Part shown: piece after piece, positions 1 to 64,000 of the stretch
Layout of the letters: every line of letters begins with the position of its first letter
Position numbering within the stretch: the stretch's first letter is position 1
Source: Azospirillum lipoferum 4B
GTDB taxonomy: Bacteria; Pseudomonadota; Alphaproteobacteria; Azospirillales; Azospirillaceae
Length of the DNA: 64,000 nucleotides
Assembly (NCBI RefSeq): GCF_000283655.1
Contig: NC_016586.1
Span: 511,001-575,000, forward strand
Direction of reading: 5' to 3'
Program-made: the position numbers and the translations under genes
The notes under the pieces: generated by a model
What the model was told of the DNA's origin: nothing
What the model saw: only the letters and a program-made list of their open reading frames with translations
Databases searched by the model: none

Positions 1-217
1 CATAGGTGCGGCCATCGCTGGTCGGCATCAGCTCGATCACGCCTTCCGCGCTGTGGGAGGCCACCCGCGGCGTCTTGTCGAAGCTCTCCCAGCGGCGGAA
101 ATCCTCCTCCACATAGGCGGACAGCTCGGTCAGGAAGCGCTCCACGCCAATGTGCAGGACCAGCTTCATCATGTGATCGACGCTGACGAAGGGAACGAGG
201 TTCAGGTTCGGGATCAT
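1..217 (-). CDS. ocd: Ornithine cyclodeaminase (3' end beyond window)
   Basis: This is the N-terminal 72 residues of a protein read from an ATG at 217 and running off the left edge. The start MIPNLNLVPFVSVDHMMKLV and the later ELMPTSDGRTY segment match ornithine cyclodeaminase of the mu-crystallin family, recalled from the family rather than searched. The enzyme converts ornithine to proline and ammonia with bound NAD. It lies 18 bp downstream of arginase on the same strand, so the pair would turn arginine into ornithine plus urea and then proline. The catalytic and nucleotide-binding parts are outside the window, so activity cannot be judged. Confidence 0.9.
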   Translation of the reverse strand, partial: MIPNLNLVPFVSVDHMMKLVLHIGVERFLTELSAYVEEDFRRWESFDKTPRVASHSAEGVIELMPTSDGRTY

Positions 218-235
218 GTCATACGCTCCAATCGG

Positions 236-1186
236 TCAGAAGCTGCGGGTCGGGTAGTCGAGGACGCGGCGCCCCATCAGGCTCGCCAGCAACTCCACCA
301 TCAGGATCGCGGTGCGCCCGCGCTCGTCCAGGAAGGGGTTCAGCTCCACCAGATCGACGCTGCTGACCATGCCGGTGTCGTGCAGCATCTCCATCACCAG
401 ATGCGCCTCGCGGAAGGTCGCCCCGCCGGGAACCGTGGTGCCAACGCCGGGCGCGATGCCGGGATCGAGGAAATCGACATCCAGGCTGACATGCAGCAAC
501 CCGTCCGCCTCCACCACCCGCTCCAGAAACGGACGCAGCAGGGAGACGATCCCATGCTCGTCGATCTTCCGCATGTCGTGAACGGTGATGCCGGACGTCT
601 CCAGCGCCCGCCGTTCGGCCGGATCGACGCTGCGGATGCCCATCATGCAGACATTGTGGGGATCGAGCCACGCCGGCGCCGGCGGGAAATAGCCGTCGAA
701 GCCGGCGCGGCCGGTGGCATAGGCCATCGGCACACCATGCAGGTTGCCGCTCTCCGTCGTCTCCAGCGTGTGGAAATCGGGGTGCGCGTCCAGCCACAGC
801 ACGAACAGCGGGCGCCCCATCTCGGCGGCGCGCTGCGCCAGGCCGGTCAGGGTGCCGGCGGCAAGGCAGTGGTCGCCGCCCATGAAGATCGGCATGGCGT
901 CCTGCCCGGCGCTCGCCTCGTAGGCCACTTTGGACAGCGCGGCGGTCCAGCCCGCCACCTCCGGCAGCAGCTTCAGCGCGGCGTTGCCGTGCGCCATCGG
1001 CCGCTGCGGCACCGGCGCCACGTTGCCGAGGTCGGTGACGCTGTGCCCCAGCTTGGACAGCGCCCGCGCGATCCCGGCTGTGCGGTAGGCGCTCGGCCCC
1101 ATCTCGCAGCCGAGGCGGCCCGCCCCATCCTGCACCGGCACGCCGACCAGCCGGCACTGCTTCGTCTTTGTCTTTTGGTAGGACAT
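236..1186 (-). CDS. rocF: Arginase
   Basis: A cytosolic Mn-dependent hydrolase of 316 residues that splits arginine into ornithine and urea. The family metal ligands are visible: GGDHC near residues 103-107, DAHPDFHT at 133-140, and SLDVDFLDP near 235. The substrate-loop motif GNLHG is at 147-151. The length is normal for bacterial arginase. The start MSYQKTKTKQ fits because the arginase fold begins directly after it (CRLVGVPVQDGAG). The gene heads an operon with ornithine cyclodeaminase and is divergent from an Lrp-family regulator, the usual arrangement for arginine-inducible arginase. Agmatinase is less likely because of the arginase-type loop and the ocd neighbour. Confidence 0.95.
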   Translation of the reverse strand: MSYQKTKTKQCRLVGVPVQDGAGRLGCEMGPSAYRTAGIARALSKLGHSVTDLGNVAPVPQRPMAHGNAALKLLPEVAGWTAALSKVAYEASAGQDAMPIFMGGDHCLAAGTLTGLAQRAAEMGRPLFVLWLDAHPDFHTLETTESGNLHGVPMAYATGRAGFDGYFPPAPAWLDPHNVCMMGIRSVDPAERRALETSGITVHDMRKIDEHGIVSLLRPFLERVVEADGLLHVSLDVDFLDPGIAPGVGTTVPGGATFREAHLVMEMLHDTGMVSSVDLVELNPFLDERGRTAILMVELLASLMGRRVLDYPTRSF

Positions 1187-1253
1187 TGTTCGGTCTCTTG
1201 CCTGTTCCCCTCACCAGCAAATCACAGGCGCGTGGCGGAACGGACAGGGCAAT

Positions 1254-1282
1254 TTGACAAAAGCGCTCATACAGGCTACCAA
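1254..1282 (+). promoter_or_regulatory. Candidate promoter for the Lrp gene in the divergent spacer
   Basis: The 138-bp spacer between arginase and the Lrp gene holds a perfect TTGACA at 1254-1259. A weak -10 (TACCAA, 1277-1282) follows at 17 bp spacing. The spacer is more AT-rich than its flanks and carries two similar stretches, GCTACCAAAC and GCTTACCAAT, that could be Lrp half-sites. The -35 is seen directly; its use as a promoter is inferred. Confidence 0.35.
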
Positions 1283-1324
1283 ACTGAACAGCAAAGCTTA
1301 CCAATTTGGCGGAGACCGCCGAAA

Positions 1325-1768
1325 ATGACCCTGGACCAGCTCGACGAGAAGCTGATCACCCTGCTGCGCCATGACGGCCGCCGCAGCATTTCCGACCTCG
1401 CCATCGAACTCGGCGTGTCGCGGGCGACGGTGCGCGGGCGTATGGAGCGGCTGGAAGCGTCCGGCATCATCATCGGCTACACCGTGATCCTGCGCGCCGA
1501 CACGGTGGAGGCGCCGGTGCGCGGCATCATGCTGATCGAGGTGGAGGGGCAGGCCACCGACCGCGTCGTGCGCACGCTCAGCGGCTTCCCCGAAATCATG
1601 GAAATCCACAGCACCAACGGACGCTGGGACCTGATCGTGGAGCTTTCCGCCGCAAGCCTGCCGGAATTCGATGCGATCCTGCGCCGCATCCGTCTGATCC
1701 CCGGCATCACCACCAGCGAGACCAACCTTCTGCTGAACACCCCGCGCAGCACCCGCGCCCGTCTGTAA
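1325..1768 (+). CDS. Lrp/AsnC-family regulator of arginine catabolism
   Basis: A 147-residue regulator with an N-terminal AsnC-type helix-turn-helix (about residues 2-60, including LAIELGVSRATVRGRMERL). A C-terminal RAM ligand-binding domain follows from about residue 70, including STNGRWDLIVEL. The length and domain order are standard for the family. The ATG at 1325 begins MTLDQLDEKLITLLRHDGR, the usual family start; the open frame upstream is only the antisense of arginase. It is divergent from arginase and ocd, so it probably activates that operon in response to arginine or ornithine, like other Lrp-type regulators of arginase. The ligand is an inference. Confidence 0.88.
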   Translation: MTLDQLDEKLITLLRHDGRRSISDLAIELGVSRATVRGRMERLEASGIIIGYTVILRADTVEAPVRGIMLIEVEGQATDRVVRTLSGFPEIMEIHSTNGRWDLIVELSAASLPEFDAILRRIRLIPGITTSETNLLLNTPRSTRARL

Positions 1769-1948
1769 GGCTTTCCCGATCACGGACAGTCAGCGATTCC
1801 AACGGGCTGCGCCATGGAAACGCAGGGCTTCCCGCCATCGCGGGGGTGACGACCGGCGGAAGCCTGTGCCAAAGTCCGGGCGCTTCGCTGACGGCACGGG
1901 AGCGGACAGCCGGTGCCGGGCAGCACATTGAATGGAAGGAACAAGCCG

Positions 1949-2803
1949 ATGAAGAAGATCCTTATGGCGCTGGTGCTGGGTGCGCTGGCGACCGGGACCG
2001 CCGGCGTCACCATGGACCACCCCGCCGCCGCCAAGGACGCGAAAAAGATCCGCATCGTGTCGGAAGGCTCCTTCGCCCCGTGGAACGGCATGGATTCGTC
2101 GGGCAAGCTGGTCGGCTTCGAGATCGACCTCGCCTGGGATCTGTGCAAGCGCATGGCGGCGGAGTGCGAGCTGATCGCCCAGGACTGGGACGGCATGATC
2201 CCGTCGCTGCAGCAGGGCAAGATCGACGCCATCATGGCCGGCATGACCATCACGGACGAGCGCAAGAAGGTCATCGCCTTCGCCGGTCCCTACGGCACCG
2301 AACAATCGACCTTCGCCGTCATGAAGTCCTCCAAGCTGAACGGTGCCGCCTTCGGTGCCGACAGCATCGACCTCGCCGACGAGGCCGGCAGCAAGGCCGC
2401 TCTCGCCAAACTGGCGGAACTGCTGAAGGGCAAGGCCGTGGGCGTGCAGGTTTCGACCATCCAGGTCGATTTCCTGGAAAAGCATCTGCCGGGCGTGACG
2501 GTGCGCAGCTACGACAAGATCGACAATGCCGCCATCGACCTGTCCTCCGGCCGGGTGGATGCCATTTTCGGCGACCGCTCTCCCATCGAGGCGATCATCC
2601 GCAGCATGGGCAAGGACAGCATGACGCTGGTCGGCCCGACGATGACGCGCGGCGTTCTGGGTGAGGGCATGGGCGTGGGCCTGCGCAAGGCCGATGCCGA
2701 CCTGAAGGCGCGCTTCGACAAGGCGATTGCCGAGGCCAACAAGGACGGCACCATCGCCAAGCTGAGCCAGCAGCATTTCGGCTACGATGTTTCGGTGAAG
2801 TGA
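1949..2803 (+). CDS. Periplasmic amino-acid-binding protein (SBP family 3)
   Basis: A 284-residue secreted binding protein of the polar amino-acid ABC transporter class. The start at 1949 has GGAAGGA at 1934-1940 and gives a proper Sec signal peptide (MKKILMALVLGALATGTAGV, cleavage probably near residue 30). The mature part shows SBP_bac_3 features: IVSEGSFAPWNGMDSSGKLV, VGFEIDLAWDLCKRM, and AGMTITDERKKVIAFA, the segment typical of Lys/Arg/Orn and Gln binders. No permease or ATPase gene is adjacent, so partner subunits must be elsewhere. The arginase neighbourhood suggests a basic amino acid such as arginine or ornithine, but the ligand is inferred. Confidence 0.85.
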   Translation: MKKILMALVLGALATGTAGVTMDHPAAAKDAKKIRIVSEGSFAPWNGMDSSGKLVGFEIDLAWDLCKRMAAECELIAQDWDGMIPSLQQGKIDAIMAGMTITDERKKVIAFAGPYGTEQSTFAVMKSSKLNGAAFGADSIDLADEAGSKAALAKLAELLKGKAVGVQVSTIQVDFLEKHLPGVTVRSYDKIDNAAIDLSSGRVDAIFGDRSPIEAIIRSMGKDSMTLVGPTMTRGVLGEGMGVGLRKADADLKARFDKAIAEANKDGTIAKLSQQHFGYDVSVK

Positions 2804-2832
2804 CGCCGAAGCCGCTCGCACGCCTGTCGCTT

Positions 2833-2856
2833 GGCCGGGAGCCGCTGCCCCCGGCC
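2833..2856. terminator. Possible hairpin between convergent genes
   Basis: GGCCGGG (2833-2839) pairs with CCCGGCC (2850-2856) around a 10-nt loop, between the convergent binding-protein and DUF1289 genes. There is no T-run, so it is only a weak terminator candidate. Confidence 0.3.
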
Positions 2857-2901
2857 GGGTGACGTGCGGCCTGTGCAGCGGTGGCGTCCAATGACGCCGC
2901 C

Positions 2902-3243
2902 TCAGTCCGACCCCGCCATGGCGTCGCGCTCGGCCCGCAGGGCGGCGAGCTTCGCTTCCAGCTTGCCGATCTTGCGGTCGAGCTTGCGGAGGCGCTTGCG
3001 CGGCGCCTTGCCGTCCGCTTTCGCCACCGGCACGGCCTGTGTCCCCTGCCTGATTCGCTCGTTGATGGCTGCCTTGGCTGTATCGCTAAGCCGTTTCCAG
3101 CCCTTCACCTCGGCCTTGCTGCGGTGGCAGCCCAGGCATGCCCCCTGTCCACCGAAGCGGCAGAGCCCGATGCAGGGATTCCTGGTGTCCTTGGCCGCCG
3201 CGCCGTCTTTCGATTTCCTGCCGCCCAACTTGATGATGCTCAT
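2902..3243 (-). CDS. DUF1289 domain protein
   Basis: A 113-residue protein starting at the ATG at 3243 (MSIIKLGGRK). An N-terminal Cys-rich DUF1289 motif (NPCIGLCRFGGQGACLGCHR, about residues 20-42) is followed by the family's typical GWKRLSDTAKAAINERI segment. The C-terminal third is strongly basic and helical (PRKRLRKLDRKIGKLEAKLA), probably a short coiled coil. DUF1289 proteins are small and their four cysteines probably bind metal; the function is unknown. The upstream extension of the frame lacks family similarity and was left out. The gene is divergent from ccoG with a 326-bp spacer. Confidence 0.8.
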   Translation of the reverse strand: MSIIKLGGRKSKDGAAAKDTRNPCIGLCRFGGQGACLGCHRSKAEVKGWKRLSDTAKAAINERIRQGTQAVPVAKADGKAPRKRLRKLDRKIGKLEAKLAALRAERDAMAGSD

Positions 3244-3569
3244 CGCCCCTGTCGCATGATCGCTTCCCTGCGAGCACAATGTGCATCGGGATGCCCCTTC
3301 GGCAATGGCGGGGCAAGCACCCCAGCCATCCATGCAATGATGGTTCTGCAGCATCAGGTCATTGGATATTGTATGGATTTCCGGAGCATGCCCGCGCGCA
3401 TCCGGTGCGACAAACCACCGCGGGTATCCGTTACAGAGCAGAGAATGCCGACAATCCGCTTGCCGCAATCCGATCAATAACCCATACAAACCGCATCGCC
3501 GAGAGGCCGCCGCTCCATACACCTTGCCGGAATGCGGTGGCCTGACGGTTCCTTCGTGCCAGGTGCCCC
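3244..3569. other. Intergenic spacer between DUF1289 gene and ccoG
   Basis: A 326-bp divergent spacer that must hold promoters for both flanking genes. Part of it (about 3340-3520) is more AT-rich than the surroundings. I looked for a TTGAT-N4-ATCAA FNR/FixK site, expected in front of ccoG, and found none of good quality. Open frames across it have no recognisable homology. Confidence 0.5.
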
Positions 3570-5048
3570 ATGCCCAGCGATGCGCCGATCCTCACCCGCC
3601 GCCCCAACCGCTCTCCCGCCGCGAAAGAGCCGCAGTCTGACTACGCCTCCCACCGCAAGATCCATCCCAAATCGGTGCGGGGGCGATACCGGCAGATGAA
3701 GACCGGGCTCGGCGCAGTGCTGCTGGCGCTGTTCGCCCTGCTGCCCTTCCTGCGCTGGGACCGCGGGCCGGGCGTGCCCGATCAGGCAGTGCTGTTCGAT
3801 CTCGGCAGCCAGCGCTTCTATATCTTCGCGGTCCAGCTGTGGCCGCAACATGTCTATTACATCACCGGAGTGATGATCATCGCCGCCATCGGCCTGTTCC
3901 TGGCGACCGCGCTGGGCGGCCGGGTCTGGTGCGGCTTCACCTGCCCGCAGACGGTGTGGACCGACCTGTTCGTCTGGGTGGAACGGCGGGTGGAGGGCGA
4001 CCGCACCGACCGCATCCGGCTGGACAAGGCCCCCTGGACCGCGCGCTGGCTGGCGAAGAAGGCGGTCAAGCATGCGGCATGGCTGGCGATCTCCGCCGTC
4101 ACCGGCTTCCTCAGCATCGCCTACCTGACCGACGCGCCGACGCTGGCGGTCGATCTGCTGCGCTTCGACGCCCCGGCGCTGGCCGCCGGCTCCGTCCTGT
4201 TCATGGCCGGCTGCACCTATCTGATGGCCGGTTTCATGCGTGAACAGATGTGCTTCTACGTCTGCCCCTGGCCGCGCATCCAGGCGGCCATGCTGGACGA
4301 GGACAGCCTGGTCGTCACCTATCAGGACTGGCGCGGCGAGGGCCGTGCGCCCTTGCGCAAGAGCGAGGGGTGGGACACCCGCACCCACAAGGGTTTCGGC
4401 GACTGCATCGATTGCGGCCAATGCGTCCAGGTCTGCCCGACCGGCATCGACATCCGCGACGGCATCCAGATGGAATGCATCGGCTGCGGCCTGTGCGTCG
4501 ACGCCTGCAATGACGTGATGGCGCGCATAGGACGGCCCGGCGACCTGATCCGCTTCGACACCCTGACGGCGCAAGCGGCGAAAGCCACGGCGGTCCCGCC
4601 GCCCCGCTTCCGCCTGCTGCGGCCGCGCACCATCGTCTATGGCCTGATGCTGGTGGTTGTCGGCGGCGCGATGACCATCGCCCTGGCGCTGAAGCCCAGC
4701 AACGACATCGCCGTGCTGCGCGACCGGGCTCCGCTGTTCGTGGTGCTCAGCGACGGGCGCATCCAGAACGCCTACACCATCAAGATCGCCAACATGTCGC
4801 TGGTGGACCGGCAATACCGCCTGACCCTGTCCGGCCTGCCGCAGGCCAGCCTCGCCCTGTCCGGCGAAAGCGGCGAGGCCGGCGAACTGCCCCTCTCGGC
4901 CCGTGGCAACGCGGTGGAAACCTACCGCATCCAGGTCCGCGTGCCGCAATCGGCCCTGGCCGGCGCCTCCACCCCGCTCGCATTCACGCTGACGCCCGAC
5001 CCGGCCGGCGAACCGGTTCGGCACGACAGCGTGTTCCTCGCCCCGTAA
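3570..5048 (+). CDS. ccoG: Cytochrome cbb3 oxidase accessory protein CcoG (FixG)
   Basis: A 492-residue inner-membrane iron-sulfur protein. CcoG is known to reduce Cu(II) for assembly of cbb3-type oxidase. Visible features are hydrophobic segments at about 45-62 and 96-116, and the CGFTCPQTVW motif at 121-130. After further membrane segments comes a pair of [4Fe-4S] motifs (CIDCGQCVQVCP and CIGCGLCVDAC, about 270-305). A last membrane helix near 350-370 precedes a C-terminal Ig-like domain rich in beta strands, as in family members. The length is normal. The ccoNOPQ and fixHIS genes are not in this window, so this copy stands alone. Microaerobic expression would be expected but no FNR site is evident. 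Confidence 0.93.
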   Translation: MPSDAPILTRRPNRSPAAKEPQSDYASHRKIHPKSVRGRYRQMKTGLGAVLLALFALLPFLRWDRGPGVPDQAVLFDLGSQRFYIFAVQLWPQHVYYITGVMIIAAIGLFLATALGGRVWCGFTCPQTVWTDLFVWVERRVEGDRTDRIRLDKAPWTARWLAKKAVKHAAWLAISAVTGFLSIAYLTDAPTLAVDLLRFDAPALAAGSVLFMAGCTYLMAGFMREQMCFYVCPWPRIQAAMLDEDSLVVTYQDWRGEGRAPLRKSEGWDTRTHKGFGDCIDCGQCVQVCPTGIDIRDGIQMECIGCGLCVDACNDVMARIGRPGDLIRFDTLTAQAAKATAVPPPRFRLLRPRTIVYGLMLVVVGGAMTIALALKPSNDIAVLRDRAPLFVVLSDGRIQNAYTIKIANMSLVDRQYRLTLSGLPQASLALSGESGEAGELPLSARGNAVETYRIQVRVPQSALAGASTPLAFTLTPDPAGEPVRHDSVFLAP

Positions 5049-5108
5049 CCGGCCTATGATGCGGACAATGCCGTAGGGTGCAGGCCAAGGAAACGGTCAG
5101 GACAGTCC

Positions 5109-6623
5109 ATGCAATCCGATATCCCGCCCCCGACCGCCGAAGGCTCCGATCCGGCGGAACAGTCCGGCGCCGTCATCTGGAAGCCCGATCTGGCGAACCG
5201 CAACAAGCCGGTCTATCTCGCCATCGCCGACGCCATCGCCGACGATGTCCGCAGCGGCCGCTTGGCGGCCGGGCACCGGATGCCGCCGCAACGCGCGCTC
5301 GCCGACCGGCTGGGGCTGGACCTGACCACGGTCAGCCGGGCCTATGGCGAGGCGCGGCGCCGGGGGCTTCTCGACGCCCGCGTCGGCCAGAGCACCTTCA
5401 TCAGCACCCGGGCGGGCCGTACCCCACACATTCCTCTCCCCACCGCCGCCCGGCGCGAATCCACGGCACCGTCTGCGATCATCGACATGACGATGAACCA
5501 GCCGCCGCTGCCCGATGCGCCGGAACTGCTGGACCGCGTGCGCCAGGGGTTGGCCCAGGCGATGGAGCGGATCGATCCGCAGTCGCTGCTGCGCTATCCC
5601 GACACCGCAACCGCGGCCGGCGGCCTGGAGGAGGATCGCGCGGCGGGCGCGCACTGGCTGTCGCGGCGGCTCGGCGCCATCGACGCCGGCCGGCTCGTCG
5701 TCTGCCCCGGCACGCAAAGCGCCCTGCTGGCCTTGCTGAGCATGCTCGCCCGCCCCGGCGACACCGTCTGTACCGAGGCGCTGACCTATCCCGGTTTCAA
5801 GGCCATCGCCGGGCAGCTGGGGCTGCGGGTGGTCGGGGTGGCGATGGACGGCAACGGGCTCGATCCCGACGCCCTGCGCGCCGCGGTAGAGACCCATGCG
5901 CCGAAGGCGCTCTACTGCACCCCTACCCTGCACAACCCGACGACGGCGACCCTGCCGACGGACCGGCGCGCCGCCATCGCCGCCATCGCCCGCGAACACG
6001 GCATTCCGGTCATCGAGGACGACATCTACGGCGTGCTGCCGCAGGATGCGCCGCCGCCCATCGCGGCGCTGGCGCCCGACATCGCCTTCCATGTCACCGG
6101 TCTCGCGAAATGCGTGGCGCCGGGCCTGCGCATCACCTATGTCGCCGCACCGGATGCCCGTCAGGCGATGCGGCTGGCCGCCGCCCAGCGGGCGACCATG
6201 CTCGGCACCCCGCCAATCCCCGCCGCGGTCGCCACCCGGTGGATCGCCGACGGCACCGCCGACGCCCTTCTCGCCGCCATCCGGGCCGAGGCAACGATCC
6301 GCCAGCGCATGGCCCGCGACCTGCTGCCATCCTCCGCGATGACCGCCCATCCGGAGGGCTTCCACCTGTGGCTCGGCCTGCCGCCGGCCTGGACGCGCGG
6401 GGAATTCGCCGCCCATCTGCGCAGCCGAGGCATCGCCGCCGCCGTCAGCGACACCTTCCTAATTCCTGGCCATATTCCCGGCCTGACCGCCGCCGGCCCC
6501 GCCCCGGAGGCTCTGCGCATCTGCCTTGGCGCCCCGGTCACCCGCGCGGACTGCCGCCACATGCTGGAGATCCTGACCGACACGCTGGAGCAGAGCCCGG
6601 CCATGGCCGGCATCGTGATCTGA
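5109..6623 (+). CDS. MocR-type GntR regulator with aminotransferase-like domain
   Basis: A 504-residue fusion. Residues about 30-100 form a GntR winged helix (AGHRMPPQRALADRLGLD, TTVSRAYGEARRRGLL). Residues about 130-500 form a class I aminotransferase-like fold. The PLP-lysine region reads FHVTGLAKCVAPGLRITYV, so the lysine is kept; HNPTTATLP and IEDDIYG are further fold-type I landmarks. MocR/PdxR-like proteins are transcription factors that sense PLP or amino compounds, not free aminotransferases. No obvious target gene lies next to it: upstream is ccoG and downstream is the convergent end of the hydrogenase operon. Its target is therefore unknown. Confidence 0.88.
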   Translation: MQSDIPPPTAEGSDPAEQSGAVIWKPDLANRNKPVYLAIADAIADDVRSGRLAAGHRMPPQRALADRLGLDLTTVSRAYGEARRRGLLDARVGQSTFISTRAGRTPHIPLPTAARRESTAPSAIIDMTMNQPPLPDAPELLDRVRQGLAQAMERIDPQSLLRYPDTATAAGGLEEDRAAGAHWLSRRLGAIDAGRLVVCPGTQSALLALLSMLARPGDTVCTEALTYPGFKAIAGQLGLRVVGVAMDGNGLDPDALRAAVETHAPKALYCTPTLHNPTTATLPTDRRAAIAAIAREHGIPVIEDDIYGVLPQDAPPPIAALAPDIAFHVTGLAKCVAPGLRITYVAAPDARQAMRLAAAQRATMLGTPPIPAAVATRWIADGTADALLAAIRAEATIRQRMARDLLPSSAMTAHPEGFHLWLGLPPAWTRGEFAAHLRSRGIAAAVSDTFLIPGHIPGLTAAGPAPEALRICLGAPVTRADCRHMLEILTDTLEQSPAMAGIVI

Positions 6624-6648
6624 ACGGTGGCGAGGGCGGAAAGGCCCC

Positions 6649-7728
6649 CTACCTGTCGGTGCAGGAAATGCAAGGATCGACGGAGGCCTGGATGATCGAC
6701 AGGTCGGCCAGCGGCTGTCCCGCCACCATCGCCTCGATGGCCGGAATGTTCACGAAGGACGGCGTCCGGATCTTCACCCGCGCCGGGGTGGCCCCGCCTT
6801 CCGACGCAACATAGTAGAAGGCCTCGCCGCGCGGCGCCTCGGTGCGGATGGTGGCCTCGCCGGTGGGAATCTCCGGCAATCCCTGCGTCGCCCGCAAAGG
6901 CCCGGCCGGCAGGGACAGCAGCGCCTCGCGGATCAGGCGGATGCTCTCCACCATCTCCAGCGCCCGCACCACCACACGGGCCAGCACGTCGCCCTCCGGC
7001 CGGACGATGCTTTCGAAGCCGAGATCGGCATAGGACAGATAGGGCTGGTCCTTGCGCACGTCGATGTCGAGGCCGGAGGCGCGGGCGACCGGACCGACCA
7101 CCGCCCATTCCACCGCCTGCTCCCGCGTCAGCCGGCCGACGCCGCGGGTGCGGGCGAGCGCCGTCGGGTTCTCGGTGAAGGTCGGGATGACGATCTCCGC
7201 CAGCCCCTTCGACAGGGTGTCGAGCGCCGGCAGATACCGCTTGGGATCGGGGATGTCGCGAAGGACGCCGCCGATGCAGTTCATGCCGTAATTGACCCGG
7301 TTGCCGCTGATCGCCTCCAGCGTGTCCATCACCAGCTCGCGAAGCGTGAACACCTCCATGAACAGGGAATGGAAGCCGATGTCCTCCGCCCCCACCCCGG
7401 CCCACAGCAGATGGGAGTGCAACCGCTCCAGCTCGGCGATGATGGTGCGGATGTGGGCGGCGCGCTTGGGTATCTCGATCCCGGCGATGGTCTCCGCCGC
7501 CATGCAGAAGGTCATGGCATGGGTGTTGGAACAGATGCCGCAGACACGCTCGATCAGGGTGATGACCTCGACCCAATTGCGCTTCTGCGCCAGCAGCTCG
7601 ATGCCGCGGAAGCTGAAGCCGACCTCGACGGTGGCGCTGTCGATGACTTCGCCGCGGCACTGGACCTTGACCTTGAAGGGTTCCTCCAGCGCCGGGTGAT
7701 AGGGGCCGAGCGGAAAGCTGTAGGGCAT
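6649..7728 (-). CDS. Group 4 [NiFe] hydrogenase large (catalytic) subunit, NuoD/HycE-like
   Basis: A 359-residue protein related to the 49-kDa subunit of complex I. Unlike complex I it keeps both CxxC pairs that bind the Ni-Fe site: ERVCGICSNTH (C63, C66) and DPCISCTDR (C353, C356). This makes it a probable true hydrogenase rather than an Ehr or Nuo relative. The protein stops at R359 immediately after the second motif. It therefore lacks the C-terminal tail that maturation proteases remove in most [NiFe] hydrogenases, a state also described for CO-linked CooH. It is the last gene of the AOR-hydrogenase operon, 12 bp after the NuoC-like gene. It should sit on the cytoplasmic arm and reduce protons with electrons from the small subunit. 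Confidence 0.93.
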   Translation of the reverse strand: MPYSFPLGPYHPALEEPFKVKVQCRGEVIDSATVEVGFSFRGIELLAQKRNWVEVITLIERVCGICSNTHAMTFCMAAETIAGIEIPKRAAHIRTIIAELERLHSHLLWAGVGAEDIGFHSLFMEVFTLRELVMDTLEAISGNRVNYGMNCIGGVLRDIPDPKRYLPALDTLSKGLAEIVIPTFTENPTALARTRGVGRLTREQAVEWAVVGPVARASGLDIDVRKDQPYLSYADLGFESIVRPEGDVLARVVVRALEMVESIRLIREALLSLPAGPLRATQGLPEIPTGEATIRTEAPRGEAFYYVASEGGATPARVKIRTPSFVNIPAIEAMVAGQPLADLSIIQASVDPCISCTDR

Positions 7729-7740
7729 GGCCGGAAACTC

Positions 7741-8226
7741 CTAGGAACGGGCCGGGTTGGTCGCGAGCGGCGAAACGGGCTTGCGCGCGACCTCCGCCGG
7801 GCGGCACATCGCTTCGCGCAGGGTGGCTGTGTCGATGCCGTCGGGCCGGATCAGCGGCACCGGGTTGGGATGGCCGGGAAACTCCACCGCGAACAGGTCG
7901 CGGATTTCCCGCTCCGCCCAGGACGCCGCGCGGACGGTCGGCGCCAGCGACGCGAGCGCGCCGTTGCGGGTGCAGGTCTTCACGTTGATGACGCGATGCT
8001 CGTCGATGTAGTGGTAGATCACCGTCGATTCGGCGTCCCCGGCATGCGGGATGGCGGTGACGGTGCCGAGCCGGATGCCGAGCTCCGCCATGGCGGCGGC
8101 CATCGCCTCCACCTCCAGCAGCGGGGCATCGGCCCACAGGGCGCCGTCGCGCTCGACGACGCTGCGGACGCCGGGGATGGCCTGCAGCGCATCGGCAAGC
8201 CGGCGGGGATTGCGGTCAGCGGTCAT
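7741..8226 (-). CDS. Hydrogenase NuoC-like (30 kDa) subunit
   Basis: A 161-residue protein starting MTADRNPRRL at the ATG at 8226, overlapping the end of the upstream ferredoxin gene by 11 bp, which suggests coupled translation. The C-terminal half carries the complex I 30-kDa signature in the form AASWAEREIRDLFAVEFPGHPN, followed by a short PLIRPDG tail. In HycE and HyfG this domain is fused to the catalytic subunit; here it is a separate gene. Its role is structural, supporting the catalytic subunit near the quinone-like cavity of complex I relatives. The position between the NuoI-like and NuoD-like genes supports the call. Confidence 0.88.
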   Translation of the reverse strand: MTADRNPRRLADALQAIPGVRSVVERDGALWADAPLLEVEAMAAAMAELGIRLGTVTAIPHAGDAESTVIYHYIDEHRVINVKTCTRNGALASLAPTVRAASWAEREIRDLFAVEFPGHPNPVPLIRPDGIDTATLREAMCRPAEVARKPVSPLATNPARS

Positions 8227-8740
8227 GATGGGCCTCCTCCACCGGAACGAAGGCGGTGCGCAACTTCTCGCTCGCCGCCCGGCGCCTGCACTCCGGGCAA
8301 TAGCCGCGCTCGGCCTCCCCCACGCCCCAAAGCGCCTCCATGACCGCATCCGGCAGCGGCACATGGGCGGCACCGCAGCGGGTGCAGGGCTGCAGCCGGA
8401 TGACGCTTTCCAGCCGCAGCCCGTCGCCGGCCGCGCTGTTCATCGCACCGGGCGCATCGGCCTCCAGGCTGATCGCCCGCGTCGGGCAGTTCTGCGCGCA
8501 CAACCCGCAGAAGGAGCATTGTCCGATGAAGAAATGCCAGGACACCGATACGCCGGGATCCTGGGTGAAGGTGATGGCCTTCGGCGCGCAGACGAAGGCG
8601 CAGGTGCCGCAGGCGGTGCAGCGCGTGGCGTCATGGGCCAGCGCGCCCCGGTAGACCGGCGGCACCTCCGGCATGTCGGCAGGACCCCGGGTGCGCGGGG
8701 GGCGCAGCAGGTTGCCGAGGATGGTTTTCAGCATGGCCAT
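8216..8740 (-). CDS. Hydrogenase NuoI/HycF-like 2x[4Fe-4S] subunit with CxxC-CxxC tail
   Basis: A 174-residue electron-transfer subunit. Two classic ferredoxin motifs have cysteines at 41, 44, 47, 51 and at 75, 78, 81, 85 (CTACGTCAFVCAP and CSFCGLCAQNCP). After these, CTRC (119-122) and CPEC (148-151) form a probable zinc-ribbon-like tail. NuoI lacks such a tail, but formate-hydrogenlyase subunits of the HycF/HyfH type have a similar one. The start at 8740 has GAGGAGGA about 8 nt upstream. It should pass electrons from the AOR side to the NuoB-like subunit. The gene overlaps the following nuoC-like gene. Confidence 0.9.
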   Translation of the reverse strand: MAMLKTILGNLLRPPRTRGPADMPEVPPVYRGALAHDATRCTACGTCAFVCAPKAITFTQDPGVSVSWHFFIGQCSFCGLCAQNCPTRAISLEADAPGAMNSAAGDGLRLESVIRLQPCTRCGAAHVPLPDAVMEALWGVGEAERGYCPECRRRAASEKLRTAFVPVEEAHHDR

Positions 8741-8753
8741 GGTGGAGTCCTCC

Positions 8754-9662
8754 TCAGCGGACCAGCGTCGCGGCCAGGGTGACCGCCGACGCCAGCCCGC
8801 CCCAGACCCAGTAAAAGCGGAAGGCCTGAGTCAGCCGCAGCCGCGCCGTGGCGGTCGCCAACAGCGTCACCCCGCCCAGCACCGCGACGCCCGCCGCCAG
8901 ATAGACCAGCAGGTTGACCAGCGGCCAGGGCGTGGCCGGAATGAAGACCACGGCGAACAGCTCGGTCAGCAGAACCAGCTCGACGGCATGCGACAGCTTG
9001 AACAGGGCCAGCGGCGGGCCGCTGTATTCGATATGGCTGTCGGCAACGATCTCATGCTCGGCATTGGCGATGGAGAAGGGGTTCAGCTTCATCCGCGCCG
9101 GCAGCGCCAGCAGGAAGGTCAGTGCCGCCAGCAGATGGACAAGACCATAAGGGGCGGCCTGCAGCGCGCTCATCTGGAAGCTTCCGGCCTCCTGTGCCAT
9201 GGCGATGATGGCGACCAGGAAGGGAAGGTTGTAGGCCAGCGACAGCAGCGCCTCGCGCATCGCCGCGACCTGCCCGTAGATGGAGCGGCTGACATAGCCG
9301 GCCAGCACCTCGCACAGGATCGGCACCTCCATCAGGTACAGCAGCAGCACGACGTCGCCCGGCAGCGACGGCGCCGGGTTGCCGGGCAGCGGCACGATGG
9401 CAAGCGCAGCCGTCACCGAAGCCAGCGACACCACCGGCAGAGCCAGGAAGATGCCGCGGTTGACGCCGCGGGGGATCACCGTCTCCTTGCCCAGCAGCTT
9501 CATGAAGTCGAAGAAGGGCTGGAAGAAGGGCGGTCCCTGCCGCCCCTGCAGCCGCGCCACCAGCTTGCGCATGAACCACAGCTCCAGCCATCCCAGCGGG
9601 GCGGCGAGCAGCAGTCCCGGCCAGACGACGAAGGCGACCAGATAGGACCAGACGGCGTTCAT
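8754..9662 (-). CDS. Hydrogenase membrane anchor subunit, NuoH/HycD-like
   Basis: A 302-residue membrane protein with about eight hydrophobic segments. The conserved cytoplasmic loop of the NuoH family is visible early (WFMRKLVARLQGRQGPPFFQ, about residues 28-47). A second loop, PFSIANAEHEIVADSHIEYS, follows near 205-225. NuoH-type subunits join the hydrophilic arm to the membrane arm. The ATG at 9662 overlaps the stop of the NuoB-like gene by 4 bp (ATGA), so translation is probably coupled. The longer upstream frame is only the shadow of the neighbouring gene. Confidence 0.92.
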   Translation of the reverse strand: MNAVWSYLVAFVVWPGLLLAAPLGWLELWFMRKLVARLQGRQGPPFFQPFFDFMKLLGKETVIPRGVNRGIFLALPVVSLASVTAALAIVPLPGNPAPSLPGDVVLLLYLMEVPILCEVLAGYVSRSIYGQVAAMREALLSLAYNLPFLVAIIAMAQEAGSFQMSALQAAPYGLVHLLAALTFLLALPARMKLNPFSIANAEHEIVADSHIEYSGPPLALFKLSHAVELVLLTELFAVVFIPATPWPLVNLLVYLAAGVAVLGGVTLLATATARLRLTQAFRFYWVWGGLASAVTLAATLVR

Positions 9663-10138
9663 GACAGCCTCCCCCGCCGGCTTTCCAGCTGGCTCTTGGT
9701 GGCGCCGTCCTCCAGCAGCGTGGCGGCGCGGGCGATGCCGTCGAGGATGGCCTGCGGCCGCGGCGGGCAGCCGGGCACCCAAACATCGACCGGAACGACG
9801 CTGTCCAAGGACTCGCTCAGCACCAGCGGACTGCCGGCGAAGACGTTGCCGGATGCCGGGCAGGACCCCAGCGCCACCACCGCCTTCGGATTGGGCACCT
9901 GCGCGTAGATGTCGAGGATCGCCTCGCGCGACCGCAGCGTCAGCGTGCCGGAGATCAGCACGATGTCCGCATGCTTGGGCGTGCCGTGCAGCTCGACCCC
10001 CAGCTGTTCGGCATCGTAGCGCGGACTCAGCAGCGGCGTGATCTCGATGTCGCAGCCGTTGCAGGACCCGGCATTCAACCGGCAGATCCAGGGCGACCGG
10101 CGGCGCGAGATCGCGATGACCCGTTCGATCAGGTTCAT
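9659..10138 (-). CDS. Hydrogenase small subunit, NuoB/HycG-like
   Basis: A 159-residue subunit holding the [4Fe-4S] cluster nearest the catalytic site. The four expected ligands are present: C26 and C29 in NAGSCNGCDIE, C93 in GSCPASGNVF, and C124 in GCPPRP. Glycine and serine spacing follows group 4 hydrogenases and NuoB. No signal peptide is present, so it faces the cytoplasm. The gene overlaps both neighbours by 4 bp (the NuoN-like gene upstream and the NuoH-like gene downstream), as expected for subunits made in fixed ratio. Confidence 0.93.
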   Translation of the reverse strand: MNLIERVIAISRRRSPWICRLNAGSCNGCDIEITPLLSPRYDAEQLGVELHGTPKHADIVLISGTLTLRSREAILDIYAQVPNPKAVVALGSCPASGNVFAGSPLVLSESLDSVVPVDVWVPGCPPRPQAILDGIARAATLLEDGATKSQLESRRGRLS

Positions 10139-11328
10139 TTCACACCTCCTGCCGTTTCAGTCGGCAGTGCGGCAACATGGGGATGCGGCTCGGCCGCAGG
10201 ACGAAGCCCGTTGGGAGCCAGCCCGAACAGCACCGGGGCGATGGCGAAGGCCAGCAGCACCAGGGCTGCGGCACGCGGCAGGGGCCGCCCCGCGACCGGC
10301 GCCTCCACTGGCCCCAGCCACACCCGGTGGATGGCGCGGACATAGCAGAGGAGCGCCATGGCCGACGACGCGTAGAGCACGGCCAGCAGCAGCGGCCCGC
10401 CCAACTCCGCCCCCGCCAGATAAAGCCGCCAATGCCCGATGAAGCCCAGCGTCGGCGGAATGCCGATGAAGCCCAGCGCCCCCAGCATGAAGGCGGCGCT
10501 GGCCACCGGCAGCGGGGTGGACAGGCCGCGGTCGTCCAGCGTCACCGCCCGGCCGAGATGCCATTCCGCCGCCCCGACCGCGCCGAACAGCACGATCTTG
10601 CCCATCGCATGGCCGAGGATGCCGAACCACGCCCCGGCCATGCCGTCCGCCCCGCCGGCCACCAGCCCAAGCAGCAGATAACCCATGTCGTCGATGGAGG
10701 AGAAGGCCAGCATCGGCTTCAGCTCCCGCTGGGCCAACGCCAGCAGCGCCGCCCCCAGCAGCGACAGCACCGCCAGCCCGATCCACAGCGGCGCGAAATC
10801 CACGAAGATCCACGGCGCTACGTCACGCAGGGCCAGCAGTTCGCAGAAGGCGCCGACATCGACCACCGCGACGATCAGCGCCGTCGTCATCGCCGAAGAC
10901 GCGCGGGCCACCGCCGGCAGCCAGAAATAGACCGGCACCAGACCAAGCTTCAGCGCCACGCTGACCAGCAGCAACGCCACCGCCAGCCTGTCCCAGGGCG
11001 CGGCCGGGCGCACCGCGCCAAGCTGGATCACCGCCAGCGCCGTCCAGCCGCACAGGGCGGCGAGAGCGACCGCGGTCAGATATTGGCGGGCGGCGGCGCG
11101 GGCCTCTGCGGTCCCGCCGCTCCACACCATGCCCACCGCCAGGAACTCGGCGGCTGAGGCCAGCAGGGTGGCGGCCCAACCATGGCCGGCCAGCCGGGCG
11201 GCGACCGCCAGGGCGACGGTGGCGGCGGCGAAGCGCCACCATCCGCCATTCCCCTGCGGGATCACGCGGGCATAGAGGCCGACGCCGAGCGCGATTGCCA
11301 GAAAGAGGGGGATCAGCACCATGTCCAT
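10135..11328 (-). CDS. Hydrogenase antiporter-like membrane subunit (NuoN/HyfF-like)
   Basis: A 397-residue, highly hydrophobic protein with about 11-12 membrane segments, belonging to the proton-conducting NuoL/M/N family. Residues typical of the channel are visible: KLGLVPVYFWLPAVARASSA (lysine and the WLP motif) near 140, and RELKPMLAFSSIDDMGYLLLG near 205, the discontinuous-helix region. It is short for NuoN (usually about 480), lacking part of the N-terminal helices. It lies between the NuoL-like and NuoB-like genes. It probably pumps or conducts protons or sodium as the hydrogenase turns over; the ion cannot be told from the sequence. Confidence 0.88.
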   Translation of the reverse strand: MDMVLIPLFLAIALGVGLYARVIPQGNGGWWRFAAATVALAVAARLAGHGWAATLLASAAEFLAVGMVWSGGTAEARAAARQYLTAVALAALCGWTALAVIQLGAVRPAAPWDRLAVALLLVSVALKLGLVPVYFWLPAVARASSAMTTALIVAVVDVGAFCELLALRDVAPWIFVDFAPLWIGLAVLSLLGAALLALAQRELKPMLAFSSIDDMGYLLLGLVAGGADGMAGAWFGILGHAMGKIVLFGAVGAAEWHLGRAVTLDDRGLSTPLPVASAAFMLGALGFIGIPPTLGFIGHWRLYLAGAELGGPLLLAVLYASSAMALLCYVRAIHRVWLGPVEAPVAGRPLPRAAALVLLAFAIAPVLFGLAPNGLRPAAEPHPHVAALPTETAGGVK

Positions 11329-11349
11329 GATGGATGCCTCCGGCTGCGC

Positions 11350-13200
11350 TCAGACCAGCCACACGCCGGCCAGCGCCGCGACCGCGACGAGACCGATGGC
11401 CAGGAGCGGACGATCCTCGAAAGCGGCACCTGACGCGGTCTGCGCCGCACCGGCCACACGGGTCAGGCTGCGCCAGATCCGCAGGTAGGCGGGATCGGGA
11501 TCGAGCGAATAGACGGGATGGAAGGCGTGTTCGGCAATCTCGGCGAAGTCGACCGCGCCGGGCCGGTCGCCGGCCGGCAGCGGCTCGCCGCCGGAATAGA
11601 CCGAGACCAGCCCGGGGGCCGGCGCATGGGCCAGCCGGTAGACCAGCAGTCCCAGCATGGCCGATGCCAGCACCACCACGCCGCCGACGGTCATCGCGAT
11701 GCTGCCGCGGTCGGTCAGGATGCCGAGCCAGCTCATCTGCACCGCCCAGTCGAAACCGAGCGAGCGCACGGCCGGCGCCACCACCGGCACCATCAGCAGC
11801 TGCGGCGCCAGCCCGAAGACCAGGCACAGCCCGGCCATGGAACCCATGCCGGCCAGCATGCTGGGCGACGCCTCGTGGATGTGCTTGCCGAGCAGCGCCT
11901 TGGACGGCACGCCGTAAAAGGCGTTGACGGTGGCCTTCAGGAAGGAGAAGGCGGTCAGGATGCTGCCGATCCAGCCGACCAGCACCACCAGCAGCAGCCC
12001 CTTGTCGAGCGCTGCGCCGAACAGCAGCCATTTGGCGACGAAGCCGTTGGTCAGCGGCACGCCGGCGATGGAGGCGGCGGCGACGATCCACACCTTCGCC
12101 GTCCCCGGCATCGCGGTGGCGAGCCCGCCCAACTCCCGCAGGTCGCGGGTGCCGGTGGCGTGCTGTATGGCGCCGGCGCACATGAACAGCGTGCCCTTGA
12201 ACAGCGCATGGCTCAGGCAATAGAACAGCCCGGCCGCCAGCCCGAGATCGGTGCCGAGCGCCAACCCGACGACTATGTAGCCGAGCTGGCTGACGGTGTG
12301 GAAGGCCAGCAGCCGCTTCAGGTCGGTCTGCGCCATGGCGAAGATGACGCCGACCAGGATGGTGACGCAACCGACCGCCAGCAGCGGCACCTCCAGCGCG
12401 GCCTGCCACTGCCCATCGCCGATCACATACATGCGGGCGATCAGATAGACGCCTGCCTTGACGTAGCAGGCGGAATGCAGCAGCGCCGACACCGGGGTCG
12501 GGGCGTTCATCGCCTCCGGAATCCAGGTGTGCAGCGGGAACATCACCGACTTCGCCATCGCCGCGACGATGAACAGCGCCGCGACGCCGGAGGTGAAGGC
12601 GGTGGCGACGGCCGGATCGGTCCAGACCAGCGTGCCGGCGCGGGAATAGACCAGCACCAGCCCGATCAGGAAGCCATAGCCCGCCAGATGGGTGATGACC
12701 AGCACCTTGCGGGCGCCGTCGGTCGCCGCCCTCTGCCGGTACCAGAAGCCGACCAGACTGTAGGAACACAGCCCGATCACCTCCCACGCCATATAGGCGC
12801 CCAGCATGTCGGCAGCGCTCGCCAGCAGCAGCAGCCCGGCGATGAAGACCAGCATGATCGCGTAGAAGCGCGTCGTGCCCTGCTCTTCATGTTCCATGTA
12901 GCGGACGGAGAAAAGCAGGATGGCGGCGCCGATGCCGGTGCCCATCAGCATGAACAGGAGCCCGAGCCCGTCGATGCGCAGAGCGAGGGAGAACGGCCCG
13001 TCCCACACCGGCAGCAGCGGGGCCTCCATCGCGATGCCGGCCATGCCGGCCGGCACCAGCGGCAGCGTGGCGAGGAAGGAGGCGAAGACCGCCGCGGTCG
13101 CAAGCACGCCCTTGCCGACCGGCGTCAGCAGCCGGGCAAGCAGCAGCTGCAGGACGAAGCCGACAAGCAGAAGAAGAATGGGGAGCGTTACAAAGGTCAT
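11350..13200 (-). CDS. Hydrogenase antiporter-like membrane subunit (NuoL/HyfB-like)
   Basis: A 616-residue membrane protein of the complex I antiporter family, with about 14-16 membrane segments. The best landmarks are YMAWEVIGLCSYSLVGFWY, SVMFPLHTWIPEAMNAPTPV, SALLHSACYVKAGVYLIARM, and LKRLLAFHTVSQLGYIVVGL. These carry the conserved glutamate, lysines and histidines of the ion path. A C-terminal hydrophilic stretch (about 545-590) precedes a last helix. The size is close to NuoL. It is the first of the hydrogenase subunits in the transcript, 14 bp after moaD. Two such subunits in the complex argue for ion translocation. Confidence 0.92.
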   Translation of the reverse strand: MTFVTLPILLLLVGFVLQLLLARLLTPVGKGVLATAAVFASFLATLPLVPAGMAGIAMEAPLLPVWDGPFSLALRIDGLGLLFMLMGTGIGAAILLFSVRYMEHEEQGTTRFYAIMLVFIAGLLLLASAADMLGAYMAWEVIGLCSYSLVGFWYRQRAATDGARKVLVITHLAGYGFLIGLVLVYSRAGTLVWTDPAVATAFTSGVAALFIVAAMAKSVMFPLHTWIPEAMNAPTPVSALLHSACYVKAGVYLIARMYVIGDGQWQAALEVPLLAVGCVTILVGVIFAMAQTDLKRLLAFHTVSQLGYIVVGLALGTDLGLAAGLFYCLSHALFKGTLFMCAGAIQHATGTRDLRELGGLATAMPGTAKVWIVAAASIAGVPLTNGFVAKWLLFGAALDKGLLLVVLVGWIGSILTAFSFLKATVNAFYGVPSKALLGKHIHEASPSMLAGMGSMAGLCLVFGLAPQLLMVPVVAPAVRSLGFDWAVQMSWLGILTDRGSIAMTVGGVVVLASAMLGLLVYRLAHAPAPGLVSVYSGGEPLPAGDRPGAVDFAEIAEHAFHPVYSLDPDPAYLRIWRSLTRVAGAAQTASGAAFEDRPLLAIGLVAVAALAGVWLV

Positions 13201-13214
13201 GGCTCGCCCCTTTC

Positions 13215-13487
13215 TCAGCCGCCGGCCAGCGGCGGAAAGATGAAGACGTCGGAATCCGGGGTCAGCGGCGTGTCCAGCCCTTGCAGGCCGCGCACGTCCT
13301 GGCCATTGACCAGGACGATGGCGAAGCCGGCCAGTTCACCGTCCTTCATGATCCAGCGGGCGAAATTGGGACCGTATTCGGCGACCAGATCGTTCAGCAG
13401 ATCGCGGACGGTGGCCGCCGGCCGCTCCCGGATCTCGCTGCGTTTCTTTGTGGCTTCGCGCAGAAGCGCGAAATAGGAGACTTTCAT
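13215..13487 (-). CDS. MoaD/ThiS-family small protein of the AOR operon
   Basis: A 90-residue ubiquitin-fold protein ending in LAGG, the diglycine tail used as a thiocarboxylate sulfur carrier when the dithiolene of molybdopterin is built. MoaD-like genes commonly sit beside tungsten AOR genes, where they are thought to support making the tungstopterin. It starts MKVSYFALLREATKK at the ATG at 13487. It lies between the AOR gene and the first hydrogenase gene on the same strand. Specialisation for the tungsten cofactor is inferred from position only. Confidence 0.88.
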   Translation of the reverse strand: MKVSYFALLREATKKRSEIRERPAATVRDLLNDLVAEYGPNFARWIMKDGELAGFAIVLVNGQDVRGLQGLDTPLTPDSDVFIFPPLAGG

Positions 13488-13517
13488 GGCACAGCTGCCT
13501 TCCTGCCTCGATCACAG

Positions 13518-13553
13518 CCGGTCCGCCGCCGCAGGGGCGCGGCGGCGAACCGG
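13518..13553 (-). promoter_or_regulatory. Strong stem-loop inside the AOR-hydrogenase operon
   Basis: CCGGT-C-CGCCGCCGC (13518-13532) pairs with GCGGCGGCG-A-ACCGG (13539-13553). This gives a 14-bp stem with one mismatch and a 6-nt loop, in the 71-bp gap between AOR and moaD. There is no T-run on the minus strand. It could protect or process the mRNA, or partly attenuate it, so that AOR and ferredoxin are made in excess of the membrane subunits. The pairing is seen; the role is inferred. Confidence 0.5.
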
Positions 13554-13558
13554 TGGGA

Positions 13559-15364
13559 TCAGGCCAGCGCCAGGGCGCTCAGCTTCTCCTTGGTCGGAAC
13601 GCCTTGGGCGTCCCAGCCGCGGGCACCGTAATAGAGCGGCAGCATTTCCGGCAGGCGGCTGACCGCCCCCTTCGATGCGCCGGTCACGATCGGCTCATTG
13701 AGCAGGCGCGGCGGCAGGGTGTCGTCGGCGGCGGTCAGACCGGACTTCAGGTTCCACAGCCGCTCCAGGTTCCAGACCCGTTCGCCGGCTTCGATGAAGC
13801 TGTCGCCGGTGTAGGCGAAGCCGGTCAGCGCCGTCATCAGCTCGGCGAATTCCGGCGCACCGATGCCGAAGGTGGTGAACAGGCAGGAGCCGGTCGAATC
13901 CAGCGCCGCCGTCAGGTTCTGGAACAGGGCCACCAGTTCGGCCTTGCCGTCGATGCTGTCCTTGTCGACCTTCACCGGCACGCCCAGCACTTCCGGGCTG
14001 ATGGTATAGCCGCGGACATGGCAGCCGCCGCGGTTGTTGGTGGCATAGTTCAGGCCGATGCCCTGCACCGCGCGCGGGTCATAGGCCGGCATCTCCTGCT
14101 TCTTGACGGTCATCGACAGTTCCGGATGGCCGTAGAGGCTCGCCAGCCGGTAGGAGCCCAGCGCCAGCTTCTTGCCGAAGCCCTGGCCGAGACCGGTCAG
14201 CCGCACCGCCTCCACCATCGCGTCGGCGTTGCCGAAGTCCAGTTCCAGCCCTTCGGTGTCTTCGAGCGTGATGATACCGCGGTTGAACAGTTCCATCGCA
14301 CAGGCGACCGTTCCGCCCATGGAGATGGTGTCGAGGCCGTATTCGTTGCAATAATAGTTGGCCTTGATCACCGCATCCAGATCGTCGATCCGGCAGTCCG
14401 GACCGAAGCCCCAGGCGGTCTCGTACTCCGGCCCCTCGCCCTCGCCCTTGTATTTGGGGTTGGTGACCTTGGTGGCGCGGCCGCAGGAGATGATGCAGGA
14501 GAAGCAGCCCTTCGGCCGCTGCAGCTGGTTGGCCGCCAGCGTTTCGCCGCCCACCTTGTCGGCGGTCGGGAAATGGCCGTCCTGGAAGTTGCCGGTCGGC
14601 AGCCCGCCCACCGAATTCAGGATGTTGACCAGCACGTTGGTGCCGTAGAGCCGCAAGCCGGTGCCGCCGACCGGATGCTCCTTGATCATGGTGCTGGCCT
14701 TGGCGACCGCGGCCAGGAAGGCCTCCTTGTCGGCGACGGTCACGGCGCCGGTGCCGCGCACCACCACCGCCTTCAGGTTCTTCGATCCCATCACCGCGCC
14801 GACGCCGGTGCGGCCGGCGGCGCGCTGCATGTCGTTCATGATCGAGGCGATGTAGGACAGCTTTTCGCCCGCCGGTCCGATGCAGGCGATCTTGGCGTCG
14901 GCCGCCGTCTCCTCGTTCAGCGCCTCGGTGGTCTCCGGCACGTCCTTGCCCCACAGGTGTGCGGCGTCGCGGATCTCCACCTTGTCGTCCTGGATCCACA
15001 GATAGACCGGCTTGGCCGCGCGGCCTTCCAGGATCAGCATGTCGTAGCCGGCGTATTTCAGCTCCGGCCCCCAGGCCCCGCCGGAGTTCGAGGCGGCGAT
15101 GGTGCCGGTCAGCGGCCCCTTGGTGACGACGTCGTAGCGCCCGGCCGACGGCGCGAAGGTGCCGGTCATCGGCCCGGAGGCGAAGATCAGCTTGTTCGCC
15201 GGCGACAGCGGATCCACCGTGGGATCGACCTCGTCATACATGTACTTCGTGCCCAGCCCGCGGGCGCCGATGTAATCGCGCGCCAGGTCGGGCTTCAGCG
15301 CTTCGGTCGTGATCTTGCCGGTGCCGAGATCGACCCGAAGGATTTTTCCAATCCAGCCATGCAT
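13559..15364 (-). CDS. aor: Tungsten-type aldehyde:ferredoxin oxidoreductase
   Basis: A 601-residue AOR-family enzyme that oxidises aldehydes to acids, or reduces acids when electrons are strongly reducing. The cofactor is a bis-tungstopterin plus one [4Fe-4S] cluster. Cluster ligands C287, C290, C294 ([12 protein letters not shown]) and C494 (TGSCLF) are at nearly the positions recalled for the Pyrococcus enzyme. Pterin-binding landmarks include GARGLGTKY near the start, [18 protein letters not shown] near 183-200, and [12 protein letters not shown]313 (GPEYE) and H449 (GGCHVRG) match expected active-site residues. GGAGG stands 7 nt before the ATG at 15364. The gene follows the ferredoxin gene by 2 bp. 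The natural substrate is unknown. Confidence 0.95.
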
Positions 15365-15366
15365 GA

Positions 15367-15843
15367 TCAGACCTCCGCGAAGGCGTTCTTGAGCTTGGCG
15401 GCGAAGGAGCGCTTGCGCGCCTGCGCCGAGACGGTGTCCTCGACCCATTCGAGCGCGTGGGTGGGGCAGATCGCCGCGCAGGACGGCGCACCGTCGCAGG
15501 TGTCGCATTTCAGGATCTGCAGGCCCTGGAAATCCCAGGAGGCGCAGCCGAAGGGGCAGGCCTGGACGCACATCTTGCAGCCGATGCACTTATCTGCATC
15601 CAGCTCCACCTGCCCGTTCGCCGGGTTGCGGTGCATGGCCTTGGGCATGCAGACGGCAACGCAGGCGGGATCCTTGCACTGCTGGCACATCATGGGAACG
15701 GAGAAGCCTTCGCGCTCCCACGTATAGACATGGATGCGGGAGGCTTTCGGGCGAAAGCTCCCCTCATGCTCCATGGAGCAAGCCAGTTCGCAGTTACGGC
15801 ATCCGGTGCATTTGTCCGGATGGATCATCAGCATCATGCTCAT
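15367..15843 (-). CDS. Four-cluster ferredoxin subunit of AOR (AorA-like)
   Basis: A 158-residue polyferredoxin. Cysteines at 12/15/18/22, 53/56/61/65, 86/89/92/96 and 113/116/122/126 give four [4Fe-4S] motifs. This is the arrangement of electron-transfer subunits such as the AorA protein of bacterial AOR complexes and of HycB/DmsB relatives. No signal peptide is present, so it works in the cytoplasm. The ATG at 15843 has GAGGAGG about 10 nt upstream. It is the first gene of the operon and only 2 bp from AOR. It should carry electrons from AOR to the hydrogenase, probably through the NuoI-like subunit; the docking is inferred. Confidence 0.92.
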
Positions 15844-16303
15844 GGTCGATGACCTCCTCGATACCGTGACGCGGGCGCCGCTTGCGGTGGGCGGCCGTTC
15901 TTGCGCGTCCGGCTCTGGGATGCCCCCGGATGGTCCCGCACCCCCCGCACGCAACGCGGACGGCCGCCCCGATGACGGGCGGTCCTATTGCGTCGACAGG
16001 GACGGCGCCGACAAGCGGCGCACGGGATGCGCGGGTGGAGTCCGTTGTGGACCGGTCCGGGGACGGTGCCGGTCCGTCAGGACGGATCCCGGCTCAGGGC
16101 GGATGGCAGCCGGCGATGACCGGCTCCATCCCGCGGAGGGGAAGGTCGGAGAAGAGAAGACTCTGCGCTGTCTTGTCGTTCATAATCTTGGCCCGCTATG
16201 ATCGGGGAAACATAGGGCCCGTCTGGCGACTTGGTCTGGAAGGCGGGTCTGGCAATCTTTGGAACAGACATGCCAGCTTTAACACGGCTTTGCATGCTCC
16301 GAT

Positions 16304-16317
16304 ATGATTTACATCAA
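16304..16317. promoter_or_regulatory. FNR/Anr-like operator
   Basis: ATGAT-TTAC-ATCAA matches the FNR-type consensus TTGAT-N4-ATCAA at 9 of 10 defined positions. It lies 92 bp before hypA and 461 bp before the AOR operon start, in the AT-rich part of the divergent spacer. It fits oxygen-dependent control of a hydrogenase locus; binding is inferred. Confidence 0.6.
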
Positions 16318-16348
16318 AGCGTACACAGCGTTTGCGGTGAAGACTTGA

Positions 16349-16354
16349 TACAAT
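16349..16354 (+). promoter_or_regulatory. Candidate -10 element for hypA
   Basis: TACAAT at 16349-16354 matches the sigma70 -10 consensus at 5 of 6 positions. Transcription from about 16361 would place the centre of the FNR-like box near -50, which is close to, but not exactly, a class II activator position. Confidence 0.35.
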
Positions 16355-16408
16355 TGGCGGCCGGTCATTCTCGCGAAGTAATTCAGGACGCTGAAGGAAA
16401 AGTTACCG

Positions 16409-16750
16409 ATGCATGAACTGTCGCTGTGCGAAAGCATCGTCGCAATGGTGGCGGAAAGCGCCCGCCGTGAGGGATTGCACCGGGTCACCCGCGTGACGGT
16501 CGATATCGGCGTGGCCTCCGCCATCGATCCGGACGCCCTGCTGTTCTGCTTTCCCATCGTGACGGAGGGCACGGCCGCGGCGGAGGCGGAGCTCGCCGTC
16601 AACCGCATCGCGCTGAAGGCCCGCTGTGCCGGCTGCGGCACCGACTTCTCCCCGGAAACGCTGATCTCCCCCTGCCCCGCCTGCGGTGGCCATGACCGCA
16701 CCCTCTTGGCCGGCCGCGACATGCGGGTGGTGTCGTTCGAGGGGGAGTGA
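16409..16750 (+). CDS. hypA: Hydrogenase nickel-insertion protein HypA
   Basis: A 113-residue maturation factor. It begins with the obligatory MHE (H2 is the nickel ligand) and has the zinc-binding pair CAGC (73-76) and CPAC (89-92). HypA delivers nickel to [NiFe] hydrogenase large subunits with HypB. It is divergent from the AOR-hydrogenase operon across the FNR-like box, so the two are probably co-regulated. No hypB, hypC, hypD, hypE or hypF is in the window, so the rest must be supplied from another locus. Its presence supports the view that the hydrogenase binds nickel. Confidence 0.95.
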   Translation: MHELSLCESIVAMVAESARREGLHRVTRVTVDIGVASAIDPDALLFCFPIVTEGTAAAEAELAVNRIALKARCAGCGTDFSPETLISPCPACGGHDRTLLAGRDMRVVSFEGE

Positions 16751-16769
16751 GGAATCCGGACAAGAAAAA

Positions 16770-16794
16770 GGCGCGGCCTTTTGAAAGCCGCGCC
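16770..16794 (-). terminator. Rho-independent terminator of rpoH
   Basis: GGCGCGGC (16770-16777) pairs with GCCGCGCC (16787-16794) around a 9-nt loop. On the minus strand the stem is followed by CTTTTTCTTG, giving a good T-run just after rpoH. It may also end hypA transcription from the other side. Confidence 0.8.
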
Positions 16795-16838
16795 CCAGGG
16801 CACTCAAATTCGAGACGACAGGTTCGAACCCCGCGCGA

Positions 16839-17783
16839 TCAGGCGCGGGACAGCAGGCGGTTCTTCTCCATCGCCACCTGCTCCGTCCGGGCGTTGGCGA
16901 TCACCGCCTTCTGGAGCTTCTCGAAGGCACGCACCTCCAGCTGCCGGACGCGCTCGCGCGAGACATGGAAGGTCTGGCTCAACTCCTCCAGCGTCAGCGG
17001 CTCGTCACGCAGGCGGCGGGCGACCAGGATCCGCCGCTCGCGGTCGTCCAGCACGCCCAGTCCCAGCTTCAGGAACTGCTGGCGCCGACGCCGTTCCTCC
17101 GAATCGGCAAGCGTCGTTTCCTGGTCGGGCCGGTCGTCGGCCAGCAGGTCCAGCCATTCGGCGTCGCCGTCTTCCGACAGCCCGACATTCAGCGAACGGT
17201 CGTTGCCCAGGCGGCGGTTCATCTCCACCACCTCTGCCTTCGACACGTTCAGCTCGGTCGCGATGCTCTCCACCGCGTCCGGCGACAGGTCGCCGCTCTC
17301 CAGTTCCTGCATCCGCGCCTTCAGGCGGCGCAGGCTGAAGAACAGCTTCTTCTGGCCGGCCGTGGTGCCGATCTTCACCAGCGACCAGTTGTGCAGGACA
17401 TATTCCTGGATCGCCGCACGCACCCACCAGGACGCATAGGTGGCGAAGCGGAAGCCCTTGGAAGGATCGAACTTCTGCGCCGCCTGCATCACGCCCACAT
17501 TGCCTTCCGCCACCAGATCGGCCAGCGGCAGGCCATAGCCGAGATAGCCGCGGGCCATCTTGACGACGAGCCGCAGATGGCTGCCGACCAGCTGGTCGAG
17601 TGCCGCCGGGTCCTGGTGGTCGTGCCAGCGGACGGTCAGCTCATGCTCCCGCTCGGGTGTCAGGTACTGGTACTTGCGGGCATCCTGCAGATAGAGCTGC
17701 ATCGGTTCGGCGGTACGGGGTTCTGCTGCACGGGGTTGGGTGGCGCGGGTTTGAACGGTATGGGTCTCGGCGTCTCGCTGCAT
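16839..17783 (-). CDS. rpoH: RNA polymerase sigma-32 factor (RpoH)
   Basis: A 314-residue heat-shock sigma factor. Region 2 is clear (GSHLRLVVKMARGYLGYGLP, LADLVAEGNVGVMQAAQKFD, FRFATYASWWVRAAIQEYVL), and the RpoH-box area reads KIGTTAGQKKLFFSLRRL. Region 4 ends with EELSQTFHVSRERVRQLEVR. The ATG at 17783 (MQRDAETH) has GGGAGAG upstream. It adds about 28 residues before the usual RpoH start MQLYLQDARKYQYL, which itself lacks a ribosome site. Alphaproteobacteria often have more than one rpoH; which paralogue this is cannot be told here. No heat-shock promoter was recognised upstream. Confidence 0.93.
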   Translation of the reverse strand: MQRDAETHTVQTRATQPRAAEPRTAEPMQLYLQDARKYQYLTPEREHELTVRWHDHQDPAALDQLVGSHLRLVVKMARGYLGYGLPLADLVAEGNVGVMQAAQKFDPSKGFRFATYASWWVRAAIQEYVLHNWSLVKIGTTAGQKKLFFSLRRLKARMQELESGDLSPDAVESIATELNVSKAEVVEMNRRLGNDRSLNVGLSEDGDAEWLDLLADDRPDQETTLADSEERRRRQQFLKLGLGVLDDRERRILVARRLRDEPLTLEELSQTFHVSRERVRQLEVRAFEKLQKAVIANARTEQVAMEKNRLLSRA

Positions 17784-18522
17784 GGTGTCTCTGTCTCTCC
17801 CAGCCGACGGAAACGGCGCCACAGGGGATTGCCCCCCGCGCCGTCCGGGTCGGTCCTGTTGACGTTGGGTTTGTTTGTTTATTGCGTTGCCGGCATTCGA
17901 CGCTGCCGGACGGCGTGCACCGGGGCGGTGCCGGATCGTGAAGGGGTCCTCTCCAGCCCCGCGGGCAGCGCCGCGACCGGGGAAGGATCGCGGCAGCCGG
18001 CACGCCACGGGGCCGGAGAGGAGAGGCAGGGCCACGCCGTTCAGCGCAGCCGAACCGAAGGGAACGGATCGATCACAAAAGAGGAAACCATCCTGCAGGG
18101 GCCGGCGCGTTCAACGGCGCAACGAACTCTATATAGGAATTTCGGCAACGGATTAAAGGGGCGCCCAGGCGAATTTTCCTGGCACCTTATCTTACGCTTT
18201 GACCCGCGTCTGATTTGGCGGGAACTTCGCCTGAAATAGGACGACGCTTCGCCGGTTTCAAGCCCATCGCTCTGGCACCATGCCTCCACATGGCGCCACA
18301 GGAACTTCATTCGAATTTCGAATCATTTTCATGAATCATCACAAGATATCCCGCATCATTCCGGCAAAAAATCCACACACACCCCATTTTGTATAGAAAT
18401 TAAATGTATAGTCTGCGATTTTTCTCTTTGTGTTATTTTTCGGATGTCACTTGCAGTCTTACATCTTCTGCGCATACGGTCGGTTCATTTCCAGCATCCA
18501 CCGACCCGAGGCTAGAGCCGAC
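17784..18522. other. Long divergent spacer upstream of rpoH and the pyruvyl transferase gene
   Basis: A 739-bp gap. The rpoH-proximal part (to about 18110) is GC-rich and its frames look like extensions of rpoH without homology. A TATATA element on the minus strand (18130-18135) could belong to an rpoH promoter. From about 18300 to 18500 the DNA is strikingly AT-rich for this genome and holds the inverted repeat listed separately. I see no gene in it. Confidence 0.5.
18309..18323. repeat. Short inverted repeat, possible operator
   Basis: ATTCGAA-T-TTCGAAT is a perfect 7-bp inverted repeat with a one-base spacer in the AT-rich stretch about 200 bp before the pyruvyl transferase gene. Symmetry and position suggest a regulator site; the regulator is unknown. 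Confidence 0.45.
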
Positions 18523-19764
18523 ATGCTTGAAGACATCGTCATCGATACTCCTGTCGACCGGCCGCACTCCTCCGGACAAGGGTCCGGGCGTGCGTCGTCC
18601 CAGCCTCTGCGCGTCGCGGTGTTGTGGAAGACGCCGAATCTCGGCCTGTATTCGAACGCCGCATTCGACGACCTGTACAACGGCATCGGCCACAACAACG
18701 GCAACCTCGCCTTCGTGCATTCGATCTGCAGCCACATCACCAATCCGGTGAAGCATTTCAGCTGGGGATCCTCGGCCGAGACGCTGCGGAACAATGCCGA
18801 CATCATCGTCATCCCCTGCGCCAACCAGCTGGGCCGCCACACCGATTACGGGCAGATGGCGGAGAATCTGGAAAAGTCGGGCCTGCCGATCGTCGCCATT
18901 GGCCTCGGCGCCCAGGCGAACAGCTATGACCACGACATCGAACTCAGCCCCGGCACGCTGCGCTGGGCCCAGGTGATCGCGGCGTCGAACCCGTCCTCGG
19001 CGGCCTCGCCCAACATCTACACCCGCGGCGCCTACACCACCGCGCAGTTGGACAAGCTCGGCATCACCGGCTCCCTGCCGGGCGGCTGCCCGTCGCATTT
19101 CCTGAACCAGGCGCCGGGGCTGGGGCGGAAGATCCACGCGCACTGGTCGGCTCTCGACCTGCCGCGCTCGATCACGGTGGCCGGCGGCCATCAGGCCTGG
19201 GGCAAGACGCGGGAGATCGAACACCAGCTGATCGCCCTGATGATGGACCCCATCGCGCCGGGCCAGTACATCGTCCAGTCGATGGGCGAGATGATCAAGG
19301 CCTCGCGCGGCCTGTTCGACGGCATCGACGCCCATGCGCTGAAGGAAATCCACCGCCACACCGTGCCGCATTACTCCTTCGAGGAGTTCAAGGCCTGGTG
19401 CCGCAATTACATGCGCTCCTACTATGACGTGCCGGCCTGGATGGACACCCTGCGCCAGCAGGATCTGACCATCGGCTGCCGCTATCACGGCGTCGCCCTG
19501 GCGATCCAGGCCGAACGGATGGGGCTGACGGTGACCATCGATTCCCGCACGCGCGAGTTGTGCGAAAACACCGGCGTTCCCTATGCCGATGCCGCCGACC
19601 TGACGGCGCCGCTGACCCGCAACCGGCTGAAGTCATTGATCGCCTTCGATCCCGACGCCTACGATCACCACCGCGCGGAGTCGGCCACCCGCTACCTGGA
19701 CTTCCTGGTCGCCAACCGGCTGCAGCCGGCCCCCTTCCTGAAGTCCATCGCCGCCGGCAAGTGA
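18523..19764 (+). CDS. Polysaccharide pyruvyl transferase family protein
   Basis: A 413-residue cytoplasmic protein. The fold of the pyruvyl transferase family is suggested by NLGLYSNAAFDDLYNG near the start and IIVIPCANQLGRHTDYG. The middle segment VAIGLGAQANSYDHDIELSP and the late TIGCRYHGVALAIQAERMGL are the family's strongest marks. Such enzymes transfer pyruvate from PEP to sugars of exopolysaccharides. The ATG at 18523 was chosen; an upstream start at 18430 would add a hydrophobic N-terminus without family support. It is followed after 8 bp by a secreted protein, so the two form a likely operon for cell-surface carbohydrate. The acceptor sugar is unknown. Confidence 0.8.
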   Translation: MLEDIVIDTPVDRPHSSGQGSGRASSQPLRVAVLWKTPNLGLYSNAAFDDLYNGIGHNNGNLAFVHSICSHITNPVKHFSWGSSAETLRNNADIIVIPCANQLGRHTDYGQMAENLEKSGLPIVAIGLGAQANSYDHDIELSPGTLRWAQVIAASNPSSAASPNIYTRGAYTTAQLDKLGITGSLPGGCPSHFLNQAPGLGRKIHAHWSALDLPRSITVAGGHQAWGKTREIEHQLIALMMDPIAPGQYIVQSMGEMIKASRGLFDGIDAHALKEIHRHTVPHYSFEEFKAWCRNYMRSYYDVPAWMDTLRQQDLTIGCRYHGVALAIQAERMGLTVTIDSRTRELCENTGVPYADAADLTAPLTRNRLKSLIAFDPDAYDHHRAESATRYLDFLVANRLQPAPFLKSIAAGK

Positions 19765-19772
19765 CGCCGGCC

Positions 19773-20936
19773 ATGCGCAGTCGGACCGCGGCGCTCGCAC
19801 TGTCCCTGGGCATCGTCCTGGTGTCCGGGACGGCGGGAGCGCAGGCGCTGACGGTCAGAAAGGCCGGGGAGCCGGAAGCGGTCACCTCCTGGCAGCGCGA
19901 CGCCTGCGCGCAGAGCGACGCGCCGGACACCCCGGCGCGCGCCTTCCGCGATGCCGACGGCACCGTGCATCTGATCGCCTCGCACTCCACCGCGCGGGCA
20001 CTCACCGGCCCGTCACTGAATGACGTGCGCCCCAACTGCGTCATCATCTTCCAGGGCCACGGCCAGGACGATCCCCGCCTGCACGACGACCGCAGCTGGA
20101 TCTCATCCTTCTACACGCTGGACGGCAGCACGGTGTTCGCGCTGGTCAGCAACGAGTTCCATGCCCAGAAACGGCGGGCGCTCTGCCCGTCCGGCGACTA
20201 TATGCGCTGCTGGCGCAACAGCATCACCGCGGCGGTCTCCACCGACGGCGGGGCGAGCTTCCGGCTGAGCACCGCGCCGCCCGGCCACACCGTCGCGACG
20301 CTGCCCTATCCCTACAGCGGCGACGCCGGCAAGCGCACCGGCTATTTCGCGCCCAGCAACATCGTCCGCCATGGCGATCACTGGTACGCCTTCCTGTGGG
20401 CCGAACGCTTCGGCGCGCAGAAGCGCGGCGCCTGCCTGATGCGGACCGACAGTCTCGCCGATCCGCAATCCTGGCGCGGCTGGGACGGGAAGTCCTTCGC
20501 GGTCCGCTTCGTCCGCGACGGACAAGCCGCGGATTCGCCGGAAGCCCATCTCTGCGCCCCGGTGGCGCCCGACACACTGCAAGGCACCGTGCGCAGCATC
20601 GTCCGCCACCGGGCGAGCGGCCAGTTCATCGCCACGCTGGCGATGACCCGCGACGGACAGACCGGCATGTGGACGACGACATCGCCGGACCTGCTCACCT
20701 GGTCGAAGCCGGAGCTGCTGTGGGCCGCGCCGCTGCTGTTCCGCTACGGCTGCGGCGATGCCGCCGCCTTCGACTATCCCGCCCTTCTCGACCCCGGCAG
20801 CGAGAGCCGCAATTTCGAGGATGTCGGCGGAACCGCCTACCTCTACATGACGCGGCTGAACCTGACCGGGTGCAAGATCACCTGGAACCGCGACCTCGTC
20901 CGCATGCCGGTGGAGATCGCTCCCCAAAAACGCTGA
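19773..20936 (+). CDS. Secreted protein of unknown function, beta-propeller-like
   Basis: A 387-residue protein with a Sec signal peptide (MRSRTAALALSLGIVLVSG, cleavage near AQA, residue 25). The mature part has repeated strand-turn segments such as GTVHLIASHSTAR, NSITAAVSTDGGASFRLST, GYFAPSNIVRHGDHWYAFLW and MWTTTSPDLLTWSKPELLW. These resemble the blades of GH43/sialidase-like five-bladed propellers. The asp-box-like STDGGASF supports this only loosely, and I cannot assign catalytic residues or a substrate. It starts 8 bp after the pyruvyl transferase gene, suggesting a shared role in surface or extracellular polysaccharide. Several cysteines could form disulfides in the periplasm. Confidence 0.65.
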   Translation: MRSRTAALALSLGIVLVSGTAGAQALTVRKAGEPEAVTSWQRDACAQSDAPDTPARAFRDADGTVHLIASHSTARALTGPSLNDVRPNCVIIFQGHGQDDPRLHDDRSWISSFYTLDGSTVFALVSNEFHAQKRRALCPSGDYMRCWRNSITAAVSTDGGASFRLSTAPPGHTVATLPYPYSGDAGKRTGYFAPSNIVRHGDHWYAFLWAERFGAQKRGACLMRTDSLADPQSWRGWDGKSFAVRFVRDGQAADSPEAHLCAPVAPDTLQGTVRSIVRHRASGQFIATLAMTRDGQTGMWTTTSPDLLTWSKPELLWAAPLLFRYGCGDAAAFDYPALLDPGSESRNFEDVGGTAYLYMTRLNLTGCKITWNRDLVRMPVEIAPQKR

Positions 20937-20973
20937 CGGCCTGCATCCCGGGGAACTCCCGGAATGCAGGCCG
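20937..20973. terminator. Bidirectional terminator hairpin
   Basis: CGGCCTGCAT (20937-20946) pairs perfectly with ATGCAGGCCG (20964-20973), with further CCCGG/CCGGG pairing inside. It lies between the convergent secreted-protein gene and kduD. There is no long T-run. Confidence 0.7.
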
Positions 20974-20985
20974 TGGAAGAACCGA

Positions 20986-21744
20986 TCAGCGCGCCAGCCA
21001 GCCGCCGTCGACCGGCAGGATGGTGCCGTGGATGTAGTCGGCCGCGTCGGAGGCCAGGAACACCGCCGGGCCGCCGATGTCGGACGGCACGCTCCAGCGG
21101 CCGGCCGGGATGCGGCCGAGGATCTCGGCGTTCCGCTTCTCGTCGGCGCGCAGGGCGGCGGTGTTGTTGGTGGCGACGTAGCCCGGCGCGATGGCGTTCA
21201 CGTTGATGCCCTTGCCCGCCCATTCGCAGGCCAGCAGCTTGGTGATGCCGGCGACGCCGCTCTTCGACGCGGTGTAGGAGGGCACGCGGATGCCGCCCTG
21301 GAAGGACAGCATGGACGCGATGTTGACGATCTTGCCCTTGCGCCCGTTGTCGATGGCATAGCGCCCGAAGGCCTGGCAGAGGAAGAACACCGTCTTGATG
21401 TTGATGTTCATCACCAGATCCCAGTCGGCCTCGGTGAAGTCCACCGCGTCGGCACGACGGATCAGGCCGGCATTGTTGACCAGGATGTCCAGCTTGCCGA
21501 AGGTGCCGACCGTTTCCTCGACCAGCCCCTGGACCGGGGCGATGCTGGTCAGGTCGGCATGGATGCCGTGGAACTTGCGGCCGGCGGCCTCGACGAGGCC
21601 CTTGGTCTCGTCCAGCGAGACGACGTCGACGGCGGCGATGTCGGCGCCGGCCTGGGCCAGGGCCAGGGCGATGCCCTGGCCGATGCCGGTGTTGGCCCCG
21701 GTAACGAGGGCCACCTTGCCGGTCAGATCGAAAGGCTTGGTCAT
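20986..21744 (-). CDS. kduD: 2-deoxy-D-gluconate 3-dehydrogenase KduD
   Basis: A 252-residue short-chain dehydrogenase. It has the nucleotide motif TGANTGIGQG near residue 15, NNAG near 90, the catalytic serine in NIASMLSFQGG, and YTASK with the Tyr-Lys pair. The ending (YIHGTILPVDGGWLAR) is typical of KduD. In pectin and alginate breakdown KduD reduces or interconverts 2,5-diketo-3-deoxygluconate and 2-keto-3-deoxygluconate. The ATG at 21744 has GGAGA 8 nt upstream. It follows kduI by 14 bp, which fixes the assignment among many similar dehydrogenases. Confidence 0.92.
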   Translation of the reverse strand: MTKPFDLTGKVALVTGANTGIGQGIALALAQAGADIAAVDVVSLDETKGLVEAAGRKFHGIHADLTSIAPVQGLVEETVGTFGKLDILVNNAGLIRRADAVDFTEADWDLVMNINIKTVFFLCQAFGRYAIDNGRKGKIVNIASMLSFQGGIRVPSYTASKSGVAGITKLLACEWAGKGINVNAIAPGYVATNNTAALRADEKRNAEILGRIPAGRWSVPSDIGGPAVFLASDAADYIHGTILPVDGGWLAR

Positions 21745-21758
21745 GTGTCGCGTCTCCG

Positions 21759-22595
21759 TTAGCGCATCGAGGCCAGGGAAACCTGGTCCATGTCGTCGAA
21801 GGTCTGGTTGTCGCCGCCCATCGCCCAGATGAACGAGTAGCTGTGGGTGCCGACGCCGCAATGGATCGACCAGGAGGGCGAGATCACCGCCTGCTCGTTG
21901 GCGACCACGATGTGGCGCGTCTCGGTCGGCTCGCCCATGAAGTGGAACAGCCGCGCGCTGTCCGGCAGGTCGAAGTAGAAATAGAACTCACAGCGGCGCT
22001 CGTGGGTGTGGCACGGCATGCTGTTCCACATGTTGCCGTTTTCCAGCACGGTCAGGCCCATGACCAGCTGGGCGGTGCGCACCACGTCCGGGTGGATCAT
22101 CTGGTAGATGACGCGCTTGTTGCCGGTGGCGGTCTCGCCCAGCGGGCGCTGCTTGGCCTGGGCGGCGGAGATCTTCATGGTCTCGAACCGGGCATGGGCC
22201 GGGGTGCTGACCAGATAGAACTTGGCCGGATTGGCGCTGTCCAGGCTTTCGAAGCGGATGTCGACGCTGCCCATCGCGACATAGAGGGCGTCGCGGGTCT
22301 CCAGATCGTAGACGGTCCCGTCGACCGTCACGCGGCCGGCGCCGCCGACGTTGAACAGGCCGAGCTCGCGGCGCTCCAGGAAGGTGTCGGACCCGATCTC
22401 CTTGGTCGCCACCAGGGCAAGCGGGGCGGAAACCGGCATGGCGCCACCGGCGACGACGCGGTCGACGTGGCTGTAGGTCAGGACGATGTCGTCGGCCTGG
22501 AAGATCCCGTCGATCAGGTAGCGGTCGCGCAGGGTCTCAGTGTCGTAGCCGCGCGCGTCGGCGGGATGGGTGTCGTACCGGGTGGTGATCTTCAT
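21759..22595 (-). CDS. kduI: 5-keto-4-deoxyuronate isomerase KduI
   Basis: A 278-residue cupin enzyme, the same length as the E. coli protein. It converts 5-keto-4-deoxyuronate to 2,5-diketo-3-deoxygluconate. Metal-binding residues are visible in WNSMPCHTHERRCEFYFYF (the H-x-H-x5-E motif) and WSIHCGVGTHSYSFIWAMGG (downstream His). The start MKITTRYDTHPADARGYDTE is characteristic, with AGAGGAA 9 nt before the ATG at 22595. It lies between kdgT and kduD in one operon, so uptake, isomerisation and reduction are consecutive. Upstream lyases that would make the unsaturated uronate are not in the window. Confidence 0.96.
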   Translation of the reverse strand: MKITTRYDTHPADARGYDTETLRDRYLIDGIFQADDIVLTYSHVDRVVAGGAMPVSAPLALVATKEIGSDTFLERRELGLFNVGGAGRVTVDGTVYDLETRDALYVAMGSVDIRFESLDSANPAKFYLVSTPAHARFETMKISAAQAKQRPLGETATGNKRVIYQMIHPDVVRTAQLVMGLTVLENGNMWNSMPCHTHERRCEFYFYFDLPDSARLFHFMGEPTETRHIVVANEQAVISPSWSIHCGVGTHSYSFIWAMGGDNQTFDDMDQVSLASMR

Positions 22596-22676
22596 GATGG
22601 CGTTCCTCTGAAGGCGGGCATTCGGTGGCAAGCTGTCCCGGCGGCGGCGGGGCGCTGCCGGGACCGCGTTGAAGCT

Positions 22677-23693
22677 TTATTCGGCGGCGACGGCCTGCGC
22701 CGGCTGAGCGGCCTTGGCGGCTTCGGCGGCCTGGTAGCGGGGCGACAGCACGCCGAAGCGGCGGGCCCACCAGGCGGTCAACGGCGGCGTCAGCAGGGCG
22801 GTGACGACCACGCTGGTGGCGACCAGGGCCGTGGCGGCCGGAGCGGACGGGGCGAAGGACGGCTCGATCGAGGCGATGATCGGCGGGACGGTGACGGCCG
22901 CACCGGCGGTGGAGGCGGCACCGATGCCGGCCGTGCCGTTGCCCTTGGCCAGGAAGATGTCGGCCAGGACCAGCGTCGTGCCGGTGACGACGATCACGGC
23001 GAGACCCAGGACGATGCCCAGCAGGCCGGTGTTCAGGATCGTCGTGAAGTTCAGGTTGTTGCCCAGAGCAAAGGCGAAGAAGGGAACCATGACGCCCACG
23101 CCCTGGGTGAAGAAGGCACGCAGATCCTTGTCCAGGTTGCCCAGCGCGAAGCCGATGACGAAGGGCAGCAGGGCGCCGACCATGGTCTGCCACGGGAAGA
23201 CGGCCAGACCGGCGATGCCCAGCGTGACCATGGTCATGAAGGGGCCGGATTCCAGGCACATCAGGCAGAAGGCGCCGGCTTCCTCCTTGGTGCCGTACTG
23301 CTGCATCAGCGCCATATACATGCCGCCGTTGGTGTCGTTCATCGCGGCGATGATCGCCAGAACCGACAGGCCGGTGAGGAAGCCCGAAGAGATGCCCTCG
23401 GTCGGGATGAACCAGGAAGCGACGACGCCGGCCAGCGCCGCGGTGATGATCTTCACCGAAACCAGGACGCCGCTCTTGCGCAGGACCAACGGGGTGGCCT
23501 TCAGGCTGATGCTGGCGCCGATGCAGAAGAACCAGACCGACAGGATCGGCAGCGTGCCGGTGATCAGCCCGTTGGTGAAGGAGCCGAAGAACTTGCCGGT
23601 GTTCGGGGCGAAGGTGTTCAGGCAGGCACCCAGGAACAGGGGAACGATCATCATTCCGCCGGGGATGCTGTCTATGCGCTTCTTGATGTTCAT
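22677..23693 (-). CDS. kdgT: 2-keto-3-deoxygluconate permease KdgT
   Basis: A 338-residue inner-membrane carrier with about ten hydrophobic segments. The family start [20 protein letters not shown] and the segment [20 protein letters not shown] are diagnostic of KdgT. It imports 2-keto-3-deoxygluconate and related pectin products with protons. AGGAG stands 8 nt before the ATG. It is the first gene of the kdgT-kduI-kduD operon, with a palindromic operator about 80 bp upstream. The kinase and aldolase that finish the pathway (KdgK, KdgA) are not in the window. A C-terminal Ala-rich tail after about 315 looks soluble. Confidence 0.93.
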
Positions 23694-23771
23694 GACGCTA
23701 GGCTCCTGAAATGCCCGCTCTGGGTTTGCGCCGGGAGCGCGCGGCCGGCTGGCCGCGTTGTGTTCGTGTGT

Positions 23772-23790
23772 ACTAGTATACTAGTGTGCA
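23772..23790 (-). promoter_or_regulatory. Palindromic operator upstream of kdgT
   Basis: ACTAGTATACTAGT (23772-23785) is a perfect 14-bp palindrome and extends into GTGCA. On the minus strand the site reads TGCACACTAGTATACTAGT. A near-identical site occurs before the NTF2-like gene (38801-38819). It resembles sites of FCD-type GntR regulators such as UxuR/KdgR-like proteins, but no such gene is next to it. Confidence 0.6.
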
Positions 23791-23908
23791 GCGCTGCGAA
23801 AGGCCTTGATATGGATCAATTCGGAATTTTCGCAGGAACACGGGCAAAGGCAGGGGCGACAGGAGCGCGGAAGGGGCTGCGGCCGCGCTCCTCAGGCGTC
23901 GCGAACGG

Positions 23909-25033
23909 TCAGGCCAGCAACTCCGCCAGTTCCACCCCGCACTCCCGGCCCAGGCTGTCCAGCATCGCCAGGGTGGCGCCGTCGAGCGGGATGCCGTCGG
24001 CCAGCCGCTGCCCGCGGGTGCGGCTTTCCGGCTCGCCCGGCATCTGGATGGCGTCGGCGCCGGGTGCGGTGGGCGTGTCGCGGATATAGGCGACCAGATC
24101 GTCGAGATCCGCGGCCCACTGGGCATTGCCGCCGCGTGCCGGGTCGAAGACGATGGCGAACATGTTGTTCATCACCCGGCCGGAATCCTGGTGCGCCGGC
24201 GTGCCGGGCATCGCCGACGCCAGCGCCCCGGCCAGCACGTCGCACATCAGCGACAGGCCGAACCCCTTGTGGCCGCCCAGCGGCAGCAGCGCGCCGGACG
24301 GATCCTGGAACATCACGCCGGGATCGCGCGTGGCCTCGCCATGTGAATCGAGCAGCAGGCCCGGCGCCATCTCCTGCCCCTTGCCCATGGCGACCCGGCA
24401 TTTGCCGACGGCCACGGCGCTGGTGGCGAAATCCAGGATCAGGGCCGGGGTCGCCTGCGTGGCCGGAATCGCGATGCAGATCGGGTTGGTGCCCAGCCGT
24501 GGCCGGGTGCCGTCATGCGGCGCCACCGCCGGGCGGGTGACGACATTGACGAAGGCCATGGCGACGAGGCCCGCATCGCTGCATTGCTCGCCATAGGAGC
24601 CGACGCGGCCGATGTGATGGCTGTCGCGCAGGGACAGCACCGCCAGCCCGTCCCGCCGCGCCCGCTGGATGGCGAGGTCCGTCGCCTCCCGCGCGATCAC
24701 CTGACCATAGCCGCTGCCGCCGGAAACCGACAGGAAGGGACCCGACTCGCCGATCACGGTGGCGTGCTGGTTGGGACGCAGCAGCCCGGCGACGATGGCC
24801 GGCATATACATGGCGAGCATGCCGACGCCGTGGCTGTCATGCCCGCGGAGGTTCGCCTCGACCAGATGGTCGGCGACCACCCGCGCCTCACCCTCTTCGC
24901 TGCCGGCCGCCCGCAGCAGGCGGCGCACGGCCTCGGCCAGCCTGTCGGCCTGTACAGGCCGGATGCTGGTGCCATAGACGCCGGCATTGAAGGATGCCGC
25001 CGCGGCGAAGGGATCCTTTGGAGTCTCAGTCAT
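23909..25033 (-). CDS. Ldh-family (malate/L-lactate type) NAD(P)H-dependent oxidoreductase
   Basis: A 374-residue member of the Ldh2/YlbC/YiaK family, a fold distinct from Rossmann dehydrogenases. Family marks are HLVEANLRGHDSHGVGML, SLRDSHHIGRVGSYGEQCSD (catalytic His), NPICIAIPATQATPALILDF, and PLGGHKGFGLSLMCDVLAGA. Members reduce 2-keto acids, 2,3-diketogulonate or cyclic imino acids, or oxidise ureidoglycolate; the sequence alone does not settle which. The start at 25033 is preferred because GGAAGG lies 6 nt upstream. It sits upstream of the kdgT operon on the same strand, past the operator. A role with sugar acids is plausible but unproved. Confidence 0.82.
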   Translation of the reverse strand: MTETPKDPFAAAASFNAGVYGTSIRPVQADRLAEAVRRLLRAAGSEEGEARVVADHLVEANLRGHDSHGVGMLAMYMPAIVAGLLRPNQHATVIGESGPFLSVSGGSGYGQVIAREATDLAIQRARRDGLAVLSLRDSHHIGRVGSYGEQCSDAGLVAMAFVNVVTRPAVAPHDGTRPRLGTNPICIAIPATQATPALILDFATSAVAVGKCRVAMGKGQEMAPGLLLDSHGEATRDPGVMFQDPSGALLPLGGHKGFGLSLMCDVLAGALASAMPGTPAHQDSGRVMNNMFAIVFDPARGGNAQWAADLDDLVAYIRDTPTAPGADAIQMPGEPESRTRGQRLADGIPLDGATLAMLDSLGRECGVELAELLA

Positions 25034-25200
25034 CATCTGCCTTCCCGACGGGCGACCGCCGCCACCGGGCGACGGCCCCATTTCAGGTCCCTATTTGGTC
25101 CCGGCCGTACAACCGGAACAAGGGCGGAAATGGGAGGGCAGAAATCGCCGAGGAGACGGCTCCCGGCGACCTGCACCGCCGGGAGCCGGTGACCATCAGG

Positions 25201-26877
25201 TCAGGCCGCGTTGACTTCGGCCACGAAGCGGCGGACCTCGTCCTTCAGACGCTCCGACTGCTCCGACACGCTTTCCACGCTGGTGGACACCAGGCGCATC
25301 CGCTCGCTGGTCGTGGTCATGGTCGCCGAGAGCGAACCGACGCTGCTGGTGACCTGACGGGAGTTGTCGGCGGCGGTGCGGGCGTTGGCGAAGATCTGGT
25401 GGGTTGCCGCCTCCTGCTGCTGCACGGCCGACGCCACTTCGCCGTTCAGGGCGCTGAGGTTGGTGATCAGGCTGGCGATGCCCTCGATGGCGCCGATGGC
25501 GTTGGCGGTCGCGGCGCGGATCGCCCCCACCTGCGACTGGATGTCCTCTGTCGCCTTGGCGGTCTGGGTGGCGAGGCTCTTCACCTCACTCGCCACGACG
25601 GCGAAGCCCTTGCCGGCCTCGCCGGCACGCGCCGCTTCGATGGTGGCGTTCAGAGCCAGCAGGTTGGTCTGGCCGGCGATGGAGTTGATCAGCTCTACCA
25701 CCGCGCCGATCTGCTCGGCGGCCGAAGCGAGGCCGGTGACGATGCCGGTGGTGTTGGAGGTCTCGGTCACCGCACGCGACGCGGTCTGGGCGGCGCTTTC
25801 CACCTGACGGCTGATGGCGGCGATGGAGCCGCGCAGCTCCTCGCTGGCCTGGGCGGCAGACTCGACGCTGTCGGATGCGCCCTGGGCGGCACCGGCGGCG
25901 GCATGCGCCTGATCGGTGGTGCTGGCGGCGTCGTTGCTGAGCGCCGCGGTGCGCTCGTGCAGGGCGACGGTGGTGGTGCTGAGCGTCGCCACGACCTCGT
26001 CCATCGCACGGGCAAACTCGGCGGCGCGGGCGGACAGCCGCTCGCGCTGGATGTCGCGGGCGGCACGGTCCAGTTCGGCGCGCTGGCTCTCGTCGCGGGC
26101 GGTCTGCAGGGTGGTGGCGAGGCCGGCCACGGCACGGGCCATGTCGCCGATCTCGTCCGGACGGTCGGCATGGGGAACGGTGACGGTCAGGTCGCCGGCG
26201 CCGATACGGCCCAGCACGTCGCGGATCGCCAGCAGCGGACGCGACATGCCACGCGAGACCCAGATGCCGATGCCGACGCTGATCGCCAGCAGCAGCAGGG
26301 TGACGCCCAGTTCACGCAGGGCGCGGGCCTGGAACTCCGCATCGACGTCGTCGGTGTAGAGACCGGTGCCGATCATCCACTGCCAGGGCTGGTAGCCGGT
26401 GGCATAGGCGATCTTCGGCGACGGATCGGCGGTGTCGGTGCGCTTGTGGCGGAAGGCGACGAAGCCGCCGCCGGCCTTGGCCGCGTCCGTCATCTGCAGG
26501 TTGAAGGGAACGCCGTCGGGATCCTTCAAATTCAGCAGGTTCTTGCCCTCGACCTGCGGGCGCAGGCCGTGGACCAGGCTGACGCCGGAATAGTCATAGA
26601 CGAAGAAATACTCGCCGTTGCCATAGCGCATGGCGCGCACGGCGTTGCGGGCAAGCTCCTGCGCTTCCGCACGCTTCAGCTTGCCGGCCTTCTCCTGTTC
26701 CCCATACAGCGCGACCACCGAGGAGGCGGCGTCGACCATCTCCTTGACCTTGGCCTTGCGCTGTTCGATCAGGTTCGTGCGCATTCCCGTCAGGTGGACG
26801 GAGGCGGCGGCGAGCGTGCTGAGCAACGCCACACCGAACACCAGCAGCATCAGCCGTGTACCAATCTTGAGCTTCAT
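25201..26877 (-). CDS. Methyl-accepting chemotaxis protein with single Cache domain
   Basis: A 558-residue receptor. Membrane helix 1 is at about 7-28. A periplasmic sCache_2-like sensor spans about 30-190, marked by [20 protein letters not shown] and [18 protein letters not shown]. Helix 2 is near 195-215, then HAMP ([20 protein letters not shown]). The signalling domain has its hairpin tip around [20 protein letters not shown]. No C-terminal CheR-binding pentapeptide is seen. The ATG at 26877 has GAGGAGAAGGG upstream. sCache_2 domains often bind small carboxylates. It ends a four-gene minus-strand group with a phosphatase, a hydrolase and an MFS protein. Confidence 0.93.
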
Positions 26878-26976
26878 CACGCCCTTCTCCTCAGTCCTGA
26901 TCCACGCGGCACCGCATGGCATCCACGCATCGTTCGATCTGGTTGGTCGGTTTGTCGGTCGGTTGGTCGTCTTCGG

Positions 26977-27579
26977 TCAGGCGGCGCATCCGGCCAGCCT
27001 TTCCAGCTGGTCGCAGCGCCACCGCCCCGGCCCGCCCGGCGGGGCGGACAGACGGGTGAAGGCCACGACTTCGCAATTCTCCAGCTCCACCCCCGGCCGG
27101 CCGGCCAGACGGTGCAGCAGGATGCGGCCGATGCCCTTGCTGCCGACCAGCAGCGGCCGGCGGGCCAGCAGGTCGGCGGCGGGGTCGACGAGTTCCTCCA
27201 CGCCGTCGAGGACGCGCGCGGCGAACGCGCCCTCGCTCTCGCCGCCCGGCGGGGTCTCGCCGACGGCGAACCAGGGGCGGGTCAGGTCGATCGGCAGCCC
27301 GTTCCACTCCCCCAGCCGGCGCTCGCGCAACCAGTCGCGGGAGAGAAGCGGGACGCCCAGCGCCTCGGCGAACAGGGCGCCGGTGACCGCGGTGCGCTGC
27401 AGTGGCCCGGCGATCACCAGGCCGCAGTCGTGCCCCTGGGCGCGGAATCGCTCCGCAGCCCGGCGAGCCTGCTCAATGCCTTGTTCGGTCAGCGCGATGT
27501 CGCGGTCGCCGCCGCAGCGCACGCCACGGCGGTTGTCCTCGGTCTGGCCGTGGCGCACGAAATGGAAGCGGTCGGTCAT
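26977..27579 (-). CDS. Histidine phosphatase family protein
   Basis: A 200-residue protein of the phosphoglycerate-mutase-like branch. The phospho-acceptor motif is FHFVRHGQTEDN at residues 5-16. The second arginine is likely in GPLQRTAVTGALFAEALGV, the conserved acid in LRERRLGEWNGL, and the distal histidine seems replaced by SKGIGRILLHRL rather than the usual VSHG. That change may alter activity. CobC-type or sugar-phosphate phosphatases are alternatives. It starts 11 bp after the alpha/beta hydrolase gene ends, so they are probably co-transcribed. The substrate is unknown. Confidence 0.82.
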   Translation of the reverse strand: MTDRFHFVRHGQTEDNRRGVRCGGDRDIALTEQGIEQARRAAERFRAQGHDCGLVIAGPLQRTAVTGALFAEALGVPLLSRDWLRERRLGEWNGLPIDLTRPWFAVGETPPGGESEGAFAARVLDGVEELVDPAADLLARRPLLVGSKGIGRILLHRLAGRPGVELENCEVVAFTRLSAPPGGPGRWRCDQLERLAGCAA

Positions 27580-27590
27580 CGCCGGGCCCC

Positions 27591-28748
27591 TCAGCGGAAC
27601 AGGATGCGGTCGGCGCCCGCGGTCCAGCCGATGGTGCTTTCCGCCGGCAAGCCATGGGGAGTCGCGATCCAGCGGCGCAGGGTGTCGATGTGCAGCGGAT
27701 CGCTCAGCGTCGGGGTATGGCCGACGTCCGGCACATGGACGACGCTGACCCGCGGCTTCTCCATCATCCGCGCGATGGTCGACTCTTGCAGGGCGTCGCT
27801 CATCATGCCGTGGACTAGCAGCACCGGGCAGGATACCCGCTGCCAGTCGTCCCACTGGTCATGGTCCTGGGCGGCGCCGTCGCGGTAGCATTGCAGCGCG
27901 CGGATGTCGTGGCGGTAGACGCGGCCGCCATTCTCCTCCGACCAGCGGGTCTGGTGGAAGCTGTTGTGCAGAAGCACGGTATCGTCCACCGGCCCGTCGT
28001 TCTTCTGGGCGGCGCCGGTGCGGTGGAACAGCTGCGCCGGATGGCGGAAGACATAGTGGCGGGCGACCGATTCGGCGCGGCGGCGGCGACGCTCGTTCGG
28101 GATGAAGGGGCCGATGTCGTTGAGGATCAGCCCGTCGACCAGCTCCGGCGCCTCGGCCGCCACCCGCATGGCGACATTGCCGCCGAGCGAGGAGCCGAGC
28201 AGCGTGACCGACCCCAGCCGCTTGTGCCGGATCAGCGCCAGCACCTGGGCGACATTGGCGTCGAAGCTGTAGTCGGACTGGTCCGCCAGCCAGCCGCTGC
28301 GGCCGCGCCCCGCCCAGTCCAGGCACAGGACATGGTAATGGCGCGACAGGGCACGGGCGACATAGTCGAAGCGCCGGGCCGAGTTGGCGATGCCGCCGAG
28401 GCAGATCAGCGCCGGATTCTGCGGGCTGCCCCATTCCGTATAGGCGAGTCGGATGCTGTAGTCGCTGCGCAACCGCTCCACCGTGCCGGGCTGCAGCGCG
28501 GCGCTGTGGGTGTAGTCGAAATGGCGGAGCGTGTGGCCGGCGCCGATCAGCGGCTCGATCACCCGCATGATCGTGTCATAGGTCTTCCAGTTGATCTCTT
28601 CGACCGATCCGATGCCGAGCGCATCAAGCGTGGCGCGCAGCGCCTCCATCGCGCGGCCATGGCGGCCATCGGCGGGAAGGGGCTTGCTGCCGCAGGACGG
28701 CAGGGCCGGCATGGTGCAAAGCGGCTCCACGAGCATCTGGTCAGGCAT
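27591..28748 (-). CDS. Alpha/beta hydrolase
   Basis: A 385-residue protein. The first 100 residues are a family-specific extension; the hydrolase fold starts near 110 (IRLAYTEWGSPQNPALICLG). The nucleophile elbow is LLGSSLGGNVAM (GxSxG), the oxyanion region LGGIANSARRF, and the late histidine lies in VPDVGHTPTLSDPL. The start at 28748 has AAGGAGG 11 nt upstream. An alternative ATG at 28838 overlaps the stop of the MFS gene by 4 bp and would add 30 Pro/Ser/His-rich residues; either is possible. It lies between the MFS and phosphatase genes. The substrate, probably an ester or lactone, is unknown. Confidence 0.8.
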   Translation of the reverse strand: MPDQMLVEPLCTMPALPSCGSKPLPADGRHGRAMEALRATLDALGIGSVEEINWKTYDTIMRVIEPLIGAGHTLRHFDYTHSAALQPGTVERLRSDYSIRLAYTEWGSPQNPALICLGGIANSARRFDYVARALSRHYHVLCLDWAGRGRSGWLADQSDYSFDANVAQVLALIRHKRLGSVTLLGSSLGGNVAMRVAAEAPELVDGLILNDIGPFIPNERRRRRAESVARHYVFRHPAQLFHRTGAAQKNDGPVDDTVLLHNSFHQTRWSEENGGRVYRHDIRALQCYRDGAAQDHDQWDDWQRVSCPVLLVHGMMSDALQESTIARMMEKPRVSVVHVPDVGHTPTLSDPLHIDTLRRWIATPHGLPAESTIGWTAGADRILFR

Positions 28749-28834
28749 GGGCGTCTTCGCCTCCTTGATCGATGGGTGGGGGGTCGATGGGTGGGGAATC
28801 GATGAATGCGGCAATGTCAGCGGGCGTGCGGTGG

Positions 28835-30523
28835 TCATGGGGCGGCGCCCTCCCCGGCTGTCCGTGATGCGGGGGATGCCGCCGGGGCCAGCAGGAACAC
28901 CGCGCAGAAGGCCGTGCCGCACAGCATGCCCAGCACTCCCAGCGCAACCAGCGCCGCGTGAGTCCCGAAACGGTCGGCGACGGCGGCGGCCAACAGCGGG
29001 CCGGCCACCGACCCGCCCCGCTCCAGCAGGCGGTAGACGGCGAAGACGCTGGACTCGCCCATGCGGGCGCATTCCCTACGGCAGACCTCCGGCACCAGGG
29101 CGAGCTGGGTGGCGTTGTTCAGGGCGTGGGCGACGCCCAGTGCCGCGATGCCGGCCAGGATGCCGGGAACGCCTGGGTCCTGAAGGATCGCCAGCGTGCC
29201 GGCCCCGCCGACCAGCCCGCCGATCCCGGCGAACAGGGCGTGGCGGCCGGTGCGGTCGGCCAGCCGCGACACCCAGGGTCCGAAAAGCACGATGATCAGC
29301 CCATAGGTCATCATCAGCCGGCCGATCCCCGCCGGCGTCTCGCCCGCCGCATGGAGGGAGACCGGGACCAGATAGAAGAGGTAGCCGGTCAGCATCAGCT
29401 TCGTCGGCACCGACGAGAACAGCAGCAGGGCGACGAAGCGCGGGTTGGCGAGCAGGCCTTTGACTTCGCCCAGGCGGAAGCCGCGATTCCGTGCCCGCTC
29501 CGCCCGGTCGGCCGGCAGCAGGGTTGCGGCGGCGACGGCGGCGGCCAGTGCCAGCAGGGCCGAGGCCGCGAAGGTGGCGCGATAGCCGAGAAGGTCGGCC
29601 AGGATGCCGCCCAGCGGCGCGCCGCACAGGCCGGCGACGACCACGGCGGCGACGAACTGCGCCATGCCGCGCGCCCGCTGTCCGGCCGGGGTGTGGCGGG
29701 CGATGAAGCCCTGCGCGCCGATGAACATCACCGCATAGCCGAGCGCGCAGGCGCTGCGCCACAGCAGCAGTTCCGCCAGCGACCCGGCAAGCGCCGTCCC
29801 GGCGAATCCGGCGACCGCCGGCAGGGTGCCCAGCAACAATGTGCGGCGGCTGCCGAACCGGTCGGCCCAGGTGCCGGCAAAGGGGGTGAAGACTGCGACC
29901 AGCGCCATGAACAACCCGATCGGCAGACCCATCATCAGGGCTTCCGACAGGCCGGGCACCGGCGTGTAGAGCTCGCGCGTGTAAAGCGGCAGGAAGGATC
30001 GCGACAGCTCCTCCGCCAGCATGAACAGGAACAGCGCGGCGCGCATTCCCGCCACCGCCGATGTCGATTCCGATCCCCCACGGCGCGGCGCCGCGGCAAG
30101 CAGGAGCAGAGCCTCGAACACCAGCAGAAGCAGGACGACCAGCAGAACGCCGCCGTCATAGAGGAAGCCGTGCAGCGCCTCGGTCGGCAGCACGGAGGTC
30201 AGCTGCGGCAGCACCCCGGCCGCAAAAGCAAGCAGTGCCGTCGCCACCATCGCAACGGCGCGCAAGGGCGTGGCTCCGGCTGCGCGCAGCAGGACCGGCA
30301 CCAACAGAGCCGACAGCACCACCACAGCCGAAACTGCGGCGGCAACCGCCATCAAGCGATTACGAACAACGGCATTTAACACAACCTGTGCGGCATCGGA
30401 CTCAATCGCTGAGACATCGATTGCATTGAATTTAGCACAAACCAGAAAAGACAGGATGAAGAGGATAGTTATCGTGATGACAGGCAGAGTCACGCGCGGA
30501 CGTGCGACCGAATTTGGTTGCAT
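28835..30523 (-). CDS. MFS transporter with extra N-terminal membrane module
   Basis: A 562-residue membrane protein, long for the family (about 400). Residues about 155-555 form a standard 12-helix MFS carrier with the loop motif GTWADRFGSRRTLLLGTLP. Before it lies an unusual module with about four helices (near 12-32, 58-80, 88-108 and 125-145), with a short polar segment after the first helix, KFNAIDVSAIESDAAQVVLN. The start at 30523 was chosen because GGAGC lies 5-6 nt upstream. It heads the group with the hydrolase, phosphatase and chemoreceptor. The cargo is unknown; the extra module might sense or couple to a partner. Confidence 0.82.
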   Translation of the reverse strand: MQPNSVARPRVTLPVITITILFILSFLVCAKFNAIDVSAIESDAAQVVLNAVVRNRLMAVAAAVSAVVVLSALLVPVLLRAAGATPLRAVAMVATALLAFAAGVLPQLTSVLPTEALHGFLYDGGVLLVVLLLLVFEALLLLAAAPRRGGSESTSAVAGMRAALFLFMLAEELSRSFLPLYTRELYTPVPGLSEALMMGLPIGLFMALVAVFTPFAGTWADRFGSRRTLLLGTLPAVAGFAGTALAGSLAELLLWRSACALGYAVMFIGAQGFIARHTPAGQRARGMAQFVAAVVVAGLCGAPLGGILADLLGYRATFAASALLALAAAVAAATLLPADRAERARNRGFRLGEVKGLLANPRFVALLLFSSVPTKLMLTGYLFYLVPVSLHAAGETPAGIGRLMMTYGLIIVLFGPWVSRLADRTGRHALFAGIGGLVGGAGTLAILQDPGVPGILAGIAALGVAHALNNATQLALVPEVCRRECARMGESSVFAVYRLLERGGSVAGPLLAAAVADRFGTHAALVALGVLGMLCGTAFCAVFLLAPAASPASRTAGEGAAP

Positions 30524-30844
30524 AGGTAGCTCCAGACACACAACCGCTTTCAGGAAGTGGGTTGGAGGCTAAATCGTAACTCCAAAGAATTGGTAAACCG
30601 AAATTGCGTTGGAAATAAAAGTTCCGTCTGGATTGTTACATATCCATGTATGCAGATTGTTCAAATCGCTGATACTGAAGATCTTTGGTAAAATGCTGAT
30701 GGATACCCGCGGAGATAGGGAGCAACGACCTTTTCATGTGAAAATCGACTGTTTTCTTGTCTGCGCTACAGCACATACCAAAGCAACCGGGATCTCCACC
30801 CCCAAAGAACAAACGTCGGTTGCGGTGCAGCATAACCGTTCGAC

Positions 30845-30867
30845 GCTATTTCAAATTGGGAAATAGC
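30845..30867. repeat. Inverted repeat in the AT-rich spacer
   Basis: GCTATTTC (30845-30852) pairs with GAAATAGC (30860-30867) around 7 nt. There is no T-run. It may be an operator or a remnant; no partner copy was found in the window. Confidence 0.35.
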
Positions 30868-31041
30868 CGTTATCTCCACAAAAAGTAGTTCGCCCGGCCG
30901 TTCGCACATGCCGGTCAGCACCACATCTGCACAGCAAAATTGCAGGAAAAAACATGGCCTTGATCAGATTCCCGACGCGCTCCCCTTCTGCGGCACATCC
31001 ATAGCAGGGCTTTGCGACGCTTCGCCACATCGCTGTTAAGA

Positions 31042-31055
31042 GTGATTCGCATCAT
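31042..31055. promoter_or_regulatory. FNR- or Fur-like site upstream of feoA
   Basis: GTGAT-TCGC-ATCAT keeps the TGAT-N4-ATCA core of an FNR box (8 of 10 positions). Its right half runs into ATCATTAT, which resembles half of a Fur box. It lies 72 bp before feoA. Either regulator would make sense for ferrous iron uptake; the sequence does not decide. Confidence 0.4.
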
Positions 31056-31127
31056 TATGGGGCCTGCGGCCCGCTGCCGCCGAATTGCACGCCCTGCCGG
31101 TGCCGTGCAGCCGAAAGGTGATCCCCC

Positions 31128-31505
31128 ATGACTGCCCCCGTGTCGGCTCCGAATTCCGGACCCGCTTCCGCCGCCCTTTCCTCCCCCGTTGCCCGCATGA
31201 CGCCCGGTCCGGCGCCCGGCACCTCCTCCGACCCGCCGCCCGCTGTCGACGGCTGCCGTCTCGGCGCGTTGCGCAAGGGCCAGCGCGCGGTGGTGACCGG
31301 TCTCGACGAGAGCGCGGTCGCCACCCCGCTGCCCCCCGGCGAACTGGAACGCCGCATGATCGAGATGGGCCTGATCGAAGGCGCCCGCGTGGAGATCCTG
31401 CATGAGGGATTCCCGGGCTCCGATCCGCTTGCCGTGCGCATCGACGACCACACCCTGGCCCTGCGCCGGGCAGAGGCGCACGCCGTTCTGGTGACGCTCG
31501 GCTGA
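31128..31505 (+). CDS. feoA: FeoA-domain protein, ferrous iron uptake
   Basis: A 125-residue cytoplasmic protein whose last 80 residues form the SH3-like FeoA domain (GCRLGALRKGQRAVVTGLDE, ERRMIEMGLIEGARVEIL, PLAVRIDDHTLALRRAEAHA). The first 40 residues are a Pro/Ala/Ser-rich extension not usual in FeoA (normally about 75 residues). M24 is an alternative start, but AGGTG before 31128 favours the long form. FeoA interacts with FeoB. It lies 36 bp before feoB and is the first gene of the feo operon, under an FNR- or Fur-like site. Confidence 0.9.
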   Translation: MTAPVSAPNSGPASAALSSPVARMTPGPAPGTSSDPPPAVDGCRLGALRKGQRAVVTGLDESAVATPLPPGELERRMIEMGLIEGARVEILHEGFPGSDPLAVRIDDHTLALRRAEAHAVLVTLG

Positions 31506-31541
31506 GCGTCACCTCCCCTTCCTGCGGAAAGGATTTCCGCG

Positions 31542-33452
31542 ATGTCTGATTCTGCCGCTTTGGCCGCCCCCGTTTTCACCGCACCGCCTCGCATCGCGCT
31601 GGTCGGCAACCCGAACTGCGGCAAGACCGCCCTGTTCAACGCCCTGACCGGCGCCCGCCAGAAGGTCGCCAACTATCCCGGCGTCACGGTGGAGCGCAAG
31701 GTGGGCGAGTTCCTGAGCCCCGCCGGCGCACGCGTCCAGCTGATCGACCTGCCCGGCACCTACAGCCTGCGCGCCCGCTCCCCCGACGAGGAGGTGACAC
31801 GCGACGTCGTGCTCGGCCGGTTCGAGCATGAAACGCCGCCGGACGTGATGGTCTGCGTCGCCGACGCCACCAACCTGCGCCTGCATCTGCGGCTGGTGCT
31901 GGAGTTGAAGAAGCTCGGCCGCCCCATCATCCTGGCGCTCAACATGATGGATGTCGCCGAGGCGCGCGGCTGCCGCGTCGATGCGGCGGCCCTGTCGGCG
32001 GCGCTCGGCGTGCCGGTGGTGCCGACGGTGGCGATCAAGCGCACCGGCGTGGTCGGCCTGCTCGACCAGATCGACCGCAGCATGATGGTGATGGCGGGCA
32101 ACGGTCCCCCGGCGCCCTGCGGCTGGAGCGAGCCATCGGCACGGGACCTGCGCGCCTACCACCAGGAGGTCGAAGCCATCCTGGCCGCGGCACTGCGCGA
32201 TGCCGGAAAGCCGTCGCTCGCCACGCAACGCATCGACGCGGCCCTGCTGCACCCGGCCATCGGCCTGCCCTTCCTGTTCCTGGTGCTGTTCCTGATGTTC
32301 CAGGCGGTGTTCGCGTGGGCGGCGCTGCCGATGGACATGATCGACGGCGCCCTCGGCTGGGTCCAGGCGGCGGCCGGTGCCGCCCTGCCCGACGGCATGC
32401 TGAAGAGCCTGATCACCGACGGCATCATCGCCGGGGTGGGCAGCGTGGTGATCTTCCTGCCGCAGATCCTGGTGCTGTTCCTCTTTATCCTGATCCTGGA
32501 ATCCACCGGCTACATGGCGCGGGCGGCCTTCCTGCTCGACCGGCTGATGGGCGGCGTCGGGCTGCATGGCCGGGCCTTCATCCCGCTGCTGTCCAGCTTC
32601 GCCTGCGCCGTGCCCGGCATCATGGCGGCCCGCACCATCGAGAACCGCGCCGACCGGCTGGCCACCATCATGATCGCGCCGCTGATGACCTGCTCGGCCC
32701 GGCTGCCGGTCTATACGCTGATCATCGCCGCCTTCGTCCCCGAACAGACGGTGGCCGGCGGCATGATCGGGCTGCAGGGGCTGGTGATGTTCACGCTCTA
32801 TGCCGCGGGCATCCTGTCGGCACTGGCGGTGGCCTTCGTGCTGAAGCGCACGATCTTCAAAGGCGCGCGCGAGCCGCTGCTGATGGAGCTGCCGGCCTAC
32901 CGGCTGCCCAGCCCGCGCGACATCCTGATCGGCCTGCTGGAACGCGCCCGCATCTTCCTGGCCCGCGCCGGCACGGTGATCTTCGCCATCATGATCCTGC
33001 TGTGGTTCCTTGGCAGCTTCCCCGGCGCGCCCGAGGGCGCGACCGGTCCGGCAATCGACTACAGCTTCGCCGGCATGCTGGGCCATGCGCTGGCGCCGCT
33101 GCTGGCGCCCATCGGCTTCACCTGGCAGATCGCCATCGCGCTGGTTCCAGGCATGGCGGCGCGCGAGGTGGCGGTGGCGGCGCTCGGCACCGTCTATGCA
33201 CTGAGCGAGACGGGGGACGCGCTGTCCGGATCGCTGTCCGGCGTGCTGGCGGCGGACTGGAGCCTGCCGACGGCCCTGTCGCTGCTGGCATGGTTCGTGT
33301 TCGCACCGCAATGCGTCTCCACCCTGTCGGTGGTGAAGCGGGAGACCAACTCCTGGTTCTGGATGCTGGTGATGATCGCCTACATGACGCTGCTCGCCTA
33401 TGGTGCCGCCTTCGTCACCTTCCGGCTGTCCAGCGCCCTGCTGGGAGGGTGA
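31542..33452 (+). CDS. feoB: Ferrous iron transporter FeoB
   Basis: A 636-residue inner-membrane iron transporter with an N-terminal G domain. G1 is GNPNCGKT (22-29), G3 is DLPG near 70, and G4 is NMMD near 133. The membrane part has Gate motifs with conserved cysteines (SSFACAVPGIMAARTIENR and APLMTCSARLPVYTLII). A Nucleoside-recognition-like Gate repeat follows (VPGMAAREVAVAALGTVYAL). FeoB proteins run 600-780 residues, so this is a compact form. GGAAAGGA stands 9 nt before the ATG. It is flanked by feoA and a small Cys-rich membrane protein in one operon. Confidence 0.96.
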   Translation: MSDSAALAAPVFTAPPRIALVGNPNCGKTALFNALTGARQKVANYPGVTVERKVGEFLSPAGARVQLIDLPGTYSLRARSPDEEVTRDVVLGRFEHETPPDVMVCVADATNLRLHLRLVLELKKLGRPIILALNMMDVAEARGCRVDAAALSAALGVPVVPTVAIKRTGVVGLLDQIDRSMMVMAGNGPPAPCGWSEPSARDLRAYHQEVEAILAAALRDAGKPSLATQRIDAALLHPAIGLPFLFLVLFLMFQAVFAWAALPMDMIDGALGWVQAAAGAALPDGMLKSLITDGIIAGVGSVVIFLPQILVLFLFILILESTGYMARAAFLLDRLMGGVGLHGRAFIPLLSSFACAVPGIMAARTIENRADRLATIMIAPLMTCSARLPVYTLIIAAFVPEQTVAGGMIGLQGLVMFTLYAAGILSALAVAFVLKRTIFKGAREPLLMELPAYRLPSPRDILIGLLERARIFLARAGTVIFAIMILLWFLGSFPGAPEGATGPAIDYSFAGMLGHALAPLLAPIGFTWQIAIALVPGMAAREVAVAALGTVYALSETGDALSGSLSGVLAADWSLPTALSLLAWFVFAPQCVSTLSVVKRETNSWFWMLVMIAYMTLLAYGAAFVTFRLSSALLGG

Positions 33453-33455
33453 ACG

Positions 33456-33677
33456 ATGATGGAGCAACTCGTCGTCGGCCTGATCGTCGCCCTGGCCTTC
33501 GCCTGGGTCGCCTGGACCATCCTGCTGCCGGCCCCGGCCCGCGACCGACTGCGCCGTCTGGCCGGACGCCCCGCCCCGCCCTCACCGGCGGGCGGTTGCG
33601 GCGGGGGCTGCTGCGGCTGCGCTGCGGCGGGACCCAAGCCGGCCGGGCGTCGGGGCGGCTCCTGCGGGAGCCATTGA
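33456..33677 (+). CDS. Small FeoB-associated Cys-rich membrane protein
   Basis: A 73-residue protein starting 3 bp after feoB. It has one membrane helix at about 5-25 (VVGLIVALAFAWVAWTILL), then a basic, Pro-rich linker. The tail carries clustered cysteines (GGCGGGCCGCAAAG and a final SCGSH). Small proteins with a single helix and a Cys-rich tail are often found right after feoB and may help iron delivery, but their function is not established. It takes the place that feoC has in enteric bacteria without being similar to FeoC. Confidence 0.75.
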   Translation: MMEQLVVGLIVALAFAWVAWTILLPAPARDRLRRLAGRPAPPSPAGGCGGGCCGCAAAGPKPAGRRGGSCGSH

Positions 33678-33702
33678 GGACGCCGTTGCGGCGGGGTGAC
33701 GG

Positions 33703-34182
33703 TCAGCCGCCCCGTGCCAGCGCGCGGCGGAAGGCGTCCAGCGTCTCGGCGCTGACATGGTGCTCGATGCCTTCGGCGTCGATACGCGCGGTGTCGGCGC
33801 TGACGCCGAGGGAGCGCAGGAAGGCCTCCACCGTCTGGTGGCGCTCCCGGCTTTCCTCGGCGATCCGGCGGCCGGCCTCGGTCAGGAACACCGCCCGATA
33901 GGGCTTGCGGGTGACCAGCCCCTCCGCCGCCAGCCGGTCGAGCATGCGGGCGACGGTGGGCTGCGCCACACCCAACCTTGCAGCGATGTCGACCTGCCGC
34001 GCCTCCTGCCCGCTTTCGATCAGGTCGGCGATCAGCTCCACATAATCCTCGGCCAGGGCGGAGCGCTGCGCTTCCCGCGTGCGGCGGAACCCCTCGGCAT
34101 GGAGTTCGGCATCGGGCAACACGGTATCGCCCGGCGCAGCCCCACCCTCTTCCCACTCAGGCGACTTCCGGGATTCGGCCAT
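33703..34182 (-). CDS. mntR: Manganese-responsive DtxR-family regulator MntR
   Basis: A 159-residue repressor. The winged helix is at about 45-105 ([39 protein letters not shown]). The metal-binding and dimerisation helices follow ([29 protein letters not shown]), with the acidic and histidine ligands of MntR. It lacks the SH3-like third domain of DtxR, as MntR does. GAGGAGG stands about 12 nt before the ATG at 34182. It is divergent from mntH, with an inverted repeat of the MntR type in the spacer, so it probably represses mntH when manganese is plentiful. Confidence 0.9.
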
Positions 34183-34347
34183 CGCGCGCGTCGCCTCCTC
34201 TGAAAGTCGTGCCCTAACGGTTGCGCCCCACCCTCCGACGCCAGCCGCCAGCCGTCAAGCCCACCATCGATCCGGCCGCTCCCACCCTTCGGAAGGCGCA
34301 TCCTTCGGGGGTGGATGGCAATTCCGGAAAAAAGTTGCGGTCCGGAA

Positions 34348-34367
34348 AGTATAGCACCTTGCATACT
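34348..34367 (+). promoter_or_regulatory. Candidate MntR operator upstream of mntH
   Basis: AGTATAGCACCTTGCATACT is an imperfect inverted repeat (AGTAT-a-GC / GC-ATACT). It resembles the enteric MntR site CATAGC-N4-GCTATG. It lies 60 bp before mntH, in the AT-rich part of the mntR-mntH spacer. Confidence 0.5.
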
Positions 34368-34426
34368 CGTTGTCCTGGTACATACTTGATTGATACCAAT
34401 TCGCAACTCGGCCAGGAGTCTCGCCG

Positions 34427-35785
34427 ATGTCGGAAGCCGAAGCCGCCCTGCCATCCCCAAAGGCCTGGAGATACTCCAGCCCGGACGGCGAGGCGCGACT
34501 CAGCCTGCCGGAGGTCCACGCCTCGGTCGCGGTGCCGCAGGGCGGCCTGTGGCTGCGGCGGATGCTGGCCTTCGCCGGGCCGGGCTACATGGTGTCTGTC
34601 GGCTATATGGACCCAGGCAACTGGGCGACCGACCTCGCCGGCGGGTCGCAGTTCGGCTATACGCTGCTGGCCGTCATCATGCTGTCGAACCTGATGGCGA
34701 TCCTGCTGCAGTCGCTGGCCGCAAGGCTCGGCATCGTCACCGGGCGCGATCTGGCCCAGGCCTGCCGCGACCATTACCCGCGTCCGGTCAACCTCGTGCT
34801 GTGGGTGGCGTGCGAGGCGGCGATCATCGCCTGCGACCTTGCCGAGGTGATCGGCACCGCCATCGCGCTGAACCTGCTGTTCGGCATCCCGCTGATCGGC
34901 GGCGCGCTGATCACCGCGCTGGACGCCTTCCTGGTCCTGCTGCTGATGCAGCGCGGGTTCCGCTATCTGGAAGCCTTCGTGATCGCGCTGCTGGTGGTCA
35001 TCGCCGGCTGCTTCATGGTGCAGATCGCCGCCGCCGCTCCGCCGGTTGCCGCCGTCCTGCACGGCTTCGTGCCGTCGGCTGAGATCGTCACCAATCCCGA
35101 GATGCTCTACATCGCCATCGGCATCCTGGGGGCGACGGTGATGCCGCACAACCTGTACCTCCATTCCTCCATCGTGCAGACGCGGGCCTATCCGCGGACG
35201 GAGGAGGGGCGGCGCGACGCCATCACCTGGGCCACCGCCGACAGCACCATCGCGCTGATGCTGGCGCTGTTCGTCAATGCCGCCATCCTGATCCTGGCAG
35301 CCAGCGTCTTCCACGGCAGCGGCCATACCGAGGTGGCAGAGATCGGACAGGCTTTCGAGCTGCTGTCGCCCCTGCTCGGCCTCGGCATCGCATCGACGCT
35401 GTTCGCGGTGGCATTGCTGGCCTCCGGCCTCAATTCCACGGTGACGGCGACGCTGGCCGGCCAGATCGTGATGGAGGGTTTCCTGCGGCTGCGCCTGCCC
35501 CATTGGGCGCGCCGGCTGCTGACCCGCGGGCTCGCCATCATCCCCGTCGTGGTGGTGACGGCGATCTATGGCGAACGCGGCACGGCGCAGCTTCTGGTGT
35601 TCAGCCAGGTGGTGCTGTCGATGCAGCTGCCCTTCGCGGTGATCCCGCTGGTCCGCTTCGTCACCGACCGCAGCAAGATGGGCAACTTCGTCGTTCCCGG
35701 CTGGGTCGCCACCCTGTCCTGGATCGTCGCCACGGTGATCGTCGTGCTGAACCTGAAGCTGCTGTACGACACCGTCCTGGCATAA
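34427..35785 (+). CDS. mntH: Nramp-family Mn(II)/H+ symporter MntH
   Basis: A 452-residue inner-membrane transporter with about 11 helices. The metal-site motif DPGN is in [19 protein letters not shown] near residue 60-65. The second half of the site, [15 protein letters not shown], is near 240. These D, N and M residues coordinate manganese in Nramp proteins. AGGAG stands 8 nt before the ATG. It is divergent from mntR and convergent with hyi, ending only 7 bp from that gene's stop. Iron or cadmium transport is possible as a side activity; the MntR neighbour points to manganese. Confidence 0.95.
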
Positions 35786-35792
35786 CGGCCGG

Positions 35793-36566
35793 TCAGGCGC
35801 GATAGGGGCCGAACCAGCCGAGCCCGTCCTCGGTCCGGCCCCGCGGGCGGTATTCGCAACCGACGAAGCCGCCATAGCCCAGCCGGTCCAGCTCGGCGAA
35901 CAGGAAGGGCCAGTTCAGCTCCTCCCCGTCCGGTTCCTGGCGGGACGGGACCGAGGCGATCTGGATATGGCCGATCATCGGCATCAGCCGGCGCAGCGCC
36001 ATGGTGACGTCGCCATGCAGGATCTGCCGGTGGTAGATGTCGAACTGCAGCCGCACATTCGGCCGGCCGATGCCGGCGATCAGGCTTTCCGCGGCGGCGA
36101 ATCCGTTCAGAAAATAGCCGGGCATGTCGCGGCCGTTGATCGGCTCCAGCATCAGCTCGATGCCGCGCTCGCCCAGCGCATCGGCCGCATACAGCACCGC
36201 ATCGCGATAGCGCGCCGCCGCCGCCGGATCGCCGGGATCGGCCAGTCCGGCCATCAGGTGCAGCCGGCGGCACCCCGTCGCCCCGGCATAGCGCAGCGCG
36301 GTGGCGACGCCGGCCTTCAGCTCATCGAAGCGGCCGGGCAGAGCGGCCAGCCCGCGCTCCCCCGCCGCCCAGTCGCCGGGCGGCATGTTGAACAGGGCCT
36401 GGGTCAGGCCGTTGCGCTGAAGGCGGCCGGCGATCTCGTCCGGCGCATGATCGTAGGGGAACAGATACTCCACGGCGCGGAAGCCGGTATCCGCCGCGGC
36501 GTCGAACCGGTCGAGGAACGGCCGCTCCGTGAACATCATCGTCAGGTTGGCGGCGAAACGGGGCAT
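35793..36566 (-). CDS. hyi: Hydroxypyruvate isomerase (Hyi/OtnI-like)
   Basis: A 257-residue TIM-barrel protein of the AP-endonuclease-2-like sugar isomerase group. It starts MPRFAANLTMMFTERPFLDR, a clear Hyi signature. Metal and substrate residues are suggested by MLEPINGRDMPGYFLN (Glu), VRLQFDIYHRQILHGDV (Asp, His) and FVGCEYRPRG (Glu). Hyi interconverts hydroxypyruvate and tartronate semialdehyde in glyoxylate metabolism; OtnI acts on 2-oxo-tetronate. No glyoxylate carboligase or tartronate reductase gene is adjacent, so the exact pathway is open. No good ribosome site was found before the ATG at 36566. Confidence 0.85.
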   Translation of the reverse strand: MPRFAANLTMMFTERPFLDRFDAAADTGFRAVEYLFPYDHAPDEIAGRLQRNGLTQALFNMPPGDWAAGERGLAALPGRFDELKAGVATALRYAGATGCRRLHLMAGLADPGDPAAAARYRDAVLYAADALGERGIELMLEPINGRDMPGYFLNGFAAAESLIAGIGRPNVRLQFDIYHRQILHGDVTMALRRLMPMIGHIQIASVPSRQEPDGEELNWPFLFAELDRLGYGGFVGCEYRPRGRTEDGLGWFGPYRA

Positions 36567-36706
36567 GGCGCGGACCGGCCTTGGCGAGGGGAACGTCCGG
36601 GATTGCCCCGGCGGATGCGGCCGGACATCCGGCCGCACCACGCGCGGGATTCAAGACAAGTCGTCCCCAATGGTCAAGGCCGCCTGCACACCCCTGCCGG
36701 CGGGAC

Positions 36707-37723
36707 TCAACCGTTGCGGTAGGTGTAGCTGTAGCCGTTGATCGCCGGCGCCCCGCCGAGATGGGCGTAGAGCACCTTGGAACCCTCTGGGAACCAGCCC
36801 TTCCGGACGAGGTCGATCATGCCCTGCATCGACTTGCCCTCATACACCGGGTCGGTGATCATCGCCTCGGTGCGGGCGGCGAGGCGGATGGCCTCGTTGG
36901 TCTCGGCGCTCGGCACGCCATAGGCGGGATAGGCGTAGTCTTCCAGGATGACGATCTCGTCGTCGCGCACCTTGCGGCCCAGCTCGACCAGTTCGGCCGT
37001 GCTGTCGACGATCTGGCGGACCTGTGTGCGGGTCTGTTCCGGCGTGCCGGAGGCGTCGATGCCGATCACGCGGTCGCCCCGGCCGTCGGCGGCGAAACCG
37101 ACGATCATGCCGGCCTGGGTCGAACCGGTCACCACGCAGACGACGATGTAGTCGAACTTGAAGCCGAGGTCTGCCTCCTGCTTGCGCACCTCCTCGGCGA
37201 AGCCGACATAGCCGAGCCCGCCATATTTGTGCACCGAGGCGCCGGCCGGGATGCCGTAGGGCTTGCCGCCGGCATCCTTGACCGACTGGATCGCCTCTTC
37301 CCAGCTCTTGCGGATGCCGATGTCGAAGCCGTCCGGAACGATGCGGCTGTCCGCCCCCATCAGGCGGGTCAGCAGGATGTTGCCGACACGGTCATAGACG
37401 GCATCCTCGTGCGGGACCCAGCTTTCCTGCACCACGACGCATTTCATGCCGATCTTCGCCGCCGTCGCCGCCACCATGCGGGTGTGGTTGGACTGCACGC
37501 CGCCGATGGACACCAGCGTGTCCGTGCCCGACGCGATGGCGTCAGGGACGATGTATTCCAGCTTGCGCAGCTTGTTGCCGCCCATGGCGAGGCCGGAGTT
37601 GCAGTCGTCGCGCTTGGCGTAGATCTCGACCTTGCCGCCCAGCGCGGCGGTCAGGCGCGGCAGATGCTCGATCGGGGTCGGGCCGAAGGTCAGCGGATAG
37701 CGTTCGAAACGGTCGAGGCGCAT
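36707..37723 (-). CDS. acdS: 1-aminocyclopropane-1-carboxylate deaminase
   Basis: A 338-residue PLP enzyme, exactly the usual length. It splits ACC, the plant ethylene precursor, into 2-oxobutyrate and ammonia, so the bacterium can lower plant ethylene and gain nitrogen. The PLP lysine is K51 ([10 protein letters not shown]). E295 and L322 are both present; these residues separate true ACC deaminases from related D-cysteine desulfhydrases. The family start is seen as [20 protein letters not shown] at the ATG at 37723; a TTG five codons upstream is unlikely. It is divergent from an Lrp-type regulator, the arrangement of acdS-acdR in plant-associated Proteobacteria. Confidence 0.96.
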
Positions 37724-37879
37724 CGTGGCATGCTCCAATGGTGAGGTGGAGCCACGGTATCACCGCCTTTTTGAAAGGTGCTTCCATAGTTCTGCGGTAA
37801 ATTTCCTGCCAGCCGGCTATTGCCGGCCTTTGGCGATACGGATAGCCTCATTCCGGGCCGACAAACGGAAGACTCTTCC
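37724..37879. promoter_or_regulatory. acdS-acdR divergent control region
   Basis: A 156-bp spacer between divergent acdS and its Lrp-type regulator. It is less GC-rich in the middle (about 37775-37810). AcdR-type regulators act on acdS from such a spacer with Lrp boxes. I see no unambiguous palindrome, so the exact sites are not called. Confidence 0.5.
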
Positions 37880-38344
37880 ATGACCGAAAAGCTGGATGCG
37901 GTGGATCGCCGGATTCTGCAACATCTTCAAAGGGATGGCCGGATGACCAACGCGGATGTCGCCGCCGCGGTCCATGTCAGCCCGGCGACCTGCCACCGGC
38001 GCACGCAACGCCTGTTCGAGGACGGCTATATCCGGTCCGTGCGGGCGGAAATCGCGCCGGCGAAGGTGGACCGCGGGACGCTGGTGATCGTCGGGGTCGT
38101 GCTGGACCGCTCGACGCCGGAAAGCTTCGGCGATTTCGAAAAGGCGATCCGCAAGCTGCCCTTCGTACTGGACTGCCATCTGGTCGCCGGCGACTTCGAC
38201 TTCTTCCTGAAGATCCGCGTCAGCGACATCGCCGACTTCAACGAACTGCACGGGCGACAGTTGATCGCCCTTCCCGGCGTGCGGCAGACGCGGACCTTCT
38301 TCGTCATGAAGGAGGTGATCGACAACGCCCTGCTGGATTTCTGA
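37880..38344 (+). CDS. acdR: Lrp/AsnC-family regulator of acdS (AcdR)
   Basis: A 154-residue regulator with an AsnC helix-turn-helix (ILQHLQRDGRMTNADVAAAV, VSPATCHRRTQRLFEDGYI) and a RAM domain. The latter includes VLDCHLVAGDFDFFLKIRVS and FNELHGRQLIALPGVRQTRT. The ATG at 37880 begins MTEKLDAVDRRILQ, the normal family start. It is divergent from acdS, which is the basis for the AcdR name; by itself the sequence could be any Lrp paralogue. AcdR is known to activate acdS in response to ACC in other plant-associated bacteria. Confidence 0.88.
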   Translation: MTEKLDAVDRRILQHLQRDGRMTNADVAAAVHVSPATCHRRTQRLFEDGYIRSVRAEIAPAKVDRGTLVIVGVVLDRSTPESFGDFEKAIRKLPFVLDCHLVAGDFDFFLKIRVSDIADFNELHGRQLIALPGVRQTRTFFVMKEVIDNALLDF

Positions 38345-38361
38345 GCAAGGCGCCGGTCCGG

Positions 38362-38745
38362 TCAGGCCGGCAGCGGCGAAGCCTGACGGGCCAGCAGCTT
38401 CCAGCTGCCGTCGACCTTCGTCCAGACCTGCAGCACCTTGATGTGGGCGGTGCTGGTCTTGCCGTCGGCCAGGTTGTTGACGCAATCGAAGGTGTGGCGG
38501 GCGATGGCGACGTCGCCGACCACCTGGATCGCATGGTCGCTGAGGTCCAGCGCCTTGAAGGCGTTCTTGCCGTCCAGGCTGCCGACGAAGCCCGCCTTGT
38601 CTTCCAACCGGCTGTTGGAATGGCCGTAGGTCAGCTGGTCCATCGTCATCGCCTGCAGCGTGGCGCCGTCGCCGGCCAGCATGGCATCGCGCAGCGCAGC
38701 CACCGCCTTCGCCACCAGCTGATGGTCGTCGTCGTTCCTGAGCAT
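38362..38745 (-). CDS. NTF2-like (DUF4440/SnoaL) protein
   Basis: A 127-residue single-domain protein with the cone-shaped NTF2-like fold. Marks are VAKAVAALRDAMLAGDGATL, MTMDQLTYGHSNSRLEDKAG, and the C-terminal strand run TSTAHIKVLQVWTKVDGSWK followed by LLARQ. Such proteins can be small isomerases, dehydratases or ligand-binding proteins; no activity can be assigned. It stands alone, convergent with acdR. About 56 bp upstream is a palindrome nearly identical to the one before kdgT, which suggests shared control with uronate catabolism. Confidence 0.8.
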   Translation of the reverse strand: MLRNDDDHQLVAKAVAALRDAMLAGDGATLQAMTMDQLTYGHSNSRLEDKAGFVGSLDGKNAFKALDLSDHAIQVVGDVAIARHTFDCVNNLADGKTSTAHIKVLQVWTKVDGSWKLLARQASPLPA

Positions 38746-38800
38746 GGTGACCCTCCCAATCGATTGCTGTCATGCCCGCCCGGAGCGGAACGGGTCATAG

Positions 38801-38819
38801 ATTGGTATACTAGTATGCA
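38801..38819 (-). promoter_or_regulatory. Second copy of the kdgT-type operator
   Basis: ATTGGTATACTAGTATGCA shares GTATACTAGT and TGCA with the site at 23772-23790 (16 of 19 bases identical) and contains the 10-bp palindrome ATACTAGTAT. It is the only other copy I found in the window. Its placement, about 55 bp before a start codon on the same strand, matches that of an operator. Confidence 0.6.
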
Positions 38820-39005
38820 TTGCGGTTCCAGAACCGCTTGCGGGTGTGCGCCGGTTCGCCGCAGGGGGTGGAGGCGGGCCGGATGACGGCGTGCGGGTCG
38901 TCCTATGTAACTTTCCGCAGATCCTCTTGTGATCGGCTGCGCCGGACGGTCGGGACGGGTATGCTCCCCGCCGCGACTCGAGGGACGGACAGCAAGGGGA
39001 CGGGA

Positions 39006-39386
39006 ATGGCGACCAGACGGCGCAAGCTACCGCGCAAGCGCAAGGGCAGGCAGGTGACGGCCGCCCGCGGGACGGCGGCGGACACGATGAACACGGGCCG
39101 GCCGTCGCCCGGCGGCCTCACCACCGCGGTGAGGGGAACGGCAGCCAGGACCACGGCTCAGACCGCCACCAAGGGGCGCAGGCCGAGCTTCGCCGCAACG
39201 CCCGATGCCGCCGCCGGACGTTTCCTCAGCCCCGAACAGCAATATCTGCTGAAGAAGCGGCGCGAGGCGGAGCAGCGCGAGGCGAAGGACCGCCGCACCG
39301 CCTTTGCCATTATCCTGGTGCTGGTCCTTCTCGTGGCCGGTGCGGTCGCGGGGCTGGTCTGGCTCTGGCGCTCCCCGGTCGCCTGA
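39006..39386 (+). CDS. Small basic single-helix membrane protein
   Basis: A 126-residue protein of unknown function. AAGGGG stands about 7 nt before the ATG at 39006. The first 65 residues are very basic and Thr/Ala-rich (MATRRRKLPRKRKGRQV), probably disordered. A short charged helix follows (LSPEQQYLLKKRREAEQREA), then one C-terminal membrane helix at about 99-121 (AFAIILVLVLLVAGAVAGLV). The topology suggests a cytoplasmic domain anchored by its C-terminus. No homologue is recognised. It is convergent with the amidase gene. Confidence 0.6.
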   Translation: MATRRRKLPRKRKGRQVTAARGTAADTMNTGRPSPGGLTTAVRGTAARTTAQTATKGRRPSFAATPDAAAGRFLSPEQQYLLKKRREAEQREAKDRRTAFAIILVLVLLVAGAVAGLVWLWRSPVA

Positions 39387-39411
39387 AGGAAGGACGCGGA
39401 GCAGCCGAGGC

Positions 39412-40725
39412 TCAGGCCGCCAAGACAGCCTCCAGCCCGGCGGCGATGCCCAGCAGGCTGCGGTCGCTGCCGCGGCGGCCCATCGCCATCAGCCCGACCG
39501 GAAGCCCGGCCGACGGCACCGGCAGCGAGATCGCCGGCAGATCGAACAGGTTGGCGATGCGGGTGTTGCGCAGCAGCAGCAGATTGACGCGGTGGAAGGC
39601 GGCATCCTCCAGCACATCGGCGATGGTGGGGGCGGTCAGCGGAACGGTGGGCAGCAGCAGGACGGGATGCCGGGCCAGCCGCTCGTCCATCAGGCGGATC
39701 AGGTCGGCGCGGCGGCGCTGCATGCGGACGTAATCGGCGGCGGGCGTCCGGCCGCCGGCCTCGATGCGGGCGCGGGTCTTGGGATCGATGCCGTCCAGCG
39801 CCGTGATGCCGAGTTCCGCAAGCGTCGCCGCAAGCTCGATGGCGGTGAAGACGCCGATGCGGTCCAGATCGGCCAATGCGTCCAGTTCGGCGTCGATGGA
39901 GCCCTCGATAATCTGGGCACCGGCGGCCCGCAGGCGGTCAAGCGCCGCCTCGAAAGCAGCGGCGACCGCCGGCTCGATCCCGTCGAACAACCGCCACCGC
40001 GGCACCAGGAAGGACTGGCCGGCAACCGGCAACGGGGCCAGCGGCGCCGGGTCGCTATCACTCACAATCGAATCGAGCAAGGCCGCGTCCGCGACGGTAG
40101 AGGCGATGGGGCCGATCGCATCCAGCGACGGCGACAGCGGGAAGGCGCCCTCGGCCGACAGGCGGCCGGCGGTCGGCTTGAATCCCACCGCGCCGGACAG
40201 CGCCGCCGGAATGCGCAGCGAACCGCCGGTATCGCTGCCGACCGCGATCTCCGCCATGCCCTCCACCACCGAGATCACCGCACCGGAGGAGGAGCCGCCG
40301 GGCACCCGCGACCGGTCGCGCGGATTGCCGGGATTGCCGTAATGCGGGTTGATGCCGACGGCGGAGAAGGCGAATTCCGTCATGTGGGTGCGGCCGACGA
40401 TGACGGCGCCGGCGGCACGCAGCCGCGCCACGGCGCGCGCATCCCGCCGGGCGGCGGGCCGGCCGCGCAGGATGGCGGAGCCTGCGGCGGTGATGTCCCC
40501 CGCCACGTCGAACAGCGCCTTGACCGAGACGATCCGGCCGTCGAGCGGTCCCAGCGGCCGGCCCGCCGCGGCCCGGCGGTCGCTGGCGGCGGCGGCCTCC
40601 CGCGCCTCGTCGGCATAGAGTTCGGTAAAGACCAGCGCGCCCTGCCGCTCCGGGTCGGCGATGCGGGCAAGCGCCGCCTCCAGCCGGTCGGACGCGGACG
40701 GACGGGGGGTGGCGGGCACGGGCAT
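39412..40725 (-). CDS. Amidase (amidase-signature family)
   Basis: A 437-residue Ser-Ser-Lys hydrolase. The catalytic lysine lies in RIVSVKALFDVAG near residue 70. The signature serines are in VPGGSSSGAV and AVGSDTGGSLRIPAALSGAV. The C-terminal part resembles AtzF/allophanate-hydrolase-like and other small amidases, without extra domains. The start at 40725 has AGGA 7 nt upstream. It is the last gene of the ABC-transporter group and follows the racemase by 157 bp. The context suggests hydrolysis of an imported amide, ureide or hydantoin-derived compound; the substrate is inferred only. Confidence 0.88.
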   Translation of the reverse strand: MPVPATPRPSASDRLEAALARIADPERQGALVFTELYADEAREAAAASDRRAAAGRPLGPLDGRIVSVKALFDVAGDITAAGSAILRGRPAARRDARAVARLRAAGAVIVGRTHMTEFAFSAVGINPHYGNPGNPRDRSRVPGGSSSGAVISVVEGMAEIAVGSDTGGSLRIPAALSGAVGFKPTAGRLSAEGAFPLSPSLDAIGPIASTVADAALLDSIVSDSDPAPLAPLPVAGQSFLVPRWRLFDGIEPAVAAAFEAALDRLRAAGAQIIEGSIDAELDALADLDRIGVFTAIELAATLAELGITALDGIDPKTRARIEAGGRTPAADYVRMQRRRADLIRLMDERLARHPVLLLPTVPLTAPTIADVLEDAAFHRVNLLLLRNTRIANLFDLPAISLPVPSAGLPVGLMAMGRRGSDRSLLGIAAGLEAVLAA

Positions 40726-40882
40726 GGCGGATTCCTGGCAGGTCATGGAGCGAACCGGACTGGTGCGGGACGTCCCATCGCATGTGCCACATCGGCGCCG
40801 GCTTGGCGACAGGATCGTGAGCGCCGCCCGTTATGCCGCCGCCGGAGTGCCCCGAGGCCGCGGATGAAAAACTGCGGAAGCG

Positions 40883-41587
40883 TCACCGCGCCTTGGGCAG
40901 CGGCGGTGCATAGCCGCCGGACTTGCCGGTGCGCAGGCCGAGCGCTGCCAACCCTTCCACCAGCTTCACGGCTGCTGTCACGCCGTCGATCACCGGCAGC
41001 CCCATCTCCTCGCTCAGCGCGCGGGCGAGGTCGGCCATGCCGGCGCAGCCCAGCACGATGGTTTCGGCACCGTCCTGCTCCATGGCCCGGCGGATTTCGG
41101 CGCGCACGCGCTCGACGGCGCCGGATTCCGGGTCTTCCAGCGCCAGGACGGGCACGCCCGCCGCGCGGATGGTGCAGCGGCCGGCCATGCCGTAACGCTG
41201 GGCCAACCGCTCCAGCGCCGGGATGGAGCGGGGCAGCGTCGTCACCACGCTGAACCGTCCGCCGAGCAGCGCGGCGGTCTGCATCGCCGCCTCGCAGATG
41301 CCGATCACCGGCGCGTCGGCAAGGCTGCGCGCGGCATCCAGCCCGACATCGTCGAAGCAGGCGATCACCGTGCCGGCGATGTCGCCGCCGCGCTGGTGCC
41401 GGTCGATCTCCGCCAGCAGGCCGGGAACAGCCAGCGCCTCGTCGTAATAGCCCTCGATGCTGGCGGGGCCGGTCGGCGGATTGGTCGCGACGATCTCGGT
41501 GCCGGGTGCGGCGACCTTGCTGGCCGCGGCGCCGATCCGCCCGGTCATGGAGGCGGTGCTGTTGGGGTTGACGACCAGAATGCGCAT
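40883..41587 (-). CDS. Asp/Glu/hydantoin racemase family protein
   Basis: A 234-residue cofactor-independent racemase-fold protein. It begins MRILVVNPNSTASMTGRIG, typical of hydantoin racemases. The two catalytic cysteines are in TVIACFDDVGLDAARS (near 80) and TIVLGCAGMADLARAL (near 180). The product could racemise a hydantoin, allantoin or a similar compound; arylmalonate decarboxylase-type activity is a remote alternative since both cysteines are kept. It lies 14 bp after the permease gene, in the same operon as the transporter and the amidase, so the imported compound is probably its substrate. Confidence 0.87.
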   Translation of the reverse strand: MRILVVNPNSTASMTGRIGAAASKVAAPGTEIVATNPPTGPASIEGYYDEALAVPGLLAEIDRHQRGGDIAGTVIACFDDVGLDAARSLADAPVIGICEAAMQTAALLGGRFSVVTTLPRSIPALERLAQRYGMAGRCTIRAAGVPVLALEDPESGAVERVRAEIRRAMEQDGAETIVLGCAGMADLARALSEEMGLPVIDGVTAAVKLVEGLAALGLRTGKSGGYAPPLPKAR

Positions 41588-41601
41588 GGTGGTGGGGTTC
41601 C

Positions 41602-42429
41602 TCAAATGCCGCTTCGGCGCAGGCGGTGGCGGCGCAGCAGGATCAGGCCCAGCAGGGCCACGCCGATCACGGTGAAGGAGAAGACCGTCGTCAGCGATCC
41701 CAGCGCATAGAGCACCGGCGTGGTGACGTTGGTGGTCATGCCGTAGATCTCCAGCGGCAGCGTGTTGAAGCTGCCGGCGGTCATCAGCGTGCGGGCGAAC
41801 TCGTCATAGGACAGGGTGAAGCCGAACAGGCCGACGCCGATCAGGCTGGGCAGCAGGATCGGCAGCACGACATGGCGCACCGTCTGCCAGGGGGACGCGC
41901 CGAGGTCGCGCGCCGCCTCCTCATAGGCCGGGTTGAAGCGGTTGAAGATGGCGAAGACGATCAGCAGGCCGAAGGGCAGCGTCCAGGTCAGATGCGCGCC
42001 CAGCGCCGAGCTGTACCAGGCCGGCTCCAGCCCCAGGATGTTGAAGAACAGGCCGATGCCCAGGCTGACCAGGATCGACGGCACGATCAGGCTGGCGACC
42101 GCGAGATAGAACAGCGCCCCGCTGCCCCGGAATCGGCGGCGGAAGGCGAAGCCGGCCAGGACCGAGAACAGCACGGTCAGCACCATCACCATCAGCCCCA
42201 GCGCGATGGAGCGGCGGAAGGATCCGCCGAAATCGCCCACTGCCTGCTGTTCGAACAGGTTGCGGAACCAGTGCAGCGAGACGCCGTTCATCGGGAAGGT
42301 CAGTCCGCCCTCCGGTCCCTGGAAGGACAGGATCAGGATGGTCGCCGTCGGTCCGTAGAGGAACAGCACGAACAGCGCGAAGAAGGCGCCCAGCAGATAG
42401 AAGGACAGGCCCCGGCGTGACGAATTCAT
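41602..42429 (-). CDS. ABC transporter permease (PotC-like)
   Basis: A 275-residue inner-membrane permease with six helices. The ATPase-contact loop is EEAARDLGASPWQTVRHVVLPILLP near residues 165-190 (EAA-x3-G motif). The first periplasmic loop (GVSLHWFRNLFEQQAVGDFG) is typical of PotC-type permeases of the polyamine/Fe/opine class. It is 3 bp downstream of the partner permease gene. With that gene, the binding protein and the ATPase it makes a complete importer. Confidence 0.92.
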   Translation of the reverse strand: MNSSRRGLSFYLLGAFFALFVLFLYGPTATILILSFQGPEGGLTFPMNGVSLHWFRNLFEQQAVGDFGGSFRRSIALGLMVMVLTVLFSVLAGFAFRRRFRGSGALFYLAVASLIVPSILVSLGIGLFFNILGLEPAWYSSALGAHLTWTLPFGLLIVFAIFNRFNPAYEEAARDLGASPWQTVRHVVLPILLPSLIGVGLFGFTLSYDEFARTLMTAGSFNTLPLEIYGMTTNVTTPVLYALGSLTTVFSFTVIGVALLGLILLRRHRLRRSGI

Positions 42430-42432
42430 CGC

Positions 42433-43350
42433 TCACAGCTCCTTCCGGATATCGACGACGCGCAGCATCGCCACCACCATGATCAGGACGACGGCCAGCA
42501 GCACCACCGCATTGGCGGCGGCGGCCGGGTATTGCAGCAGCGAGATCTCGTTGGCGATCATCAGCCCGATGGAGGCGCTCTGCCCCCCGCTCATCAGCCG
42601 CACGGTGATGAAGTCGCCCATCACCAGCGTGACGACGAAGATGGAGCCGATGGCGATGCCGGGCTTGGTCAGCGGCAGGATGACGTTCCACAAGGTCTGA
42701 GCCGCGCTGGCGCCGCCGTCGCGCGCCGCCTCGATCAGCGCGCGGTCGATCCGCATCATCGAATTGAAGATCGGCACCACCATGAACAGCGCATAGAGGT
42801 GGACGAAGGCCAGCACGACCGAGAAATCGGAGAACAGCAGGAACTCCAGCGGCTGGTCGATGATCCCGGCGGAGATCAGCCCGGAATTCAGCAGCCCGTT
42901 GCGCCCCAGGAACGGGATCCACGAGATCATGCGGATGATGTTGGAGGTCCAGAACGGGATGGTGCAGACCAGGAACAGCACCATCTGCCAAGTGGTCGAG
43001 CGCACATGGAAGGCCAGGAAATAGGCCACCGTAAACCCGATGCCGAGCGTGATCGCCCAGGTCAGCGCCGCATATTTCAGCGTGTTCAGATAGGTCTTCC
43101 AGGTGACCGGCGAGGTCAGCAGTTCGGTGTAGTTGGTCAGCACGAAATCCGGGTAGATGCGCACGCTGTCGTAATCCCAGAAGCTGACCGCAACGATGGT
43201 CAGGATCGGCACCAGCAGGAACAGCAGCAGCGCGACGGTCAGCGGCGCCGCCTGGAGATAGGGGGCGACGCGCGGCAGCAGACGGGGACGCCGCGCCCTG
43301 CCGGCGGCGGCCGTGACGGACGGTCGGGACGTTTCGGCGGTCAGGGTCAT
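42433..43350 (-). CDS. ABC transporter permease (PotB-like)
   Basis: A 305-residue inner-membrane permease, about six helices after a basic N-terminus (ARRPRLLPRVAPYLQAAPLT). The EAA loop reads EAARDGGASAAQTLWNVILP near 208-228. SVRIYPDFVLTNYTELLTSP is a normal periplasmic segment of PotB-type proteins. It forms the permease heterodimer with the next gene. A palindromic repeat (43389-43500) separates it from the upstream binding-protein gene, which may lower its expression relative to that gene. Confidence 0.92.
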   Translation of the reverse strand: MTLTAETSRPSVTAAAGRARRPRLLPRVAPYLQAAPLTVALLLFLLVPILTIVAVSFWDYDSVRIYPDFVLTNYTELLTSPVTWKTYLNTLKYAALTWAITLGIGFTVAYFLAFHVRSTTWQMVLFLVCTIPFWTSNIIRMISWIPFLGRNGLLNSGLISAGIIDQPLEFLLFSDFSVVLAFVHLYALFMVVPIFNSMMRIDRALIEAARDGGASAAQTLWNVILPLTKPGIAIGSIFVVTLVMGDFITVRLMSGGQSASIGLMIANEISLLQYPAAAANAVVLLAVVLIMVVAMLRVVDIRKEL

Positions 43351-43388
43351 CGGCGGGGTCCTGCAATTTAAAGATAGGATCAGTGCTG

Positions 43389-43500
43389 TGCCCCCTCCCT
43401 CCCGCTTCGCGGGTCCCTCCCTCCCCCGCCTTCGGCGGTGGAGGGACAGAAAGCGGCAGTCCCCTCTCCCGCGAAGCGGGGGAGGGTTAGGGAGGGGGCA
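43389..43500. repeat. REP-like palindromic repeat, copy 1
   Basis: A 112-bp element with 12-bp perfect terminal inverted repeats (TGCCCCCTCCCT and AGGGAGGGGGCA). Inner arms CCCGCTTCGCGGG and CCCGCGAAGCGGG pair with each other, and CCGCCTTCGGCGG forms a central hairpin. A related element is at 51174-51284. It sits between the binding-protein and permease genes of one operon. Confidence 0.85.
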
Positions 43501-43512
43501 AAACCGACGACG

Positions 43513-44817
43513 TTACGCCGCGATGAACTCGTTCCACTTGCGGACCATGTAGCGGTCCTCGTCCATCACCGCGTTCCAGCAGGCGACGCGGCCCATGCGG
43601 TCCTGGAACGAGCCGCCGTCGCGCACCGCGCCGGCCTTTTCCATCACCTTGCCTTCGGGGCTGAGGATGTCGGTCTTGGCCGGCTGGCCCTCCATCCAGA
43701 AGGCCCACTCCTCCGGCGTCATGTGCTGCTTGGCGGTGTCGAGCACGGCCGAATAATAGCCCTGACGGTTCAGATAGGCGCCGACCCAGCCCGACAGATA
43801 CCAGTTGATGTACTCGTAGGCAGCTTCCAGCTCCAGCCCGCTCAGATGCTTGGCGATGCCGAGGCCGCCGCCCCAGGCGCGATAGCCTTCCTTCAGCGGC
43901 TGATAGACGCACTGGATGCCCTTGGCGCGCACGGCGGCGACGGCGGGCGACCACATCGACTGGATGATGACCTCGCCCGACGACATCAGGTTGACGCTCT
44001 CGTCGAAGGTCTTCCAGAAGGCGCGGAACTGGCCGGCCTTCTTGGCCTCGGTCATGATCTTGAGGGTCTTGTCGATCTCCTCCTTGGTCATGTTGCCCTT
44101 GTCGCCATACTTGATCTCGCCCATCGCCTCGCAGACCATGGCGGCGTCCATGATGCCGATGGACGGGATGTTCAGCAGCGACGCCTTGCCCTTGAAGGCG
44201 GGGTCGAGCAAATCCTTCCAGCTGGAAATCGGCCGGCCGACCAGATCGGGGCGGATGCCCAGCGTGTCGGCGTTGTAGATGGTCGGGATCAGCGTCATCC
44301 ACTGGGTCGGCGACTTGGCGAACTTGGTGCTGTCCTTGCCCTCGACGAAGCCCACGGTGTGGGGGGCGGTGCCCTGGGCGATGGCGCTGTCCGGCGTCAG
44401 CTTGCCGGTGACGAAGATCGGGACGATCTTGTCGAAATTCTTGATCTTGGAAACGTCCATCGGCTGCATCACGCCGGCCGGGAAGACCTTCTTGCAGATC
44501 CAGTATTCGATATCGGCGATGTCGTAGGACTTCGGCTGCGTCACCGCGCGCTGGGTCACCGCGTCGGAATCGAGCGCGGTCATCTGCAAGGTGAAGCCCA
44601 GATCCTCCTTCACCTTGTCGGCGACGGCGTTCAGGTTCGACACGCCGGTGCCGAACTGGCGCAGCGTGATGTTCTTGATGTTCTGCGCCCAGATGGTCGG
44701 AAAGCCGGTGATGGCGCCGGAGCCGATTGCGGCGCCCGCCACGGCGGCGGTGCCCTTCAGCAGGGTGCGGCGGCTGACGCCGGTGGAGAGCGTCGAAGGA
44801 GTACGGGTGTCGGTCAT
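43513..44817 (-). CDS. Tat-exported periplasmic binding protein (PotD-like)
   Basis: A 434-residue solute-binding protein. The N-terminus has a twin-arginine signal (SRRTLLKGTAAVAGAAIGSG, about residues 15-35), suggesting export in folded form. The mature part follows the spermidine/putrescine-type class I fold: ITLRQFGTGVSNLNAVADKV, SSWKDLLDPAFKGKASLLNI, INWYLSGWVGAYLNRQGYYS. It is the second gene of the operon, 58 bp after the ATPase gene. The substrate could be a polyamine, amino acid or opine; the neighbouring racemase and amidase favour an amide- or hydantoin-like compound. Confidence 0.9.
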   Translation of the reverse strand: MTDTRTPSTLSTGVSRRTLLKGTAAVAGAAIGSGAITGFPTIWAQNIKNITLRQFGTGVSNLNAVADKVKEDLGFTLQMTALDSDAVTQRAVTQPKSYDIADIEYWICKKVFPAGVMQPMDVSKIKNFDKIVPIFVTGKLTPDSAIAQGTAPHTVGFVEGKDSTKFAKSPTQWMTLIPTIYNADTLGIRPDLVGRPISSWKDLLDPAFKGKASLLNIPSIGIMDAAMVCEAMGEIKYGDKGNMTKEEIDKTLKIMTEAKKAGQFRAFWKTFDESVNLMSSGEVIIQSMWSPAVAAVRAKGIQCVYQPLKEGYRAWGGGLGIAKHLSGLELEAAYEYINWYLSGWVGAYLNRQGYYSAVLDTAKQHMTPEEWAFWMEGQPAKTDILSPEGKVMEKAGAVRDGGSFQDRMGRVACWNAVMDEDRYMVRKWNEFIAA

Positions 44818-44875
44818 CGCTGAGCCTCCAGTCTGTTCGTCGTGTTGTTTTTGGATAGCGTTTTTGAAAGGCGGG

Positions 44876-45880
44876 TCAGGACGCCAGCGGGTGGACGTCC
44901 CGGCGGCTCCAGCCGGCGCGCACGCGGTCGCCCACGCCGACCGGCGCGTCGAAATAGCGCGCCTCGTCCAGCACGACGGCGAATTCGTCGGCGCCGGGAA
45001 TGTCGAGGCTGAGATGGACGGAGGCGCCGTGATATTCCAGCGAGCGCACGGTGCCCTCCACCTGGATTTCGGTCGGCAGCTCGGCACCGCCCAACAGGAT
45101 GCGGTCGGCCCGCACGGCGCAGCGGCCGGCATCGCCGACGACCCCGCCCTCGATGACGTTGTGGCCGCCGATGAAGCGGGCGACGAAGGCGGTGCGCGGC
45201 CGGTTGAACAGCTCGCGCGGCGGCCCGGCCTGTTCGATGCGTCCCTGGTTCATCACCACGGCGAGGTCGGCCAGCGCCATCGCTTCCGTCTGGCTGTGGG
45301 TGACGTGGATGAAGGTGATGCCGATGTCGCGGTGCAGGCGCTTCAGCTCCTCGCGCATGCGCACGCGCAGGAAGGGGTCGAGCGCCGACAGCGGTTCGTC
45401 CAGCAGAAGCACGCCCGGCCGGGTGATCAGCGCGCGGGCCAGCGCCACGCGCTGCTGCTGCCCGCCCGATAGCTGCGACGGCAGGCGGCCGGCATATTTG
45501 CCCATGTCGACCAGATCGAGCATCTCGGCCGCCCGGCGGCGGCGCTCCTCCTTGCCCACCCCCTTCATCTTCAGGCTGAAGGCAACGTTGTCGGTGCAGT
45601 CCAGATGTGGAAACAGGGCGTAGCTCTGGAACATCATCGCCGTGCCGCGCTTGGCCGGCGGGTCGTCGTTGACCACGCTGTCGCCGATCAGCAGGTCGCC
45701 ATCCGTGATGTCCTCATGCCCGGCGATCATCCGCAGGGTGGAGGTCTTGCCGCAGCCGCTCGGCCCCAGCAGGCAGCAGTAGGAGCCGGCGGCGATCCGC
45801 AGATCGATGCCGTCCACCGCCACGGTCGCGCCATAGGCCTTGCGCAGCTTCACCAGTTCGACCGTCGAACCCGCCGTCAT
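44876..45880 (-). CDS. ABC transporter ATP-binding protein (PotA-like)
   Basis: A 334-residue ATPase. Walker A is GPSGCGKT near residue 40, the signature LSGGQQQRVALARAL near 140, Walker B LLLDEPLSALDP near 162, and the switch histidine VTHSQ near 195. A C-terminal TOBE domain (about 260-330) is present as in PotA, suggesting regulation by substrate or partner. The ATG at 45880 has GGAGG 8 nt upstream. It heads the six-gene operon (ATPase, binding protein, two permeases, racemase, amidase), which is divergent from a GntR regulator. Confidence 0.94.
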   Translation of the reverse strand: MTAGSTVELVKLRKAYGATVAVDGIDLRIAAGSYCCLLGPSGCGKTSTLRMIAGHEDITDGDLLIGDSVVNDDPPAKRGTAMMFQSYALFPHLDCTDNVAFSLKMKGVGKEERRRRAAEMLDLVDMGKYAGRLPSQLSGGQQQRVALARALITRPGVLLLDEPLSALDPFLRVRMREELKRLHRDIGITFIHVTHSQTEAMALADLAVVMNQGRIEQAGPPRELFNRPRTAFVARFIGGHNVIEGGVVGDAGRCAVRADRILLGGAELPTEIQVEGTVRSLEYHGASVHLSLDIPGADEFAVVLDEARYFDAPVGVGDRVRAGWSRRDVHPLAS

Positions 45881-45895
45881 CGGATGGCCTCCAAC

Positions 45896-45907
45896 ATTGT
45901 GCACAAT
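45896..45907. promoter_or_regulatory. GntR operator, copy next to the transporter operon
   Basis: ATTGTGCACAAT is a perfect 12-bp palindrome only 16 bp before the ATPase start codon. The core TTGTGCACAA occurs again at 46116-46125, and a partial copy (ATTGTGCA) is at about 46013-46020. A binding protein here would block the operon's promoter or leader. Confidence 0.7.
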
Positions 45908-46115
45908 ATGCGCGGTCGTTTGTGACCGGTTCGCCTTGTGCATGTCGCGTGCCAGCGGTGGAATCCCGGAAATCAGCCGCTTTCCCGATGCTCTGTTGCG
46001 CAATGGCTCGGCAATTGTGCAGGGTTTTGGCGCAATGGCGTCATTTTAGGCAATGCTGCTTCCAACAACCTCCGCCGCGCCACTCCGGCGATTGCTGTTT
46101 CCCTGCTGGCCCGGT

Positions 46116-46125
46116 TTGTGCACAA
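46116..46125. promoter_or_regulatory. GntR operator, copy next to the regulator gene
   Basis: TTGTGCACAA, 46 bp before the regulator start at 46172 and identical to the core of the palindrome at 45896-45907. A TTGCGCAA variant lies at about 45996-46003. The set suggests autoregulation plus control of the divergent operon. Confidence 0.65.
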
Positions 46126-46171
46126 TGTTCTGCAGGTTTCCCGCACACCGCTAAAAGCACCCTGCCAGCCC

Positions 46172-46924
46172 ATGACGACCGCCGCGCCCGCCAAGCCAGC
46201 CCGCCGCACGCCCCGCGCCCGCACCGCTGCCCGCGCCAGCGCCGAAACCCGCATCGTCCGCAGCATCGGCGAGGCGATTGCCGACCGCCGCCTGCCGCCC
46301 GGCACCAAGCTGACCGAGGAAAGCCTGGCGGAAGCCTTCGGGGTCAGCCGGGAACGGGTGCGCAAGGTCCTGCTTCTGCTGGCGCAGCGGCGCGTGGTGA
46401 CGCTGATCCCCAACCGCGGCGCCTTCGTCGCCAAGCCGACCCCCAAGGAGGCACGCGAGGTGTTCGAGGCCCGCCGGGTGATCGAACGCGCAGTCATGGA
46501 ACGGCTGGAGCGGATGCCGCGCCCCTTGCCCGACGATGTGCTGGAAAAGCTGCGCGGCCACGGCGCGCTGGAGGATGCGGCGGAACTCGCGGCCGACCGC
46601 AAGGCGATGATCCGGCTGTCCGGCCAGTTCCACCTGCTGCTGGCGGAATTCGCCGGCAACGCGACGCTGACGGGGATCCTGGCCGACCTGATCGACCGCT
46701 CTAGCCTTGCCATCGCCGCCTTCGAGCGGCGGTCGTCGCACACCTGCTCCGCCGACGATCACCGCCGCCTGATCGCCGCCCTGATCGGCAACGCGCCGGG
46801 CGAGGCAACCGCGCTGATGATCGAGCATCTCGACGACGTCGAACGCCAGCTGGATCTGGAGGCCAAGACGGAGACCCGCATCGACCTGAAGGCGATCTTC
46901 GCCGACGAGCATGAGCCGGCCTGA
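46172..46924 (+). CDS. GntR-family regulator (FCD type)
   Basis: A 250-residue regulator. After a basic, Ala-rich tail, the winged helix is at about 28-90 (IADRRLPPGTKLTEESLAEA, FGVSRERVRKVLLLLAQRRV). The FCD helical effector domain follows (EVFEARRVIERAVMERLERM, SADDHRRLIAALIGNAPGEA, MIEHLDDVERQL). FCD proteins bind small carboxylates with a metal held by Asp and His residues. It is divergent from the transporter-racemase-amidase operon across a spacer with several TTGTGCA sites, so that operon is its likely target. The ligand is probably the imported compound or a product of it. Confidence 0.92.
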   Translation: MTTAAPAKPARRTPRARTAARASAETRIVRSIGEAIADRRLPPGTKLTEESLAEAFGVSRERVRKVLLLLAQRRVVTLIPNRGAFVAKPTPKEAREVFEARRVIERAVMERLERMPRPLPDDVLEKLRGHGALEDAAELAADRKAMIRLSGQFHLLLAEFAGNATLTGILADLIDRSSLAIAAFERRSSHTCSADDHRRLIAALIGNAPGEATALMIEHLDDVERQLDLEAKTETRIDLKAIFADEHEPA

Positions 46925-46940
46925 CGCGACAGGTCCCTGA

Positions 46941-46986
46941 AACGCGAAGAGCCCCGGCCTCCGACGAGACCGGGACTCTTCGCGTT
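46941..46986. terminator. Bidirectional terminator
   Basis: AACGCGAAGAG (46941-46951) pairs perfectly with CTCTTCGCGTT (46976-46986), with CCCGG/CCGGG pairing inside. It lies between the convergent GntR and PTS genes, and short T/A-runs flank it. Confidence 0.8.
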
Positions 46987-46996
46987 TCTTGAGGGG

Positions 46997-48466
46997 TCAG
47001 ACCCGCATGCCGGCCGACAGGTTCAGCGTGTCCTGGATCTCACCGGCCAGCTGGTCGGCGATTGGACCGACGATCACCTGGACGGAGTTGGCCGACGGCT
47101 TCACCACGCCGCGGGCTCCCAGCCGCTTCAGTTCGGCCTCATCGATGAGGGCGGCATCGGCGACGGCCAGACGCAGGCGCGTGGTACAGGCCTCGACGGA
47201 GCGCAGATTGCCGGCCCCGCCCAGCGCCGCGACATAGGCGCCGGCCCGGTCGCTCGCCGCCGCCGCCGCGGATGCCGGCGCATGCACCGCCGCCACTGGT
47301 GCCGCCGCCTGCCCGGCGGGGATGGCGACATCGTCGCGGCCCAGCGTCTTCAGGTCGAAGCGCCGGATGACGACGCGGAACAGCGTGTAATAGATCACGA
47401 AATAGGCAGCACCCACCGGCAGCAGCAGGATCGGGTTGGTGGCCTTGCCGTAATTCAGCACATAGTCGAACAGGCCGGCCGAGAAGCCGAAGCCCAGCTT
47501 CACGTTCAGCACGTCCATCAGCACCATCGACAGGCCGGTCAGCACGGCATGGACGGCGAACAACATCGGCGCCAGGAACATGAAGGCGAATTCCACCGGC
47601 TCCGTCACTCCGGTCAGGAAGGCGGTCAGCGCCATCGACAGCAGCACCCCGCCGACCGCCGCGCGGTTCTCCGGCTTGGCCGTGTGGTACATGGCGAGGC
47701 AGGCGGCGGGCAGGCCGAACATCATCACCGGGAAGAAGCCGGCCATGAAGGCGCCGGCCGCGGGATCGCCCTTGAAGAAGCGGTTGAGATCGCCGGTGAC
47801 GCCCTGGTAATCGCCCAGCAGGAACCAGGCGATGTTGTTGATGATGTGGTGCAGGCCGGTGATGATCAGCACCCGGTTCAGCACGCCGTAAAGGAACAGC
47901 CCCAGCTTGCCGAGCCCCAGCACGCCGGTGGTCAGCGCGCTCAGGCCCGCATCGACGACGGGCCAGCCATAGCCGAAGATCACCGCGATCCCCAGCGCCG
48001 CCAGACCGGTGACGATGGGCACGAAGCGCCGGCCGCCGAAGAAGGCGAGATAGTCCGGCAGCTTGATGTCCTTGTACCGGTTATAGAGCTGGCCGGCGAT
48101 GATGCCGATCAGGATGCCGACCGGAATGCTGATGCGGCTGGACATCTTCGCCACCAGCTCAGGCGCCACGCCGCTGAGCACGACGGCGCCCTTCACCGCC
48201 ACGAAATAGCCCACCGCACCGGCCAGCCCGGCGGCGCCATGATTCTCGCGGGCGAAGCCGATGGCGATGCCGACGGCGAACAGGACGCCCAGGTTGGAGA
48301 AGACGGCGTCGCCCGCCGCGGCGATGAAGGCGATGTTCAGCAGGTCGGGCTGACCGATGCGCAGCAGCAGCCCGGCGATGGGCAGCACGGCGATCGGCAG
48401 CATCAACGCCCGCCCGAGCCTCTGGACGCCCGAAAAACGGTCGCCCGAAAAACGATCAGCAGACAT
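46997..48466 (-). CDS. nagE: PTS N-acetylglucosamine-type permease, EIICB (NagE-like)
   Basis: A 489-residue PTS permease. EIIC spans about 15-370 (QRLGRALMLPIAVLPIAGLL, GITEPVEFAFMF-type loop as VTEPVEFAFMFLAPMLFAVH). EIIB is at about 405-485, with the phosphorylated cysteine in SVEACTTRLRLAV. No EIIA is attached, unlike E. coli NagE; the EIIA comes from the fused protein at 55807. GGGGAG stands 8 nt before the ATG. It lies downstream of murQ on the same strand. GlcNAc is the likeliest sugar, but the murQ neighbour allows MurNAc. Confidence 0.9.
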   Translation of the reverse strand: MSADRFSGDRFSGVQRLGRALMLPIAVLPIAGLLLRIGQPDLLNIAFIAAAGDAVFSNLGVLFAVGIAIGFARENHGAAGLAGAVGYFVAVKGAVVLSGVAPELVAKMSSRISIPVGILIGIIAGQLYNRYKDIKLPDYLAFFGGRRFVPIVTGLAALGIAVIFGYGWPVVDAGLSALTTGVLGLGKLGLFLYGVLNRVLIITGLHHIINNIAWFLLGDYQGVTGDLNRFFKGDPAAGAFMAGFFPVMMFGLPAACLAMYHTAKPENRAAVGGVLLSMALTAFLTGVTEPVEFAFMFLAPMLFAVHAVLTGLSMVLMDVLNVKLGFGFSAGLFDYVLNYGKATNPILLLPVGAAYFVIYYTLFRVVIRRFDLKTLGRDDVAIPAGQAAAPVAAVHAPASAAAAASDRAGAYVAALGGAGNLRSVEACTTRLRLAVADAALIDEAELKRLGARGVVKPSANSVQVIVGPIADQLAGEIQDTLNLSAGMRV

Positions 48467-48531
48467 TCGGACGTCTCCCCTACAACAGGCCGGGCCTCAC
48501 CGGGCCGGGCATCAGGATTGGATTTCGGGTA

Positions 48532-49437
48532 TCAGGCGACGGAGCGGAGCCCGGCGGCGCGTTCCATCGCCCGGCGCAGGTTGCCGCCGGTCTCGATCAG
48601 CAGGCGGTCGATGTCGGAACCGTCCAGGCCGGCAAGGCCCAGCACGGCGCGGCGGACGTCGCCATGCCGCTCCAGCGCCACCCCGGCCGCCGCCTCGTCC
48701 ACCCCGGCGATGCGCGCGACCATGGCGGCGCAGCGGCGGCGGAGCTTGGCGTTCTCCGGCCGGACATTGATCATCAGGTTGTCGTAGACATTGCCGAGCG
48801 CGGTCATCACGCCGGTCGAAAACAGGTTCAGCACCACCTTCTGCGCGGTGCCGGCGCCAAGGCGGGTGGAACCGGCGATCACCTCCGGCCCGGTCAGGGT
48901 CAGAATGGGATGTTCGACGGCCTCCAAGAGCGGGGACCCGGCGCTGCTGGCGATCCCCATGGTCAGGGCTCCCGCCTCCCGCGCGGCGCGGAGAACGCCG
49001 ACGGTGTAGGCGCTGGCCCCGCTGGCCGACAGGCCGACGACCACGTCATCCGCGGCGATACCCGCACGGGCGGCCTCGGCGCGGCCGGCATCCTCGTCAT
49101 CCTCCGCAGCACCGGTCAGCCCGCGCGACAGGTCGAGCCCGCCGGCGATCAACAGGACCAGACGCTCGGCCGGCCAGTCGAAGGTCGGCCCCAGGTCCAG
49201 CCCGTCCAGCGCCGCCACCATGGCCGAGGATCCGGCGCCGGCATAGACCAGCCGCCCCCGGCCGCCGGACAGGCGGTCCGCCGCGGCCTCCACGGCGGCG
49301 GCGACGGCCGGCAGGGCGGGTGCGCAGGCGGCGAGCGCCCGAGTCTGCCCCTCCCAAAGGGCCGTCATCAGTTCATTGGCCGGCCAGAGGTCCAGCCGGC
49401 TGTACCGGTGCGCCGTATCCTCCGTGCCGCCCGCCAT
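48532..49437 (-). CDS. murQ: N-acetylmuramic acid 6-phosphate etherase MurQ
   Basis: A SIS-domain enzyme of 301 residues from the ATG at 49437, about the length of E. coli MurQ. It removes lactate from MurNAc-6-phosphate to give GlcNAc-6-phosphate, linking cell-wall recycling to the NagA-NagB route. Visible marks are TEDTAHRYSRLDLW at the N-terminus, RLVYAGAGSSAMVAALDG, VVVGLSASGASAYTVGVLRA, and AGSTRLGAGTAQKVVLNLFS. The length match and GGGAG upstream favour 49437; an ATG at 49482 is an alternative. It is divergent from the HutC-type regulator and precedes the nagE-like gene. Confidence 0.92.
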   Translation of the reverse strand: MAGGTEDTAHRYSRLDLWPANELMTALWEGQTRALAACAPALPAVAAAVEAAADRLSGGRGRLVYAGAGSSAMVAALDGLDLGPTFDWPAERLVLLIAGGLDLSRGLTGAAEDDEDAGRAEAARAGIAADDVVVGLSASGASAYTVGVLRAAREAGALTMGIASSAGSPLLEAVEHPILTLTGPEVIAGSTRLGAGTAQKVVLNLFSTGVMTALGNVYDNLMINVRPENAKLRRRCAAMVARIAGVDEAAAGVALERHGDVRRAVLGLAGLDGSDIDRLLIETGGNLRRAMERAAGLRSVA

Positions 49438-49507
49438 TCCCGCCGCTCCCGCGCTGCTTGCCGCCCTTGGCGGGCGACCCATCGCCGACCGCCTGCCGGC
49501 CGCCGGT

Positions 49508-49541
49508 GGTATTAGATTGGACTGTATGTGCAGCATACCAA
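49508..49541. promoter_or_regulatory. Half-sites of the amino-sugar regulator between murQ and its regulator
   Basis: TGGTAT (49508-49513) and ATACCA (49536-49541) face each other 22 bp apart; a further TGGTAT is at 49631-49636. These are the half-sites of the full operator TGGTAT-AG-ATACCA at 53530-53543. The spacing here is unusual, so binding is uncertain. Confidence 0.4.
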
Positions 49542-49669
49542 AATCCGGTTCGTCCGCAATCGCAATCTGATTGTTCGCCTTTGCTCCTTTCAGGAATCCC
49601 GCCGGCAGCTGTTGCCCATTGGCCTTTCAGTGGTATCATGCTCATCCCAAAGCACTGGAGTGGCTGCCG

Positions 49670-50431
49670 ATGTCCACCGCCGCCGCCACCGCGGCCCCGT
49701 TCGACCCGACCGCCCTGTCCGATGCCCTGCCGCTGCCGCTCTACCTCCAGTTGGCGCGGCATCTGCGGACGCTGATCGTCGAAGGGCGGCTGACCGACCA
49801 GGATGCCCTGCCCGGGGAGCGCGAGCTGGCGGAAACCTTCGGCGTGTCCCGCGTCACCGTGCGCAAGGCATTGCGGGAGCTGATCGCGGAAGGGCTGCTG
49901 CACCAGCGCCAGGGGGCCGGCACCTTCATCAACCGCAGCCCCCATGTGGAACAGCGCCTGTCGACGCTGACCAGCTTCACCGAGGATATCGGCGGGCGCG
50001 GGTTGAAGCCGGATTCGCGCTGGCTCAGCCGGTCTGCAGGCACCGCGACGCCGGAGGAGGCGATGGCGCTCGGGCTGCGTCCGGGGGCGGAGGTGGTGCG
50101 GCTTCACCGGCTGCGTCTGGCCGACGGCACGCCGCTCGCAATCGAACTCAGCGCCCTGCCAGCCAGCTTCCTGCCCGATCCGGAACTGGTGCAGGGTTCC
50201 CTCTATGAGACCTTGCGCGGACGTGGCCATCCGCCCTTCCGTGCCCTGCAACGCTTGTCTGCCATTCGCCTGCCGGCGGATCAGGCGGCGCTTCTGGGGG
50301 TTCCCGACGGCGCCCCCGCCCTTTACATTGAGCGCCGCACCTTCCTGGAGAACGGAACCCCGCTGGAGTTCGTCCGTTCCCACTACCGCGGCGACGCCTA
50401 TGACTTCGTCGTGGAGCTGTCGCTGGCCTGA
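49670..50431 (+). CDS. GntR/HutC-family regulator of amino-sugar genes (NagR/NagQ-like)
   Basis: A 253-residue regulator. The winged helix is at about 22-90 (LPLYLQLARHLRTLIVEGRL, FGVSRVTVRKALRELIAEGL, HQRQGAGTFI). The UTRA effector domain follows (LSTLTSFTEDIGGRGLKPDS, VVRLHRLRLADGTPLAIELS, EFVRSHYRGDAYDFVVEL). In NagR/DasR-type proteins the UTRA domain senses GlcN-6-P or GlcNAc-6-P. It is divergent from murQ and co-directional with a HAD phosphatase. The TGGTAT/ATACCA sites nearby fit the operator type of this subfamily. GGAG lies about 11 nt before the ATG. Confidence 0.92.
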   Translation: MSTAAATAAPFDPTALSDALPLPLYLQLARHLRTLIVEGRLTDQDALPGERELAETFGVSRVTVRKALRELIAEGLLHQRQGAGTFINRSPHVEQRLSTLTSFTEDIGGRGLKPDSRWLSRSAGTATPEEAMALGLRPGAEVVRLHRLRLADGTPLAIELSALPASFLPDPELVQGSLYETLRGRGHPPFRALQRLSAIRLPADQAALLGVPDGAPALYIERRTFLENGTPLEFVRSHYRGDAYDFVVELSLA

Positions 50432-50482
50432 TCCCTGCGGGTCATTCTCTCCCACGCAGTAAAATCCTGACGAGAGCGCGCG

Positions 50483-51151
50483 ATGAAGCCTGCCCTTGAT
50501 ACCCCGTTCCGTGTCCGCGCCATCCTGTTCGACATGGACGGCACCCTGATCGACACCACGGGTCCCGTGGAACGCTCCTGGCGCAGCTGGGCTGCCCGGC
50601 ACGATCTGGATCCCGACGCCATCCTGGCCGTCTGCCACGGTGTCCGCAGCATCGAAACCGTCCGCCGCTTCGCCCCCGCCGGTGCCGACATCGACGAGGA
50701 GGTGCGTCTGGTGGAGGAGTGCTACACCAACGACACCGAAGGCGTGCGTGCCGTTCCCGGCGCGCTGGAGCTTCTGCAATCGCTGCCGCGCCATCGCTGG
50801 GCGGTGGTGACCTCCGCGCCGCAGGACATGGCGCGCAAGCGGATCGCCCAGGCCGGCCTGCCCCTGCCCGACCTGCTGATCGGCGCCGACAACGTCACCC
50901 ATGGCAAGCCCCACCCCGAAGGCTACCGCACCGCCGCCGAAAAGCTCGGCTTCGACCCACGTGAAACCGTGGTGTTCGAGGACGCCCCTGCCGGCCTGGC
51001 AGCCGGCAAAGCGGCCGGCGCGCGGGTGATCGCGCTGACCACGACGCTGCCGGCGCATGAGCTGGGCGAGACTCTGTGCCTGCCCGATCTGACGGCGCTG
51101 CAGGTGCGCGTGGACGAGGATGGGTTGGAGATCGTGGCGGTGGGTGGGTGA
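50483..51151 (+). CDS. HAD-family sugar-phosphatase-like hydrolase
   Basis: A 222-residue HAD protein with C1 cap. Motif I is ILFDMDGTLIDT near residue 15, motif II VVTSAPQDMA near 110, the motif III lysine GKPHPEGY near 140, and motif IV VVFEDAPAGLAAGKAAGARV. The last segment and the overall form resemble 2-deoxyglucose-6-phosphate phosphatase and GPP/YfbT-type sugar phosphatases. It lies 51 bp after the HutC regulator on the same strand, in the amino-sugar locus. It may remove toxic build-up of a sugar phosphate; the substrate is unknown. Confidence 0.85.
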   Translation: MKPALDTPFRVRAILFDMDGTLIDTTGPVERSWRSWAARHDLDPDAILAVCHGVRSIETVRRFAPAGADIDEEVRLVEECYTNDTEGVRAVPGALELLQSLPRHRWAVVTSAPQDMARKRIAQAGLPLPDLLIGADNVTHGKPHPEGYRTAAEKLGFDPRETVVFEDAPAGLAAGKAAGARVIALTTTLPAHELGETLCLPDLTALQVRVDEDGLEIVAVGG

Positions 51152-51173
51152 CGGGTTCTTGATGTCCAGGCGT

Positions 51174-51284
51174 CGATTGCCCCCTCCCCAACCCTCCCCC
51201 GCTTCGCGGGAGAGGGTGCCTTCTGCGAAGCGACGGCAGTTCCCTCCCCCGCCCAGCGGGGGAGGGTTAGGGTGGGGGCAATCG
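51174..51284. repeat. REP-like palindromic repeat, copy 2
   Basis: A 111-bp element with 11-bp terminal inverted repeats (CGATTGCCCCC and GGGGGCAATCG). Inner segments such as CCCGCTTCGCGGG and AGCGGGGGAGGGTTAGGG are shared with the copy at 43389-43500. It fills the gap between the convergent HAD and nagA genes and could act as a terminator or mRNA stabiliser. Confidence 0.85.
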
Positions 51285-51303
51285 AAGCCGAAACTCCCTC
51301 ACA

Positions 51304-52464
51304 CTAGCTCGCCCGCCACTCCCCTTCCACCCAGGTGCCCTTCACCGTCAGGTCCGGCCGCAGCAGCACCAGATCCGCCCGCCAGCCCGGCGCGATCCGC
51401 CCGCGCTCGCCGGCCATCCCCAGGAACTCCGCCGGATAGAGCGACGCCATCCGCAGCGACTCCTCCAGCGGCAAACCGATCAGCGTCCCCGCGTTGCGCA
51501 CCGCCGTCGCCATGTCCAGGTCGGCCCCAGCCAGCGTGCCGTCGGCCAGCACCAGCCGGCCGTCCCGCCGGTAGATCGTCCGGCCGTTCAGCTCGAAGCG
51601 ATCCGCGTCGGTGCCCGTCGGCGGCATGGCGTCGGTCACCAGCATCATCCGCCCGCGCGGCCTGGCAGCCAGCGCCGCCCGCATCATCAGCGGATGGACG
51701 TGGTGCCCGTCGGCGATCAGCCCGCACCAGGGCCGCCCGTCGGCCAGCGCCGCGCCGGCCGGGCCGGGCTGGCGGTTGGCGATGCCGGGCATGGCGTTGT
51801 AGAGGTGGGTGACCCCGCGTACGCCGAGGTCGAAGGCCTCCACCACCCGCTCCGCGCTCGCCATGGTGTGGCCGACCGACAGGATCACCCCGGCGGCCAT
51901 CAACCGCGACAGGGCGGCATCCTCCACGCATTCCGGCGCCAGGGTCAGCAGCACCCGCCCGCCCGGCATCCGCCCCGGCAAGCCGCCGATGAAGTCCAGG
52001 TCGGCCCCGTCCGGCGCGCGGACGAAGCGCGGATCATGCGCGCCCACCCGCTGCGGGCTGATGAACGGCCCCTCGAAATGGATGCCCAAGACCCCGCTGC
52101 CCGGCTGCGCCACCGCCGCCACCGCAGCCTCGGCGGCGGCGCGGTGGCATTCGGGCGTGTCGGTGATGATCGTCGGCAGCAGCCCGGTGGTGCCGAAGCG
52201 CCGGTGCGCGGCGGCGATGGCCAGCGTCGCCTCCAGCGTCGGCCGCTCGTTGAACAGAACGCCGCCGCCGCCATTCACCTGGATGTCGATGAAGCCGGGG
52301 GCCAGCAGGTCGCCGGCCTCCAGCGCCACAGTCCGGTCGATGTCCGGCAGAGTGCGGCCGGGGGCGACGATGTCGAGGATGCGGCCATCCCCGACCAGCA
52401 GGCTGCGGCCGTCGAGGATGGTCTCGCCCGTGAAAATCCGGGCACCGGTCAGGAGCTGTCGCAT
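51304..52464 (-). CDS. nagA: N-acetylglucosamine-6-phosphate deacetylase NagA
   Basis: A 386-residue amidohydrolase that makes GlcN-6-phosphate and acetate. Marks are LAPGFIDIQVNGGGGVLFNE, GIHFEGPFISPQRVGAHDPR (metal-binding Glu), ILSVGHTMASAERV and THLYNAMPGI (metal-binding His residues), and VTDAMPPTGTDADRF (catalytic Asp). The length is normal. Its start shares bases with the stop of nagB-II (TGATG), so translation is coupled. It acts directly on the product of the PTS permeases and of MurQ. Confidence 0.96.
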   Translation of the reverse strand: MRQLLTGARIFTGETILDGRSLLVGDGRILDIVAPGRTLPDIDRTVALEAGDLLAPGFIDIQVNGGGGVLFNERPTLEATLAIAAAHRRFGTTGLLPTIITDTPECHRAAAEAAVAAVAQPGSGVLGIHFEGPFISPQRVGAHDPRFVRAPDGADLDFIGGLPGRMPGGRVLLTLAPECVEDAALSRLMAAGVILSVGHTMASAERVVEAFDLGVRGVTHLYNAMPGIANRQPGPAGAALADGRPWCGLIADGHHVHPLMMRAALAARPRGRMMLVTDAMPPTGTDADRFELNGRTIYRRDGRLVLADGTLAGADLDMATAVRNAGTLIGLPLEESLRMASLYPAEFLGMAGERGRIAPGWRADLVLLRPDLTVKGTWVEGEWRAS

Positions 52465-53510
52465 CAGACGGTCTTCGTCACTTTGGCGAGGTTGGGCGGG
52501 CTGTCGGGATCGATGCCGCGGGCCAGTGCCAGTTCATAGACCGCGCCGTAGAAGCTCTGCAACGCCGCCAGCGGTGCGGCCTCCGGCGCCAGGTTGGGCA
52601 GGCCGGGCAGCAGCGTGGTGCCGGCAAGGCCGCTTTCCGTCGTGGCGACGGCGGCTCCCAGCCCGACGATGCGCTCCACCACCGCGCGGGTGTGCGGTTC
52701 CGCCGCGTCCGCCTGGGTCAGGGCCAGCATGGGGAATCCGGGACCGACCAGCGCCAGCGGCCCGTGGACGACCTCCGCCGCGCTGAAGGCTTCCGCATGC
52801 AGGCGGCAGGTCTCCTTGAACTTCAGCGCCATCTCCAGCGCCGCCCCGAAGCCGACTCCACGCCCCAGCACATAGAGGTTCTGCGCCGTGACGAGCGGCA
52901 TCAGCGCCGGTTTCCAGTCCAGCGCCTTCGCCGCCTCCAGCGTTTCCGGCAGGGCGGCCAGCGTCGCCTTCAGCGACGGGTCGTCCTGCCAGTGGGCGAC
53001 CAGCTGCAGATAGGCGGCGAGCGAGGCGATGCAGGATTTGGTCGCCGCCACGCTGCGCTCCGGCCCGGCCGACAGCGGCAGGCAATGGTCGCACATGTCC
53101 GCCAGCGGCGAGTCCTCCGCATTGACGAAGCCGACCACCAGCGCCCCGCCGGCCTTCGCCGCCTCCACCAGCCGCAGCAGGTCCGGGCTGCGGCCGGACT
53201 GCGAGACGGCGACGAACAGCGCGCCCTCCAGGCTCAGCCGCCCGCCATAGACCGAGGCGATGGACGGCCCGATGGAGGCCACCGCCCGGCCCATGCGCGT
53301 TTCGATCAGGTATTTGCCGTAGGCCGACGCATGGTCGGAACTGCCGCGCGCGCAGGTGACGACGAAGCGCGGCGGATTGCGGCGCAGCCGCTCCCCCAAT
53401 TCGGCGAAGCCGGCGCCGCAACGCTCGATCTGCCGGGCCACCGCGGCGGGCGCCTCCGCGGCCTCGGTGGCCATCAGGGGAAGATTTCGGGGCGGCTTCT
53501 GCTCTGTCAT
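52464..53510 (-). CDS. SIS-type glucosamine-6-phosphate deaminase (NagB-II)
   Basis: A 348-residue protein made of two SIS domains like the isomerase half of GlmS, but without the N-terminal glutaminase domain. SIS marks are VVTCARGSSDHASAYGKYLI, ALFVAVSQSGRSPDLLRLVE and LYVLGRGVGFGAALEMALKF. The ending NLAKVTKTV resembles GlmS. Stand-alone forms next to nagA are known as NagB-II, which deaminates GlcN-6-phosphate to fructose-6-phosphate. This fills the place of NagB, which is absent. A full palindromic operator lies 20 bp upstream of the start. No strong ribosome site is seen. Confidence 0.9.
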   Translation of the reverse strand: MTEQKPPRNLPLMATEAAEAPAAVARQIERCGAGFAELGERLRRNPPRFVVTCARGSSDHASAYGKYLIETRMGRAVASIGPSIASVYGGRLSLEGALFVAVSQSGRSPDLLRLVEAAKAGGALVVGFVNAEDSPLADMCDHCLPLSAGPERSVAATKSCIASLAAYLQLVAHWQDDPSLKATLAALPETLEAAKALDWKPALMPLVTAQNLYVLGRGVGFGAALEMALKFKETCRLHAEAFSAAEVVHGPLALVGPGFPMLALTQADAAEPHTRAVVERIVGLGAAVATTESGLAGTTLLPGLPNLAPEAAPLAALQSFYGAVYELALARGIDPDSPPNLAKVTKTV

Positions 53511-53529
53511 GGCGGCGCTCGCGATTGAC

Positions 53530-53543
53530 TGGTATAGATACCA
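53530..53543 (-). promoter_or_regulatory. Operator of the amino-sugar regulator upstream of nagB-II-nagA
   Basis: TGGTAT-AG-ATACCA is a perfect inverted repeat 20 bp before the nagB-II start. Its form matches sites of HutC-type NagR/DasR regulators, and such a regulator is encoded at 49670-50431. The palindrome is seen; binding is inferred. Confidence 0.75.
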
Positions 53544-53624
53544 ATGTAAGACCTTCTAGCGCCGGAGGCCAGCGTCCATTGGTGGAATCGCATCGCAACC
53601 CTGCCCTCACCACGCAGAAGAAAA

Positions 53625-53652
53625 GCGGCGCGACCTGGAAGGGCCGCGCCGC
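53625..53652 (-). terminator. Rho-independent terminator of the PTS permease gene
   Basis: GCGGCGCG (53625-53632) pairs with CGCGCCGC (53645-53652). On the minus strand the stem is followed by TTTTCTTCTG, a good T-run, about 35 bp after the stop of the PTS gene at 53689. Confidence 0.85.
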
Positions 53653-53688
53653 ATGATGGAACCAGTAGAATACCAGATGGGACGCGCG

Positions 53689-55473
53689 CTATTCGGCGGC
53701 GCGGCGCCCGCCCGCCAGCAGTTCGGTCAGCGCCCCGGCGAGCGCGTCGGCGTCGTTGCCGACGATCAGGTCGAGGCCGTTGGGGGGCATCTCCATCACG
53801 GCACGGACGCCGGCCCTTTTCAGCGCCTCGGCATTCGCCTTGCCGGCATCGGCCAGTTCGATCCGCAGACGGGTGGTGGCGAAGGCGGCAAGCGTCTTGA
53901 TGTTGCCGGCCCCGCCCAGCGCCTCGGCGATGCGGGCGGCGCGGTCGGTCGGCAGCGGTGCCGCGGCCGGAACGGAGACAGGCTTGACCGAGACAGGCGC
54001 CACGACGGCGGCCGGACCGTCAGCTTCCACGCCGGCGGAGCGCAGATACTCCTGCATCTCGGTCTTCAGGTTCTCCGACAGGGTGCCGAACACCGCCTGA
54101 ACGCTGTCGCGCACCCGCAGGATGCCGGAGGCCCCCATGCCGCGCAGCTTGCCCTCGTCGACGCGGGCCGGATCCCGGACCACCACGCGCAGGCGGGTGA
54201 TGCAGGCGTCCAGGTTGGAGATGTTGCCGCGCCCGCCGAAGGCGAGAACCAGATCGCGCGCCCGCTCGCTGCCGGTGGCCGCCATGGCGCCGCCCTCCGT
54301 CGCATCCTCGCGGCCGGGGGTCTTCAGGTTCAGTGCCTGGATGGTGTAGCGGAACACCACATAGTAGATCGCCGCATAGGCCGGACCAAGGATCAGCACC
54401 AGCCACCATTTCTGCGAATAGGGGCTGAGCACGTTGAACAGCACGAAGTCGATGCCGCCCTGCGAGAAGGTGAAGCCCATATGGGCGCCCAGCGAGTTCA
54501 TGATGAACTGCGAGGTCGCCGCCAGCACGGCGTGGATCAGGTACAGCACCGGCGCCAGGAACAGGAACGAGAATTCGATCGGTTCCGTGATGCCGGTCAG
54601 GAAGGAGGTGAGCGCGGCGGAGATCATGATGCCGCCGACGCGCACCCGGTTCTCCGGCTTGGCGGCATGCCACATGGCGATGGCCGCGGCCGGCAGGCCG
54701 AACATCTTGAACAGGAAGGCGCCGGACAGGATGCCGGCGGTCGGGTCGCCGGCGAAATAGCGGGCGATGTCGCCATGGACGATCTGCCCGTCGACATTCT
54801 GGAAGGACCCGATCTCGAAGAAGAAGGGCACGTTCCAGATATGGTGCAGGCCGAAGGGGATCAGCAGGCGTTCGACGAAGCCGTAGATGGTCGCCGCCAG
54901 ACGCGGATCGTTCACCGCCGCCCAGTGCGAGAAGCTGTTGATGCCGCCCTGGATCGGCGGCCAGATCACCGACAGCACGACGCCCAGCACGATGGCGGCC
55001 AGCGCGGTGATGATCGGCACGAACCGCTTGCCGGCGAAGAAGCCGAGATAGGCCGGGAGAGCGATCTTGTAGAAGCGGTTGAACATCGCCGCCGCCAGAC
55101 CGCCGGCCAGGATGCCGCCGAACACGCCGGTTTCCATGGACTTGATGCCCATGATGGTCTTGGGCTCCATCCCCCAGACCCCGGTCATCACGCCCAGCGT
55201 GGCCAGCATCACGATATAGCCGATGGTGGCGGCAATGGCCGACACGCCGTCATTCTCGGTATATCCCAGCGCGACGCCGATGGCGAAGATCAGCGGGAGG
55301 TTCCCGAAGATCACGTCGCCCGAATTCTTCATCAGCATCGACAGCAGCGGCGGCATCCATTCGAAATTCGCCGCACCGATACCCAGCAGCAGACCGGCGA
55401 CGGGAAGAACCGCCACCGGCAACATCAGCGATTTGCCGATTTTCTGTAGAAACGCAAAGGGGTTCAATGCCAT
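53689..55473 (-). CDS. PTS EIICB permease with a second, degenerate EIIB domain
   Basis: A 594-residue permease of the glucose/GlcNAc PTS family. EIIC covers about 1-385 ([53 protein letters not shown]). The first EIIB (about 405-480) has its phospho-cysteine C424 in [13 protein letters not shown]. After an Ala/Pro/Val linker a second EIIB-like domain (about 510-590) has phenylalanine F531 in place of the cysteine ([14 protein letters not shown]), so it cannot be phosphorylated in the usual way. GGGAGAG precedes the ATG. It is divergent from the EIIA-HPr-EI gene, its likely phosphate donor. GlcNAc or glucosamine is the likely sugar. Confidence 0.92.
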
Positions 55474-55806
55474 GACGGCTCTCCCGCAATTTGTCCGGCG
55501 GCGGCAACATCGTCATCCCCGGACGGGAATACAACCCGCAAGGGGGACAGGTTGCACGACATAGGCGACATAGCTTGTCAGGCAAGGCTGGAGGCTTATC
55601 CCGAACGCGCCCGATCGGGCGCGGATTGGCCGCAGGCTTCCGCCTTTCCCGGACAGAAAGTTTCGATAATCTATAGCGGGAATTGCGCCTGAGCCATGCG
55701 GCGTCTGCGCGCATACAAACGATCCGGCGACCGTGCCAGGATCGCAGCCGTCCGACGCGAAGGCGCCCGCTGGGGTCGATGCGTTAAGAATGAGGACCAA
55801 CCAAAC
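55474..55806. other. Divergent spacer between PTS permease and EIIA-HPr-EI genes
   Basis: A 333-bp gap that must hold two promoters. I searched it for TGGTAT/ATACCA operator half-sites and found none. GATAATCTATAG at about 55665-55676 could be part of a promoter on the plus strand. Its open frames have no homology. Confidence 0.45.
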
Positions 55807-58377
55807 ATGACCGCGATCACGCTTGCAGCACCGCTGGCCGGATGGGCCATGCCGCTGGCCGAAGTTCCCGACCCCGCCTTCGCCCAGGGGCTCGTCGGGA
55901 CCGGCATGGCCATCGACCCGACCGTGAACGAGTTGCGCAGCCCCTGCGACGGCGTCGTGCTGTCGGTTCACCGCGCGCGCCATGCCTGCACCCTGCGGGC
56001 CGCCAGCGGGGCGGAGGTGCTGCTGCACCTGGGCGTCGACACCGTCGGGCTGAACGGCGAAGGCTTCACCGCCCATGTCGGCGACGGGCAGGCGGTGAAG
56101 GCCGGCGATCTCCTGATCAGCTTCGACATGGATCTGGTGGGAAGCCGGGCGCAGAGCCTGGTCAGCATGATGGTCGTCGTGAATGACGGCTTCACCGTCG
56201 ACGGCCAGTCCGTCGACCGCGAGATCGCGGTGGGTGAGCCGGCGATGACCGTCCATGGCGGCAGCGGCGCCGATGCCGCCCTTCCCTTCGCCACCCCCGA
56301 CTCGGACGAGACCGGCGAGCGCAGCGTTGTCCTGCCCATCGCCAACGGGCTGCATGCCCGGCCGGCCGCCGCCCTGGTCGCCGCCACCAAGGCTTATCCC
56401 GGAACCGTCACCATCCACTGCCGCGACCGCAGCGCGAACGCCAAGAGCGTCGTCGCCCTGATGGGGCTCGGCACCGTGCTGGGCGACCGGCTGACCGTGC
56501 GCGCCGCGGGTCCCGGCGCCCAGGACATGGCGGTGAGCATCGCCGTGCTGATCGAAGGCGGGCTGGGCGATCCGGTCGTCGACACTGCCGCGGCACCGGC
56601 CGCGACCGCTGCCGCGCCGGTTGCCGCCACCCCGGCCGCTCCTGCGGCCCAACCGGCGGAGGAGATCGGCCCGCCCTTCGCCCCCGGCGAGGAGGTTCTG
56701 CTGAAGGGCACCATCGCCGTGCCGGGTCAGGCGGTGGGCTCCGTCGTCCGCCGCTTCCGCAGCGCCGTGCGCGTGGCGGAGGAGGGCGCCGGACCGGCGG
56801 TGGAGGAACCGCGGCTGCATCGGGCGCTGGACAGCGTGATCGCGGAGCTGGGCCGCTCGGCCGAACGGATGCCGGAACACGCCGCCATCTTCCAGGCCCA
56901 TCGCGAACTGCTGGACGATCCGGAACTGCTGGACGGCGCGCTCGCCGACATCCGCGCCGGCAAGAGCGCGGAATGGGCGTGGCAGCGGACGGCGCGGCTG
57001 CAGGCCGATGCGCTGGCGGCGCTGGCCGACCCGCGCATGGCGGAACGGGCGGCCGACCTGCGCGACCTGGAACAGCAGGTGCTCACCGCGCTGTCCGGCA
57101 AGGCGCCGAGCGTCGGTCTGGCGGAGCTGCCGGCCGGCAGCATCGTACTGGCCGACGAAATCCTCCCCTCCGACCTTGCCGGCGTCCCGGCGGGGCGGCT
57201 GGCCGGTATCGGCATGGCGCATGGCGGCCCGACCTCCCACGCCGTCATCCTGGCGGCGGCGCTCGGCGTGCCGACCGTGGTTGCGCTCGGCCGGCAGGCG
57301 GAGCGGGTGCCGGACGGCGCCCCCGTCGTGATCGACGGCAACCGCGGCGAACTGCTGGTCTTCCCGCCGGAGGACATGCTGGCGACCACGCGCACCGCCG
57401 TCGCCGCCCGCGCCGCGCGGCGCGAGGAGAACCGCCGCAGCGCCGGCGAGGAGTGCCGGATGGCCGACGGCACGCGGATCGAGGTGTTCGCCAATCTGGG
57501 CCGGGTCAGCGACGCCCCCGGCGCAGTGGTGGAGGGGGCGGAAGGCTGCGGCCTGCTGCGCACGGAATTCCTGTTCCTGGAACGCCAGTCCGCCCCCACG
57601 GAGGACGAGCAGCACCAGCAGTACCAGCAGATCGCCGACGCGCTGGAAGGCCGGCCGCTGGTGATCCGCACGCTGGACGTCGGCGGCGACAAGCCGCTGC
57701 CCTATCTGCCGCTGCCGAAGGAGGAGAACCCGGTGCTGGGCCTGCGCGGCGTCCGCGTCGGCCTGCGCGAACCGGAGCTTCTGCGGGCGCAGATCCGCGC
57801 CATCCTGCGGGTTAAGCCGGCAGGCGCCTGCCGCATCATGGTGCCGATGATCGCCTCGCCATCGGAACTGCTGGCGGTGCGGGCGATGGTGGATGAGGAG
57901 CGCACAAAGCTCGGCCGCGCCGAACCGATCGAGCTGGGTGCGATGATCGAGGTGCCGTCCGCGGCGCTGATCGCCGACCGCATCGGCGCCGTGGCCGATT
58001 TCCTGTCCATCGGCACCAACGACCTGACCCAGTATGTGCTGGCGATGGACCGCGGCAACCCGCATGTGGCGGCCCAACTCGACGCGCTGCATCCGGGCGT
58101 ACTGCGGCTGATCCGCCTCGCGGTGATGGGGGCCAAGACCCATGACCGGACGGTCGCGGTCTGCGGCGGCTCCGCCTCCGACCCGATGGCGGCGCCGCTG
58201 CTGATCGGGCTGGGCGTGACGGAACTGTCGGCCACCCCGGCGGTGATCGCCGACCTGAAGGCCTTCATCCGCACCCTGCGCATGGAGGACTGCCGCCGCG
58301 TCGCCGAAGCGGCGCTGGCCACCGACAGCGCCGACGAGGTCCGCCGGCTGGTGGCGGAGGCGTGGCCGGCGATCTGA
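55807..58377 (+). CDS. Fused PTS EIIA-HPr-Enzyme I (FPr-like)
   Basis: An 856-residue cytoplasmic protein with three modules. EIIA of the glucose type has its active H74 in VLLHLGVDTVGL, after SPCDGVVLSV. HPr has H183 in GLHARPAA. An Ala/Pro-rich linker (about 258-285) leads to Enzyme I, with the phospho-histidine H478 in GGPTSHAV and the PEP site in SIGTNDLTQYVLAMDRGN. CGGSASDP carries the late cysteine. The protein passes phosphate from PEP to the EIIB domains of the two permeases in this locus. GAGGA stands 9 nt before the ATG at 55807. Such a fusion gives a dedicated sugar PTS separate from the nitrogen PTS. Confidence 0.95.
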   Translation: MTAITLAAPLAGWAMPLAEVPDPAFAQGLVGTGMAIDPTVNELRSPCDGVVLSVHRARHACTLRAASGAEVLLHLGVDTVGLNGEGFTAHVGDGQAVKAGDLLISFDMDLVGSRAQSLVSMMVVVNDGFTVDGQSVDREIAVGEPAMTVHGGSGADAALPFATPDSDETGERSVVLPIANGLHARPAAALVAATKAYPGTVTIHCRDRSANAKSVVALMGLGTVLGDRLTVRAAGPGAQDMAVSIAVLIEGGLGDPVVDTAAAPAATAAAPVAATPAAPAAQPAEEIGPPFAPGEEVLLKGTIAVPGQAVGSVVRRFRSAVRVAEEGAGPAVEEPRLHRALDSVIAELGRSAERMPEHAAIFQAHRELLDDPELLDGALADIRAGKSAEWAWQRTARLQADALAALADPRMAERAADLRDLEQQVLTALSGKAPSVGLAELPAGSIVLADEILPSDLAGVPAGRLAGIGMAHGGPTSHAVILAAALGVPTVVALGRQAERVPDGAPVVIDGNRGELLVFPPEDMLATTRTAVAARAARREENRRSAGEECRMADGTRIEVFANLGRVSDAPGAVVEGAEGCGLLRTEFLFLERQSAPTEDEQHQQYQQIADALEGRPLVIRTLDVGGDKPLPYLPLPKEENPVLGLRGVRVGLREPELLRAQIRAILRVKPAGACRIMVPMIASPSELLAVRAMVDEERTKLGRAEPIELGAMIEVPSAALIADRIGAVADFLSIGTNDLTQYVLAMDRGNPHVAAQLDALHPGVLRLIRLAVMGAKTHDRTVAVCGGSASDPMAAPLLIGLGVTELSATPAVIADLKAFIRTLRMEDCRRVAEAALATDSADEVRRLVAEAWPAI

Positions 58378-58410
58378 CGCCGGGCTTGCAGAGCAGAGGC
58401 GCACAAATGA

Positions 58411-58445
58411 AAGGCCGGCCGCCCATTCCCGGGCGGACCGGCCTT
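58411..58445. terminator. Bidirectional terminator after the PTS fusion gene
   Basis: AAGGCCGG-CCGCCC (58411-58424) pairs with GGGCGG-a-CCGGCCTT (58431-58445), a 14-bp stem with one bulge, followed by TTCCTT. It lies between the convergent PTS fusion and membrane-protein genes. Confidence 0.85.
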
Positions 58446-58480
58446 TTCCTTCCGACCTGGCGAACGCCTATCGGCCCGGA

Positions 58481-59182
58481 TCAGGTCCGTCCGGTCATCG
58501 GCAAGGCGGCCACCGCCCGGCGCCCGCCATACCAGCGGGCGGCGCCGCGGGTGGCGGTGCGCATCGCGGCGATGCCGATCAGCGACGCAGCGACGAACAG
58601 GCCGGTTTGCAGGTCACCCCGCGTCAACAGCGCAGCGGCCATGCCGACAACCAGCACCCGGTAGACCGTCTCGCAATAGCGCAGCCCGGCCAGGAAGGCG
58701 TCGGCACCGCCGAAACTGTCGCCGCCGGCCAGCCGTCCGACCTGCGACTGCCCGGTCATCGGGCTCGCCGGTCCGGTGGCGCCAAGCGCGATCATCGCCG
58801 CCAGCGCCGCGACACCGGCCAACGCCAGCGCGCCCAGCAGCGGATGCAGCAAGGCCAGGATCGCCAGATGGATCGGCGCCCAGACGGCCTCCAGCAACCA
58901 CACGCGCTCAAGCCACGCCACGGCTCCTGCAGACGGCATCAGCCGCGCCAGTTCCCGCGCCTGGGCGAAGTCCAGCAGGGCATGGAGGGCGAAAAGCCCC
59001 AGCGCGACGGCGACAAGAGCGAGCAGGGCGCCATTCCCCGCGCCGTCCCACAGGGCCGACTGGAGCGGAGCGGCATAAAGCGCGCTGCCGGCCACCAGCA
59101 GATTCGCCAACGCTCCGAACAGACCGCTGCGGATCAGAGCGGATCGGTTGATGGCCGCGTGACGGGCGGTGGACGACGCCAT
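58481..59182 (-). CDS. Multi-pass membrane protein of unknown function
   Basis: A 233-residue protein with about six hydrophobic segments (for example GLFGALANLLVAGSALYAAP, ALLALVAVALGLFALHALLD, LLGALALAGVAALAAMIALG, VYRVLVVGMAAALLTRG). No family is recognised. Two positions break the hydrophobic pattern: a charged loop FAQARELARLMP and a Gly-rich loop GQSQVGRLAGGDSFGGADAF. The start at 59182 is a guess from where the hydrophobic part begins; no ribosome site is seen, and 59296 is an alternative. It is convergent with the PTS fusion gene and divergent from the DUF6502 gene. Confidence 0.6.
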   Translation of the reverse strand: MASSTARHAAINRSALIRSGLFGALANLLVAGSALYAAPLQSALWDGAGNGALLALVAVALGLFALHALLDFAQARELARLMPSAGAVAWLERVWLLEAVWAPIHLAILALLHPLLGALALAGVAALAAMIALGATGPASPMTGQSQVGRLAGGDSFGGADAFLAGLRYCETVYRVLVVGMAAALLTRGDLQTGLFVAASLIGIAAMRTATRGAARWYGGRRAVAALPMTGRT

Positions 59183-59508
59183 GGCGGACGCTCGCGTTCG
59201 AAAAGGAAGGACCGGAGACGTGGATCGCCCCCCGATGCCCGGGCTTGGAGCCGGTGGATCCCGATGGGCGGACTGCTCGAACGATACAAGGCTCATGCGG
59301 GTTACGGCCGGACGGCCGCTCCTTCACCACGGGGCGCTGGAACTGTGCGCCGGGCCGGAGACCGGTGCATCGCGGGCATGATGCGTGGGAAAATTTCCCA
59401 CTTCAAGCGAAAAGGTGATTCCCTTTCCGCCGCCCCGCGCTATTGTCAGCTCTGTCATGGGGCATGGTCGCCCTCGTCATTGGCCAGCTATGTTGGAGTT
59501 TCCGGCGC
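59183..59508. other. Spacer upstream of the DUF6502 gene
   Basis: A 326-bp divergent gap. It contains GGGAAAATTTCCCA (59387-59400), with GGGAAA and TTTCCC as inverted arms, which may be an operator for the plus-strand pair. Otherwise I see no gene. Confidence 0.4.
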
Positions 59509-60423
59509 GTGCCGACCCGCAACCCCGAAACCGACAGCCCGAAGGGGGGCGGCTTGTCCGGGGCGGCTCCCCCTCCGGCCGTGCTGACGGCGGTGCGCCG
59601 GGTTCTGGTTCCGCTGGTGCGGACGCTGATCGGCTTCGGGATATCCTGGCCGATGCTGGCGAACCTGCTGAAGTCGGTGTATGTCGAGGTGGCGGAGCGA
59701 GGCTTCGCGCTGCCCGGGAAGCCGATGACCGACAGCCGCATCACCCTGCTGACCGGCGTCCACCGCAAGGACGTCAGCCAGATCCGCAACGCTCCGCCGC
59801 CGGCGGAGGCCGCCGCCGCCGCCGCGCCGTCATTCGGATCGCAGGTGTTGAGCCGCTGGCTGACCGAAGCCGCCTACCGCGATGCCGGCGGCCGGCCGCG
59901 CCCCCTGCCCCGCAATGCTCCCTCCGATGGCGGGGCCAGCTTCGAGACGCTGGTGACCGGTATCAGCAAGGACATCCGGCCTCGCGCCCTGCTGGACGAA
60001 TTGCTGCATGCCGGGCTGGTGGCGGAGCGGCCGGACGGTCTGCTCGAACTCGACACCGCGGCGCATGTGCCACGGGGCGATCTGGACAAGCTCGCCTATT
60101 ATTATGGCCGCAATCTTGCCGACCATCTGGCGGCGTCCGGGCACAATCTGGCCGGCGGCGTGCCGCCCTTCCTGGAACGGGCGCTGGCCTACGACCGGCT
60201 GAGCCCCGGATCCATCGCCGCCCTGCGCCGGGAGGCGGACCGGCTGGGCATGGCGATGCTGGTGGAACTGAACCGGATGGCCGCCGACCTTGCCGATGGC
60301 GATGCCGGCCGCGAGGACGCCAACCACCGCTTCACCGCCGGCCTCTACCTCTATGACGAGGCGGAACCGCCCGCTCCTGCGCTGAAAACCGCCGATGCCG
60401 GCGGGGAAACGGCGCCGCCGTGA
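59509..60423 (+). CDS. DUF6502 family protein
   Basis: A 304-residue protein from a GTG at 59509 with GGAG about 10 nt upstream; an ATG at 59464 is an alternative. The family pattern is visible: VRRVLVPLVRTLIGFGISWP, MLANLLKSVYVEVAERGFAL, and SRITLLTGVHRKDVSQIRN, a helix-turn-helix-like segment. A later helical part ends with HRFTAGLYLYDE. DUF6502 proteins look like DNA-binding or regulatory proteins but have no established function. The stop overlaps the start of the DUF5666 lipoprotein gene (GTGA), so the two are translated together. Confidence 0.8.
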   Translation: MPTRNPETDSPKGGGLSGAAPPPAVLTAVRRVLVPLVRTLIGFGISWPMLANLLKSVYVEVAERGFALPGKPMTDSRITLLTGVHRKDVSQIRNAPPPAEAAAAAAPSFGSQVLSRWLTEAAYRDAGGRPRPLPRNAPSDGGASFETLVTGISKDIRPRALLDELLHAGLVAERPDGLLELDTAAHVPRGDLDKLAYYYGRNLADHLAASGHNLAGGVPPFLERALAYDRLSPGSIAALRREADRLGMAMLVELNRMAADLADGDAGREDANHRFTAGLYLYDEAEPPAPALKTADAGGETAPP

Positions 60424-61841
60424 CCGCTCCCGCCAGCCCCCCGCCTCGCCGCCCGGTCGGCATTCTGGCCAGCACGCTGACCCGCAACATTGTGGCAACG
60501 CTGATGCTGGCCGCCGCCGGCTGCAGTCCGCTGCACGACGGTTCCTCGCGCGATGGAGGCGTGGCGGACCGCGGGATCGGGGGAACCGGCATTGCGGTCA
60601 CCGACCGCGGGATCGGCGGCACAGGAATAGTCGGCACCGTGACCGCCTTCGGCAGCGTCTGGGTCAACGGACTGCGGGTCGATCTGCCGCCGACCACCGC
60701 GGTGCGGATCGAAGGGCAGCCGGCGGATCCCGGTGAGGTCAGGCTCGGCCAGACGGTCGCAATGACCGCTGGTCCCGGCGGGCCGACCGGCCTCACCGCA
60801 CGCACGCTGGAGGTCCGCTATGCCGTGGCCGGTCCGGTAGAGCGGGTGGAGGGAGGCGGCGGTCTGGTGATGGGGCAGCGCATCGACCTTGCCGATGCGG
60901 AGGGAACCACCGCGCTCACCCCCGGCCGCTGGGTCGCCGTTTCCGGCCTGCGCCGTCCGGACGGCGTCGTGGACGCCAGCCGCGTCGATCCCTGGAATCC
61001 CGCCCAGGGTTGGGTTCTGCGCGGCCGGCTGGATGCGGTCACGCCCACCACCCTGACCGTTTCCGGGGTGCCGCTCCAGCGTGGGCTGAACCTTGCCGTG
61101 CCGCCGGTCGGAAGTCTCGTGCGTGTCGCCGGAATTCGGGCTGCGGCAGGTGCCTCCGGCAATTCGGCGCTGTCGGTCGAATCCGATCCCTTCAATCCCT
61201 TCGGCACGACCGTCGGCGCACTGTCGGTCGAAACCTATGTGGATCCGTCAGGACAGACGGCGATCCCCGGCGGCCCCCGGCTGGACATGTCGGATCGCGG
61301 CGCGGCGCCGGCACGGGTGGTGATCGACAGCGTGGTGACGTCCGGCGGCGGACTCGGCAGCAGCCGCGCCTACGGCGCCCAGCGCCTGGGCGGACGGTCG
61401 CTGTCCGGCGCCGATCCCGCGGCACGCGCCGCCGGGCTGGCGCGCGACGGCCAGCGTCCGGATGGCCCCCGTCCGGATGGCCCGCGTCCGGATGGCCCGC
61501 GTCCGGATGGCCTGCGTCCCGACGGCCCGCCACCAGAGGGACAGGAAAGCCCCAACGACGCGATGCGCGCCCATCCCGGATATGCCGCTCCCGGTCCGAC
61601 GCCGGGACCCGGCCGCTCAGCCGCTGGCGAAGACGCAGGATCCGGCCCGGCACGCGCCGCCAGCCCCCCCTCTCCCGGCGCATCCTCGCCAATGAATGGC
61701 GGATTCGGCGGGCCGCACAGGGGATCGGCCGGGGTGCCCGGCAGCGGCTTCGGCCGCGGCGCCGGTCCCGACAGAGGCCCACGCGGACCAGGGAGTGGAC
61801 CGGGGGGTAGACCGGGCGGCCGTGGTGGTGGCGTTCAATAG
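60420..61841 (+). CDS. DUF5666 lipoprotein with proline-rich repeat tail
   Basis: A 473-residue secreted lipoprotein starting at a GTG at 60420 that overlaps the DUF6502 stop by 4 bp. The lipobox LMLAAAGC puts the acylated cysteine at residue 35. DUF5666-type beta domains follow (GIVGTVTAFGSVWVNGLRVD, LTPGRWVAVSGLRRPDGVVD, WVLRGRLDAVTPTTLTVSGV). From about residue 345 the protein is low-complexity: five RPDGP-type pentapeptides, then Gly/Pro/Ser-rich sequence to the end. The GIGGTGI repeats near 53-70 are typical of this family's N-terminus. It is probably anchored in the outer membrane; the function is unknown. Confidence 0.8.
   Translation: MTAPASPPPRRPVGILASTLTRNIVATLMLAAAGCSPLHDGSSRDGGVADRGIGGTGIAVTDRGIGGTGIVGTVTAFGSVWVNGLRVDLPPTTAVRIEGQPADPGEVRLGQTVAMTAGPGGPTGLTARTLEVRYAVAGPVERVEGGGGLVMGQRIDLADAEGTTALTPGRWVAVSGLRRPDGVVDASRVDPWNPAQGWVLRGRLDAVTPTTLTVSGVPLQRGLNLAVPPVGSLVRVAGIRAAAGASGNSALSVESDPFNPFGTTVGALSVETYVDPSGQTAIPGGPRLDMSDRGAAPARVVIDSVVTSGGGLGSSRAYGAQRLGGRSLSGADPAARAAGLARDGQRPDGPRPDGPRPDGPRPDGLRPDGPPPEGQESPNDAMRAHPGYAAPGPTPGPGRSAAGEDAGSGPARAASPPSPGASSPMNGGFGGPHRGSAGVPGSGFGRGAGPDRGPRGPGSGPGGRPGGRGGGVQ
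61455..61529 (+). repeat. 15-bp tandem repeat coding RPDGP
   Basis: Five head-to-tail 15-bp units of the form CGTCCGGATGGCCCG inside the DUF5666 gene. The second and third are identical and the fifth has diverged. The unit is a multiple of three, so copy-number change would alter the protein length without a frameshift. Confidence 0.9.
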
Positions 61842-62334
61842 TGCCTTGCGGCGCAATTCGACAAATTATCGTTGTGCTGGAAGCCCCGCAAAGACCCCGA
61901 TCTTGGAGAGATCTGGAATCCGCACACACTCTGATCGAAAACCCTCGGCGACTCTTACCATCGCAAGATACCCAAGCTCCGTATCCATCATTTTACTCGA
62001 TATTGTTGAAAACATTTTTCAGTGCGGAAGTTGGTTACTCTGCGGCATTTTGATCCACGCTTTCAATATGCCTGCACTCTTGAAGTTATCTACGTTAACA
62101 TACTAATATATCAACATCGGAGGAATGCCCCCGCGGAAGGACATGTCCAGTTGTCAGTAAGGGAAGAGCCCGGCAGACCGCCCGGAGTCCTTTATTGCCT
62201 TCGGTTCAGACCATGGACCATGTCGAAAGCTCCCCTGCCGCACGGACCCGGGCACCTCCCGGGCTCATGCCGGCCGGCGTCACTGTCGCCTCCTCCGCAC
62301 GGGCTGGAATTCTTTGCATAGACAGGACTTGACC
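61842..62334. other. AT-rich intergenic region before the last chemoreceptor
   Basis: A 493-bp gap with AT-rich DNA from about 61850 to 62130, unlike its GC-rich flanks. It lacks a convincing gene; frames such as 61841-62053 have no homology. It presumably holds the chemoreceptor promoter. No strong terminator hairpin was found after the DUF5666 gene. Confidence 0.5.
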
Positions 62335-64000
62335 ATGATCACGCTCCTTCCGCGGCTGTCGATCCGCGCCACGCTTGGCCTTGTCGTCGCCGCGCTGGGC
62401 CTGCTGCTGATCGCCACCAGCACCTACACGACGATCGACGTGGTGAACCGCACGCGCACCGCCGACAGGGTCGCCACGCTCAGCGAGACCAGCCGCGAGC
62501 TGCTGCGCACGCTGCTGGCGATCCGGCTGGAGCGCGGGCTGGTCGGGCCGGCTCTGGGGGCCGAAGGGCAAGCCGGCGACACCGAACTGCGCGAGATCGC
62601 CGCGAACCGCACAGTGGCGGAGGCCGGCTACGCCGCCATCGCCGCCAAGCTGGGCGGGCTCGACCTTCCCGGCCTGCCGGCCGCAATGGAAAAGCTGCGC
62701 AGCGGTCACGACACGCTTTCCGCCCTGCGCCGGCAGGCCGACGACGCCCTCCGGCAGGGCAAGGCGGCGCGCGATCCGGCGGTGGCCGCAGCGTGGGCGA
62801 CGGTCCCGGTCGCCTATCTCGACGCGCTGACCGCCGCCACCGACCTGCTGGACGCCTCGCTGAAGCTGGCCGACCCGATGGTCGATCACCTGCTGGGCAT
62901 CAAGCGCGCTGCCTGGAACACCCGGCTGAATGCCGGCGGCATGGCGCTGCGCATCCAGACCGCGGTCGCGACCGGTCAGGCCTGGACCCCGGCAGACGCG
63001 CAGGCGGTGGCGGAGGCCATCGGCCGCACCACCCAGGCCTGGACCCTGGTGACGGAGGCCGCCGCCCGCCCCGACACGCCGGACGCCATCCGCAGTGCGG
63101 TCGAGAAGGCCAGGGTGAATTTCGAAGGCCCGCTGGTCGAACAGCGCAAGGCGGTGCTCGCCGCGCTCGCCGAAGGACGCAAGTCGCCGGTGGAGATCGG
63201 CACGATGCGCCAGCAGGACACCGCCAGCCAGGGCTATATCGTCGACGCCGCGCTGGCCGCGGTGGACCGGATGGTCGCCCGTGCCGATACGCAGGCGGCC
63301 CATGCCACGCGCGACGCCGTGGTTGCCGGCCTGCTGGTGGTGGCCGCCATCGTCCTGACCGTCGTCGGGTTGGTCGTCGCCAAGCGGCGGGTGAGCGACC
63401 CGATCCGCTCCATGACCGACGCGATGCGCCGTCTGGCCGACCGCGATCTGGCGGTTGCGATCCCCGGACTGGAGCGCAGCGACGAGATCGGCGGCATGGC
63501 CGCGGCCGTCACCGTGTTCCGCGACAGCATGATCACCGCCGACCGGCTCGCCGCCGAGCAGGCGCGCGAACAGGGCGCCAAGGAGAAGCGCGCGGCCCAT
63601 CTGGAAGCGCTGATGCGCGACTTCGACGCCAAGGCGATGCACATCGTGGAGACCGTCGCGTCCGCCGCCACCGAGATGCAGGGCACCGCCGGGGCCATGT
63701 CCACCACCGCTTCCCAAGCCAGCGAGCAGGCGACCGCCGTCGCCGCGGCGTCCGAACAGGCCTCCGCCAACGTCCAGACGGTGGCCTCGGCGACGGAGGA
63801 GCTGTCGGCCTCCATCCTGGAGATCGGCCGGCAGATCGCCGCCTCCACCCGCATCTCGGGCGAAGCGGTGACCCAGGCCGAACAGACCGACGCCACCATG
63901 CGCGTCCTGGTGGACGCGGCCGACCAGATCGGCCATGTGGTGGAGATGATCAACACCATCGCAGCGCAAACCAACCTGCTGGCTCTGAACGCCACCATCG
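62335..64000 (+). CDS. Methyl-accepting chemotaxis protein (3' end beyond window)
   Basis: The first 555 residues of a chemoreceptor. Membrane helix 1 is at about 12-30 (GLVVAALGLLLIATSTY). A large, helical periplasmic sensor spans about 35-325, with no Cache-type strand pattern; it looks like a four-helix or HBM-type bundle. Helix 2 is near 328-345 (AVVAGLLVVAAIVLTVVGLV), then HAMP (SDPIRSMTDAMRRLADRDLA). The signalling domain starts near 430 and reaches the tip [11 protein letters not shown] at the window edge. Its ligand is unknown. It is the second chemoreceptor here and differs from the first in its sensor. Confidence 0.92.
   Translation, partial: MITLLPRLSIRATLGLVVAALGLLLIATSTYTTIDVVNRTRTADRVATLSETSRELLRTLLAIRLERGLVGPALGAEGQAGDTELREIAANRTVAEAGYAAIAAKLGGLDLPGLPAAMEKLRSGHDTLSALRRQADDALRQGKAARDPAVAAAWATVPVAYLDALTAATDLLDASLKLADPMVDHLLGIKRAAWNTRLNAGGMALRIQTAVATGQAWTPADAQAVAEAIGRTTQAWTLVTEAAARPDTPDAIRSAVEKARVNFEGPLVEQRKAVLAALAEGRKSPVEIGTMRQQDTASQGYIVDAALAAVDRMVARADTQAAHATRDAVVAGLLVVAAIVLTVVGLVVAKRRVSDPIRSMTDAMRRLADRDLAVAIPGLERSDEIGGMAAAVTVFRDSMITADRLAAEQAREQGAKEKRAAHLEALMRDFDAKAMHIVETVASAATEMQGTAGAMSTTASQASEQATAVAAASEQASANVQTVASATEELSASILEIGRQIAASTRISGEAVTQAEQTDATMRVLVDAADQIGHVVEMINTIAAQTNLLALNATI

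Follow-up and report, generated by a model that had tools for sequence, protein, structure and literature searches.

Which reaction could be carried out by the products of an operon that joins an aldehyde oxidoreductase (AOR) to a membrane-bound [NiFe] hydrogenase? The question is raised by a locus of Azospirillum lipoferum 4B, lying in a stretch of 64,000 nucleotides (contig NC_016586.1, positions 511,001 to 575,000) which is called the window hereafter and to which all coordinates refer.

Gene content and predicted redox centres

The operon (6649-15843, minus strand) encodes a four-cluster ferredoxin, AorA, an AFOR-type enzyme, AorB, a MoaD protein and a group 4 [NiFe] hydrogenase that is complete and includes two antiporter-like subunits (L- and N-like). 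Its genes and the neighbouring elements are the following:

16409..16750, plus strand: hypA, divergent nickel chaperone gene (PF01155), which accompanies the Azospirillum cassettes
16304..16317, no strand assigned: putative FNR/ANR-like box TTGATGTAAATCAT in the hypA-aorA intergenic region, read towards aorA
15367..15843, minus strand: AorA, ferredoxin subunit of 158 aa with 16 Cys for four [4Fe-4S] clusters (Pfam Fer4 families)
13559..15364, minus strand: AorB, AFOR-type pterin aldehyde oxidoreductase of 601 aa (PF02730 and PF01314)
13215..13487, minus strand: MoaD/ThiS-like protein with a Gly-Gly end, pterin sulfur carrier (PF02597; TIGR01687 above cut-off)
11350..13200, minus strand: NuoL/MrpA/MbhH-like antiporter subunit of 616 aa (PF00361, PF00662)
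10135..11328, minus strand: NuoN-like short antiporter subunit of 397 aa (PF00361, profile positions 82-286 of 294)
9659..10138, minus strand: NuoB/MbhJ/HycG-like small subunit, whose 4 Cys would bind the proximal cluster (PF01058)
8754..9662, minus strand: NuoH-like membrane anchor subunit (PF00146)
8216..8740, minus strand: NuoI/HycF-like two-cluster subunit with a C-terminal CxxC...CxxC pair (Fer4 families)
7741..8226, minus strand: NuoC-like subunit (PF00329)
6649..7728, minus strand: NuoD-like large subunit of the [NiFe] hydrogenase, in which both CxxC pairs are present (PF00346 and PF00374)

The preliminary description of this DNA had reported ten genes on one strand, with short gaps or overlaps and one gap of 71 bp, an AOR retaining its cluster cysteines and active-site residues, and a large subunit retaining both Ni-Fe CxxC pairs; all of these points hold. 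Each of the ten ORFs has a family match, and their coordinates give gaps of 2 bp (AorA-AorB), 71 bp (AorB-MoaD), 14 bp (MoaD-L), 21 bp (L-N), 13 bp (H-I) and 12 bp (C-D), and overlaps of 4 (N/B), 4 (B/H) and 11 bp (I/C). Among these ten genes we found no free ferredoxin gene apart from AorA, no FAD/NAD subunit gene, no NuoE/NuoF-like or 2Fe-2S subunit genes, no NuoEFG and no Mrp antiporter module, the L- and N-like genes being the only antiporter genes there.

The best solved relatives of AorA are 9mqx_E (E 3.9e-43) and 8c0z_C, the small subunit of an aldehyde oxidoreductase, and it is also a homologue of HycB of formate hydrogenlyase (FHL; 7z0s_B, E 1.8e-18). Its 16 cysteines are invariant in the 17 cassettes compared, its first cluster motif stands at residue 12, and by eye it has neither a Tat signal nor a transmembrane domain. 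The best solved relatives of AorB are 9mqx_D, 9g7j_A, 1aor_A and 8c0z_A; entry 9mqx, the best solved match of both proteins, also contains an NADH-binding 51 kD-type subunit. Alignment to 1aor identifies C287, C290, C294 and C494 as the [4Fe-4S] ligands of AorB and places E315 and H449 at Glu313 and His448 of the Pyrococcus furiosus AOR, which we take to be its active-site residues. With its AFOR_N and AFOR_C domains, these cysteines and this Glu/His pair, AorB fits the AOR sensu stricto; the PEYE and GGCH motifs are kept too, and the aldehyde-site Glu and His are found in the 17 proteins examined. All 17 rows keep the Gly-Gly end of MoaD, one of them with two extra residues after it.

The Fe-S and Ni-Fe cysteines of the hydrogenase are likewise invariant in the 17 cassettes, including both CxxC pairs of the large subunit (C63/C66 and C353/C356), C26, C29, C93 and C124 of the B-like subunit and 12 of 12 cysteines of the I-like subunit, and so are the Lys/Glu residues of the L-like subunit, among them E140, K217, K248 and K390. 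The large subunit, which ends in DPCISCTDR, is closest in the PDB to MbhL (6cfw_L, 264 bits), followed by HycE (7z0s_E, 211 bits), and the B-like subunit scores 163 bits with MbhJ (6cfw_J) versus 115 bits with HycG (7z0s_G). The best PDB match of the L-like subunit is MrpA (7qru_A), and the best NCBIfam match of the I-like subunit is NF006076 (hydrogenase 4 subunit H), under its cut-off. The short N-like subunit matches NuoN/MbhH over their C-terminal half. Taken together, the Ni-Fe CxxC pairs and the Pfam matches for the B-, H-, L-, N-, I-, C- and D-like subunits identify a group 4 [NiFe] hydrogenase, whose H2 activity would be coupled to ion transport.

Upstream of aorA, the putative regulatory box has one mismatch relative to TTGAT-N4-ATCAA, presumably the FNR/ANR consensus, and motifs with at most one mismatch occur four times in the window versus 0.52 expected. 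Its TTGAT and ATCAT halves are kept in 8 of 8 aligned Azospirillum rows (two apparently of the same sequence), with a variable spacer. A sigma-54 promoter was rejected as a candidate, the 28 matches with up to two mismatches in the window giving no signal against the 29 expected, and the search for a riboswitch upstream of aorA yielded nothing credible in Rfam, with two matches far under the gathering scores. HypD was present in all 17 Azospirillum genomes tested, 12 with the cassette and 5 without.

Conservation of the cassette and exchange of its dehydrogenase

The AOR-hydrogenase coupling had been proposed from the gene order of a single genome, a reading that absence of the synteny in all relatives would have refuted. 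The search was performed and the synteny is present in three phyla. In 285 genomes (45 Azospirillum, 147 Anaerolineaceae and 93 Holophagae) searched first for AorB, from lineages picked because the cassette had already been seen there, AorB copies with 66% identity or more occupy 26 loci, and at 24 of these the hydrogenase adjoins them (12 of 12, 9 of 9 and 3 of 5, respectively); more distant AOR paralogues seen in ten genomes (33-45% identity, with a single one at 53%) stand outside this count. The recurrence of the same gene order in Pseudomonadota, Chloroflexota and Acidobacteriota excludes a chance neighbourhood. At the two remaining Holophagae loci (L137, L117), NuoE/NuoF/2Fe-2S genes adjoin AorB and the hydrogenase is absent, so that AorAB-MoaD is not tied to it. 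None of seven AORs at 51-52% lies beside a hydrogenase (L101-L105, most of them read only 1.5 kb past the gene, L143 and L144), and at locus L121 of genome G401 a pyridine-nucleotide oxidoreductase gene follows a 52% AOR.

Searched with the large subunit, 385 alphaproteobacterial genomes gave 2 matches (E up to 1e-90), the second of them (G022) being a 45% Ech-like cluster, and 298 genomes from the class of Levilinea gave 1 (E up to 1e-110); the cassette is therefore rare in these class samples. The distances of AorA and AorB track those of the L-, B-, H- and D-like subunits with r of 0.83-0.95, which reflects mostly species history.

The hydrogenase sits in a well-supported clade in which the dehydrogenase has been exchanged, the partner being a W-type AOR, a non-homologous Mo-type aldehyde oxidoreductase, a CO dehydrogenase or none detected. 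In two Anaerolineaceae the place of AorB, before an AorA-like adapter and a hydrogenase of this same type, is taken by the Mo-type enzyme, which scores 1624 and 1613 bits with NF045668 (molybdopterin-dependent aldehyde oxidoreductase; cut-off 1100), and both genomes hold the W-type locus too; XdhC and MobA-like genes lie downstream at one Mo-type locus (L014). The AorA of the Mo-type locus groups with that of the Longilinea W-type locus (89/90, branch not starred), in a poorly resolved tree, of whose 28 inner branches 9 are starred and whose one-clade test does not discriminate (p 0.46). Three members of the clade (L021, L023, L024) carry CooS in place of the AOR (TIGR01702 above cut-off), and the analogy drawn earlier with the FHL and CooF systems is thus apt. 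A CooS reference search of the 385 alphaproteobacterial genomes gave 0 matches, a result that carries no weight for want of a known positive. Starting from the D-like subunit, 14 loci were found in the 147 Anaerolineaceae: 8 with a W-type AOR, 2 with the Mo-type enzyme, 2 cut by a contig end and 2 distant ones (51-52%) with no AOR, Mo-AOR or CooS match, so that an aldehyde oxidoreductase is present at 10 of 10 readable close loci of this family.

The AU test rejected (p 0.00026) a tree in which all large subunits linked to a W-AOR form one clade, the group tested having been suspected already from an earlier tree. This result fits either two pairings or one old pairing with later replacement of the partner, and the AorB tree fits the latter as well. 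With fair probability the operon represents a distinct bioenergetic complex that is so far undescribed, from a modular hydrogenase lineage whose low-potential dehydrogenases can be exchanged; W- and Mo-AORs that differ in fold would be interchangeable front ends on one kind of Fe-S adapter and ion-pumping hydrogenase, perhaps as metal-dependent isoenzymes within one cell.

Proposed function and alternative explanations

From the observed genes, ligands, synteny and partner swapping we infer, with a probability of about 0.7, that the operon encodes one membrane complex acting as an aldehyde:proton oxidoreductase, an 'aldehyde hydrogenlyase' akin to formate hydrogenlyase. The coupling is supported by the synteny, the invariant redox ligands and the Mo-AOR swap, and the best evidence for this activity is that one kind of adapter and hydrogenase goes with two aldehyde oxidoreductases unrelated to each other. 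AorB would oxidise an aldehyde to the acid at a bis-pterin site, predicted to hold tungsten, or else molybdenum. Electrons would pass from its cluster through the four clusters of AorA, proposed as the electron adapter between the two enzymes, then through those in the I- and B-like subunits, and would reach the Ni-Fe site of the D-like subunit, where protons would be reduced to H2. With potentials of about -560 mV for the aldehyde and -414 mV for H2 (values from the accessible part of PMC9304861), the drop of about 28 kJ per mol could power ion export via the H-, N- and L-like subunits. The FNR-like box leads us to expect induction at low oxygen, and the role would be the disposal of aldehyde electrons.

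In another reading, which we regard as unlikely, AorAB would reduce a soluble ferredoxin and the hydrogenase would be a co-regulated, Ech/Mbh-like ferredoxin:proton oxidoreductase, with no stable complex. The nearest solved hydrogenase is indeed the ferredoxin-fed Mbh, a route in trans from AOR over ferredoxin to Mbh has been proposed for Wolframiiraptor (accessible part of PMC9246946), and AOR, Mo-AOR and CooS were looked for and not detected beside the acidobacterial members of the hydrogenase clade, so that a soluble ferredoxin could feed this hydrogenase type. Against it stands a ten-gene operon lacking a separate ferredoxin gene. The HycB-type adapter is moreover retained in the W- and Mo-type loci examined, an argument qualified by the D. 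gigas Mo-type enzyme, which functions without such a subunit.

That AorB has a low-potential substrate other than aldehydes, in the manner of BamB with benzoyl-CoA, appears very unlikely: the WOR family includes a non-aldehyde enzyme (PMC13328260, in its accessible text) and, within DxxG[S/A/G]C, the AorB clade carries a small residue where 1aor and 9g7j have Leu and 9mqx has Phe, but the aldehyde-site Glu and His are retained in the 17 proteins, the names of the best solved matches are those of aldehyde enzymes, and AorB is swapped with a Mo aldehyde oxidoreductase family. Least probable of all would be the reverse mode, in which H2 oxidation and ion influx reduce carboxylic acids to aldehydes at the cost of the ion gradient. 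The Aromatoleum AOR does reduce acids, even with H2 directly (accessible part of PMC12096430), but under standard conditions the reaction would cost about 28 kJ/mol (with the PMC9304861 values, from its accessible part), and the enzymes found as partners (CODH and two aldehyde oxidoreductases unrelated to each other) are donors below the potential of H2.

The preliminary description knew of no characterised complex of this kind. Likewise, no description of an AOR-hydrogenase operon was found in the open-licence PMC literature, which holds no preprints and few subscription papers, nor in the accessible parts of PMC13328260, PMC12096430, PMC6365974, PMC11291895, PMC9304861, PMC8542988, PMC9246946 and PMC4275255. 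If the aldehyde:proton oxidoreductase is real, its acceptor arrangement would fall outside the five classes of the 2026 tungsten-enzyme classification, as given in the accessible text of PMC13328260. Aldehydes would then join formate, CO and ferredoxin as direct donors of energy-converting hydrogenases, in a lineage evolving through exchange of the front-end dehydrogenase, and energy conservation from aldehyde oxidation would become testable in culturable Azospirillum, Levilinea, Ornatilinea and Longilinea.

Comparison with known systems

In Desulfovibrio gigas, separate soluble proteins, a Mo enzyme among them, form a chain from aldehyde to H2; the net reaction would be the same (aldehyde + H2O to acid + H2), but that chain has no membrane energy-converting hydrogenase. 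Unlike respiratory complex I, the Azospirillum operon has the Ni-Fe cysteines and lacks NuoEFG. According to the accessible text of PMC13328260, WOR class III is WorLSN, using NAD, and class IV is WorLSABC, which is bifurcating. AorA and AorB are homologous to WorS and WorL. The acceptor here is a membrane [NiFe] hydrogenase in place of the FAD/NAD subunit of class III or the NuoE/NuoF-like and 2Fe-2S subunits of class IV, the latter genes being found beside L137 and L117, and AorA by eye lacks the Tat signal and/or transmembrane domain of a class V WorS.

Pyrococcus Mbh, which is Mrp-linked and ferredoxin-fed, has the closest solved large and small subunits, whereas the present cluster has a NuoL- plus NuoN-like pair and a dedicated dehydrogenase instead of an Mrp antiporter module with its small subunits. 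Mrp-like small genes were spotted by eye at loci L043, L054 and L066.

Rhodospirillum has a CO dehydrogenase-linked hydrogenase system, in which CooS and CooF precede the Coo hydrogenase; it shares with our operon a low-potential dehydrogenase and an Fe-S adapter before a group 4 hydrogenase, AOR and AorA replacing CooS and CooF. With FHL-1 and FHL-2 (Hyc/Hyf) the operon shares a pterin dehydrogenase, a four-cluster adapter (HycB, homologous to AorA) and a membrane group 4 [NiFe] hydrogenase. The cassette was rejected as an FHL replacement in Azospirillum, an FHL-type large subunit being present in 8 of 12 cassette genomes versus 7 of 33 others. In contrast to FHL, the B510 and A. thermophilum cassettes have no annotated HycI gene at their side, the C and D subunits are separate, the large subunit stops at the second CxxC motif and is not of the HycE/HyfG type, falling outside the four-row Hyc/Hyf clade (100/100), and the partner is an AFOR-type AOR instead of the unrelated FdhF.

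Organization of the operon and integrity of its subunits

The ten-gene operon that the preliminary description had read from the sequence was confirmed. It encodes a four-cluster ferredoxin adapter (AorA), a tungsten-type aldehyde oxidoreductase of the AFOR type (AorB), MoaD and the NuoL-, NuoN-, NuoB-, NuoH-, NuoI-, NuoC- and NuoD-like subunits (hereafter L to D) of a group 4 [NiFe] hydrogenase, D being the large subunit.

Features of the window
6649-15843, minus strand: operon of AorA, AorB, MoaD, L, N, B, H, I, C and D
8216-8740, minus strand: I-like subunit
13559-15364, minus strand: AorB
16839-18035: sigma-70-family factor gene adjoining hypA (in B510, rpoH adjoins hypA)
23806-23819: perfect FNR-type box, TTGATATGGATCAA, away from the cassette

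The hypA gene is divergent from the operon and an FNR-like box lies between hypA and aorA. The window derives from Azospirillum or a close relative, 35% of sampled words being in common with the nearest genome compared. The identity between the window and four named Azospirillum loci is 83-94% for D and 84-95% for AorB. The cassette is found on plasmid records of 723,779 bp in B510 and 672,413 bp in A. thermophilum, and the genes past the large subunit differ between these two. Assembly of the Ni-Fe cofactor requires HypD, which was present in 17/17 Azospirillum genomes tested (12 with the cassette, 5 without), and maturation of the cassette hydrogenase can therefore be supplied in trans.

Both AFOR domains matched AorB over the cut-off, and the protein could be aligned over its whole length with aldehyde oxidoreductases of solved structure. 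For the large and small hydrogenase subunits, the closest solved structures were those of Pyrococcus Mbh, followed by E. coli FHL (formate hydrogenlyase). Ligands were compared in 17 cassettes (the window and 16 loci), the C-like gene being found by tblastn in 16 of them. All 16 cluster cysteines of AorA and the cluster cysteines of AorB were invariant, as were four cysteines in B, twelve in I, four in D, and charged residues in both antiporter-like subunits, L and N. The I-like subunit also carries a C-terminal CxxC...CxxC pair, invariant in 17/17 cassettes, which is perhaps a metal-binding docking domain. Residues 489-494 of AorB read DxxG[S/A/G]C in the hydrogenase-linked proteins, DxxGLC in 1aor and 9g7j and DxxGFC in 9mqx.

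Conservation of the pairing in AorB-first searches

In the 45 genomes of the genus Azospirillum, 17 AOR loci were found in 16 genomes, 12 at 84-99% and five at 51-52% identity. At 12/12 of the former, AorA precedes AorB, and MoaD and the L gene come after it; no L gene was found at the five latter within the stretch covered (to 1.5 kb past the match, over 18 kb for the copy in genome G401). This other AOR type (loci L101-L105 and L121) occurs in five Azospirillum genomes, and G401 holds both types; a pyridine-nucleotide oxidoreductase gene follows its AOR of this other type, as in the NAD-linked Aromatoleum AOR.

Among 147 genomes of the Levilinea family (Anaerolineaceae), the L gene was next to AorB at all nine loci of 66-71% identity, with the full gene set in eight and a contig end cutting the locus of MAG AS27yjCOA_78; two AOR loci at 52% had no adjoining L gene. 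The 93 genomes of the class of the Holophagaceae MAG gave five AorB loci at 68-69%, three of them beside the hydrogenase. At the remaining two, AorAB-MoaD of the cassette clade adjoins NuoE-, NuoF- and 2Fe-2S-type genes, co-directional in L137 (8680-14500) and convergent in L117 (1375-7000), so that this aldehyde module seems to have a bifurcating-type acceptor as its partner there. One Holophagae cassette has a gene for a sigma-54-dependent regulator diverging from it (L136, 15588-17522), and a second such gene precedes the Peptoclostridium AOR gene (L005, 8302-9858).

In total, the hydrogenase lies beside AorB at 24 of 26 close loci, a figure that holds for these three lineages because they were chosen after hydrogenase-first searches had revealed the cassette there. 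This count leaves out L017 (a Chloroflexi MAG), a cassette that seems to be divided between two contigs of a Rhodopila MAG (L010, L113), and further AOR paralogues, one at 53% and the others at 33-45% identity. Since the 24 loci are inflated by kinship and amount to three lineages, the independent support consists of three phyla together with the Mo-type and CO dehydrogenase (CODH) swaps. Several cassette loci come from MAGs, and the cassette is also present in named strains of two phyla: Azospirillum, Levilinea saccharolytica KIBI-1, Ornatilinea apprima P3M-1 and Longilinea arvoryzae KOME-1.

The hydrogenase clade and its front ends

A large-subunit scan with a four-row alignment as query was read for the best 80 of 555 confirmed loci, which comprised nine with W-type AOR, two with Mo-type AOR, three with CODH and three cut at the informative end (L010, L015, L019). 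In 17 acidobacterial loci among these 80, AOR, Mo-AOR and CooS (CODH) matches were absent, at least 4 kb upstream of L being readable in 11. The other 46 were more distant, chiefly Clostridia; gene-by-gene reading there covered L043, L054, L066 and the end of L044, and Mrp-like small genes were recognised by eye in the first three.

When 35 large subunits were placed in a tree, 29 of them, linked to AOR or CODH or lacking a partner, fell on one side of a branch (100/100). The 14 Azospirillum and Anaerolineaceae W-AOR rows group at 100/98, the two Mo-type rows adjoin them (both sets together at 98/94), and the three Holophagae W-AOR rows group with CODH and acidobacterial members (97/96). A single clade of all W-AOR-linked large subunits was rejected (p 0.00026). 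The L subunit, which measures 966-1025 aa in the Holophagae/CODH/acidobacterial group (8 loci measured) versus 611-618 aa, is an independent mark of this split, and the N-like match falls inside the enlarged subunit where ORFs were inspected. The 18 AorB proteins that are hydrogenase-linked all lie inside one 20-row set of the AorB tree (100/99), in which the two Holophagae AorB beside NuoE/NuoF genes are nested. The CODH loci of two Anaerolineae MAGs (L023, L024), with ferredoxin, CooS, enlarged L, then B, H, I, C and D, are a CO-linked cousin.

At L014 and L016, the front-end gene scores 1624 and 1613 bits with NF045668 (cut-off 1100), the family of molybdopterin-dependent aldehyde oxidoreductase. 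Its protein domains differ from those of AFOR, yet behind it come an adapter resembling AorA and the seven hydrogenase genes of the cassette; in L014, XdhC and MobA-like genes lie downstream. Both versions occur in Longilinea arvoryzae (G431) and MAG AS27yjCOA_78 (G856). Across the 147 Anaerolineaceae genomes, a W- or Mo-type enzyme was found at 10/10 close hydrogenase loci with readable upstream DNA. The predicted activity shared by both front ends is aldehyde oxidation, and CODH, the third, is likewise a low-potential donor. In Pelobacter carbinolicus, tungsten limitation leads to a Mo-dependent acetaldehyde-oxidising isoenzyme (accessible text of PMC4275255), which by analogy suggests a possible use for the doubled W/Mo set.

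Proposed reaction and comparison with known systems

On the model of FHL, in which HycB is a homologue of AorA, electrons would pass from AorB to AorA, then through the I-, B- and D-like subunits to H2, and the membrane subunits would use the freed energy. With the potentials in the accessible text of PMC9304861 (-560 mV for aldehydes, -414 mV for H2), the span is ~146 mV, or 28 kJ per mol for a two-electron transfer, which in principle suffices for ion export.

The cassette is rejected as an FHL, being without FdhF and having a large subunit outside the Hyc/Hyf clade; Mrp-linked Mbh and complex I are rejected as well. Large subunits of the FHL type were found in 15 of the 45 Azospirillum genomes (8/12 with the cassette, 7/33 others). 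As far as the accessible part of the classification in PMC13328260 goes, WOR classes III, IV and V are rejected and no class is hydrogenase-linked; under the subunit rules given there, AorAB taken alone would probably be placed in class II.
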